Source of the DNA: Candidatus Yanofskyibacteriota bacterium
Lineage (GTDB): Bacteria; Patescibacteriota; Minisyncoccia; 2-02-FULL-40-12; GWA2-44-9
DNA: 41,300 nucleotides
NCBI GenBank assembly: GCA_023245235.1
Contig: JAHFKT010000006.1
Span: forward strand, 1 to 41,300
Reading direction: 5' to 3'
Under the pieces are notes generated by a model, which searched no databases, had not been told where the DNA came from, and was given only the letters and a program-made list of their open reading frames with translations. Of this stretch, positions 1 to 41,300 are shown piece after piece. A program made the position numbers and the translations under genes. Position 1 is the stretch's first letter; every line of letters starts with the position of its first letter.

Positions 1-51
1 GAGGGTAAGCAGGCGTTCTACAGCCGGCTTACCGGAGGAGATCCGGATTGA
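1..51 (+). CDS. C-terminal fragment of an unidentified protein (…EGKQAFYSRLTGGDPD*)
   Basis: Open frame from the window edge to TGA at 49-51, followed directly by a terminator hairpin. Confidence 0.5.
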   Translation, partial: EGKQAFYSRLTGGDPD

Positions 52-52
52 A

Positions 53-75
53 CCGTCCCCGAGGGACGGTTTTGT
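53..75 (+). terminator. Intrinsic terminator
   Basis: CCGTCCC-CGA-GGGACGG followed by TTTT. Confidence 0.75.
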
Positions 76-155
76 ATCCCGTCGATGCGCCGAAGGCACA
101 TTTCCCTTGGCCGGTATTTTCTGATAGACTCAGGGAGTAATTAACTAATACCTAT

Positions 156-281
156 ATGGCAAAACGAAACTCGGGACTGAGCAGGAACAGTAATCATCGG
201 AGATCGCATTCCCCCAAGACCAAGAAGCGATTGGAGATCAAGAGACTGATGCTGGAGGGACGTAAAAATAAGAACAAGTAG
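156..281 (+). CDS. Small very basic protein, 41 aa (MAKRNSGLSRNSNHRRSHSPKTKKRLEIKRLMLEGRKNKNK)
   Basis: ATG…TAG frame in an otherwise empty gap; Lys/Arg-rich; missing from the supplied ORF track because of its size. Confidence 0.5.
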   Translation: MAKRNSGLSRNSNHRRSHSPKTKKRLEIKRLMLEGRKNKNK

Positions 282-292
282 GAACTATTTTC

Positions 293-505
293 ATGAAAAA
301 ATTCTTATATATCGCGGCGTTGATAGCAGTTCTCGCGTTCGGATATTGGGCCTATACCAAATCTCTGACGGTATTGACGGGCGGTAAACGGTGCGGAGGT
401 AACATTCAGAATGCGCCCACGTGCGATGCCGGCTATCACTGCGCTCCGGAACCGGGCAGCAACCTGCCGTTCGGTGATGTCGGCGGTATCTGCGTGCCGG
501 ACTAA
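293..505 (+). CDS. Small secreted/membrane-anchored Cys-containing protein
   Basis: N-terminal hydrophobic signal/anchor (MKKFLYIAALIAVLAFGYWAY) followed by a 4-Cys ectodomain; abuts the next ORF. Confidence 0.65.
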   Translation: MKKFLYIAALIAVLAFGYWAYTKSLTVLTGGKRCGGNIQNAPTCDAGYHCAPEPGSNLPFGDVGGICVPD

Positions 506-1045
506 ATGAAAAAACTGATCATCATTGCGGGCATAGCGGCCGCCGGCGGAGGGATTTTTTATTGGACCCGACAACCAACGCCGCCGGAGGTTACTAACTC
601 ACCCGCCCCCGTAAATGATTACAAAAACATCTCCTACGAAGTAGAAGGGGAGTCGGTTCAATTGAGAAACGGCACATCTGAAAGCGAGGCGGCTCCCGGT
701 TCAGCCGAAATGATCACTACGGAATACTTCGGCAACGAGGTGAAGGCCGATTTTAACAATGACGGAACACAAGACGTCGCTTTTATCCTGACGCAAAGCG
801 GAGGCGGGACCGGCGTCTTTTATTATGTTGTCGCGGCGCTTAAAACCTTCGATGGGTATAAGGGCACCAATGCTATTATTCTCGGCGACCGTATTGCTCC
901 CCAGACGACTGAATTCCACAATGGTCAGATCCTTGTGAATTACGCTGACCGGAAACCGGGCGAACCCTTCTCGGCCGATCCCTCTGTCGGTGTTTCAAAA
1001 TATTTTAAAGTCAGCGGCGGCAAGCTCCTTGAGGTCCCTCGATAG
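506..1045 (+). CDS. Conserved hypothetical secreted protein
   Basis: Signal-like N-terminus; NNDGTQDVAFILTQSGGGTGVFYYVVAAL core; adjacent to the previous stop. Confidence 0.75.
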   Translation: MKKLIIIAGIAAAGGGIFYWTRQPTPPEVTNSPAPVNDYKNISYEVEGESVQLRNGTSESEAAPGSAEMITTEYFGNEVKADFNNDGTQDVAFILTQSGGGTGVFYYVVAALKTFDGYKGTNAIILGDRIAPQTTEFHNGQILVNYADRKPGEPFSADPSVGVSKYFKVSGGKLLEVPR

Positions 1046-1064
1046 GCTCTAACGCAGTTATGTC

Positions 1065-2030
1065 ATGAAGCGCATAAAGATCGGTATTTTAATGGGCGGG
1101 CCGTCCTCCGAACACGAGGTCTCTTTGAACAGCGGAGAAAGCGTGTTCATCGCTCTGGACAGGAAAAAATTTATTCCGACCCGCCTTATTATATCCAAGG
1201 ACTGGAAACTTACCGCCGATGACAGAGAGCTCAAATTCCCGGCCGGGCTCAAGCGGTATGATGTCATTTTCATCGCCCTGCACGGCGTCTTCGGCGAAGA
1301 CGGCGTCGTTCAGACCATCCTGGATTCATTGGACATCCCGTATACGGGTTCGGGTGCCGTCGCTTCCTGGCTGGGGATGGATAAGTGGTTCAGCGCCGAA
1401 CTGTTCAAGAAGGCCGGAATTTCAGTTCCTAAATCTTATCTGATACGGAGCCGTACCGACCTGCCGGGGATACGGTTGCCGTTCGTGCTGAAGCCCCGGC
1501 GGGGAGGTTCATCGGTGGGCGTCGAGATCGTGAAAGCCAGAAAGGAGATCAAACGGAAATCACGCCAAGCATTCAAGCATGAGAACGAACTTATCGGCCA
1601 GGAATACGTCAAAGGAAAAGAATTCACCTGCGGTATCGTGGAACGGAACGGCCGGCCGCGGGTCCTGCCGGTCGTAGAGATACGCCCTAAAAAGAACTAT
1701 GAATTCTTTGATTACGAGGCTAAATATATTACGGGAGCATCGGAAGAGATCGTTCCCGCCCCGGTCAGTAAACGGCTGACCCAAGAGATACAGACGGCGG
1801 CTTTGCGCGCGCATCGGGCCATCGGCTGTTCTTCCTATTCGCGGAGCGATTTTATCGTGCGGAACGGAACGCCATATATCCTCGAGATAAACACGCTTCC
1901 GGGCCTTACCGAGAACTCTCTCATCCCCAAGTCTTCCCGGGCCGGGGGAATACCATTTCCCGAATTGCTGGAGACCATCGTCGCTTCAGCGTTTTACGAC
2001 TTCCGAAAGAAAAGCACTACCTCCCGATAG
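1065..2030 (+). CDS. ddl: D-alanine--D-alanine ligase
   Basis: MGGPSSEHEVSLNSG N-terminus; ATP-grasp signatures KPRRGGSSVGV and EINTLPGLT. Confidence 0.93.
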   Translation: MKRIKIGILMGGPSSEHEVSLNSGESVFIALDRKKFIPTRLIISKDWKLTADDRELKFPAGLKRYDVIFIALHGVFGEDGVVQTILDSLDIPYTGSGAVASWLGMDKWFSAELFKKAGISVPKSYLIRSRTDLPGIRLPFVLKPRRGGSSVGVEIVKARKEIKRKSRQAFKHENELIGQEYVKGKEFTCGIVERNGRPRVLPVVEIRPKKNYEFFDYEAKYITGASEEIVPAPVSKRLTQEIQTAALRAHRAIGCSSYSRSDFIVRNGTPYILEINTLPGLTENSLIPKSSRAGGIPFPELLETIVASAFYDFRKKSTTSR

Positions 2031-2094
2031 GTCCGGATATCAATATCACCGCAGGCACCTACAAGAAGACGGCACCAAGTGCTATATTTAGCGT

Positions 2095-2736
2095 ATGAAT
2101 ATCAGTGCTGACCGAAAAATAGTATTTGTGGCCGGTGTGCATGGGAACGAGAAGATGCCGGTAAAAGCCCTGACCGAAGCGGGCGTAGATTTTATTTTAG
2201 GGAATCCGAAAGCATTCGACCTCAACGTGAGATTCACCGAGGAAGATCTCAATGCGTCATTCGGTACGCTATCCGCCAGCTATGAATCAAAACGTGCGGC
2301 GGAGGTCCTCCAAAAGATACACGAGGACGATCTCGTTGTTGATCTTCACACAACGGAAGCAGAGCCCGTATCATTTGTCATTATCGTTGATGAAAACATG
2401 ATCCCGCTTGCGGAAAGAACCGGAATTGAGCGCGTGGTCATTATGAAACACAACATCAAGCAGGGCCATGCGCTTATAAATCATAGGGATGGCATCTCGA
2501 TAGAGACGGGTACCCATGAAGACCAAAGAAGCTATCGTGCAACGCTGGACGTCGTAAATAAGATGCATAAGAACACGAAACATCCTGTCGTCCTCTATGA
2601 AGTATATGACCGGATCACTGAACCGGGAGAATACACTAATTTCCAGCAACACCCGATGGGTTTTATCCCAATTCTAGCCAATGAGTCCGCATACGAACTG
2701 CAGGGGTTGTTCGGATTAAAAGCGAGAAGGTTATAG
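2095..2736 (+). CDS. Succinylglutamate desuccinylase/aspartoacylase-like metallohydrolase
   Basis: VAGVHGNE and DLHTTE motifs typical of the AstE/AspA M14-like family. Confidence 0.75.
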   Translation: MNISADRKIVFVAGVHGNEKMPVKALTEAGVDFILGNPKAFDLNVRFTEEDLNASFGTLSASYESKRAAEVLQKIHEDDLVVDLHTTEAEPVSFVIIVDENMIPLAERTGIERVVIMKHNIKQGHALINHRDGISIETGTHEDQRSYRATLDVVNKMHKNTKHPVVLYEVYDRITEPGEYTNFQQHPMGFIPILANESAYELQGLFGLKARRL

Positions 2737-2758
2737 ATCACGGAGTCCTGGTAAAGGA

Positions 2759-2782
2759 AAACGACGGCTAGGCCGTCGTTGT
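2759..2782. terminator. Bidirectional terminator between convergent genes
   Basis: AACGACGGC-TAG-GCCGTCGTT perfect 9-bp stem, overlapping the minus-strand gene stop. Confidence 0.65.
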
Positions 2783-3193
2783 TTCGAGCTCCTCGATCCC
2801 GAGAATCTCTGCCGTAGTAATGCCGTTGAAATCTGCCATGTATTCACCATCACCGACCGGCCGGATATCCAGCGGCCGGTCCAGGCGCGTGAACACGAGG
2901 CGCATGCCGATACCGATGAAATGATCTTTGAGCGCGATGCCGAAGCCGCCCCACATTGAACCCTTGACCCGGATGGGGATCGGTTTGGGATAGAATAGGG
3001 GATGTCCCCAGATGGAGTAATCGTCTTCACTCCATTTTGCCAGTATGGCGGTATGGTCCGCAGTGCGGATCCGAAGAAACGTTCCGACCGCAATATCTTT
3101 CAGATACACACCGCCTCGGCGCTCGCTCCAGGCGGTCTTGTAGTCCAGCGTATCCCCAACCCGAGGCTTGGGACCGTCATCCTGATCGGTCAT
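2768..3193 (-). CDS. Hypothetical protein
   Basis: 141 aa ORF ending in a terminator hairpin; competing frames look like shadow ORFs. Confidence 0.6.
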   Translation of the reverse strand: MTDQDDGPKPRVGDTLDYKTAWSERRGGVYLKDIAVGTFLRIRTADHTAILAKWSEDDYSIWGHPLFYPKPIPIRVKGSMWGGFGIALKDHFIGIGMRLVFTRLDRPLDIRPVGDGEYMADFNGITTAEILGIEELETTTA

Positions 3194-3267
3194 TTTGACT
3201 TCTCGGAGAACTGGGGTCCAGCATATACTATTTTTGCCGGCTATGCTATTTTACTCCTGTTCTTTTT

Positions 3268-3447
3268 ATGGCTACCATGACCGGACAAACCGGAGCTGAC
3301 GGGTGTACGTGTCCAACCGAGTGCGATTGCCAGAATCCGCCACCCGATGACTGGGACGGCAAAGACGGGGTGTGGCACGTCAGCACTGAGTGCCCCAAAC
3401 ACAATTGGAATCCGCGGCCCAGTCCGGACTGTCCGGTTCACGGTTAA
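3268..3447 (+). CDS. Small Cys-rich protein, 59 aa, with two CPxH motifs
   Basis: ATG…TAA: MATMTGQTGADGCTCPTECDCQNPPPDDWDGKDGVWHVSTECPKHNWNPRPSPDCPVHG; downstream terminator. Confidence 0.6.
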   Translation: MATMTGQTGADGCTCPTECDCQNPPPDDWDGKDGVWHVSTECPKHNWNPRPSPDCPVHG

Positions 3448-3463
3448 CCTTGTAATTAGCGAT

Positions 3464-3497
3464 GAAAGAAACCGTCCTTATCGGACGGCTTTGTTTT
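3464..3497. terminator. Bidirectional terminator
   Basis: CCGTCC-TTAT-CGGACGG with T-rich tract on + and TTTCTTT on -. Confidence 0.65.
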
Positions 3498-4296
3498 TTG
3501 CCAACAATCTCACGGACTCCAGTCCGACCTCAATGCAGTGCTTCTCCGCGACGGCGAGCATACCCGGATCAAAACCGTTGTTGGCCCGTCGTTCCGCGTA
3601 TACCGCACAAACGCTTCCGGCACGAATGCCCAGGGTCGAGATACGGGCGAGAGTGAATAAGAGCGAGGACTCCATCTCGAAGTTGACGACACCCTGCCTG
3701 GAGAGCTGGGGAAATACGTATTTCCTCTTCGCCCGTTCCCGGATGGGGAAACCCGGTACTTCCCGGCATTGGCCGCCGTAGAAGCTCGAGGTCGAGCAGG
3801 TGGTCCCGGTGTGGTAGTCATATCCCAGTTTCCTGGCCGACGCGATAAGCGCCGCGGTTACGGGTACGCTTGCCCGCACTCGTGTCCCTTGGGGCAAGTA
3901 GAAGCTGCTCGTATTCTCCCTGGGGATAGCATCCCGGGAGATCACGAGCTCGCCCAGTCTGATGCCATCGGCGATGGCGCCGCAACTGCCGATCCGGATG
4001 AAGGTGGGTCTGGCTATGCATTGAGCCGCTTCGATAACCGCGATCTCGGTATTGTCGGGACCGATACCGGTGGCCATTACGGAGACAGGAATGCCCCTGT
4101 ACTTTCCCGAGAAAATTACGAACTCACGGTGAGAGCCCCGAAAGAATATCGTACGCTTATCAAAAGATTGAGCGACCCGTTCCGCCCGGGCGGGATCTCC
4201 GCAGAGGAGTATATATTTGGCGAGATCGCCGGGACCGGCACCGATGTGGTACTGTTTTCCGGTGAAAAATTCCGATGAGTCTCGGGATACGCTCAT
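3478..4296 (-). CDS. Uridine phosphorylase-family nucleoside phosphorylase
   Basis: LLCGDPARAERVA, VMATGIGPDNTEI, IRIGSCGA, NFEMESS motifs of the PNP/UDP family. Confidence 0.88.
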   Translation of the reverse strand: MSVSRDSSEFFTGKQYHIGAGPGDLAKYILLCGDPARAERVAQSFDKRTIFFRGSHREFVIFSGKYRGIPVSVMATGIGPDNTEIAVIEAAQCIARPTFIRIGSCGAIADGIRLGELVISRDAIPRENTSSFYLPQGTRVRASVPVTAALIASARKLGYDYHTGTTCSTSSFYGGQCREVPGFPIRERAKRKYVFPQLSRQGVVNFEMESSLLFTLARISTLGIRAGSVCAVYAERRANNGFDPGMLAVAEKHCIEVGLESVRLLAKNKAVR

Positions 4297-4417
4297 GGTC
4301 CTGTATGTAAAATCAGCTTCCTGGAATATAGGCCAATAGTGTTCGTATTGTCAATTTATTTCGGACTCGGATCCGTCACCGAAACCGGTGGCAGTCCGCG
4401 ATCGTGCCGGGATATTC

Positions 4418-4461
4418 TTGCCGAAGCCACAAAAATGTGGTATTTTATGGCCACGTTCATT
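4418..4461 (+). promoter_or_regulatory. Copy 1 of a 44-nt promoter/hairpin element
   Basis: TTGCCG-N17-TATTTT with palindromic GCCACAAAAATGTGG spacer; 39/44 identical to 7925-7968. Confidence 0.55.
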
Positions 4462-4466
4462 GAACA

Positions 4467-4931
4467 ATGACCATAAGAGCAGTGTATACGCCGATGGCGC
4501 CGACGCCCGGAGCATACAGCCAGGGCATTCTTATCGATCCGCTGACCTACGATCTTCTGTTCCTGGCCGGCCAGACAGGGAATGACCCCGCCAAAGAGGG
4601 CGAACCTGTCGTTGAAGGCGGTTTCGGACCGCAGACTACCCGGGCGCTCAAGAACATGCTTGCCATCGTTGAGGCGGCCGGCGGCGACGCCAGCTCATTC
4701 GTTGCTATGGATGTGTTCTTGAAAGACAGTCCGACCAGCGAAGGACGCAAGGCATCCAGACTGGCATTCGATGGGGCGTATCGCGCGTTCTTTGCTGAAC
4801 GGGGTATTTCCAAGGAACGAGGTGCTCTCCCGACCCGGTTCCAGGTCTGGGTTTCGGAAATTCCCTGGGAGGCGCCGACCGAAGATACACTTGTCGAGAT
4901 AAGGGGTATCGCCGCGATCCTGCGAAGCTAG
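4467..4931 (+). CDS. RidA/YjgF/YER057c family protein
   Basis: GAYSQGILID…LFLAGQTGNDP… ; ALKNMLAIVEAAGGDASSFVAMDVFLKD. Confidence 0.88.
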   Translation: MTIRAVYTPMAPTPGAYSQGILIDPLTYDLLFLAGQTGNDPAKEGEPVVEGGFGPQTTRALKNMLAIVEAAGGDASSFVAMDVFLKDSPTSEGRKASRLAFDGAYRAFFAERGISKERGALPTRFQVWVSEIPWEAPTEDTLVEIRGIAAILRS

Positions 4932-4937
4932 TTCTAA

Positions 4938-4959
4938 CGCCGCCCACGGGCGGTTTTTT
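4938..4959 (+). terminator. Intrinsic terminator
   Basis: CCGCCCACGGGCGG-TTTTTT. Confidence 0.8.
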
Positions 4960-5017
4960 CGTGGCTTGCCCCCGAATCGATTTTTGATTAGAGTAAGCCC
5001 AGGATTTTAATAAGAAC

Positions 5018-5626
5018 ATGGACATTATTCTTGCCACAAGGAATCCAAGCAAAGCCGAGCAGATAAAAGCGGTGTTTAACGGTTCGTCACTTACTATCCG
5101 GACGCTTACCGAGACGGGGATCGTCGGCGATGCCGTCGAGGACGGTGATACTCTTGAACAGAATGCGCTGAAAAAGGCACGGTTCGCTCATAACAAAGCC
5201 GGCAGTCCGGCATGGACGATGGCTGACGATACCGGACTTTTTATCACCGCTTTGCACGGTCAGCCGGGAGTACGGGCCGCCCGATGGGCGGGCGAGCACG
5301 CAACGACAAAAGAGATTATGGAGCATTGTCTGTCTCGTTTGCGTGGAGCAGCGGATCGCTCGGCAACGTTTCAGACCGTAGTTGCGATCGTGACCCCTGA
5401 GGGAAACGAACATTTTTTCTCCGGAGAGGTTCACGGACAGCTCCTTGAAGCTCCTCGGACCGACTTTCAACCCGGGATGCCGTACAGCCCGATTTTCATG
5501 CCCGATGGGACCGACCTCGTGTGGGCGGAGATGGGGGTGGAGCAGGAGAATGAAATATCTCACCGCGGGAAAGCGTTCAGGCAGGCCAGAGTATTTCTGG
5601 AACAATTGGCGCCCGCCCGGCGATAG
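5018..5626 (+). CDS. rdgB: XTP/dITP diphosphatase (RdgB/HAM1 family)
   Basis: IILATRNPSKAEQIKAVF; LEQNALKKARFAHNKAGSPAWTMADDTGL; PGVRAARWAGE. Confidence 0.92.
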   Translation: MDIILATRNPSKAEQIKAVFNGSSLTIRTLTETGIVGDAVEDGDTLEQNALKKARFAHNKAGSPAWTMADDTGLFITALHGQPGVRAARWAGEHATTKEIMEHCLSRLRGAADRSATFQTVVAIVTPEGNEHFFSGEVHGQLLEAPRTDFQPGMPYSPIFMPDGTDLVWAEMGVEQENEISHRGKAFRQARVFLEQLAPARR

Positions 5627-5642
5627 GCGAACCTGCTATATC

Positions 5643-5671
5643 TTGATTATATCACGCAAGTGTGGTATAAT
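5643..5671 (+). promoter_or_regulatory. Sigma70-type promoter
   Basis: TTGATT-N17-TATAAT with extended -10 (TGG). Confidence 0.65.
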
Positions 5672-5693
5672 ATAAATCCAAAGTTCCAAAGCC

Positions 5694-5888
5694 ATGACTG
5701 GAGGTCGAGGTATGAAGGGTGGCACGAGGCAGCCGAAGAGCCGGAGGTTGTTCCTGACCGGTTCCACCATCAAGCCGGGGACGAAAGAGCCTCTGGCGGT
5801 TCCTAGGCTCCGGGCCTGGAGTTCCGACCAGGATCCCCGCATCGAGCATCGGCGCGAGGATATGCGTCAACATCTGAGGGGACGGTGA
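5694..5888 (+). CDS. Small basic ORF, 64 aa, or a non-coding transcript
   Basis: Strong promoter upstream, strong terminator downstream; composition unusual, so coding status is uncertain. Confidence 0.4.
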   Translation: MTGGRGMKGGTRQPKSRRLFLTGSTIKPGTKEPLAVPRLRAWSSDQDPRIEHRREDMRQHLRGR

Positions 5889-5905
5889 TTCCTGCACCAT
5901 CTGAA

Positions 5906-5930
5906 GGCGGCCCACGGGCCGCCTTTTTTC
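5906..5930 (+). terminator. Intrinsic terminator
   Basis: GGCGGCCCACGGGCCGCC-TTTTTT. Confidence 0.85.
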
Positions 5931-6023
5931 TTTCGAATAATTCATCCGGGCATCAGCACGGACGATATTCCTGGTTTTTAGCGGCAAAATATTGCATTAT
6001 TAAGATATCCGGACAGTAAAACC

Positions 6024-6968
6024 ATGAGATCTTTCCCCGGCAAATTTTTCGTCAATATCCTCGCTATTCTTCTGATAGCCGGTTTCGGATACTACTACCG
6101 GGATAACGCAACGCGCTTGGTACGGGAGCTTCTTAACCGGGTTCAACCCTGCCGGTGGCCGATAACATACTCGATCGTAGGTCTTGACCCGCAGTTCGGC
6201 CTGACGCAGTCGCAGTTGCTCAGCGATATCAAGAAAGCCGAAGCAGTATGGGAGGCTCCGATCGGCAGACAGCTATTTGAATACTTTCCGACCGGAGATC
6301 TGAAGATCAGTCTCGTCTACGATAACCGACAGAAGGCCACCGATGCATTACGACCCCTGGGCATTGTTATCAACGATGACAGGGCCACCTATGACGCGGT
6401 ATTAGCTAAATATAAATCACTCTCCGCCTCCTATAATACGGAAAAAGCGAACATTACAACCTTGGTTGAACGGTACAATACCGACAAAAGCGCATATGAT
6501 CAGGCCGTAAGTTATTGGAATAAGCGCGGCGGAGCGCCCAAGACAGAATATAATGCGCTCGAACAGCAGAGGTCGGACCTCAATGATCAGGCCGCCGCCA
6601 TCAATCGGGCGAATAACTCGCTCAATCAGTTGGCTGATACGGTAAATTCAACCGCGATCGTTCTCAACAGATTGATTTCCGAGCTTAACCTTCAGGTGAA
6701 AACATACAATACGGTCGGCGCATCAAACGGCAAGGAGTTCACCGAGGGCGAATATGTAAGTAACACAAGCGGTACGGCAATTAATATTTTCCAGTTTGAT
6801 GATGAAGACAAGCTGGTGCGGGTCCTGGCCCATGAGTTCGGCCACGCATTGGGGCTCGTACACATTGATAATCCCAAGGCCGTCATGTATTACCTGAACG
6901 AAGGCGTTAATGGAACGTTGACAACTGATGACCTCGCGGCCTTGAAAAAGGTATGCGGTATCGAGTAG
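6024..6968 (+). CDS. Membrane-anchored matrixin/zincin-like metalloprotease
   Basis: HEFGHALGLVH = HExxHxxGxxH zinc motif followed by AVMYY Met-turn; N-terminal TM; long predicted helical segment. Confidence 0.8.
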   Translation: MRSFPGKFFVNILAILLIAGFGYYYRDNATRLVRELLNRVQPCRWPITYSIVGLDPQFGLTQSQLLSDIKKAEAVWEAPIGRQLFEYFPTGDLKISLVYDNRQKATDALRPLGIVINDDRATYDAVLAKYKSLSASYNTEKANITTLVERYNTDKSAYDQAVSYWNKRGGAPKTEYNALEQQRSDLNDQAAAINRANNSLNQLADTVNSTAIVLNRLISELNLQVKTYNTVGASNGKEFTEGEYVSNTSGTAINIFQFDDEDKLVRVLAHEFGHALGLVHIDNPKAVMYYLNEGVNGTLTTDDLAALKKVCGIE

Positions 6969-6992
6969 AATAAATAGATAAACACCACAACA

Positions 6993-7493
6993 ATGAAAAA
7001 AATCATCATAGCCTTGGTAGTAGTGGCGGTTGTCAGTCTCGGAGCATATTACCTGGTCTTCGTCAGCGGTTCCGGCGGAACTCCTTCGTATACAAATTCT
7101 CCGGAGCCGACCAACTCCGAAACAATGACCCCCATGCCCACGGTACCGCCGGAGACACCGACCCCATCATCGACCGCAGAACCGACGGCGACGCCGAAAG
7201 CTTCTGCCTCGAGTACTCCTAAGCCCGCCCCGTCAACATCAGGTAGTACGGTTACTATAAAAGATTTTGCTTTCAGCCCGACTCCGCTGACCGTCAAAAG
7301 AGGCACCAAGGTGACATGGGTCAATAATGATAATACTTCTCATACCGTTTCATCCGATTCGGACACCACTCTCGAGTCACCCGTTCTTTCTACCGGAGGG
7401 ACGTTCAGCTTCACCTTTACTACCCCGGGCACTTTCAGCTATCACTGCAGTTTCCATTCGGATATGAAGGGCACTATTGTCGTTACCAACTGA
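6993..7493 (+). CDS. Cupredoxin (plastocyanin-like), membrane-anchored
   Basis: TM anchor, Pro/Thr/Ser-rich linker, DNTSHTV … FSYHCSFHSDMKG (His…Cys-His-Met type-1 Cu ligand pattern). Confidence 0.87.
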   Translation: MKKIIIALVVVAVVSLGAYYLVFVSGSGGTPSYTNSPEPTNSETMTPMPTVPPETPTPSSTAEPTATPKASASSTPKPAPSTSGSTVTIKDFAFSPTPLTVKRGTKVTWVNNDNTSHTVSSDSDTTLESPVLSTGGTFSFTFTTPGTFSYHCSFHSDMKGTIVVTN

Positions 7494-7512
7494 TGGTAGC
7501 GATCGTTTGACC

Positions 7513-7890
7513 ATGAAGAGGATCTCGTATCATATTTCACGGATCGGACTCGGCATCACTTTTTTATGGATCGGCGTTCTGATCTTCCGGGATCCGATAG
7601 CCTGGGGAAGCTATTTGCAGCCATGGGCCGCTAACCTTTTGCCGATTCCTATCGCTCAGGCCATGATGGGAACGGCGGTTTTAGATATTGCCGTCGGTGT
7701 GCTTTTGCTTCTTGATATTTTTGTTTGGTTCGTCGCTTTCGTGGGCGCCCTCCACATTCTTAGCGTGCTTGTCGTCAGCGGCGTAACCGATATTACCGTG
7801 CGGGATATAGCAATACTGTACTGCGCGACAGCTCTTTCGATCGAGACAGTGCCGGAGTGGATCATGGCCCAGATGCCTTTTCTGAGATAG
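7513..7890 (+). CDS. DoxX-like small membrane protein
   Basis: Four hydrophobic segments; ATG start at 7513 preferred over the upstream start. Confidence 0.55.
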   Translation: MKRISYHISRIGLGITFLWIGVLIFRDPIAWGSYLQPWAANLLPIPIAQAMMGTAVLDIAVGVLLLLDIFVWFVAFVGALHILSVLVVSGVTDITVRDIAILYCATALSIETVPEWIMAQMPFLR

Positions 7891-7924
7891 TCCGCGGCTC
7901 AGCCGGTCATATCGGATTTTATCA

Positions 7925-7968
7925 TTGCCCAAGCCACCGAAAGGTGGTATTTTATGGGCACGTTCATT
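7925..7968 (+). promoter_or_regulatory. Copy 2 of a 44-nt promoter/hairpin element
   Basis: TTGCCC-N17-TATTTT with GCCACC-GAAA-GGTGGT spacer palindrome; 39/44 identical to 4418-4461. Confidence 0.55.
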
Positions 7969-7999
7969 CCGAACCTTGACCGAATACAAAGCGTTAACG

Positions 8000-8278
8000 A
8001 TGGCCTTTCCGGTTTTGTGTTACGGCCGTGATGCCGGGTGCAATCCAGTCCTTACTGAACCTGTCCACGCGCTTGTCGTTGTCTCACAGCGCCACGGAGA
8101 CGAAACGACCATCAAGATAGACGTCGACTGCCCGCACAACAAGGGTGGTCACGGTGAACATTGCACGGCATCGGGTTCTCCCGACATACATTGTCCGTAT
8201 GCCGTGGACCTTCCATCAGCATTCGACGGACACCCCGTTGGCGGCAATGTCGGCATCGGTAAAACCAGGCCGAACTAA
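8000..8278 (+). CDS. Small Cys/His-rich protein, 92 aa
   Basis: MAFPVLCYGRDAGCNP…DVDCPHNKGGHGEHC…HCPYAV; followed immediately by the next small ORF. Confidence 0.55.
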   Translation: MAFPVLCYGRDAGCNPVLTEPVHALVVVSQRHGDETTIKIDVDCPHNKGGHGEHCTASGSPDIHCPYAVDLPSAFDGHPVGGNVGIGKTRPN

Positions 8279-8279
8279 T

Positions 8280-8444
8280 ATGCCGCGTTTCAAGTGGTAT
8301 CCCGAACCGCAACCCTGCCCGACCTGCAAGAAGGTCGCCATCGACCCGGGCATTACCGCAGAGATGATGGAGGTTGCCTGTTCACCGTACGGATATATCA
8401 AATGCCCGGAGCATTTTCCGGAATATGCCTCTGCCGCCGATTAG
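8280..8444 (+). CDS. Small zinc-ribbon-like protein, 54 aa
   Basis: CPTC … C…KCPEH; stop codon lies in a terminator hairpin loop. Confidence 0.6.
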   Translation: MPRFKWYPEPQPCPTCKKVAIDPGITAEMMEVACSPYGYIKCPEHFPEYASAAD

Positions 8445-8459
8445 GGCGGCTTTTTTTGT
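8432..8459 (+). terminator. Intrinsic terminator overlapping a stop codon
   Basis: GCCGCC-GATTAG-GGCGGC-TTTTTTT. Confidence 0.8.
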
Positions 8460-8531
8460 ACAATAAATCAAGCCGGCCGTTGTTGCCGATCTCATTTTTT
8501 CTGACAATTCAACGTGGTAGAATAACTGTAC

Positions 8532-9596
8532 ATGATAACGATACTTCAGGCGGTAGCGGGCCACCTTTTTACATTACCGGGTTTTGACTTTCTGCCTCAA
8601 GGCGTGCAGGACGCCATCGGCCAAGTGGTCCGGGTGGTCAAAGCCGCGGCACCGGCCATCAAGGATACCGCTCCCGAGGTGGCCACGGCCGTCACTTTCG
8701 CCATCGGAGCCTCTACAGCTGCGGCCATATTGCCTCTGGCCAACTCGGCCAACAATATCCGCTATCTCTTTCAGTTCTTGCGTCAGGATCTGCTCTCTGC
8801 CCTTGGCCTGGAGCGGAAACGCAAAGCCTGGGGCACTGTCTATTCGGCTCAAACCAAGAAACCCATTCCATTTGCCAAGGTTGAGTTGCTTGGCCCGGAT
8901 TCGCGGGTGCTTGAGGCCCGGATCACTGATACGAGCGGCCGATACGGCTTCCTGGTGAATCCCGGGTCGTCGGACCGGCAGATCGTCGAGATCCAGCTCC
9001 GTGCCCGAAAGGACGGCTATACCTTTCCGGCAGCCGGTATCACTCCGCCCAATGACACTATCCTATATTCGAATGTATATATCGGCGGTATCGCTACCAT
9101 CAATGCCCGGGCATTGGCTGACTTTGACCTGCCCATGGATGAGATCAGGCCCAGGATACCGGTGCCGGGCAAAAAGCCCCGGGTCACGCTCAATAATATC
9201 GGTTCTATCCTGTTGAATTCCGGTTTCTACGTAGGGCTGGTAACAGTACCATTAGCCGTCATCACCGCACCCTCGATCATTCATGTGGCCCTTCTCGTAT
9301 TCTTTCTCGGACTCAATGTGCCCCGGGTAGCGGGCCTGACCGCCAAGCCCTATGGCGTGGTCGTTGATGACCTGACCGGTAACCCGCTATCATTTGCGCT
9401 GGTCACCTTAAATAATGCATACGGCAAACGTATAGCCTTCACCGTGGCTGATGAACGGGGCCGCTACTTCCTCCTCGTACCTAAAGGCGACTACACGATA
9501 TCGGCTTATACTCCGGCTACCATCGTCCCTGCCCGCAACTTCACCCGGCAATTCACGACCGGCAAGGGCTGGGTCAGGCAGAAGTTGAGATTCTGA
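8532..9596 (+). CDS. Membrane protein with two carboxypeptidase-regulatory-like (CarboxypepD_reg) domains
   Basis: AWGTVYSAQTKKPIPFAKVELLG…TDTSGRYGFLV and KPYGVVVDDLTGNPLSFALVTL…TVADERGRYFLLVPKGDY; hydrophobic segments. Confidence 0.75.
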   Translation: MITILQAVAGHLFTLPGFDFLPQGVQDAIGQVVRVVKAAAPAIKDTAPEVATAVTFAIGASTAAAILPLANSANNIRYLFQFLRQDLLSALGLERKRKAWGTVYSAQTKKPIPFAKVELLGPDSRVLEARITDTSGRYGFLVNPGSSDRQIVEIQLRARKDGYTFPAAGITPPNDTILYSNVYIGGIATINARALADFDLPMDEIRPRIPVPGKKPRVTLNNIGSILLNSGFYVGLVTVPLAVITAPSIIHVALLVFFLGLNVPRVAGLTAKPYGVVVDDLTGNPLSFALVTLNNAYGKRIAFTVADERGRYFLLVPKGDYTISAYTPATIVPARNFTRQFTTGKGWVRQKLRF

Positions 9597-9694
9597 TCGG
9601 GCGGATCTTTAGAATGTATCGGGGACCGTTTGTTTTGCGGTACTCTTGATTGTAGTCGGTAAATATGATGTAATATGGTCACCGATCTTTACAA

Positions 9695-10393
9695 ATGGGA
9701 TCCCGCATCATTAACGCCATCGGGTTTACGTGCCTCCTCATCTTCTTATCCGTCCTGATGATCCACGTACCCAAAGGTCTCACGCCAAGCCAGCGCATGG
9801 CCCAGTCGGTCATGGGCCGTAATTTTATCGGGCCCAATGAGGCCGTTGAGGACCTTGAGCTGGAACCGGACCAGTCAGCTATATTCTCACAGGTGCCGTT
9901 CACTGAGGCGCAACTGAAGGCCGTCAAGGACACCCACATCCTGATGGCTGTCCTACCGGTATCTATCATGGACCTTCGGAGGCAGCATCCCCAGGTTTTT
10001 GATCCGAAGTTCGAGGGGAATGCCTGGTATGACGATGAACCGTTCGCGAATGAAAAAGGTGTTGCTCAATGGGTATTGGTCAGTAAGAACATCATGTTCG
10101 GTTCAGACAACAAGTCCTGGAACGACCAGTTGACGCTTTTATCTGCCGGCGCCGAACCTCCGTCAGCCCGTGTGCTCGTTTATGCGGTCACGCTGTACCG
10201 GCTGGAACGTGGGGCTCGGCTTCTGCCTGACATACTGACCAGGACTCATGAGCATACCGCTGACGGCGGGCAGGTCGGAGTCGGTTTCACTGACCGTGGA
10301 CTTCGCCTCGGCAACTACAGTCCGGAAAACCGCCTTACTGGTCTCGGCATCCTGTCCATGCTACGATCGGGTTGCGAGAAGCCGTTGAAGTAA
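9695..10393 (+). CDS. Hypothetical protein with N-terminal TM anchor
   Basis: 232 aa ORF with hydrophobic N-terminus; promoter-like TTGATT-N17-TGTAAT upstream. Confidence 0.65.
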   Translation: MGSRIINAIGFTCLLIFLSVLMIHVPKGLTPSQRMAQSVMGRNFIGPNEAVEDLELEPDQSAIFSQVPFTEAQLKAVKDTHILMAVLPVSIMDLRRQHPQVFDPKFEGNAWYDDEPFANEKGVAQWVLVSKNIMFGSDNKSWNDQLTLLSAGAEPPSARVLVYAVTLYRLERGARLLPDILTRTHEHTADGGQVGVGFTDRGLRLGNYSPENRLTGLGILSMLRSGCEKPLK

Positions 10394-10557
10394 TGCCCGT
10401 AGCCCTCAAGATAGTCCTCAGTTTTTTGAAATCGCTTCGCCATCCGTTCACGGAAATGAATATTTCCCTTGAGACGGGCGAGATCCTGCACGAGCACGAC
10501 TATGTGCCAAAGGCCGACAGAGTTCCCGGGAGTCGGGATTCCCACTCCGAGAACTAA
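10393..10557 (+). CDS. Small hypothetical protein, possibly translationally coupled
   Basis: TAATG overlap with the previous stop; MPVALKIVLSFLKSLRHPFTEMNISLETGEILHEHDYVPK…. Confidence 0.4.
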   Translation: MPVALKIVLSFLKSLRHPFTEMNISLETGEILHEHDYVPKADRVPGSRDSHSEN

Positions 10558-10584
10558 CATCGGTCTTTTTCATTCTTCCTCACA

Positions 10585-10613
10585 TTGACTTTTACTGATC
10601 CGGGTGCTATAAT
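10585..10613 (+). promoter_or_regulatory. Sigma70-type promoter
   Basis: TTGACT-N17-TATAAT. Confidence 0.75.
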
Positions 10614-10716
10614 ATTAACGAGGATAGGGCGAGATGTGTCCGATGGCCCTTGCAGCCGCGGGTGCATCTGCTATTTTAATCAACGACGGAAGGGCGGACC
10701 TATCAGAGGAGTGTGT

Positions 10717-10926
10717 ATGAACGTTTCGGCAGCGTGTTCCTTGTTGCTCAAACACCAGCGCGGAGAGTATGTTTCCGAAGACCAGCTTCGGGATGCATGC
10801 ACGGCGCTGGAAGTCGACAAAAGCCAGCTTGACTTCTGCCTGGAAGCTGCACGAAAGTGCGAAGGCAGACGGCCGGCGCGCGAACTGTCGACGCCCATGG
10901 GCGGGCAACCCCGGTACCGGCGCTAG
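10717..10926 (+). CDS. Small hypothetical protein, 69 aa
   Basis: AGAGGAG Shine-Dalgarno upstream of ATG; promoter and terminator bracket it. Confidence 0.6.
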   Translation: MNVSAACSLLLKHQRGEYVSEDQLRDACTALEVDKSQLDFCLEAARKCEGRRPARELSTPMGGQPRYRR

Positions 10927-10955
10927 TTCCGGATATGGGGTTAAACCTAAGCCCT

Positions 10956-10984
10956 GGCGGCCATACGTGGCCGCCTTTGCTTTT
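10956..10984 (+). terminator. Intrinsic terminator
   Basis: GGCGGCCATACGTGGCCGCC-TTTGCTTTT. Confidence 0.65.
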
Positions 10985-10990
10985 CCGGGC

Positions 10991-11025
10991 AAATCAAAAC
11001 ACCGCTTTCGCGGTGTTTTGATTTT
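10991..11025. terminator. Bidirectional terminator with long A/T arms
   Basis: AAATCAAAACACCGC-TTTC-GCGGTGTTTTGATTT. Confidence 0.75.
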
Positions 11026-11029
11026 GAGT

Positions 11030-11242
11030 TTACATTGAGTCCGGTGTTGCATCCCACTTCGCTTTGAAGTCGGCCATCCACTTATCATTCTCTTCCTTGC
11101 TCATCGTCTGCATCTTGGCGGCTATGTCAGGATGGGTTTCCTGCAGATGCTTCATACCGTTCGCTGCCATCTCTTCCGGCGTATTGCCGGTAATGTCGTG
11201 ATCGCACGGACCGCCCATCTGGGCACATGTCATCTTTTTCAT
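11030..11242 (-). CDS. DUF1059-like small protein
   Basis: MKKMTCAQMGGPCDHDITGNTPEEMAANGMKHLQETHPDIAAKM. Confidence 0.7.
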   Translation of the reverse strand: MKKMTCAQMGGPCDHDITGNTPEEMAANGMKHLQETHPDIAAKMQTMSKEENDKWMADFKAKWDATPDSM

Positions 11243-11331
11243 ACGTTTATTGTTAATTGATATTAATTTCATAATAGCATATTTTTATCATTTTGTTATC
11301 AACATAAAACAAAGGCCCGACGAATGTCGGG

Positions 11332-11619
11332 TTATATTGCGTAACACCAGTGGGGGAGCATCAGCGGAACGCCGAAGCGTTTGCCGATCTCGGCCAGTTG
11401 CCGCTCCCATTCACGGTCCTGGTCCGAGTCGTCGATCTCTTCGTCGACGTCGTACGGTACAGCGATAAGGATACTGCGGTTGAACTCCGACGGTTGGATA
11501 TCGTGTAATTGGAACGGCTGCCGGTACCCGCTGTAGATGTGGGTGCTGAAAAATATTTCAACGGCCTCTTTGAGTCCGCTGGGCAATGCGGTTGCTGGCA
11601 TGGATGAAAAGAACTTCAT
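11332..11619 (-). CDS. Hypothetical protein
   Basis: 95 aa ORF; terminator-like CCCGACGAATGTCGGG just beyond its 3' end. Confidence 0.55.
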   Translation of the reverse strand: MKFFSSMPATALPSGLKEAVEIFFSTHIYSGYRQPFQLHDIQPSEFNRSILIAVPYDVDEEIDDSDQDREWERQLAEIGKRFGVPLMLPHWCYAI

Positions 11620-11657
11620 TCATTTTTTAGCATTTTTCAGCGGACTGCACAATAATC

Positions 11658-11686
11658 TTGACGAAAACAGTTTTTAAGTTTATAAC
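11658..11686 (+). promoter_or_regulatory. Sigma70-type promoter of the quinoprotein gene
   Basis: TTGACG-N17-TATAAC; the TTG used as a start in the ORF track is better read as the -35 box. Confidence 0.7.
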
Positions 11687-11711
11687 AATACCACGCTACT
11701 TGAAAATTCAG

Positions 11712-13289
11712 ATGTCTAAGAGGGTGTTGACCTATTTTATTGGGGTCATCGTGATGAGCGGTGTGGCTGTTCTGTCGTACCGCTCCGGCTACCGCGAGGT
11801 CGTGCAGGACGCGAACAACGATCCGGCCGCGTACGGCTATATTGCCGAAAGTCCGGGCGAGGACTGGCTTACGTACCACGGGAGCTATGGTGCCCAGCGG
11901 AACAGTCCGCTGACCCAGATCAATGAGGCGAATCTTGCTTCGGTCGGTCCGCTGTGGACCTACCACGTTGAAGGTGCGCTAAATCTTCGCGCCACGCCGC
12001 TGGTCCATCATGGCCGGATGTATTTCGTAAGCAATAACGATGCGTACGCGCTTGACGCCGCTACCGGCAAACCGGTCTGGATATGGCGTGATCTGGAACA
12101 TTCCGGGGAAACTACGCTCAATCGCGGCATGGCTATTCTCAACCAGCGACTCTTTTTTGCGACCGGCGACTGCCGCCTGGTGGCCCTTGACCTGGATGGC
12201 CGGCTGCTTTGGTCCAAGAAATACGTTCCCGCCGACCAGGGATACTACTGCACCGTAGCACCGCTAGCCCTGAAGGATCGTATTGTGACCGGAGTTTCGG
12301 GCGGCGGGCGCACGGGCGCACGCGGCTTCGTCGCTTCGTTCTCGCCAGTTGATGGTAAAGAGCTCTGGCGCTTCTGGACGGTTCCGGACCGCGGCAAGCC
12401 CGGTTCTGAAACTTGGGGGGACGCTGACCTGGAACATAGCGGAGCTTCTACTTGGTATACCGGCAGTTATGATCGGGAACTGAACCAGCTCTACTGGCCG
12501 GTCGGAAATCCGTGGCCGAGCTTTGAGGGCGAAAAGCGTCCCGGAGATAATCTTTATTCCGGCAGTGTGGTGTCTCTGAACCCGGACACCGGAGCATTGA
12601 ATTGGTATTTCCAGTTCACGCCTCATGATGAACATGATTGGGATGCGGCCGTAGCGCCGGTACTCGTTGATGCTCAATGGCAGGGGAAACCCCGCAAACT
12701 GCTCATGGAAGCAAACCGGAACGGATTTTTCTACGTTCTTGACCGGACCAACGGCAAGTTCCTGCTCGGCAAGCCCTATGCTCAGAAGATGAACTGGGCA
12801 AGCGGTCTGGATGCTAATGGCCGGCCTGAGCGCCTCAGCACAAAACAGGATCCGAGAGGAACCTGTCCATCGCCCGGAGCCACGAATTGGATGTCGCCGA
12901 CCTACAACGCCGATGCGGGACTGTTCTATGTCGTCACGCTGGAGCAATGCGACAGCGCCCGCGGGCATTACTACCTGCGCGCCATTGATCCCTGGTTCGG
13001 AAAGGTTGCATGGGAGTATCCGATGCAGGGTCCCGCCAACATGGCCGCCGGGGCGCTGTCTACTGCCGCACATTTGGTCATATTCGGCAGCGACTCCGGT
13101 GATCTGGTCGCCCTGAACGCCAAGAACGGCAAAGAACTCTGGCATGCCCCGTCGGGCGGTTCCATATTTGCCTCCCCGATGACCTATGCGGTCAACGGCA
13201 AGCAGTTCATCGCTATTGCAGCGGGTTCGAACATCTTGAGTTTCGGACTTCGCGAGCCACAGGGTCCGACAGTGTCGGATAAGAAGTAA
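11712..13289 (+). CDS. PQQ-dependent (quinoprotein) alcohol/methanol dehydrogenase-like beta-propeller, membrane-anchored or exported
   Basis: N-terminal TM; WLTYHGSYGAQRNSPLTQIN; repeated W-motifs (YALDAATGKPVW, LVALDLDGRLLW, VSLNPDTGALNW, VALNAKNGKELW); RPGDNLYS; TPHDEHDWDAA; no CxxCH haem motif. Confidence 0.88.
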   Translation: MSKRVLTYFIGVIVMSGVAVLSYRSGYREVVQDANNDPAAYGYIAESPGEDWLTYHGSYGAQRNSPLTQINEANLASVGPLWTYHVEGALNLRATPLVHHGRMYFVSNNDAYALDAATGKPVWIWRDLEHSGETTLNRGMAILNQRLFFATGDCRLVALDLDGRLLWSKKYVPADQGYYCTVAPLALKDRIVTGVSGGGRTGARGFVASFSPVDGKELWRFWTVPDRGKPGSETWGDADLEHSGASTWYTGSYDRELNQLYWPVGNPWPSFEGEKRPGDNLYSGSVVSLNPDTGALNWYFQFTPHDEHDWDAAVAPVLVDAQWQGKPRKLLMEANRNGFFYVLDRTNGKFLLGKPYAQKMNWASGLDANGRPERLSTKQDPRGTCPSPGATNWMSPTYNADAGLFYVVTLEQCDSARGHYYLRAIDPWFGKVAWEYPMQGPANMAAGALSTAAHLVIFGSDSGDLVALNAKNGKELWHAPSGGSIFASPMTYAVNGKQFIAIAAGSNILSFGLREPQGPTVSDKK

Positions 13290-13312
13290 GCGGGTCTTTT
13301 GACCCGCTTTTG
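13288..13312 (+). terminator. Intrinsic terminator
   Basis: AGCGGGTC-TTTT-GACCCGCT-TTTGT. Confidence 0.75.
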
Positions 13313-13365
13313 TATTGACAGGTTTATCGGGGAGTATAATAATGTCGGTACGTACCTTATAACCC

Positions 13366-13704
13366 ATGCGCAGCATCGTTGCGATCCTGTTTTCAGCAGC
13401 TCTCATTGGCGCGGCATACCAGATCGGTGTGTCTCCGCGTCTTGCAGCTCAAAGCAAGAGCCACGCCCAGGTTCAGGCTCAAGTCCAAACTCCTGCCGCA
13501 GCCGCGGCTCAGGAGAAAGACAAGACTATTTGCGACAACTCCGGTAAAACCAAGGGCGCGAACGCGAAATGTTCCTGCAACCGTCCCTGTGACCCGACCA
13601 CCAAGAAGCCGCAGCGCGACCTGCGCGACGGCAAGCCTCACTGCGACAACGACTGCAAGGAAGATCTGTGCCATTGTCCGACCCAGTGCGATAAGGGCAC
13701 CTAG
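13366..13704 (+). CDS. Secreted Cys-rich protein
   Basis: Signal peptide, low-complexity Q/V/A linker, then CDNSGKTKGANAKCSCNRPCDPTTKKPQRDLRDGKPHCDNDCKEDLCHCPTQCDKGT. Confidence 0.7.
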   Translation: MRSIVAILFSAALIGAAYQIGVSPRLAAQSKSHAQVQAQVQTPAAAAAQEKDKTICDNSGKTKGANAKCSCNRPCDPTTKKPQRDLRDGKPHCDNDCKEDLCHCPTQCDKGT

Positions 13705-13708
13705 AACG

Positions 13709-13741
13709 AACGGGGCCCCTCCGATGAGGGGTCTTTTTTTT
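13709..13741 (+). terminator. Intrinsic terminator
   Basis: GGGGCCCCTC-CGAT-GAGGGGTC-TTTTTTTT. Confidence 0.85.
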
Positions 13742-13802
13742 GACCTCATTCTTGAATTCGTGAACTACCCGTGATACGTTCAGGGTACTGTTTTTTGAAA
13801 TC

Positions 13803-14630
13803 ATGAGGCAAATAGTACTGATGTGCCTTGCGTTGCTTGTTATTTCATGCGGCGGACCGGTTGGCGACAACTCGACGCATCGGGACACATACGCTCAACC
13901 GACCATTCTGAACGAGGCGGTAATCATGCAGGAACGCAATGACGCGCCGCATGCGATGGCTTCATCGTCGCAGCTCTATCAAAAGGGAGTTCTTGTTTCG
14001 GCAAAGCACATTACTGACCGTGAGGACGATAATACCTTCAAGGTGTTTTTTAACGGAAGGGCGTACCGCGGAACGTTCATGAAGACCCCGCCTTTGAGCG
14101 ATCTCGTCTTGGTTCAGATCGAAGGGCTGGACCCGGCAACCACACCCGAACCCTACACGCTCGGTCCGGCAGCCCAGGTCGGCGATCGTGTATTCGTGCG
14201 GGGCATACACCCTCATCCGCCGAATCTCCAAAAAGAAAGAACGATAGTACCCATCTTCAGCGGGTACTACGGCCTTAAAGGACGGAAAGATGAATTTGTC
14301 TTTGATAATCTTCCGGCCCGCGTGGTCAATACCAATGTCGTCGTTGATATGGGCAACATCAAGGGAGCTGAACGATGGCTTGAGGGCACTCAGAATGTCT
14401 ACACCGAACTGCGGACCGACGATGACCATCTGTTCTCGTTTGCCGGACTTTCCGGAGGGCCGATCCTCAACGAGAGGGGCCAGATCGTCGGTGTTGTGGC
14501 GACCGAACAGCCCGACTTTCGGCTGGAAAGTCCGAACTCTCCTTTTCTTAAGCAGGAATTCCACAAGATCAATATCGTTCCGGTCAGCGAGCTTCGGGCC
14601 CTGCTGGCTACTCTGCCGCCGAGCCGATAA
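13803..14630 (+). CDS. Trypsin-like serine protease-fold lipoprotein
   Basis: Lipobox LVISC; VLVSAKHI (His), LSDLVLVQI (Asp), GLSGGPILNERGQIVGVV (Ser). Confidence 0.75.
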   Translation: MRQIVLMCLALLVISCGGPVGDNSTHRDTYAQPTILNEAVIMQERNDAPHAMASSSQLYQKGVLVSAKHITDREDDNTFKVFFNGRAYRGTFMKTPPLSDLVLVQIEGLDPATTPEPYTLGPAAQVGDRVFVRGIHPHPPNLQKERTIVPIFSGYYGLKGRKDEFVFDNLPARVVNTNVVVDMGNIKGAERWLEGTQNVYTELRTDDDHLFSFAGLSGGPILNERGQIVGVVATEQPDFRLESPNSPFLKQEFHKINIVPVSELRALLATLPPSR

Positions 14631-14633
14631 TGA

Positions 14634-14657
14634 TGCCCGTCCTCCGGACGGGCTTTT
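14634..14657 (+). terminator. Intrinsic terminator
   Basis: GCCCGTCCTCCGGACGGGC-TTTTT. Confidence 0.85.
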
Positions 14658-14660
14658 TCA

Positions 14661-14689
14661 TTGACGGATAATCATTTTTTCACTATTGT
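14661..14689 (+). promoter_or_regulatory. Sigma70-type promoter
   Basis: TTGACG-N17-TATTGT. Confidence 0.5.
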
Positions 14690-14710
14690 TTGCGCAAGCA
14701 CATTACCAAT

Positions 14711-15817
14711 ATGAAATGGAACGAACTTCCTGACATTCCGAGCCAACAGGCGTGGGATGTGATTGGGCGCGTACTCGGCGAAACCACCAAGTGGCTCCTC
14801 GGACTCGATGAGCCGGCACGGATCCTCATTCAGGGACTCTTTACCGTCATTCCGTATACGGACAAGCTCGGACGGATCAAATCATTGGGCCAGCCTCACG
14901 GTATGTTCATCGGCGGCACCGGCGTCGGCAAGACTGACCTGGTCGAGTCGATGTCCATGACCGTCAAAGCCCGCTTTCAGAGGATCCAGGGCAACCCGGA
15001 ACTTCTGCCGAGCGATATCGTCATCAGCGAGGCGTTCGATTATGAATCCGGGAATCCCGTCATTGTGGCGGTCCCGGGTCCGATCTTCGCCCATGTTCTT
15101 CTGTTCGATGAGGGCAACCGCGCTCCCGGCGTGACCAAGTCGGCCATTCTGGAGGCGGCCGAAGAGCGTTCGGTCACATTGCCGCGGATCTATCCGGGCT
15201 TAGCCAAACGCAAGATCATCCCGGTCTATCCGCTTTCAGAAGATCTGGATGATATCGACGGCCTGCGGTTCTCAATGATGCTGGTGACTCAGAATATTTT
15301 CGGCGAGGAAGAGGGCACCTATGCCAATCCTGTCGCCGAACTTGACCGTATCACCTTCACCATCCCGCTCCGGGATCCCGATAATGAAGAAGATGAAATG
15401 GCCATCAATGCCGAGAACGTGGTCGGAAAGACGGTCCAAGAAGTGACCGACCTGGTCGAAGTTCTGACTGTGGCCAAGCATATCTATAGCAGTGTCGGGT
15501 TTTCGCCGCAGGCGAAGATCTACCGGGCCCGCTTGCTGCGCAATACCAGGCCGCACCGTGTCCAGGGTCTGATCGCCGGGGACGTCAAGAAGTATGTTCA
15601 CACGGGCGCATCGCCGCGCGTGAACTTCCACCTTGAGGCTATGGCCCGCTCGGCCGCATTCTTTGACGGCAGCGAGGTGGTAACGCCCGACCACGTGAAG
15701 TCGGCGGCCCGATTGGTCATTCCGCACCGTTTGGTCCTCCGACCGGGGGTGCAGCGGAAGATCTCCAAGCAGGAGTTCTTCGAGAAGGTCATCGAAGCGA
15801 CCGACCTGCCCAAGTAG
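14711..15817 (+). CDS. MoxR-family AAA+ ATPase (MxaR-like by position)
   Basis: Walker A GGTGVGKTDLVE; Walker B HVLLFDEGNRAPGVTKSAILEAAEERSVTL. Confidence 0.9.
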   Translation: MKWNELPDIPSQQAWDVIGRVLGETTKWLLGLDEPARILIQGLFTVIPYTDKLGRIKSLGQPHGMFIGGTGVGKTDLVESMSMTVKARFQRIQGNPELLPSDIVISEAFDYESGNPVIVAVPGPIFAHVLLFDEGNRAPGVTKSAILEAAEERSVTLPRIYPGLAKRKIIPVYPLSEDLDDIDGLRFSMMLVTQNIFGEEEGTYANPVAELDRITFTIPLRDPDNEEDEMAINAENVVGKTVQEVTDLVEVLTVAKHIYSSVGFSPQAKIYRARLLRNTRPHRVQGLIAGDVKKYVHTGASPRVNFHLEAMARSAAFFDGSEVVTPDHVKSAARLVIPHRLVLRPGVQRKISKQEFFEKVIEATDLPK

Positions 15818-15819
15818 CC

Positions 15820-16725
15820 ATGACGTTCCAGGATATCTCTGACCGGTTCGAAGAGATCAAAGAAGGATTGCCGGTCTCAAGGACCGGCAATAGATTTTTC
15901 GGCGAACACAAGAGTACCCGGAGAGGCATCGGCTATCATTTTATGGAGATCACGAAATGGCGGCCGGGTGAACCGTTCAAGGGCATCAGATGGCGCCAGG
16001 CAATTTTGAGCAACTTCCGCGAGATCAGCGTGGTCCGCCGGATGGAACAGAAAAAAGTGCCGACCTGTCTGGTGGCGAATATCTCGCCATCAATGCTATT
16101 CCAGGTACGGGATGATGCCAACAAGGGCAGGCTCCTGATCGACCTGATCGGCGCTATCGGATTCACCAGCAGCTACTTTCATGACCCGGTCTCATTCATC
16201 GGCTACTCCGATCGCATCGAAGCATCGGTTGAACCGGGACGGGGTACCGGCCATATCATCCGTATCGGCCAGGAGCTGTACGACCGGCTCGAACTGGAAC
16301 AGCGTTATCCGGAACCCAAACCGGCCGACTGCAATGAAGCCCTGCGATACGTCGAAGCACACCTGAAGGGACACCATACGGTTGTTCTGGTCTCGGACTT
16401 TGTCGAGGCCATCAACAATGTCGGAGCGCTTGATTGGGAACTGCTTGGCGAACTGGCCATGCGGCATACCGTCATCGCACTGGTTCTGGCTGACCCCGAT
16501 GAATTTGACTGGACAGGCCTTGGCGGCGTGGCGCTCGTACGGAGGCCTCAGACCGGAGCTACCGACCTGGTCAAGGTCAAAGGTGCCCGGAATATCAGAG
16601 CCCGTCTGCTTGCCGAACAGGAACAACTGGTGGAACGCTTCAGGGAGTCGAACATCTATGCAGCCCGACTGACATACGGCGACCATATTGACCGACTGAC
16701 CGACTTTTTTGCCGAAGGCAAATAA
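15820..16725 (+). CDS. DUF58 protein (MxaS-like by position)
   Basis: GIGYHFMEITKWRPGEPFKGIRWRQAILSNFREISVVRRMEQKK = DUF58 core; starts right after the MoxR stop. Confidence 0.88.
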   Translation: MTFQDISDRFEEIKEGLPVSRTGNRFFGEHKSTRRGIGYHFMEITKWRPGEPFKGIRWRQAILSNFREISVVRRMEQKKVPTCLVANISPSMLFQVRDDANKGRLLIDLIGAIGFTSSYFHDPVSFIGYSDRIEASVEPGRGTGHIIRIGQELYDRLELEQRYPEPKPADCNEALRYVEAHLKGHHTVVLVSDFVEAINNVGALDWELLGELAMRHTVIALVLADPDEFDWTGLGGVALVRRPQTGATDLVKVKGARNIRARLLAEQEQLVERFRESNIYAARLTYGDHIDRLTDFFAEGK

Positions 16726-16732
16726 GTCCTCA

Positions 16733-16762
16733 GAATAATCGAGGTTTGACCTCGATTTTTTG
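16733..16762 (+). terminator. Intrinsic terminator
   Basis: AATCGAGG-TTTGA-CCTCGATT-TTTTG. Confidence 0.75.
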
Positions 16763-16775
16763 TTTGACCGCATTA

Positions 16776-16816
16776 TTGACAGGCCTACAAGTTTTCTGTA
16801 CCTTTCGGTACAGAAA
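16776..16816 (+). promoter_or_regulatory. Promoter overlapped by a perfect 10-bp-arm palindrome
   Basis: TTGACA-N17-TACCTT; TTTCTGTACC-TTTC-GGTACAGAAA at 16793-16816. Confidence 0.55.
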
Positions 16817-16827
16817 CGATCTTTAAC

Positions 16828-17850
16828 ATGACACAGGCAAGGAACGCCGTGCTGCGCGTCTTCTTCATGTTGTTTGTGCTGTCCGTCACCTCGTCAGTAT
16901 CCGCGCAAGATGACTTCAAGCGCGGGCTGATCGTTGACGAGCCGCAACTGTCGCGCTCAACATTCACCAATTGGGATGACATCCGGATCACGTATCCGGT
17001 GCGTTACCTGGACGGCTACGAGCCGCAATACGACAAAGGTCCGTCGGCCGCAAGCTTTGCGCCATTTGAACTGCTTGGCGAGCCTGAATATCAGAAGACC
17101 CACAAGGTCGGCCGTGAGAACTATGAAGAATGGACCTATCATCTGCGCTATGCGGGTAAGGAAAAAGAAGAGATGGAAGTTCCTGAACAGACCTTCTACT
17201 ATCTGAAGCTCCAGGCGAGCAAGGATAAGAAGGATTTGGAACTCCGCTCGTTCAAATCCCCCGTGTTCAAGTTGAAGTATGTCAGCGTTCTTACGAAAGA
17301 GGCCGACGACATCAAGGATCCGATCGACTTGGGTTCATACCAGTCCCGGTCTTACCGATTGATCGCGCTATCGATTCTGGGATTTCTGTGCACCGCCTCG
17401 GCGGTCATTGTTCTCGGATTCAGGAAGCCAATCGTTGCGGTCGCTGAACATCAGGGCCGGCTGGAACGGGTACGTTCCAGGGGCGCCAGCAGGAAAGAGT
17501 TCCTCGCCGCTATCAGTTCTGGAACTCCGCTCAATGTGGCCCGGTTTCATCAAGCTTTACGTCGCCTGATCCAGGCATACAGTCCCGATGTGCTCAACTC
17601 TGACACCGCACGGGATATCGTACAAAAGCTGAAAGTCAAACCGGCCGACAGCGAAGTATTGATCCTCCAGTGTTTGGCCGGCTCACTACTGGAGTATGAG
17701 GACAGCGAGACCGGACGATCTCAACAGAAGATCGATCTTGTTACGGAACACCGCGACTTGAAAGCGCTGGTCGATAAACTCGGCTGGCGTCAACAGCTTC
17801 AGGCGGAATTGCATCGCCTCTATACTGACTTGAGGCGCAAACGCTCATGA
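16828..17850 (+). CDS. Membrane protein, MxaA-like by position and architecture
   Basis: Signal peptide, extracytoplasmic beta-rich region, one TM (~aa 180-200), cytoplasmic C-terminal domain; overlaps the next gene (ATGA). Confidence 0.7.
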   Translation: MTQARNAVLRVFFMLFVLSVTSSVSAQDDFKRGLIVDEPQLSRSTFTNWDDIRITYPVRYLDGYEPQYDKGPSAASFAPFELLGEPEYQKTHKVGRENYEEWTYHLRYAGKEKEEMEVPEQTFYYLKLQASKDKKDLELRSFKSPVFKLKYVSVLTKEADDIKDPIDLGSYQSRSYRLIALSILGFLCTASAVIVLGFRKPIVAVAEHQGRLERVRSRGASRKEFLAAISSGTPLNVARFHQALRRLIQAYSPDVLNSDTARDIVQKLKVKPADSEVLILQCLAGSLLEYEDSETGRSQQKIDLVTEHRDLKALVDKLGWRQQLQAELHRLYTDLRRKRS

Positions 17851-18992
17851 GCACCTGGCAAACGATCAGAGAGCTCGTCATGAGCCAGCTGGTAAGTCTT
17901 ATCAATACCGACTGGCACTTTGTTCATTTCAGGCATACCCGTTTCGTGCTGACCCTTGCCGTAGTATTCGCTGTCGGTGGCCTGCTTCTGCAATTCATCC
18001 GAAGGCGGAAGGGCAGGGTCTTCTATAGCGGGTCAGGATTCGCATTAGAACGGTCAGAGAAGGCGGGACTGCTCTACCGCTGCCTCAGGGCGCTTCCACT
18101 GGTTCTGGTGTTGAGCGCCCTTTTGTTTCATGGCCTGGTTGCCGCCGACCCGTACATCGTAGTCGGCGATAATTCGGAAGTGGTCCGGTCGCGCCTGGTC
18201 ATGTATCTGGTCGACGCTTCCACGTCGATGGCATGGCGGTTCAGGAATTATCCCCAATCGCGGGCGGAGATCGTTCAGGACTTCCTGCTTAATCTTCTTG
18301 AGAAACGAAGACCAAAGCATGACTCGGTCGCTATCGTGCGTTTTGAGACCACCGCCGATGTTATCAGCGATTTCACGGATAGCGTCGACAGTCAGCGGTA
18401 CTTTCTTTACAGCATGCCGATGGTGGTCACTTTCCCGAACGCCAAAAGCGATTTTCCGGGCAGTTGGGTGCTCACTCACGGCGTACTGGAAGCGGGATAC
18501 GGCCATGGCAGCACCCGTCTTGATCGGGGACTGGAAGCCTCCTATAAACATTTCGATGCCCGGGCCGATCAACGGATCAAGGACCGCAGTATCGTCATCG
18601 TCACTGACGGTGCGGCGGATACAGATCCGGAGAATGAGTTCAAGGAACTTCAAAAACGCCATATTATTCCGTACTTAGTGTTCATCGAACCGGACCTGGA
18701 GGTCGAACACAAGTATTCCGGAGACGCGATGTTCCAGGTCAAAAAGGCCTCCGCCGAAAAGGTCCAGCAGCTGGTCCGCCGGTCCGGAGGACAGGTGTTT
18801 CAGGCGGGGGATAAGCAATCCCTGCAGGCTATCAGCGATAAGCTTGATGCACTGCAGCCGTCCATCACGGAGACCAAGCATTACTCCAACGAGATCCCGG
18901 TCTATCAGCGCTTTGAGATCGCCTCACTGTTCTGCCTGATACTGGCCGGACTGATGAAGCTCTTGCTCATCTCATTCCAGCGGGTTGCATAG
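17847..18992 (+). CDS. VWA-domain membrane protein (MxaC-like by position)
   Basis: MIDAS DASTS in LVMYLVDASTSM; SIVIVTDGAADTDP; TM at both ends. Confidence 0.85.
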   Translation: MSTWQTIRELVMSQLVSLINTDWHFVHFRHTRFVLTLAVVFAVGGLLLQFIRRRKGRVFYSGSGFALERSEKAGLLYRCLRALPLVLVLSALLFHGLVAADPYIVVGDNSEVVRSRLVMYLVDASTSMAWRFRNYPQSRAEIVQDFLLNLLEKRRPKHDSVAIVRFETTADVISDFTDSVDSQRYFLYSMPMVVTFPNAKSDFPGSWVLTHGVLEAGYGHGSTRLDRGLEASYKHFDARADQRIKDRSIVIVTDGAADTDPENEFKELQKRHIIPYLVFIEPDLEVEHKYSGDAMFQVKKASAEKVQQLVRRSGGQVFQAGDKQSLQAISDKLDALQPSITETKHYSNEIPVYQRFEIASLFCLILAGLMKLLLISFQRVA

Positions 18993-19014
18993 CCCCGACA
19001 GCGGTCGGGGCTAT
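18993..19014 (+). terminator. Terminator-like hairpin
   Basis: GCCCCGAC-AGCG-GTCGGGGC, weak T tract. Confidence 0.5.
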
Positions 19015-19018
19015 TATA

Positions 19019-19047
19019 TTGACAGGACGATACTTTATCGGTAGTTT
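19019..19047 (+). promoter_or_regulatory. Sigma70-type promoter
   Basis: TTGACA-N17-TAGTTT. Confidence 0.5.
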
Positions 19048-19070
19048 TTATGTAAGTTTTTTCACAATCA

Positions 19071-19823
19071 ATGAATATCAGGTCAAGACTAAGCATCAAG
19101 AGATTGATCCTCGTAAGCGTTTCTTTGGCAGTGCTGTTCTTGGGATGGGCCCTCCCGTTCCAGGCCGGCATGTATTGGTGGCACGTGAATGCGTACAGTA
19201 AGTACGTTTCCCGTTCCAATCAGGTCGCCGCTGAACATGAACTGGCGACATTGCAGAAGCTCTATGAAACTTCGCAAAAATATCATCTTGACGGCCTGGC
19301 TAACCGGTATGTCTTCGATGACTTCACCCGGTTCGATGCCGCCTATAACTACATGACCGGCGACTTCGATAAGGTCCATGCGAAGTTACTGAACGGCCAG
19401 GATTTTCAGAGCTGCTACATGCGCGGCAACGCGAAGTGGCGCATGGCCCAAGACCAATTTCGCCAGGGCTTGAACCTTCAGGACAAGGAACAGCGGATGA
19501 AGCTGATGAAGCGCGGAGATGAACTTGCCCAAAGCACGAAAGATGACTATCTCTGCGCGCTCAAGGAAGACCGCGACCATACCTTGCCGCCGAGCTGGAA
19601 CTACGATATCACCACCGATGACGGGGCTCGTATGCGGGCATTGATGCCCAAACCGGGCAAGATCATCATCCTCCTCGGTGACGAGAAAGATGACGGTGAC
19701 GGTACCGAGGGTCTGAAGGGTCCCCGGATCCATCCCAATGGCTCCGACAGTAAAGACGTGGACAAGAAAGGCGGCGGTGACTCCAAGGGCAGAGGACTTC
19801 CCGGCATTCGCCGGAAAAGCTGA
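19071..19823 (+). CDS. Single-TM protein (MxaK-like by position)
   Basis: N-terminal TM, helical region (CYMRGNAKWRMAQDQFRQGLNLQDKEQRM), charged Gly/Asp/Lys-rich tail; TGATG overlap with the next gene. Confidence 0.7.
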   Translation: MNIRSRLSIKRLILVSVSLAVLFLGWALPFQAGMYWWHVNAYSKYVSRSNQVAAEHELATLQKLYETSQKYHLDGLANRYVFDDFTRFDAAYNYMTGDFDKVHAKLLNGQDFQSCYMRGNAKWRMAQDQFRQGLNLQDKEQRMKLMKRGDELAQSTKDDYLCALKEDRDHTLPPSWNYDITTDDGARMRALMPKPGKIIILLGDEKDDGDGTEGLKGPRIHPNGSDSKDVDKKGGGDSKGRGLPGIRRKS

Positions 19824-20845
19824 TGGGGTTCGTCTCCGATCTGTTTCGGCAGCTTACGTTTGCCGAACCGTCATATTTCGTTCTTTGGCCGACCGTAGTG
19901 ATGATCGGTCTGGCGGTCGCATCGGCGCTTGTAGCCAAGCGGCTGTTGCGGCCTAAGGCTTCCCGACATTCCCGATACCGGATATTTCATAAAGAACTGC
20001 CCTGGCTGGCGGCGATCATTATCGCCGCCGGTCAGATCGTGATTCTTGCCCGGCCTCAATTGCCTGCCGGATTCAAGATCGCCAAGGCGCCCGTGGATAT
20101 CATTGTTGCCTGGGATGACTCGCCGTCAATGACAGCAAAAGATGTTCGGCCGAATCGGCTGGAGGTCGCAAAAAGCATCATCTTTTCGATGATTTCGAGC
20201 GATTCAGTTCAAACCGGTGACCGGATGATGCTGATCCTGTTCGGACGCGACGCCCGTTCCCGGATGCCGCTCTCGAGCGATAAAAAAGATTTTGTGACCA
20301 AGGTCGCCGAGGTCGTGGTGCCCGGGATCTATTATGACGATGCCTCGACCGATACCAGCATTGTCACGGTCCTGTCATTCATTCCGCAGGTCCTTGATGC
20401 GCAGGATAAGTTTGAGCATAACAGCTCAGCATCCCGTCGTATCGTGATCCTTCTTTCCGATGGCGATGATGATGCAAAGGTTCCGGTTCGGATGAACCTT
20501 GCCCTGCAGGAACTGCACAGTCGTCATATTCCGGTCTATTGCATCGGGGTCGGGACTGTTACCGGTGCGCAGGTTAAGTTCAAGGTAGCCGTTGATAAAC
20601 AGATACTGGAGTTTGAGGATCGGACACAGCTTCGTCCGGAAGTTCTGGTGCCGATCGCCCAGGTCACCGGAGGCAGATCGATGATGACCGAGTCTGATAA
20701 GCCGGCCGTCCAGAGTTTTCTGGCCAATGCCATCGAATCGAACCGGCCGGTCATGCCGCATTTGGTTCCCACCGGCTCGAAAGATTCCTGGTGGGAGTTC
20801 TCGGTGGCACTCCTGGTGCTATCATTCCTGGCACTTGTTCTGTAA
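19823..20845 (+). CDS. VWA-domain membrane protein (MxaL-like by position)
   Basis: DDSPSM MIDAS; RRIVILLSDGDDDAKVP; TM segments at both ends. Confidence 0.85.
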   Translation: MGFVSDLFRQLTFAEPSYFVLWPTVVMIGLAVASALVAKRLLRPKASRHSRYRIFHKELPWLAAIIIAAGQIVILARPQLPAGFKIAKAPVDIIVAWDDSPSMTAKDVRPNRLEVAKSIIFSMISSDSVQTGDRMMLILFGRDARSRMPLSSDKKDFVTKVAEVVVPGIYYDDASTDTSIVTVLSFIPQVLDAQDKFEHNSSASRRIVILLSDGDDDAKVPVRMNLALQELHSRHIPVYCIGVGTVTGAQVKFKVAVDKQILEFEDRTQLRPEVLVPIAQVTGGRSMMTESDKPAVQSFLANAIESNRPVMPHLVPTGSKDSWWEFSVALLVLSFLALVL

Positions 20846-20848
20846 TAC

Positions 20849-20873
20849 GCCGACACCATGTCGGCTTTTTGTT
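20849..20873 (+). terminator. Intrinsic terminator
   Basis: GCCGACACCATGTCGGC-TTTTTG. Confidence 0.8.
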
Positions 20874-20885
20874 TCCTTGCGGTAA

Positions 20886-20912
20886 ACAAAAAGCCGCTTT
20901 CGTAGGCGGCTA
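20886..20912 (-). terminator. Intrinsic terminator for the convergent gene
   Basis: Minus strand AGCCGCC-TACGAA-AGCGGCT-TTTTG. Confidence 0.7.
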
Positions 20913-21338
20913 GTGAACTTGAATGCTGTCAGTCGCTATTTTTTCGTTACCGTTGCTTTTCGTAACTGTCGCCCGGGCGACATAATTACCCTGGTCGAGC
21001 TGATATTCGTATCGGAACGAGGCGATTGCCCGCTCACCTTCCAGGTCTACTTCGGAACTGCGAACGGCGTACCCTTGGCCACCGTCGGACATATCCAGCA
21101 CTTCAACACGAAGGTGCCGGTTCAGAACATTGCGGTCAACATGTACCTCGAGTCTGACATAGGCCGTATGTCCCGGCGGTGCGATGGTCATATTGGGCCG
21201 CGCTTTTATGGTAACGTTGTCCGGGATAGCCACCTCTGAGGGAGGTCCGGGCGTTGTTTGTACGTGAATTGTCTTATGACAACCGGTGAGCATGATTGCG
21301 GTGCTCACCGCGAGGACAAGCCTCACGAGCACCCGCAT
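20910..21338 (-). CDS. Lipoprotein of unknown function
   Basis: Lipobox IMLTGC; beta-rich C-terminal domain. Confidence 0.75.
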   Translation of the reverse strand: MRVLVRLVLAVSTAIMLTGCHKTIHVQTTPGPPSEVAIPDNVTIKARPNMTIAPPGHTAYVRLEVHVDRNVLNRHLRVEVLDMSDGGQGYAVRSSEVDLEGERAIASFRYEYQLDQGNYVARATVTKSNGNEKIATDSIQVH

Positions 21339-21392
21339 TTTTATTCAAGGATCTAATATTTCGATCGTGCGCCGTTATATGCAAGATGTCAA

Positions 21393-21420
21393 TTGGCTCG
21401 GGCGTTCTGTATGGTACAAT
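21393..21420 (+). promoter_or_regulatory. Sigma70-type promoter
   Basis: TTGGCT-N16-TACAAT with TGG extended -10. Confidence 0.5.
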
Positions 21421-21433
21421 GCGGCCATCGGTC

Positions 21434-21532
21434 ATGATACGAAGGATTATTTACGGCGTGATCGTTATCGTACTCACCGTTCTTTATTACAGCTTTGAAA
21501 TCAATCTCGGAATGCGACTATTTCCGCGTTGA
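21434..21532 (+). CDS. Single-TM microprotein, 32 aa (MIRRIIYGVIVIVLTVLYYSFEINLGMRLFPR)
   Basis: Own promoter upstream and terminator GCCGGC…GCCGGC downstream. Confidence 0.5.
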   Translation: MIRRIIYGVIVIVLTVLYYSFEINLGMRLFPR

Positions 21533-21600
21533 GACCGGCTTTCAGCCGGCCTTTATTTTAATGATATCCCGTGGTATCGTATTGCCGCACCCTTAACACT

Positions 21601-22440
21601 ATGGGCAATATCCAGCGACAAAACGAAGCCGAAGCCGCGGCGCAGAAGATCAGACAGGCATTCGGTCTGCCGGAAGGGTATGACCATGCCGGCGTCGGAT
21701 TAGTTCTCGGCACCGGCTGGGGAGACGCGCTCAATATCGAAAATCGGCAAGAACTGGATTTCCGGGAGATCGGCGGCTTTCAAACCCTCGGCAGTCTCGA
21801 GGGTCACGCCCGGAAGGTTGTCTACGGAACCATCGCCGGTAAAGAAGTCCTCGCCCTTCAGGGCCGGGTCCATCTGAACGAAGGGCACACGCCCGACATT
21901 CCGCTGATGGTGCGCCTCCAAACCGAGATGCTGCTCCGGATGGGTGTGCGGAATCTTATCGTGACCAGTGCCGTCGGCAGTTTGCGCAAGCATGTAGCGG
22001 TCGGCGACATCGCCATCGTCGAGAGCTTTATCACGCTCTTTGCGCCCGCCATGCCCTTGTGGGCCGGCGAGTTCTGCTCACCTGAGGACATGCTTGATCC
22101 GAATCTGGTTGTTCTTGCCGCCAACGCCTGCGGGGCAAGCGATCTACAACCATGGCCCAAAATGAATCACGCCATGGTCCGCGGACCTTTCTTTGAGGGC
22201 CGCAAGAACGATAAGGGGATATTAAAACGATTGGGCGCCGACGTAGTCGGTATGAGCATGCTTCCCGAAGCCTGCGTAGCGGCCGTGTACGGGGTTAAGG
22301 TTCTCGGGCTGGGATTTGTGACCAACAACGACACCGAGGTCCATTCCCATGAGGACAACATCGCCCGGGCCAAGAAGAATCAGGCCAAGCTGGCCTCACT
22401 CCTGGATACCATCGTTCATGACATTCCGAATGCCGGCTGA
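21601..22440 (+). CDS. Purine nucleoside phosphorylase (trimeric-type PNP family)
   Basis: GVGLVLGTGWGDAL; LQGRVHLNEGHTP; LIVTSAVGSL; GMSMLPEACVAAVYGVKVLGLGFVTN. Confidence 0.9.
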   Translation: MGNIQRQNEAEAAAQKIRQAFGLPEGYDHAGVGLVLGTGWGDALNIENRQELDFREIGGFQTLGSLEGHARKVVYGTIAGKEVLALQGRVHLNEGHTPDIPLMVRLQTEMLLRMGVRNLIVTSAVGSLRKHVAVGDIAIVESFITLFAPAMPLWAGEFCSPEDMLDPNLVVLAANACGASDLQPWPKMNHAMVRGPFFEGRKNDKGILKRLGADVVGMSMLPEACVAAVYGVKVLGLGFVTNNDTEVHSHEDNIARAKKNQAKLASLLDTIVHDIPNAG

Positions 22441-22467
22441 TCGGAGTAGTTTCTCGGCCGTGCTTTA

Positions 22468-22500
22468 GCCGGCCCGGGAACCTCTGTGGCCGGCTTTTTC
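22468..22500 (+). terminator. Intrinsic terminator
   Basis: AGCCGGCC…GGCCGGCT-TTTT. Confidence 0.7.
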
Positions 22501-22501
22501 A

Positions 22502-22529
22502 TTGACCCGACGCCTCCATCTGTTATAAT
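22502..22529 (+). promoter_or_regulatory. Sigma70-type promoter
   Basis: TTGACC-N16-TATAAT. Confidence 0.7.
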
Positions 22530-22578
22530 TGAACGTATATTTCCTACTTGTATGACTGCCTGACTGTCGCCGCATTTT

Positions 22579-23376
22579 ATGAATATCATTGAGGTCAAAA
22601 ATCTTATCAAAAAATTCGGTAATGAACTCATAGCTGTTGACGATGTCTCTTTCGATGTCCAAAGAGGAGAGATATTTGCGTTTCTCGGGCCGAATGGTGC
22701 GGGCAAGTCAACGACCATAAAGATGCTGACCACACTGCTTCATCCGACCGGCGGTTCGATACGGCTCAATGACCACGATCCGGCCCGCGAAGCTGATGCG
22801 GTCAGGCATTCCTTCGGCATTGTCTTTCAGGATCCGAGCTTGGACGATGAGCTGACCGCATATGAGAACATGGAGTTCCACGGGGTCCTGTACAGCGTTC
22901 CCAAGGCTACTCGACGCGAGCGGATAGAACAGCTTCTGAAGTTCGTTGAACTATGGGACCGCAAGGATGACCTGGTAAAACAGTTCTCCGGCGGTATGAA
23001 GCGCCGCCTTGAGATAGCCCGTGGCCTGCTTCATCATCCGAAGATACTGTTCCTGGACGAACCGACGCTTGGGCTGGATCCCCAGACCAGGAACCATATG
23101 TGGAACTACCTTAAAGAGCTTAATACGAAAGAGGGCATTACGATATTTTTCACTACTCATTATATGGAAGAAGCCGACCGTATCGCTCAGCGAATCGCCA
23201 TCATTGACCATGGCAAGATCATCGCATCCGGCACGCCTGAAGAATTGAAATCCCAAGCCGGTAAAGAGACACTTGAAGAAGCATTCCTGTCATTTACCGG
23301 CAAGACTATCCGCGAAGAAAGCGGCGGCGGGCTGGACTCCATGCGCCAGCACCGGCGTATGTGGACCCGACGATAA
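22579..23376 (+). CDS. ABC transporter ATP-binding protein (DrrA/multidrug-export type)
   Basis: Walker A GPNGAGKST; signature FSGGMKRRLEIARGL; Walker B ILFLDEPTLGLDP. Confidence 0.93.
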   Translation: MNIIEVKNLIKKFGNELIAVDDVSFDVQRGEIFAFLGPNGAGKSTTIKMLTTLLHPTGGSIRLNDHDPAREADAVRHSFGIVFQDPSLDDELTAYENMEFHGVLYSVPKATRRERIEQLLKFVELWDRKDDLVKQFSGGMKRRLEIARGLLHHPKILFLDEPTLGLDPQTRNHMWNYLKELNTKEGITIFFTTHYMEEADRIAQRIAIIDHGKIIASGTPEELKSQAGKETLEEAFLSFTGKTIREESGGGLDSMRQHRRMWTRR

Positions 23377-23380
23377 TATT

Positions 23381-24127
23381 ATGAGCACTATCTATATTCT
23401 TTGGCTGAGACAATTAAAGCGGTATGTCCGTTCCCGTTCCCGTATCATCGGGTCTTTAGGCCAGCCCATCCTATTCCTTCTCTCGCTTGGGTACGGGTTC
23501 GGACCGATATTCCAGCGGGCGGGCCAGGGCAACTATCTTGAGTTTCTTGCACCCGGCATTATCGGGATGAGCATCATCTTTACGTCCATTTTCTCCGGTA
23601 TGGAGATCATCTGGGACCGTCAGTTCGGATTTTTGAAAGAAACCCTGGTGGCACCGGTATCGCGGTTCAATATCATGATCGGTCGGACGCTCGGCGGCGC
23701 TACCGTCGCTACGTTTCAAGGCATTATCGTTTTTGTTATCGCGGTCATTGCCGGCTTCCGGCCGTATCATTGGGGGATGGTGCCGGGTGCGATATTGATG
23801 ATGCTTCTGGTGTCGCTGCTGTTCACTGCGCTTGGCACAGCGGTTGCTTCGCTCCTTGAAGATATGCAGGGATTTCAACTCATCATTAATTTTCTGGTCA
23901 TGCCCATGTTTTTTCTTTCCGGAGCATTGTTTCCGCTCCAGGGTCTCCCGGCCGCTATTGATATCATTGCCCGTATCGACCCGCTTTCGTACGGCGTGGA
24001 TGGATTCCGGGCGTTATTGGTCAATACGAGCCATTTCGGCCTCGTCCAGGATATCGGTATTCTAGGCATCGTGACGGCGGCCTTTCTTCTTATCGGCAGC
24101 TACTTCTTTTCTAGGATTCAAGTATAG
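23381..24127 (+). CDS. ABC-2 type transporter permease
   Basis: Follows the ATPase; multiple TMs; ATG at 23381 preferred. Confidence 0.88.
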   Translation: MSTIYILWLRQLKRYVRSRSRIIGSLGQPILFLLSLGYGFGPIFQRAGQGNYLEFLAPGIIGMSIIFTSIFSGMEIIWDRQFGFLKETLVAPVSRFNIMIGRTLGGATVATFQGIIVFVIAVIAGFRPYHWGMVPGAILMMLLVSLLFTALGTAVASLLEDMQGFQLIINFLVMPMFFLSGALFPLQGLPAAIDIIARIDPLSYGVDGFRALLVNTSHFGLVQDIGILGIVTAAFLLIGSYFFSRIQV

Positions 24128-24185
24128 AACTCAGTCTTGCGATTATTTTTCGGAACGCCTACAATCCATCGCAGGACCTTTTATA

Positions 24186-24743
24186 ATGGCCGACATATCC
24201 AGGGACCCACCCGCCTTGTTCTTTAAAGAACATCTTGAAGAGGCGGTTCAGAAACACCGGCTCATTCTCAGCGAATCCGTGATGTTCTATACCGTGACGC
24301 TATTATCTTCGATCGGTAACCGCAGGTTTCTGGAGGAACCGCTTGGTGAACGCCTTGTCCGGGCGGATAGTGAGACCGGCCCGGAGCGGCTGCAACTCTT
24401 GCGGACAACCGGCGATGACGCGCTATTGATCACCGGCTTCTGGTCGAACTCGTTGAACCGCCGGATGATCTCGCTCAATTACTTCATTGACATTGGTGTT
24501 CGGGCATATGAAGTTTTAGGCGACGAAGACAAAGGCACTCTTGGGGATACGTTCCGGGAACTCGCCGAGAAGTTCATGCCTTTAGCCGATGCGATAGAAG
24601 AGGTTAGCTCCCGGGTTTCGCTCACCGACGTGCGTAATATTCTTGCCACGTACGAGCGATGGCAAAAGACAAGAAGCCGTCGGTTGGCCAAACGGCTGGC
24701 CGATATGGGTATCCAGGTCGTGGCGATATCAAAAGCGCAATGA
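24186..24743 (+). CDS. Hypothetical protein
   Basis: 185 aa helical ORF followed by a terminator. Confidence 0.7.
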   Translation: MADISRDPPALFFKEHLEEAVQKHRLILSESVMFYTVTLLSSIGNRRFLEEPLGERLVRADSETGPERLQLLRTTGDDALLITGFWSNSLNRRMISLNYFIDIGVRAYEVLGDEDKGTLGDTFRELAEKFMPLADAIEEVSSRVSLTDVRNILATYERWQKTRSRRLAKRLADMGIQVVAISKAQ

Positions 24744-24744
24744 C

Positions 24745-24771
24745 AACTCCGCCGAAAGCGGAGTTTTTGAT
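24745..24771 (+). terminator. Intrinsic terminator
   Basis: AACTCCGC-CGAAA-GCGGAGTTTTTG. Confidence 0.75.
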
Positions 24772-24799
24772 TTCTTGCGGCGATGGTACAATAGATGTA

Positions 24800-25195
24800 A
24801 TGAATTCCAATAAGCCAGTCATCAGTGACCGATTCTGGAGATACCTGACTAATTTCTGGTGCCTGGTTTGCTATGCCGCGATCGGATACGATTTCATATA
24901 CGACCACGCCCTCGGCGAACTCCTGCCCTCCATTCTTGTCGTCTATGTGGCCCTGCTGACCCTTTTTGTGGGAGCCAAAGAGTTCGAACGCTGGTATGAT
25001 ATCCACGAGAGCCGTCATCCGGGCGAAGTGTTCGTTATCGGCTGGACGATACTGATCTTCGGTATTATCGGGGCGAAGGTCATTCTGCATAAAACCTATG
25101 CCATACCCGGCGAGGTGATCTCCACCTATATTGCCGTATTGAGCATTCTGGCCATCACTCAAAAATCAAAAGCATTAGTCGGCCACCGGCATTAA
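24800..25195 (+). CDS. Membrane protein of unknown function
   Basis: Several TMs; ATG at 24800 (MNSNKPV…) preferred over the upstream start. Confidence 0.65.
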   Translation: MNSNKPVISDRFWRYLTNFWCLVCYAAIGYDFIYDHALGELLPSILVVYVALLTLFVGAKEFERWYDIHESRHPGEVFVIGWTILIFGIIGAKVILHKTYAIPGEVISTYIAVLSILAITQKSKALVGHRH

Positions 25196-25211
25196 TTGAT
25201 CTTCTTCGAAA

Positions 25212-25547
25212 ATGGAACTCAAGCAACTTACGCGAAAAGCAAAAACCATCAAAAAAGCCTACGATGAGTTTAATCGCCGGTCGCGGAAACCGGTCTGGAC
25301 GGCGGATTCGTATGTCCAGGGGTTGGTCGGCGATGTCGGCGATCTGACCAAGCTGACGGCGGCATATCTCAAGAGGCCGAACCGCGACGGTTCAAAAAAG
25401 ATCCGCCATGAACTTGCGGACTGTCTCTGGTCGATCATCATGATCGCCCAGGAGTTGGGCATCGATCTGGAAGAAGAATTGCTGATAAACATGGATTATC
25501 TGGAACAAAAGCTGTACGAACGGGTAAAGAATCGTCCGGGCCGTTGA
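25212..25547 (+). CDS. MazG-like nucleotide pyrophosphohydrolase family protein
   Basis: GLVGDVGDLTKL … RHELADCLWSIIMIAQELGIDLEEE. Confidence 0.75.
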   Translation: MELKQLTRKAKTIKKAYDEFNRRSRKPVWTADSYVQGLVGDVGDLTKLTAAYLKRPNRDGSKKIRHELADCLWSIIMIAQELGIDLEEELLINMDYLEQKLYERVKNRPGR

Positions 25548-25571
25548 TTTTGGAAGCTATGATGCTATAAT
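25544..25571 (+). promoter_or_regulatory. Sigma70-type promoter
   Basis: TTGATT-N16-TATAAT. Confidence 0.6.
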
Positions 25572-25580
25572 CAATATCTT

Positions 25581-26348
25581 ATGAAATCACAGCTCACAGA
25601 ATTCTCCGATAGCGAACCGATCGTAATTATGGCCGATGCTCCGGTCCCGCCACCTTCTCCGGTTGGAGGCCAACCGCCCGGTTTCGATAAGACGAAACTG
25701 ATCTTGCCGGGAGCGATAATCCTGGCGGCGCTCATAATCAGCGGTTCTATTCTGTTCGACCGCCTGACGGCCGGCAAAGCCTTAATCGCCAACGCCCCCG
25801 CTCCGGGTCAGAAAGTTGCCGTAAATATCGAAGGCAGCCCGATGCTCGGCGATGCCAAGGCACCGGTCACGGTCGTCGAATTCGGTGACTTTCAATGTCC
25901 GTACTGTCAGCGATACTTCCAGGATAACGAGCCGGCGCTCGTGAAGGACTATGTTAATACCGGCAAAGTGAAGTTCGTGTGGAAGGATTACTCATTTTTG
26001 GGCGACGAATCAACATGGGCGGCCGAAGCGGCCCGCTGCGCCAACGAGCAGGGCAAGTTCTGGGCCTACCATGATTATCTGTATAGCCATCAGGGTGCCG
26101 AGCGTTCCGGAGCTTTTGCAAAACCCAAGCTGAAATCATTCGCCCAGACGCTTGGTTTGGATACTTCCAGATTCAATAGTTGTCTTGACTCCGATAAATA
26201 CGCCGCTGCTATTGGGGCGGAGACGCAATACGGCAATACTATCGGCGTAACCGGTACGCCCGCATCATTTGTGAACGGCATCTTGGTCAGCGGAGCGGTG
26301 CCGTACAGTGACCTGAAAGCGGCGATCGATTCCGCGTTAAAAAAATAA
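25581..26348 (+). CDS. DsbA-family thiol oxidoreductase, membrane-anchored
   Basis: VVEFGDFQCPYCQRYFQDNEPAL; GVTGTPASFVNGILVSGAVPY. Confidence 0.9.
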   Translation: MKSQLTEFSDSEPIVIMADAPVPPPSPVGGQPPGFDKTKLILPGAIILAALIISGSILFDRLTAGKALIANAPAPGQKVAVNIEGSPMLGDAKAPVTVVEFGDFQCPYCQRYFQDNEPALVKDYVNTGKVKFVWKDYSFLGDESTWAAEAARCANEQGKFWAYHDYLYSHQGAERSGAFAKPKLKSFAQTLGLDTSRFNSCLDSDKYAAAIGAETQYGNTIGVTGTPASFVNGILVSGAVPYSDLKAAIDSALKK

Positions 26349-26351
26349 TCC

Positions 26352-26825
26352 ATGAAGAAACTTGTTCTTATCGGAGTATTGGTGATTGTCGCAGTCGGGG
26401 CATTTGTCATGTTCCGCGGTAGTGCTCCGGAATACACATCGAATACAACTCCCGCCCCGACCGAAAGTCCCGCTGTGAGCCCGGGAAGTGCTTCCGATAC
26501 AATAAAGCCATCGGCAAGTCCGTCATCTAAAGTCGTAACCGTGACCTACTCCGACAACGGCTATACGCCCTCTTCAGTCACGATCCCGGTCGGCGGTACG
26601 GTTACTTGGAAGAATGAAAGCAGCCAGCTCATGTGGACAGCTTCCAATCCGCACCCCGTCCATAATGGATATCCGGAACCCGGCGGATGCATCAGCAGTA
26701 CGTTCGATGCATGCATGGGCTATGGTCCGGGCACTTCGTGGTCATTCACATTCGATAAAATCGGCACTTGGGGCTACCATAACCATCTCCGGGCGAGGAA
26801 CCAGGGCGTTGTCATCGTCCAGTAA
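26352..26825 (+). CDS. Cupredoxin-like protein lacking the canonical Cys ligand
   Basis: Signal/TM, Pro/Ser linker, VTIPVGGTVTWKNES…GTWGYHNHLRARNQGVVIV. Confidence 0.75.
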   Translation: MKKLVLIGVLVIVAVGAFVMFRGSAPEYTSNTTPAPTESPAVSPGSASDTIKPSASPSSKVVTVTYSDNGYTPSSVTIPVGGTVTWKNESSQLMWTASNPHPVHNGYPEPGGCISSTFDACMGYGPGTSWSFTFDKIGTWGYHNHLRARNQGVVIVQ

Positions 26826-27011
26826 GCCCACTTGCATTTACCCCTATTTTTTGATAGTATAGAGATATTGTAGGTTCTCGGTTATGATTCCCCGGCTACG
26901 TAAGTTGCTGGTAGGAACTCGACGAGAGGTCGCCCTACTAGTAAATTTTGTCCGTAAGCGAAGAGAGCAGCAATATTTATTGAGGCTCACAACGCATTAT
27001 GGATCAACAAA

Positions 27012-27341
27012 ATGGCAAAACGATTGTATGTCGGAAACCTGTCTTTTGACACGACCGACGAAGGTATGCAGGAAGCGTTTTCCAAAGCCGGAGAAGTCAC
27101 GTCAGCACTGGTCATGAAAGACAAAATGACCGGCCGCTCACGCGGATTCGGCTTCGTGGAAATGACTACCGATGAAGGTGCCGCTGCCGCCATAGAAATG
27201 TGGAATGGCAAAGAGCTTGATGGTCGCACGTTGACCGTCAACGAGGCTCGTCCCATGACGGAACGACCCCCGCGCCGACCCGGTGGTGGTGGTGGAGGCT
27301 TCAACCGCGGTCCTCGAACCTATTCGAGCCACGGAGAATAA
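27012..27341 (+). CDS. RRM-domain RNA-binding protein
   Basis: RNP2 LYVGNL, RNP1 RGFGFVEM; Gly/Arg-rich tail. Confidence 0.93.
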   Translation: MAKRLYVGNLSFDTTDEGMQEAFSKAGEVTSALVMKDKMTGRSRGFGFVEMTTDEGAAAAIEMWNGKELDGRTLTVNEARPMTERPPRRPGGGGGGFNRGPRTYSSHGE

Positions 27342-27347
27342 GCAACC

Positions 27348-27392
27348 TCAAAATCAAAACCCCAGCTGTCAACAGCTGGGGTTTTGATTTCA
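27348..27392 (+). terminator. Intrinsic terminator, long stem
   Basis: AAAATCAAAACCCCAGCTG-TCAA-CAGCTGGGGTTTTGATTT. Confidence 0.85.
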
Positions 27393-27431
27393 ATGGTGGC
27401 GGGATATAATACCTCCTGCACTCTTCATGAT

Positions 27432-28016
27432 ATGGGGGAAGCCAGAGGCTCCATTACCGTATTTACCGGTCCTATGTTTTCGGGCAAATCGAAGGCCCTG
27501 ATGGCCAGACTTGAGACCAAGCAGCGGGCACACAAAAAAGTTCTTATTATCAAGCCGGCGCTCGATAACCGGTTCGGAGTTCCCGATGGTATCGTCGCCA
27601 AAAAGAAGGGTCTCCAGAGATTCGAACCGTGTGACTCGATGCCGGCACGATCGGTATCAAGCGATACGGAGTTCGTGGAAATGGTAAAGCGCGAGAAACC
27701 CGATGTCATCGGTATCGATGAGGCCCAGTTCTTCGGTCCATGGCTTGGAGCCGTGCTGATCGAATACAGAAGCGTCGGCTACGAGATCTTTGTCGCCGGA
27801 TTGGACCTGGATGCCTGGCGCAGGCCATTCGGTCCGATGCCCGATCTTTTGGCATATGCGGACGACATCGACAAATTTACCGCAAGCTGTTTCGTTTGCG
27901 GTCAAGACGCCCGCTTTACCCAGAAAACCGGCGGTTCATCCTCTGAACAGATCCAGGTCGGCGCCGAGGAGTTTTATGAAGCCCGCTGTGAATCCTGCTG
28001 GGGTCAGCCGAATTAG
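27432..28016 (+). CDS. tdk: Thymidine kinase
   Basis: GSITVFTGPMFSGKSKALMARL; VIGIDEAQFF; zinc Cys pairs CFVCG and CESCW; ATG 27432 preferred. Confidence 0.9.
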   Translation: MGEARGSITVFTGPMFSGKSKALMARLETKQRAHKKVLIIKPALDNRFGVPDGIVAKKKGLQRFEPCDSMPARSVSSDTEFVEMVKREKPDVIGIDEAQFFGPWLGAVLIEYRSVGYEIFVAGLDLDAWRRPFGPMPDLLAYADDIDKFTASCFVCGQDARFTQKTGGSSSEQIQVGAEEFYEARCESCWGQPN

Positions 28017-28057
28017 AGCATTGGAAATCCCAGTGCTTTTTGCTTTAATAGAATCCG

Positions 28058-28420
28058 ATGAAGCTTAATATTCCCAAAAACGATGCCAAGTATCATTGGA
28101 CCAACCACGTCATAGGCAAGATGGCATACTACGGCCTGTCTGCTGACCGGGTAAAACGGGTAATGAGGAATCCCAAACGGAGCGAGAAGGGCATTGCGCC
28201 TGACACGATTGCCGTCATGCAGCCGGCCGGCACTATGCAGCGGCCGTCCGAGGTCTGGGTCATGTACGCGACGAAAAAGAGATCAGCGAAAGATCCGAAG
28301 TTGATCGGCCCGAAAAAAGTGATCATCACCGCATGGCGATATCCGGGCGTCAGTAAGGTTCGTGAAGCAATCCCGATCCCGAACGATATTCTCGAAGAAC
28401 TAAAATCTATCAAATACTGA
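28058..28420 (+). CDS. Conserved hypothetical protein
   Basis: 120 aa; small gap to nfo; codon-consistent. Confidence 0.65.
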   Translation: MKLNIPKNDAKYHWTNHVIGKMAYYGLSADRVKRVMRNPKRSEKGIAPDTIAVMQPAGTMQRPSEVWVMYATKKRSAKDPKLIGPKKVIITAWRYPGVSKVREAIPIPNDILEELKSIKY

Positions 28421-28427
28421 ACGAAAT

Positions 28428-29249
28428 ATGAAAAAGATCGGCTGCCATGTTTCCATAGCCGGCGGGATATTCAATGCTCCGGCCAGAGCCAAGGAATTAG
28501 GCTGCGAGGTCTTTCAAATATTTACACGTTCACCGCGCGGCGGAAAGGCGCCGGAACTGACCCCGGAAGTCGTCGCTCAATTTAAAAGCGAGATGCGGAC
28601 CAATAACCAGGGCGCCTGTTACATCCACACGCCCTTCTATATCAATTTTGCCGCGGCAAACAATTCGATCCGGGAGGCGTCCATCAGGATCGTGCGGGAA
28701 GAGCTGGAGCGGGGCACTCTCATTGGTGCACGGTACATCATGACCCACCTGGGAAGCTCAAAAGGCAACACCAGGAACAGTTCGCTTGATATGGTGGCTG
28801 ATGCGGTCAGGCAGATCCTAAAAGGCTATAAGGGAACTACCGAGCTGCTTCTTGAGATCTCGGCTGGGGCTGGAAACATCATCGGCGATACATTCGAAGA
28901 ACTGGCCTACATCATGGATAGAAGCGGGACCGAAACGGGTGTATGCATTGATTCGGCGCATATGTTCGCATCGGGATATGATATTAAAACGGCGGCGGGC
29001 ATGATATCTACGATGAAGATAATCTCAGATACGGTCGGGAAGGGGACCATCAAGCTTATCCACGCCAATGATTCCAAGGTAGATCTTGGCATGCGCCGTG
29101 ACAGGCATGAGCATATCGGCATGGGTAAAATAGGCCGGGAGGGTTTTGAACACCTGATGGAGCACTTTAACCTTGATTTTATCTTGGAGACGGAACATGA
29201 TAGAGTAAAAGAGGACATCCAGGTCCTGAAACAAATAAGATCAAAATAA
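28428..29249 (+). CDS. nfo: Deoxyribonuclease IV (endonuclease IV)
   Basis: IGCHVSIAGGIFNAP; HTPFYINFAA; HLGSSKG; CIDSAHMFASGYD; HANDSK. Confidence 0.93.
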   Translation: MKKIGCHVSIAGGIFNAPARAKELGCEVFQIFTRSPRGGKAPELTPEVVAQFKSEMRTNNQGACYIHTPFYINFAAANNSIREASIRIVREELERGTLIGARYIMTHLGSSKGNTRNSSLDMVADAVRQILKGYKGTTELLLEISAGAGNIIGDTFEELAYIMDRSGTETGVCIDSAHMFASGYDIKTAAGMISTMKIISDTVGKGTIKLIHANDSKVDLGMRRDRHEHIGMGKIGREGFEHLMEHFNLDFILETEHDRVKEDIQVLKQIRSK

Positions 29250-29252
29250 TCT

Positions 29253-29531
29253 ATGCCTAATTATGGATACGGTTGGCCGGTACTATCCGGGTTGGTGGGC
29301 GGAATCTTCGGAGTCCTGGCGGCGCTTGTGATCGCCGTTTTGCTGGTCTGGTCGCTTATATGGAAGGGTATGGCTTTGTGGAAAGCGGCCCGGATGGGCC
29401 ATAAAGGCTGGTTCATTGCGTTATTGCTTATCAATACGCTTGGAATTCTCGATATCTTTTATATTTACGTATTTGCAGAGCGCTATCATCCCCGCCGCCG
29501 TATTCCGGAAGGCGAGACTACCTCCGTTTGA
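29253..29531 (+). CDS. DUF5652-like two-TM membrane protein
   Basis: LVWSLIWKGMALWKAARMGHKGWFIALLLINTLGILDIFYIYVF. Confidence 0.75.
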   Translation: MPNYGYGWPVLSGLVGGIFGVLAALVIAVLLVWSLIWKGMALWKAARMGHKGWFIALLLINTLGILDIFYIYVFAERYHPRRRIPEGETTSV

Positions 29532-30696
29532 ACTTTTTGAAGAATTTGTGTTTGTAGGCAGTATACGAGCCGCGCGAAAGCGCGGCTCGTATCTCCTCAA
29601 GAAGATTATTGAAGAACCAGATGTTATGCAGAGTGGCCAGACGCTGGCCGGCTAATCGTTTTGTCGCCGAATCCTTAAACAGCGCGCGGATATACCCGCG
29701 CGCTGTCCGTTTCGAGCAGACCGGACAGCCGCACCCCTTCTCGATGACATGGTTATCATTCCCGTACTTTCCCTTCCTGATATCGATCGGTCCGGTCTTT
29801 GTCCACAATCGGCCGTGGCGTGCCTCCCGGGTCGGAATAACGCAGTCAAAGAGGTCGATGCCATTCTCTACGGCATGAAAGACATCTTCGACCCGGCCGA
29901 TACCGAGCAGGTGCCGCGGCTTCTCTTCGGGCAGGTGGGGGATGACCCAGCCGAGTGTTTTTACCATCTCATCTTTCCCGAATGAACCGCCGATGCCGAT
30001 ACCTTCGAACGCTAATGAGCCGATGAACCGGGCGCTTTGGATGCGCAGAGACCGGTAAGTACCGCCCTGAACAATACCGAACATGAGCTGGTCCGTTCGC
30101 TTACGGGCCGCTAGGCACGTCCGGGCCCACCGATGGGTTCTTGCCATCGCTTTTTTATTATAGGCGAGGTTGTCCAGTGGCGAGGTGCATTCATCAAAAG
30201 CGAATATCATATCCGCACCGATCTTCTCCTGGAGCCTGATGGACAGTTCCGGTCCCAAAAATCTTTTCCGGCCGTCCAGGGTAAAATAAACTCCTTTCTC
30301 AGTTATCCTGATATTTTTCCGTCTGATATTTCTTATCTTCCTTGCATTATCGCTCAGGATCTTTCCAACCTTATTCTCATGGCCGAATCCGAGCGAGAAC
30401 ACCTGAAAACCTCCGCTATCGGTCATGACCGGCATCTTTCGGCCGAGTTGTTCATGTACCCAGTTCTTATTTTTTGTCCGGTCTTTCAGGATGCGGTCCC
30501 ATAGGTGGTACGTGTTGGCAATGACGGCCTGAGTTTTTGTTTTTGAAATGTCAGCCGGTCCGATGCCCTTGATCCGGGCATGGGTCGCGACCATCACATA
30601 CGAGGGAGTGCGGATATCGCCATGGCGCGTGCTCAAGATGCCCAACCGGGCTTTTGTCTTCTTATCCCTTTTTATAATACTGAACATCGCAGGCAA
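29518..30696 (-). CDS. tgt: tRNA-guanine transglycosylase
   Basis: TPSYVMVATHARIKGI; VMTDSGGFQVFSLG; GIVQGG; LLGIGRVEDVFHAVENGIDLFDCVIPTREARHG; zinc motif CGCPVC. Confidence 0.92.
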   Translation of the reverse strand: MPAMFSIIKRDKKTKARLGILSTRHGDIRTPSYVMVATHARIKGIGPADISKTKTQAVIANTYHLWDRILKDRTKNKNWVHEQLGRKMPVMTDSGGFQVFSLGFGHENKVGKILSDNARKIRNIRRKNIRITEKGVYFTLDGRKRFLGPELSIRLQEKIGADMIFAFDECTSPLDNLAYNKKAMARTHRWARTCLAARKRTDQLMFGIVQGGTYRSLRIQSARFIGSLAFEGIGIGGSFGKDEMVKTLGWVIPHLPEEKPRHLLGIGRVEDVFHAVENGIDLFDCVIPTREARHGRLWTKTGPIDIRKGKYGNDNHVIEKGCGCPVCSKRTARGYIRALFKDSATKRLAGQRLATLHNIWFFNNLLEEIRAALSRGSYTAYKHKFFKKFKRR

Positions 30697-30727
30697 TTTT
30701 ACCCGATTTACTGAAGAAATAAAAGCG

Positions 30728-30755
30728 ACCGCTATTTGCGGTCGGTGCGTTCGAA
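30728..30755 (-). terminator. Intrinsic terminator
   Basis: Minus strand CGACCGC-AAATA-GCGGTCG-CTTTTATTT. Confidence 0.7.
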
Positions 30756-31427
30756 TCGGGAATAGTTCACCATATGTTTCTCGTAGGGCGAATTATGCCC
30801 GGCAATACTGTACTGGTCTTCCACGATGATCGAGATCGGCACGAAGAATCCGAGCCGGTCATCCTGGATGACATCGAGCTTGAACGTGTTGACATGTCCG
30901 AAGGCCCAAACCCCGAAATCGGTGGTTGCGGCGGCATTGAGCTCCCGGACACGGAAGTTCTCGACGTCGACATAAATGGTCCCGGCCAGATGGCTCGCGA
31001 TGATGGTCGGAACGCCCGTCCAGGCTGTTCGCGGATTCTTGGGGGCGAATGGCATCACGTAGCATTCATGGCCGTTGATGGTGGCCCTGCCGGCAACGCT
31101 GCTGAAGCTGAATTGTGTGAAAATGTCCGCGTTAATGTCGTAGGACCGGCCGGACGGTTTGGTCGGCGGGTCGACGGCTACGCCGTTGTGCTCTACGAGC
31201 AATTCGGCGCCGTTTTCGATGCGGATGATCTCGGTTCTGGTATTCAGGACCGTGTCGTTTTGTTCGTAGTTGCGGTCTTCTTCGACCTTTGTCCGATAAT
31301 AGACAAGGCCCTTCCTCTTGGCCTGCTCATCGGCCTTGAACTGCCGGATCATGTTCTGAACGATCACATCCGTACTTGGAGGGGGCAGGGGCCCAAGAAG
31401 CATCACCATCAACAGGATGAACTTCAT
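30732..31427 (-). CDS. Secreted protein, possibly outer-membrane-lipoprotein-sorting-like
   Basis: Signal peptide MKFILLMVMLLGPLPPPS; long beta-rich domain; internal ATG chosen. Confidence 0.65.
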   Translation of the reverse strand: MKFILLMVMLLGPLPPPSTDVIVQNMIRQFKADEQAKRKGLVYYRTKVEEDRNYEQNDTVLNTRTEIIRIENGAELLVEHNGVAVDPPTKPSGRSYDINADIFTQFSFSSVAGRATINGHECYVMPFAPKNPRTAWTGVPTIIASHLAGTIYVDVENFRVRELNAAATTDFGVWAFGHVNTFKLDVIQDDRLGFFVPISIIVEDQYSIAGHNSPYEKHMVNYSRFERTDRK

Positions 31428-31521
31428 TGTCAAAGTCCGTTATGCCATATTCTACCCTAAAACCGCCCTCGAGGCAATTATTCACTGGTCGCCGGTTTGA
31501 CCGATGTGCTATACTCGGAAC

Positions 31522-31761
31522 ATGAGCAATGTAACCATCTACACCACCAACACCTGTCATTGGTGCCATATGGCCAAGGAGTATTTCAAATCCAAGGCCA
31601 TCGAATACACCGAGATCAATGTTACCGGTGACATGGCCAAGCAGAAGGAACTCGTCCAAAAATCCGGCCAGTTCGGAGTGCCGGTCATATTTATCGACGG
31701 CAAGATGATCCTCGGCTTCGACCGCGATAAGATCAATCAATACTTGAATATCAAAAGTTAA
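31522..31761 (+). CDS. Glutaredoxin-family protein
   Basis: VTIYTTNTCHWCHMAKEYF; FGVPVIFIDGKMILGFDRDKI. Confidence 0.9.
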   Translation: MSNVTIYTTNTCHWCHMAKEYFKSKAIEYTEINVTGDMAKQKELVQKSGQFGVPVIFIDGKMILGFDRDKINQYLNIKS

Positions 31762-31771
31762 CCAGAGTATC

Positions 31772-32386
31772 ATGCCAAAAAAAGAACAAAAACCATTACC
31801 ATACGACACCGGTTCATTGAAGGGCATCTCGCAGAAGACCGTGGAGATCCACCACGGAAAGCTCTATGCCGGGTATGTCAATAAATCCAACGAGATCAAA
31901 GAAAAGCTTAAGCCGATCGTCGAGAGCGGTAAGGCGGAGGGAAATCAGATCTATAGCGAGCTGCGCGGTTTGAAGCTCGGTGAGAGTTTTGCCAATAACG
32001 GCGTCTATCTGCATGAGAACTATTTTGCCATCCTGGGCGGCGACGGCATACCCAAGGGTGAAGTGGCCGATGCGGTGGCAAAAAAGTACGGATCGGTCGA
32101 CGGGTTTAAGGTGTACTTCTCGGCCTGCGGCATGGCTGCGCGCGGCTGGGCTATTCTGGCCTGGGATATGCACGAGCAGGACCTGCGGATATTCACCTGT
32201 GATGCTCAGAATCACGGCGGCATCTGGGGCGCCGTTCCCATCATCGCCATGGATGTCTACGAACATTCCTATTTTATCGATACCGGTTCCGACCGGGCCG
32301 CGTACATCAAGGCATTCTACGATAATCTCAACTGGGACAAGATCAATGAACTCTACGCCCGGGCCAGGCAATATAAACTGGACTAA
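31772..32386 (+). CDS. Superoxide dismutase (Fe/Mn family), divergent
   Basis: VEIHHGKLYAGYVNKSNE; GWAILAWD; AMDVYEHSYFID…FYDNLNWDKINE. Confidence 0.88.
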   Translation: MPKKEQKPLPYDTGSLKGISQKTVEIHHGKLYAGYVNKSNEIKEKLKPIVESGKAEGNQIYSELRGLKLGESFANNGVYLHENYFAILGGDGIPKGEVADAVAKKYGSVDGFKVYFSACGMAARGWAILAWDMHEQDLRIFTCDAQNHGGIWGAVPIIAMDVYEHSYFIDTGSDRAAYIKAFYDNLNWDKINELYARARQYKLD

Positions 32387-32390
32387 AAAC

Positions 32391-32427
32391 AACCAAAAGC
32401 CGGCCGAACAGGCCGGCTTTTGGTTTT
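32391..32427 (+). terminator. Intrinsic terminator
   Basis: AACCAAAAGCCGGCC-GAACA-GGCCGGCTTTTGGTT. Confidence 0.8.
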
Positions 32428-32455
32428 GACAAACAGCTTAAAAATATGGTATAAT
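32426..32455 (+). promoter_or_regulatory. Sigma70-type promoter
   Basis: TTGACA-N18-TATAAT with TGG extended -10. Confidence 0.75.
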
Positions 32456-32493
32456 ATGAACGTTAGAACTCTTCTTTTACAAGGAGGCATGCC

Positions 32494-33108
32494 GTGGATC
32501 AGGTCAGGCTCGCTCTCGGAATCGTAGCGGCCGTCCTGCACGGCCTCGGCTACTATCTCTACAGCCGGCACACGAAGCTGGGGCAGTCCACTCCCAACAT
32601 CGCATCGTGGAGCATCTGGGCTTTTCTTGCCACGATCAACGCGCTCACTTATCGGGTGATGAGCGGGGATCCGGCGGCGACGCTTCAGTTCTTCATGGGT
32701 TCCATCGGATGCATGCTCACATTCCTTTTCGCCTTGGCCATGGGCAAGTTCTCTTGGCATAAGCGCTGGGAACATTGGGCAATGTTCATCCTCGGGATCG
32801 TTGCGACAGTGGTCTACTACCGGTTCCGTAATGCGACCAGCGCCAACATGATCGTCTTGGTGGCGTTCGTCATCTCATTTATACCGACGCTGGAAGGCGT
32901 CATCCGCGATCCGTTCGTGGAAGTGCCGCGGTCAAGGGTGATCTGGACGGTCGCGTACATGATCACGACAATGAACGTGACGCTCAATCCCGATTGGCGT
33001 CTCGTGTCGCTCCTGATGCCCGTGGTAATGGTCGTCGCTCACGGCGCTGTCGCCGTTCTTTCGACCGACACGCGGAAGGCGCGATTCATACAACCCATAA
33101 CGCGCTGA
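32494..33108 (+). CDS. Multi-TM membrane protein (GTG start)
   Basis: AAGGAGG Shine-Dalgarno before GTG; about 7 hydrophobic segments. Confidence 0.78.
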   Translation: MDQVRLALGIVAAVLHGLGYYLYSRHTKLGQSTPNIASWSIWAFLATINALTYRVMSGDPAATLQFFMGSIGCMLTFLFALAMGKFSWHKRWEHWAMFILGIVATVVYYRFRNATSANMIVLVAFVISFIPTLEGVIRDPFVEVPRSRVIWTVAYMITTMNVTLNPDWRLVSLLMPVVMVVAHGAVAVLSTDTRKARFIQPITR

Positions 33109-33125
33109 TGCGCGGGAGTACAATT

Positions 33126-33452
33126 ATGAACTTCACAGACCCGGACAAGGACCGGAAACGGACCCTGCGGGACGTGGCTAACTCGATCACGGCCGCCGCG
33201 GTCATCGCGGGGGCCGGCGTGACCGTGATGATCGAATCCGACATTCAGCACCCGCTGTTCGCATTGGGAGTGGTCCTGGCCGCGGCGGCTCTGCTCTTCC
33301 TGATCCTGGAGGTGCGGGCCGTGCTGGCGCCGATCACGGTGCCGATGGAGGTCCTCAGCAACTTGAGACCCGAGCCGGAACCAGGGCTTCAGCCGGCACT
33401 GCCGCAGCGGCCCAAGCGCGCAGCACTCAAAGTAGTGGTCAGTAACCGGTAG
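33126..33452 (+). CDS. Small two-TM hypothetical protein
   Basis: ATG 33126; two hydrophobic helices and Pro-rich tail. Confidence 0.65.
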   Translation: MNFTDPDKDRKRTLRDVANSITAAAVIAGAGVTVMIESDIQHPLFALGVVLAAAALLFLILEVRAVLAPITVPMEVLSNLRPEPEPGLQPALPQRPKRAALKVVVSNR

Positions 33453-33527
33453 TCGAGTCGATTAACCCCGACACAAAAAGGCCTCGCACAGAGATTCTTA
33501 GCGGCTAAAGCACGCTAGAAACTTCTC

Positions 33528-33563
33528 CGACCCGCGAGCACCTCTTGTGCGGGGTCTTTTTTT
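33528..33563 (+). terminator. Intrinsic terminator
   Basis: GACCCGCGAGCAC-CTCT-TGTGCGGGGTC-TTTTTTTTT. Confidence 0.85.
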
Positions 33564-33575
33564 TTCAGAACGAGG

Positions 33576-34973
33576 TTATTGCCAGGACGTAAGCCACATG
33601 CGGTTCGTGAAAGAGCCGGCCTCAAGGGGCAGGCCGTACGAAAGCGGTGCGAAGTAGATGAACAATACTATGGCCGCAGCGATAACCGTTATGAGTATTT
33701 TACGGCGGTTCTTGGTCCGGTCGACAAGATAGGTGAATATGATGACGGCGAATATCAGCGCCGCCAGGTAGTGATAGAGGAACATGATCCTCTTGATCCC
33801 GATATAGGGCAACAGATTAAGGAAGTAGCCCGTCAATAATATACAGGTAGTCTTAGCGGCCGTGGGCAGGGATGAGCGGAGATTTCTTACTTTTTGCCAC
33901 AGACTCTTCACTGCGAACAAGAGGGCGTATGCGATAGCTATGGTCGAGCCCCACCAGATGACCGGGTTGCCCAGGAGGTATATTTTTTGTTCGGTCGGAC
34001 TTGAGTCGGAAGTGCTGAGCCAGTAATAGACCGGCCGGATCATGAATGGCCACGTGTACCACCGCGAGCTGTAAGAATGGGTTGCGGTCAGGGTCTGGTT
34101 GACCTGATACATCCGGACATTCAGCTCATAGAATTTTTCAAAGACATTAGGTGTTTCTATGTCCTGCCGCCCTTGGTATTGGTTTCCCTGCAAAGTTTTC
34201 TGATATCCTGGGCTCATAAACGCATCTCCGGTGCCTGATTTATACAGCAGGGACGAATAGGCGGTTATGATGCAAAAGTATATAGCCAGCGGGATGGCGA
34301 CCAGCGCCGTAAAAGTAAACAGGAATTTTCGCCAGTTGATGGAGAAAAGCCCCCCATTTTTTACTTGACCCAGCAGGCCCAGGCCCTCAAGTACAACAGG
34401 AAGCCCGACATAGGAAAGTCCGACCCACTTTACCGAGAAGGCAAGGCCGGCAAATGTACCGGTCAGCAATAAGTTGAGTTTGCCTCCCCGGTTCCGGTAA
34501 CGAAAATAGAATAGTAACGAAGTGAAGCCGTATAAGAGCAAAAAGGCATCCATGAGCAGAAAGCGTGACTGGACAAGGAGCGCATTGTCAAAGACGATCA
34601 TAAGACTGCCGGCAAGCGAAGCCAGTAAGCTGATGCCGAGCTCCTGCATTATCAGAAATATGACTACCGGTAACAGGGCCCCCGCCAGGCTGGGCAGGAA
34701 CCTCAGGATCATATATTGCTTGTCCGGAAATTTTTCTCCGATATTGAGAAAGCCTGACGAAGGTTTATAATTAAAAATCTTAGCGAATCCGGCCACCGTC
34801 ATTCTTCCAAGCGGCGGATGGCCGTCGAAATGAAATGTTCCGTTGATGTAGTCATTGACGTGTCTTCCATACCATACTTCGTCAAAAACGACCTGGTTGG
34901 GGAGGCCGAAATAAAGAAAATGAACCAAGAGGCTCAAGGTCAAGATTATGACAATAGAGCGTTTTTTATTCAC
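33576..34973 (-). CDS. Dolichyl-phosphate-mannose--protein mannosyltransferase-like (GT39/PMT) glycosyltransferase
   Basis: VVFDEVWYGRHVNDYINGTFHFDGHPPLGRM N-terminal PMT signature; multi-TM. Confidence 0.85.
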   Translation of the reverse strand: MNKKRSIVIILTLSLLVHFLYFGLPNQVVFDEVWYGRHVNDYINGTFHFDGHPPLGRMTVAGFAKIFNYKPSSGFLNIGEKFPDKQYMILRFLPSLAGALLPVVIFLIMQELGISLLASLAGSLMIVFDNALLVQSRFLLMDAFLLLYGFTSLLFYFRYRNRGGKLNLLLTGTFAGLAFSVKWVGLSYVGLPVVLEGLGLLGQVKNGGLFSINWRKFLFTFTALVAIPLAIYFCIITAYSSLLYKSGTGDAFMSPGYQKTLQGNQYQGRQDIETPNVFEKFYELNVRMYQVNQTLTATHSYSSRWYTWPFMIRPVYYWLSTSDSSPTEQKIYLLGNPVIWWGSTIAIAYALLFAVKSLWQKVRNLRSSLPTAAKTTCILLTGYFLNLLPYIGIKRIMFLYHYLAALIFAVIIFTYLVDRTKNRRKILITVIAAAIVLFIYFAPLSYGLPLEAGSFTNRMWLTSWQ

Positions 34974-35025
34974 AATAAGTGTAATATATCAATAAAAGCC
35001 GGATAACCGCAGCCAGACCTCTCTC

Positions 35026-36711
35026 ATGTTGAAATTACTTTGGCGGTCGGTCGAAAATCATTTCAGATACATTCTCTTTCTCATTGTAACGCTGGGTTCT
35101 TATTTTTCAATAGTCTTCTGGAGGATGCTGGATATGAAAGCGGATGGTCTGTACGCGGGTCACGGGAATATTTGGAGCGACTGGGCATTACACATCTCCA
35201 TCGCCAATATTTTTGCTTTCAAGAGCATCCGCTATTGGTTTTCGTATCACCCTTTGTATGCCGGGGGTAAGTTTACGTACCCGTTCTTAGCGGATCTGGT
35301 ATCGGGCATGTTAATGCGGGCAGGCATATCTCTGGAGCAGTCGTTCGCCCTACCCTCAATAATCCTTACCCTGAGCTTACTGACCGGGCTTTACTTTCTA
35401 TTTTATCTTCTCACGAGTTCAAGGAAGGCCGCGCTTACGGCTGTTTTCATTTTCTTTCTTTCGGCCGGGCTCGGATTTATTTCTTTCCTGAACGACCTTA
35501 TCCTTCATCCGTCGCTGTCTTCTCTTCTCTATCCATTGAGAGATTACGGACGTTTTGAGAACTATCAATGGGGTGCCAGCAATATGGCGGTCGGACTTTT
35601 GGTTCCCCAGCGCGCCTTCCTTGCCGGGGTAACTATGGGAGCCTGGTCTATCGTCGGCGTTCTCTATGTCATTCTTAAAGACAAAGATTTGGCCCCGGGT
35701 ATTAAAACCAAGATATTGATAATGTCCGGCGTTTTGGCCGGGATATTGCCCGTAACTCACCCCCACAGCTTCATGGCCCTGATAGCCATAACCGGTTCGC
35801 TGTGTTTGTTTAATCTGAAAAAATGGAGGACTCTCTGGCCCTATGTGCTGGTCGCAGGGACTATCTCTTCAGTGCTGTACCTGACCTTCATATACGGCGG
35901 CATAGAGAGCGCATCTTTCGTCCAGTGGCATCCCGGCTACACGGCGAACGGTGACCTTTTTGATTGGTTGAGGATGTGGATCCTGATCTGGGGCATCATG
36001 CTGCCGCTGGCCCTTGGGAGCCTGTATTATTTCCGGAAGAATATCGACCGGTCCCGATGGGCGGTATACTTCGGGGCGTTCATGCTTTTTGCCGTGGGCA
36101 ATCTGTTCTACCTGCAGCCCATAGCGTGGGATAACTCAAAAATTTTCTGGTGGGTTTATCTCATACTATCCGCACCTGCATCCCTGGCCCTGGTGCATAT
36201 CTGGTCCAAGAGGGGACTGTTGTTCAGATCCGCCGCCGTCTTATTGTTTATTACCCTTATTTTTATGGGCGTAATAGAGCTCTCCAGGCTCATCCAGGTG
36301 GATCAGCATGATTACCTGATGACCGGTACCGAGGATATAAAATTGGGGCTGGAGATAAGGGAGAAAACCGGACCGCTGGATATTTTCCTGACGGCTCCGG
36401 CGCACAATCATTTCGTGATGATGTGGGGATTGCGCCCGATCTTAATGGGCTACACGGCCTGGCTTTGGAACTACGGCTTCGATTATCATTCCAGAGAAAT
36501 GGATATGAGAAAAATGTTCCTCGGCCTGAGCGGTACGGAAGACCTGCTTCAAAAATACCGGATCAGCTATGTGGCGATAGGGCCGGCCGAGATCCATGAT
36601 CTTGATGCCAACGAAAATTATTTCAGGGGTAATTTCCCCGTGGCCTTCCGGGACAGCAGCTACCGGATATACGATACGAGGTCGGTCTGGCAAAATGAGG
36701 GCGCCAGGTAA
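35026..36711 (+). CDS. Multi-TM GT-C-like membrane protein
   Basis: About 11-13 TMs; GNIWSDWALHISIANIF acidic first loop; soluble C-terminal domain. Confidence 0.7.
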   Translation: MLKLLWRSVENHFRYILFLIVTLGSYFSIVFWRMLDMKADGLYAGHGNIWSDWALHISIANIFAFKSIRYWFSYHPLYAGGKFTYPFLADLVSGMLMRAGISLEQSFALPSIILTLSLLTGLYFLFYLLTSSRKAALTAVFIFFLSAGLGFISFLNDLILHPSLSSLLYPLRDYGRFENYQWGASNMAVGLLVPQRAFLAGVTMGAWSIVGVLYVILKDKDLAPGIKTKILIMSGVLAGILPVTHPHSFMALIAITGSLCLFNLKKWRTLWPYVLVAGTISSVLYLTFIYGGIESASFVQWHPGYTANGDLFDWLRMWILIWGIMLPLALGSLYYFRKNIDRSRWAVYFGAFMLFAVGNLFYLQPIAWDNSKIFWWVYLILSAPASLALVHIWSKRGLLFRSAAVLLFITLIFMGVIELSRLIQVDQHDYLMTGTEDIKLGLEIREKTGPLDIFLTAPAHNHFVMMWGLRPILMGYTAWLWNYGFDYHSREMDMRKMFLGLSGTEDLLQKYRISYVAIGPAEIHDLDANENYFRGNFPVAFRDSSYRIYDTRSVWQNEGAR

Positions 36712-36770
36712 AGCTTCAACGCAGATTCTCTTGTCTCGGAGTGGGTTCCCTCGCCCGCGTAGCGTGGCGA

Positions 36771-37493
36771 TTAAGGGAACTCTGTGGGACCGGAAACAGT
36801 CCGGCCGGTGAGCCGGAAGAGCAGTATCTCTTTTACCGCCCTTAAGATCACTTTTATATTTGCTCCGCTCTGTTCTCCTTTCAGGCGCGGATAGTGGGAA
36901 ACCGGCACTTGTTTTATCTTGTAGCCGAATTTTTTTGCCCGTACCAGCAGTTCGGTATTGATCAGTGCGCCGTTCGATTCAAGGCGGGCCTTCTGTACCA
37001 CCTCTTTCCGGATCAGCTTAAAAGCACAATCTATGTCCCGCACCCATAAGCCGAACAATATATTAACCGCTAAATTAAAAATACCGGCATTTAATTTTCT
37101 CATAAAATTATCCCGGCGATTCTTCCGGTATCCGATGACCAGGTCGGCGCTGTCGCTGTATTCGGCCAGTTTTGAGATCTCTTTTATGTCAAATTGGCGG
37201 TCAGAGTCCGTAAAAAATACCCATTCTTTTTCGGCCGCTGAAAACCCGCTTCTTACTGCGGCTCCATAACCCCGGTTTTTCGGATGGTAGACCCCTTTTA
37301 TGCGGTTGTCGCCGGATCGAAGCCTCTCTATTACTTCTTTCGTGCTATCTGTTGAACCGTCGTCAACTGCTATGATCTCGTAGTCCCAACCGAGCTCATG
37401 CATATATCCGGTTATATCTTTTACCAATGCAGGCAGATTCTCGGCTTCATTGTGAGCCGGGAGTACAATGCTGATTTGTAATTTTGTAGCCAT
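36771..37493 (-). CDS. GT2 glycosyltransferase (polyprenyl-phosphate mannose/glucose synthase type)
   Basis: ISIVLPAHNEAENLPALV; IIAVDDGSTDST; VFFTDSDRQFD. Confidence 0.9.
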   Translation of the reverse strand: MATKLQISIVLPAHNEAENLPALVKDITGYMHELGWDYEIIAVDDGSTDSTKEVIERLRSGDNRIKGVYHPKNRGYGAAVRSGFSAAEKEWVFFTDSDRQFDIKEISKLAEYSDSADLVIGYRKNRRDNFMRKLNAGIFNLAVNILFGLWVRDIDCAFKLIRKEVVQKARLESNGALINTELLVRAKKFGYKIKQVPVSHYPRLKGEQSGANIKVILRAVKEILLFRLTGRTVSGPTEFP

Positions 37494-37516
37494 ATCGGGG
37501 TATGATATACTAATTC

Positions 37517-37787
37517 GGAACCTATCTCAATAATAATCCCGAGCCGCGTTCTCTGAAGTGTTCCCGCTCCGCAAGGCGCGACGAGCGAGGAGTACCGGTT
37601 GGTACTCCGACGAGGAGCAACGAAGCGGAGCGGGAACATAGCGAGAACCCTTCGGGATATGGCCAATTTCGCCTGATGCATTGTCACTTGTCCTCAGAGT
37701 ATCCAAAGATACGCTTTCGGACTCGTTTCTTGCCCCAGACGAAATTGGCTCATATCGCGGCAGGGAGTATTATTGAAATAGGTTCTA
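37517..37787. repeat. Structured ~270-nt element, copy A (inverted termini, multi-stem interior)
   Basis: Terminal GGAACCTATCTCAATAATAATCCC / GGGAGTATTATTGAAATAGGTTCT; internal stems TGTTCCCGCTCCGC/GCGGAGCGGGAACA, GGAGTACC-GGTT-GGTACTCC, GATATGGCCAATTTCG/CGAAATTGGCTCATATC. Confidence 0.8.
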
Positions 37788-37807
37788 ACAAATTATCTAC
37801 GTAATTA

Positions 37808-38770
37808 ATGTTCGACCTTATTATAATCGGCGGTTCCGCCGCCGCGGCCACTGCCGGCGTCTATGCGGCTCGCCGGGGACTGAACTTCAAGATAATCACG
37901 AAGGAATTCGGCGGTGAGGTGGCCACGTCGGGAGAGATCGAGAACTGGCCCGGCGTTGTCCATACCGATGGCCTGACCCTGGCGGACCAGTTCAAGGCTC
38001 ACCTGGCCTCGTATCATGTTACGCCCGAGGAGGGCGTGTCAGTCTCTTCGGTATCAAAACAGCCTGACGGCATGTTCTGCATCTCCGTCAATCAGGACGG
38101 AGAAACCATGGCCGCCGATAAATTAAAAGAATCTCCCGAGGTCCATAAGTGCGATTATGTCGCTAAATCGGTCATTGTGGCTACGGGAGTCCATCCAAGA
38201 CTTTTGAATGTGCCTGGAGAGAAGGAGTTCCGGAATAAGGGCGTGACCTATTGCACCACCTGCGACGGTCCGTTGTTCCAGGGCAAGGCGACGACGGTCA
38301 TCGGCGGCGGCAACTCGGCTCTTGAGGCCGGCCTGATGCTCTCCGATATCGCGTCTCAAGTCTATGTCGTCAATAAAAACCCGATGTTCAAAGGAGAAAA
38401 GATCCTCATCGATAACCTTTCCGCCAAAAAGAACGTCCGGATCATATACGGCGCGATGACGACAGAGATCCTTGGCGAACAGTTCGTGACCGCGATTCAC
38501 TATACCGACAAAGACGGCAAAACCCAGGAATTAAAAACAGACGGCGTATTCATTCACGCCGGCATGATTCCCAACTCAGACCTGGTTGGCCCAGAACTCG
38601 CCAAAAGCAAATTCGGAGAGATCATCGTGGATGCCAACTGTGCAACAAATGTCGCGGGGCTATTTGCCGCCGGCGACGTGACCACCGTACCCTTTAAACA
38701 AATTGTAATCGCTGCCGGCCAGGGCTGTATCGCCGCCTTATCCGCAGTCCAGTACTTAAACACACTATGA
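37808..38770 (+). CDS. trxB: Thioredoxin reductase-like FAD/NAD(P) oxidoreductase
   Basis: DLIIIGGSAAAATAGVYAARRG; TYCTTCDGPLFQGK (CTTC redox centre); VIGGGNSALE; GLFAAGDVT. Confidence 0.9.
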   Translation: MFDLIIIGGSAAAATAGVYAARRGLNFKIITKEFGGEVATSGEIENWPGVVHTDGLTLADQFKAHLASYHVTPEEGVSVSSVSKQPDGMFCISVNQDGETMAADKLKESPEVHKCDYVAKSVIVATGVHPRLLNVPGEKEFRNKGVTYCTTCDGPLFQGKATTVIGGGNSALEAGLMLSDIASQVYVVNKNPMFKGEKILIDNLSAKKNVRIIYGAMTTEILGEQFVTAIHYTDKDGKTQELKTDGVFIHAGMIPNSDLVGPELAKSKFGEIIVDANCATNVAGLFAAGDVTTVPFKQIVIAAGQGCIAALSAVQYLNTL

Positions 38771-39210
38771 TCTATATCGGCGCCGACCATCGCGGATTCG
38801 AACTCAAGGAAAAGCTCAAGGATCTTTTTGACGAGCTCGGGTATGACTATGAGGATATGGGCGCCTTTGAACATGACCCCGCCGATGATTTTCCGGAGTT
38901 CGCTAAAAAAGTCGCCGAGCACATCCTGCATCCGGAAGATCGGGGCATCGTCATCTGCGGTGCGGGTGTCGGCGTTGACGAGGTCGCCAACAAGGTTCCC
39001 GGCGTCCGCTCCGGCCTTGCCATCAATAAAGACCAGATCAAATCAGCGCGCCACGATGACGACATCAATGTCCTGGCCCTGGCGGCCGAGTATACCACCG
39101 AAGAACAGGCCAAAGAGATTGTAAAGATATTCCTCGATACGGAGTTCGGCGCAGAGGATCGCTACAAGCGCCGCATCCATCAGATCCAGGATATCGAAGA
39201 CGAATTCTAG
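38767..39210 (+). CDS. rpiB: Ribose-5-phosphate isomerase B / RpiB-LacAB family
   Basis: IYIGADHRGFELKEKLK; GIVICGAGVGVDEVANKVPGVRSGLA; ARHDDDINVLALAA. Confidence 0.92.
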   Translation: MIYIGADHRGFELKEKLKDLFDELGYDYEDMGAFEHDPADDFPEFAKKVAEHILHPEDRGIVICGAGVGVDEVANKVPGVRSGLAINKDQIKSARHDDDINVLALAAEYTTEEQAKEIVKIFLDTEFGAEDRYKRRIHQIQDIEDEF

Positions 39211-39477
39211 GGTCTAAGTCAATAATACTTCCTCACCGCGTTCTCTGGTATTTTGGAATAATGCGAGGCACGACGAGGAGGCATGCCGGTTGGCCTGTCG
39301 ACGAGGAGTAACGAAGTATTATTTTAAAATAACGAGAACCCTTTGGGATATGCCAAATTTCAATAATCCATCATCATTTGTCCTCAACATACTAGTAAGT
39401 ATGCCTCGTCCTCATTCTTTGACTTATTGGAAATTTGGCTATATCGCGATTGGAAAGTATTATTGACTTAGACCCTA
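39208..39477. repeat. Structured ~270-nt element, copy B (inverted termini, multi-stem interior)
   Basis: AGGGTCTAAGTCAATAATACTTCC…GGAAAGTATTATTGACTTAGACCCT; same internal motif order as copy A; flanked by TA on both sides. Confidence 0.8.
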
Positions 39478-41114
39478 TGCTTTCAGACGAGATAAAAAAT
39501 ATCATCAGCGGCGATGTGACATCCGCTGAACCGGACCTGGCTCGCTACAGCCGTGACGCGAGCGTTTTTGTCGTTAAGCCGCAGGTCGTCGTGTATCCGA
39601 AAGGGTCCGAGGATGTTAAAAAGCTTGTTTCCTGGGTTACCGGCCAAAAATCGGGCCGGCCGGAACTGTCGCTGACCGCCCGCTCGGCCGGCACTGACAT
39701 GTCGGGAGGTCCGCTCAATGATTCGGTCATCCTCGATTTTACGAAATATTTTAACCATATTCTTGAGGTCGGTGACGGCTACGCCGTCACCGAACCCGGC
39801 GTCTATTACCGGGACTTTGAAAAGGCCACGCTGGCCAAGGGTTTCCTTCTGCCGTCATATCCGGCCTCTCGGGACATATGCGCGATGGGCGGCATCGTAT
39901 CCAATAATTCCGGCGGCGAAAAATCCCTCAGGTACGGCAAGACGGAAAAATTCGTGAAAGAGTTGAGTGTCGTTCTCTCTGACGGGAATGAATACATTTT
40001 TCATGCGTTGACACTCCAACAGCTTGAAGAGAAGAAATCCCGACAGACGTTCGAGGGCCAGGTATACCGGCAGATGCTTGAGCTGCTCGAAAATAATTAC
40101 GATGCCATTCAAGCGGCTAAACCCGATGTTTCCAAGAACTCAGCCGGATATTATCTCTGGAACGTATGGGACCGGCAGACATTTGACCTGACGAAGTTAT
40201 TGGTCGGTTCGCAGGGTACATTGGGCTTGGTGACAAAGATCAAGCTCGATCTGATACGGCCGAAAAAATATTCCAAACTGCTCGTCATATTCCTGAATGA
40301 CTTGGGGCCCCTTGGCGACCTGGTCACTGCGGTCATGAAATATAAACCGGAAAGTTTCGAGTCATATGATGACCAGACGCTGAAACTGGCCATCAGGTTC
40401 TTTCCGGATCTCCTCAAGAAGATGAAAGGCAATGCGATCTCATTATTCTTCAAATTCATACCGGAAGCATGGATGATGCTGACCGGCGGTTTGCCGAAGC
40501 TCGTGCTCATCGCCGAATTCACCGGAGATACGGAGGCGGACATTGACCGCATTCTGAATGAAGCCCAGACCGCGGTACGTTCGCAATTCCGGGCCAAGAC
40601 CCACATCACCCATACCGCCGCTGAAGCCGAAAAATACTGGGTCATCCGCCGTGAAAGCTTTTCTCTGCTTCGGAAACATGTCGGCACCAAGCATACGGCG
40701 CCATTCATCGACGATGTCATCGTCCACGTTGATCAGCTTCCGCAATTTCTGCCGAAGCTCAATGAGCTGGTGGGACAGTATAAGGGCCTGACATACACTA
40801 TTGCCGGGCATGCGGGCGATGCCAATTTCCATATTATCCCGCTTATGGACTTTCATAACAAAGCGAACCGGGAAGCTATTCCGGAACTCTCCGAAAAGGT
40901 TTACGATTTAGTCATCGGTCTTCATGGTTCGATCACCGCCGAACATAATGACGGGCTTATCAGGACGCCCTATCTTGAGAAGATGTACGGAGCGCCGATC
41001 TGCGCCCTGTTCAAGAAGACCAAGCAGATATTCGATCCGCAAGATATCTTTAATCCGCGCAAGAAGGTCGGCGGCGACATGCAGTATGCGATGTCCCATA
41101 TTTCCCAAGATTAA
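39477..41114 (+). CDS. FAD-binding oxidoreductase (GlcD/D-lactate dehydrogenase family)
   Basis: VVYPKGSEDVKKLVSWV; TARSAGTDMSGGPL; CAMGGIVSNNSGGEKSLRYGKTEKFV; TYTIAGHAGDANFHIIPL; start ATG at 39477 or in-element TTG at 39435. Confidence 0.87.
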   Translation: MLSDEIKNIISGDVTSAEPDLARYSRDASVFVVKPQVVVYPKGSEDVKKLVSWVTGQKSGRPELSLTARSAGTDMSGGPLNDSVILDFTKYFNHILEVGDGYAVTEPGVYYRDFEKATLAKGFLLPSYPASRDICAMGGIVSNNSGGEKSLRYGKTEKFVKELSVVLSDGNEYIFHALTLQQLEEKKSRQTFEGQVYRQMLELLENNYDAIQAAKPDVSKNSAGYYLWNVWDRQTFDLTKLLVGSQGTLGLVTKIKLDLIRPKKYSKLLVIFLNDLGPLGDLVTAVMKYKPESFESYDDQTLKLAIRFFPDLLKKMKGNAISLFFKFIPEAWMMLTGGLPKLVLIAEFTGDTEADIDRILNEAQTAVRSQFRAKTHITHTAAEAEKYWVIRRESFSLLRKHVGTKHTAPFIDDVIVHVDQLPQFLPKLNELVGQYKGLTYTIAGHAGDANFHIIPLMDFHNKANREAIPELSEKVYDLVIGLHGSITAEHNDGLIRTPYLEKMYGAPICALFKKTKQIFDPQDIFNPRKKVGGDMQYAMSHISQD

Positions 41115-41123
41115 AACAGATCA

Positions 41124-41300
41124 ATGGTAGAGATCATCCCGGCCATACTGGCTGAAACTAAAGAAAAATTCGTCGAGATGGTGAAGAAGATCGAACCCTA
41201 TACCGAACGGGTACATTTGGATATTATGGACTCCGCTTTCACGCCGGGTAAAACCATCATGGGTTATCAGGAGTTGCAGGAGATAGAGACCAAGCTCCAA
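41124..41300 (+). CDS. Ribulose-phosphate 3-epimerase-like protein (N-terminal part, runs off the window)
   Basis: MVEIIPAILAETKEKFVEMVKKIEPYTERVHLDIMDSAFTPGKTI. Confidence 0.75.
   Translation, partial: MVEIIPAILAETKEKFVEMVKKIEPYTERVHLDIMDSAFTPGKTIMGYQELQEIETKLQ

Follow-up and report, generated by a model that had tools for sequence, protein, structure and literature searches.

A quinoprotein-like propeller without its metal-ligand Glu beside a Bat-like MoxR/VWA gene cluster in a Paceibacteria genome

Gene clusters that combine a MoxR ATPase with DUF58 and VWA proteins include Bat operons and mxaRSACKL, the genes for methanol dehydrogenase maturation in methylotrophs. In a further system, NorQ/NorD, the MoxR ATPase and its VWA partner are thought to remodel a client protein (PMC13036017). 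MoxR-vWA conflict systems, some of which contain trypsin or beta-propeller parts, have also been reported, and their architecture as described differs from that of the present locus (PMC7159879). The literature searched yielded nothing on empty-quinoproteins, nor on PQQ in CPR or Parcubacteria. The locus considered here lies in a stretch of 41,300 nucleotides (the window) and had been read in a first-pass annotation as a reduced periplasmic alcohol-oxidation system with an mxa-type maturation cluster.

Host genome and gene content

The Paceibacteria host genome comprises 825,704 bp (0.83 Mb) in 42 contigs, is 95% complete and shares its family with a Ca. Yanofskybacteria MAG (G017, contig JACOZW010000050.1), confirming the CPR-like host that had been suspected. 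The tetranucleotide correlation between the window and the remaining bin is 0.96–0.98, against a median of 0.956; contamination or misbinning was rejected on the basis of this native composition and of the presence of the same cluster in relatives. Host-genome searches covered 812 kb of the 826 kb, about 11 kb of short contigs being masked. In these 812 kb, no match was found to PqqC (three positive controls were used) or COX1, nor any ORF combining CxxCH with a signal peptide, and hence no cytochrome cL partner, in line with the earlier remark that quinoprotein respiration would be unexpected in such a host. All ORFs named by the first-pass annotation are present where it had placed them, and the features are as follows.

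11712..13289, + strand: QP, quinoprotein-like beta-propeller, 525 aa (Pfam/NCBIfam, residue table, AF2, Foldseek)
13288..13309, + strand: terminator-like hairpin 3' of QP (consensus scan only)
13315..13343, + strand: promoter-like site TTGACA-17-AATAAT 5' of the CRP gene (consensus scan only)
13366..13704, + strand: CRP, small secreted Cys-rich protein, 112 aa (no Pfam family above its cut-off)
13712..13735, + strand: terminator-like hairpin 3' of CRP (consensus scan only)
13803..14630, + strand: trypsin-like serine protease, lipobox Cys16 (PF13365, 5e-10; alignment)
14635..14653, + strand: terminator-like hairpin 3' of the protease (consensus scan only)
14711..15817, + strand: MoxR-type AAA+ ATPase, Walker A GGTGVGKT (PF07726, AAA_3; tree)
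15820..16725, + strand: DUF58 protein (PF01882, 4e-17; tree)
16737..16757, + strand: terminator-like hairpin 3' of DUF58 (consensus scan only)
16828..17850, + strand: A protein (hhalign; AF2 model, low confidence; TM scan)
17847..18992, + strand: VWA1, MIDAS DASTS (Pfam VWA, TM scan)
19071..19823, + strand: K protein (weak MxaK similarity, TM scan)
19823..20845, + strand: VWA2, MIDAS DDSPS (Pfam VWA, TM scan)
20849..20865, + strand: terminator-like hairpin at the cluster end (consensus scan only)

The MoxR gene does not directly follow the propeller gene, as had been thought; the CRP and protease genes, both overlooked earlier, intervene, and both belong to the cluster. The presumed protease triad H69/D100/S217 is invariant in 11 aligned clusters. 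CRP, which does not match PF02315 (MxaI), represents a new family with eight conserved cysteines and the C-terminal motif C..C..C.C..C. The probable MoxR start is ATG 14711, given a −10-like hexamer whose last base is 14689 and the use of the aligned Met as start in relatives; the ORF itself reaches up to TTG 14690. The consensus scan found 28 terminator-like hairpins vs. 10.2 ± 3.3 expected, and those lying after QP, the CRP gene, the protease, DUF58 and VWA2 argue against a single transcription unit, so that the block from QP to VWA2 is probably transcribed as several. Upstream of the cluster, a plastocyanin-type cupredoxin is encoded at 6993–7493, 4 kb from QP. A PADLOC-DB search of the cluster proteins for anti-phage defence returned only a weak protease-domain match; with no meaningful match, the reading as a defence system was dropped.

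Descent of the MoxR/VWA cluster

For comparison, 20 reference mxa loci were fetched, reached via PF02315 in Hyphomicrobiales; plasmid-derived candidates were PedH-like loci rather than mxa and were rejected. All 20 share with the window the order R-S-A-C-K-L, i.e., MoxR-DUF58-A-VWA-K-VWA beside a quinoprotein gene, as the first-pass annotation had recognised. However, the membership in mxa that it derived from this order did not hold: the window MoxR and DUF58 fall in a clade of Paceibacteria and Acidobacteriota (100/97 and 100/100, respectively), apart from MxaR and MxaS, and the Mxa sequences form their own clade in both trees, whereby Mxa descent was rejected for these two proteins. The DUF58 tree places the window clade as sister to Bat (95/90), whereas the MoxR tree sets it only among Bat and other non-Mxa groups; the window MoxR is 51% identical to that of an acidobacterial locus (L222).

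By profile score, five of the six window proteins are closest to Bat (Bat vs. Mxa, 66 vs. 50 for A, 170 vs. 129 for VWA1 and about 200 vs. 82 for VWA2). The exception is K, the only protein favouring Mxa (MxaK 41 vs. Bat 26; best hhalign match MxaK, 74%), which is at most a candidate for Mxa descent. The A protein resembles both the Bat third gene and, weakly, MxaA (hhalign, 85%), while only 2 of 11 A proteins match BatD (PF13584), at E ≥ 0.02. Thus, the proteins fall on the Bat side, an outcome which, on its face, the first-pass annotation had set against its own reading. MxaJ, cytochrome cL and MxaI were not recognised in the window cluster.

The A protein carries a signal peptide, an Ig-like beta-sandwich, a TM segment at 178–196 and a helical cytosolic part; its AF2 model (pLDDT 52) is of low confidence and readable only as the Ig-like sandwich. 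The TM scan gives K one TM segment and an extracytoplasmic domain. VWA1 and VWA2 are each predicted to consist of two TM segments, an extracytoplasmic VWA domain and one further TM segment, a topology shared with Borrelia BB0173, an inner-membrane protein with a periplasmic VWA domain (PMC5700661); we infer the extracytoplasmic orientation from this precedent and the positive-inside pattern. Both window proteins keep the DxSxS MIDAS motif, as noted earlier, and in some VWA relatives the MIDAS is incomplete.

The propeller and its linkage to the cluster

QP has a single N-terminal hydrophobic segment and matches the PQQ propeller family PF01011 at 2e-66, and its AF2 model (pLDDT 79, pTM 0.81) finds PedH (6zcw, TM 0.83) as the top Foldseek match. 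The earlier assignment to PQQ-type dehydrogenases therefore stands for the fold. For a working PQQ alcohol dehydrogenase it finds no support: in MxaF numbering, the metal ligand E177, a Glu in 20/20 MxaF, is lost in all five Paceibacteria QPs (the window copy has G199 and the four relatives have Asn), the vicinal Cys103-Cys104 pair is absent from all five and E55 is replaced by Arg in all five (R93 in the window). The metal ligand N261 is present in the window QP (N266) and lost in the other four. Retained in 5/5 are R109 (R138 in the window), T159 (T181), W243 (W248), the catalytic D303 (D309), the lanthanide-type D305 (D311) and R331 (R336), and D309 together with D311 fits the Asp motif for Ln of XoxF/PedH (PMC11845868). 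Pocket residues are retained above the level of other MxaF-conserved columns (5/10 vs. 59/390, p = 0.009). The top NCBIfam model for all five QPs is TIGR04528, acido-empty-quinoprotein group A, with scores below its cut-off of 650 bits (476 for the window, 303–326 for the other four); the window QP likewise scores 402 bits against TIGR03075 (PQQ-dependent alcohol dehydrogenase), under the cut-off of 480. The lineage is close to Acidobacteriota, where two relatives, L007 and L008, also lack E177 and Cys-Cys; L008 adjoins a c-type cytochrome gene and L007 a cytochrome-bearing quinoprotein, so Glu loss need not abolish redox work.

Among 384 Paceibacteria genomes, all five QP-clade members adjoin a MoxR-VWA cluster, in three layouts (counts ignore phylogeny; a weak propeller match in G346 was kept out of the count). 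Among 80 loci around QP relatives, only one from Paceibacteria (L051) has the cluster within about 10 kb, and the acidobacterial cluster loci have no QP nearby. Relatives with the block and without QP, which had been proposed as a sign of chance adjacency, do exist: 7 of 11 cluster-bearing family genomes lack QP, and eleven QP-free clusters carry a K gene. However, chance does not follow, because every QP observed in this group lay beside the block, and chance adjacency is disfavoured. CRP occurs in 4/4 complete QP-bearing family clusters and 0/7 family clusters without QP (phylogeny ignored), and the two are co-present even in G019, where they flank the cluster on opposite sides; CRP without QP occurs in three genomes of a different family. 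The cluster of G498 is incomplete, its contig (C14) spanning just 3.3 kb.

Interpretation and comparison with known systems

The reading we favour, to which we give an even chance, is that the cluster encodes a distinct subfamily of Bat-like membrane assembly machine built on MoxR and VWA proteins, common to some Paceibacteria and a few Acidobacteriota, with an optional client module of an exapted, membrane-tethered propeller (QP) and a small eight-cysteine secreted protein (CRP). QP would descend from acidobacterial PQQ alcohol dehydrogenases, having lost the metal-PQQ site and kept a modified central pocket. Cytosolic MoxR and DUF58 would act via the membrane proteins A, K, VWA1 and VWA2 and drive ATP-dependent remodelling outside the membrane, where the MIDAS sites may grip QP and/or CRP, and the trypsin-like lipoprotein may process or trim the product, which we infer to be not an alcohol oxidase but a complex for binding at the cell surface. 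Since the metal-cofactor site is lost and the neighbours are Mxa-like but not Mxa, QP has more probably been repurposed as a surface protein than kept as an enzyme that burns alcohol. Most clusters lack QP, and CRP occurs without it elsewhere; such a machine must therefore have other clients.

A real, reduced PQQ (Ca or Ln) alcohol dehydrogenase with mxaRSACKL-like maturation, scavenged PQQ and perhaps the cupredoxin as acceptor would fit the two Asp residues retained in 5/5, Asn261 in the window QP, the R-S-A-C-K-L order and the cupredoxin upstream; PQQ is commonly scavenged, and azurin is able to take electrons from quinoproteins (PMC12124388). However, it is quite unlikely given the losses of Glu, Cys-Cys and E55 in every copy and of N261 in four, the lack of PqqC, COX1 and secreted CxxCH proteins in the host stretches searched, and the non-Mxa placement of the cluster; judged from these residues, the earlier proposal of reduced periplasmic alcohol oxidation does not appear to survive. 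The retained Asp303, Asp305, Arg331 and Trp243 could still serve catalysis with an unusual cofactor, and the selective pocket retention and the cytochromes adjoining the acidobacterial homologues speak for a cluster-matured redox or hydrolytic enzyme with another cofactor or substrate in its altered pocket. This is doubtful, as an electron acceptor has not been demonstrated in Paceibacteria and further pocket residues are lost in four of the five copies. In a further reading, a Bat-like system for stress or the envelope works independently, and QP with CRP only travels along at a site prone to insertions. It is suggested by the many family clusters without QP, its varying position and the separating terminators, but the invariable adjacency across three layouts and the joint presence or absence of QP and CRP render it distinctly improbable.

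A related reading, a CPR surface-assembly machine undescribed as far as searched, in which MoxR/VWA proteins and their own lipoprotein protease mature a metal-free ex-quinoprotein together with CRP, is somewhat less than evenly likely. If true, a respiratory enzyme has become a structural or ligand-binding surface component of an ultra-small, apparently non-respiring cell. Whichever reading applies, gene order is here parted from function: the cluster with the exact mxaRSACKL order is not Mxa by descent, and the 'methanol dehydrogenase' next to it lacks residues of the metal site. Automated annotation of CPR genomes could take such loci for PQQ-dependent alcohol oxidation. A functional linkage would offer a tractable system for asking what extracytoplasmic MoxR/VWA complexes act on, a question shared with Bat operons, with the protease, the propeller and the Cys-rich protein as concrete candidates.

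Compared with described systems, QP shares the propeller fold of the XoxF/PedH lanthanide alcohol dehydrogenases and differs in lacking the metal-ligand Glu and Cys-Cys, while relative to the acido-empty-quinoproteins the Paceibacteria QPs add E55→R and further losses. In contrast to NorQ/NorD, the window VWA proteins are membrane-anchored and predicted to be extracytoplasmic, and there is no NorB-type client. The mxa loci have the same order, whereas the window MoxR and DUF58 form a separate clade, the cluster has an extra protease and CRP, and the neighbouring dehydrogenase is without its metal site. The Bat operon likewise comprises MoxR, DUF58, a beta-sandwich third gene and two VWA proteins with three TM segments; however, whereas Bat tends to have adjacent VWA genes followed by BatC/D/E, the window has no clear BatD or BatE, places K between the two VWA genes and adds a lipoprotein protease, CRP and QP.

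Gene content and setting of the block

The block at 11712-20845 forms a coherent variant among MoxR/VWA systems, in which a quinoprotein has probably been repurposed and a Cys-rich protein represents a new family. The first-pass annotation listed the propeller, MoxR, DUF58, A, VWA1, K and VWA2 but omitted the Cys-rich protein and a protease. The gene order is as follows.

11712-13289, quinoprotein-like beta-propeller (QP)
13366-13704, small Cys-rich secreted protein (CRP)
next, trypsin-like lipoprotein, bearing a lipobox Cys; its His-Asp-Ser triad is invariant
next, MoxR
next, DUF58
16828-17850, membrane protein A
17847-18992, VWA1
19071-19823, membrane protein K
19823-20845, VWA2

Terminator-like hairpins occur between genes (13288-20865) at about three times the shuffled expectation, and because they separate the genes, the block is probably read as more than one transcript rather than a single one. 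The host genome comprises 825,704 bp in 42 contigs (95% complete), and the window (contig C24) is in line with the remaining bin in composition. Its relatives are one family, including G017, a Ca. Yanofskybacteria MAG (contig JACOZW010000050.1).

The MoxR/DUF58 cluster was found in 11 of 28 family genomes and QP in four, in all of which QP adjoins the cluster: ahead of the protease in the window, behind VWA2 in G007 and G017, and divergent, as protease-QP-MoxR, in G019. A class-wide profile search (384 genomes) yielded one more clade member, G498; its QP, on a contig of 3.3 kb, has the G019 placement, flanked by protease and MoxR. A weaker propeller match in G346 was left out of this count. 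The K-protein profile was matched in 15/384 Paceibacteria genomes, with three strong cases among 297 Acidobacteriota. Around QP relatives, the cluster was seen at one of 80 loci, the Paceibacteria one, and the linkage is therefore a Paceibacteria trait.

Orthologous MoxR-DUF58-A-VWA-K-VWA clusters occur in Acidobacteriota L222, L237 and L238, with no quinoprotein nearby. In most relatives (L119, L122, L124-L130, L233-L236) the position is conserved, with a UvrC-like gene on one side of the cluster and groES-groEL on the other; the window cluster has different neighbours, so it has moved or was separately acquired. VWA1 is duplicated in some clusters (L128:11083-13501, L129:6155-8577), and G017 carries two separate clusters (contigs C16 and C58).

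The propeller and its putative Cys-rich partner

QP falls among methanol/ethanol-type quinoproteins (Pfam, NCBIfam), scoring 402 bits against TIGR03075 (cut-off 480) and 476 bits against the top NCBIfam model, TIGR04528 'acido-empty-quinoprotein' (cut-off 650), under the cut-off in both cases. Its AlphaFold2 model is a mostly confident propeller (pLDDT 79, pTM 0.81), to which lanthanide PedH is the closest solved structure (TM 0.83). The five Paceibacteria copies were aligned with 20 genuine MxaF sequences, with non-metal pocket residues assigned as generally described for MxaF. Metal ligand Glu177 is missing from all five (Gly in the window, Asn in the other four), as is Cys103-Cys104, while Glu55 is Arg in all and Asn261 is missing in four. 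Arg109, Thr159, Trp243, Asp303, Asp305 (lanthanide-type), Arg331 and Asn394 are retained throughout. MxaF-type metal ligands were identified from the literature (PMC11845868). Pocket positions were kept at 5/10, vs. 59/390 other MxaF-conserved columns (hypergeometric p = 0.009), and the pocket therefore looks altered rather than in plain decay.

Acidobacteriota supply most QP relatives, and a quick tree placed the five Paceibacteria copies in one clade with Acidobacteriota L007 and L008 (SH-aLRT 100; 51-53% identity to the window QP). The L008 gene lies directly downstream of a c-type cytochrome gene and the L007 gene adjoins a cytochrome-bearing quinoprotein gene, suggesting that the ancestor of QP was a redox protein.

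CRP, found next to MoxR/VWA clusters, has eight conserved cysteines and matched no Pfam family above its cut-off; judged by sequence, it is a new family, with the following members.

13366-13704 (window)
L119:9639-10148
L121:6953-7384
L122:5207-5536
L233:7475-7777
L234:8110-8394
L236:7915-8211

CRP was present in 4/4 complete QP-bearing clusters and 0/7 family clusters lacking QP (Fisher p = 0.003, uncorrected for relatedness); in G019 the two flank the cluster on opposite sides. CRP without QP was observed in three genomes of another family in the same order. Since QP and CRP occur together in both main lineages of the concatenated cluster tree, they were jointly gained or jointly retained more than once.

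Redox context

The block had been read as a periplasmic alcohol-oxidation system. It is not a sign that CPR bacteria are methylotrophic or respire with quinoproteins. No PqqC was found in the window genome or four QP-bearing relatives (three methylotroph genomes gave positive controls), no COX1 in G000 (the window genome), G007, G017 or G019 (the positive control matched), and, across 812 kb of the window genome, no CxxCH protein carrying a signal sequence; short contigs amounting to about 11 kb read as N. A redox role for QP is nevertheless conceivable, because many bacteria scavenge PQQ and quinoproteins can pass electrons to azurin (PMC12124388), and an apparently intact cupredoxin is encoded at 6993-7493.

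That cupredoxin has a plastocyanin-type Cys/His/Met copper site; a second cupredoxin-like secreted protein (26352-26825) is without that Cys. The window also encodes a matrixin-like (M10) zinc metallopeptidase (6024-6968), which carries a hydrophobic segment at its N terminus and contains a long helical insert, and, in an apparently non-respiring genome, an FAD-linked oxidase of D-lactate/glycolate oxidase type (39435-41114).

Proposed mechanism and affinity to known systems

VWA1 and VWA2 each have a pair of N-terminal TM segments, joined by a positive loop, and a single TM segment at the C terminus. This implies that their VWA domains would lie outside, an arrangement demonstrated in Borrelia BB0173 (PMC5700661). 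If MoxR works as proposed for NorQD (PMC13036017), it would power the remodelling, through the VWA proteins, of a client outside the cytoplasm, and co-occurrence points to QP and CRP as candidate clients.

The cluster was compared with 20 true mxaFJGIRSACKL loci and, as other references, DUF58 loci of Acidobacteriota/Alphaproteobacteria. Profile-profile scores favoured Bat over Mxa for MoxR (400 vs. 249), DUF58 (231 vs. 119), A (66 vs. 50), VWA1 (170 vs. 129) and VWA2 (about 200 vs. 82); only K was nearer to Mxa (MxaK 41 vs. Bat 26). The window, Paceibacteria and Acidobacteriota L222 formed one clade in the MoxR (100/97) and DUF58 (100/100) trees, the latter clade being sister to Bat (95/90). 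Window MoxR nests with L222 (99/93; 51% identity), suggesting an exchange between Acidobacteriota and Paceibacteria. The proposed likeness to mxaRSACKL thus holds for gene order, but Mxa stands apart from the window clade in both trees, and these scores and trees characterize the cluster, at the sequence level, as a Bat-side subfamily having the Mxa gene order.
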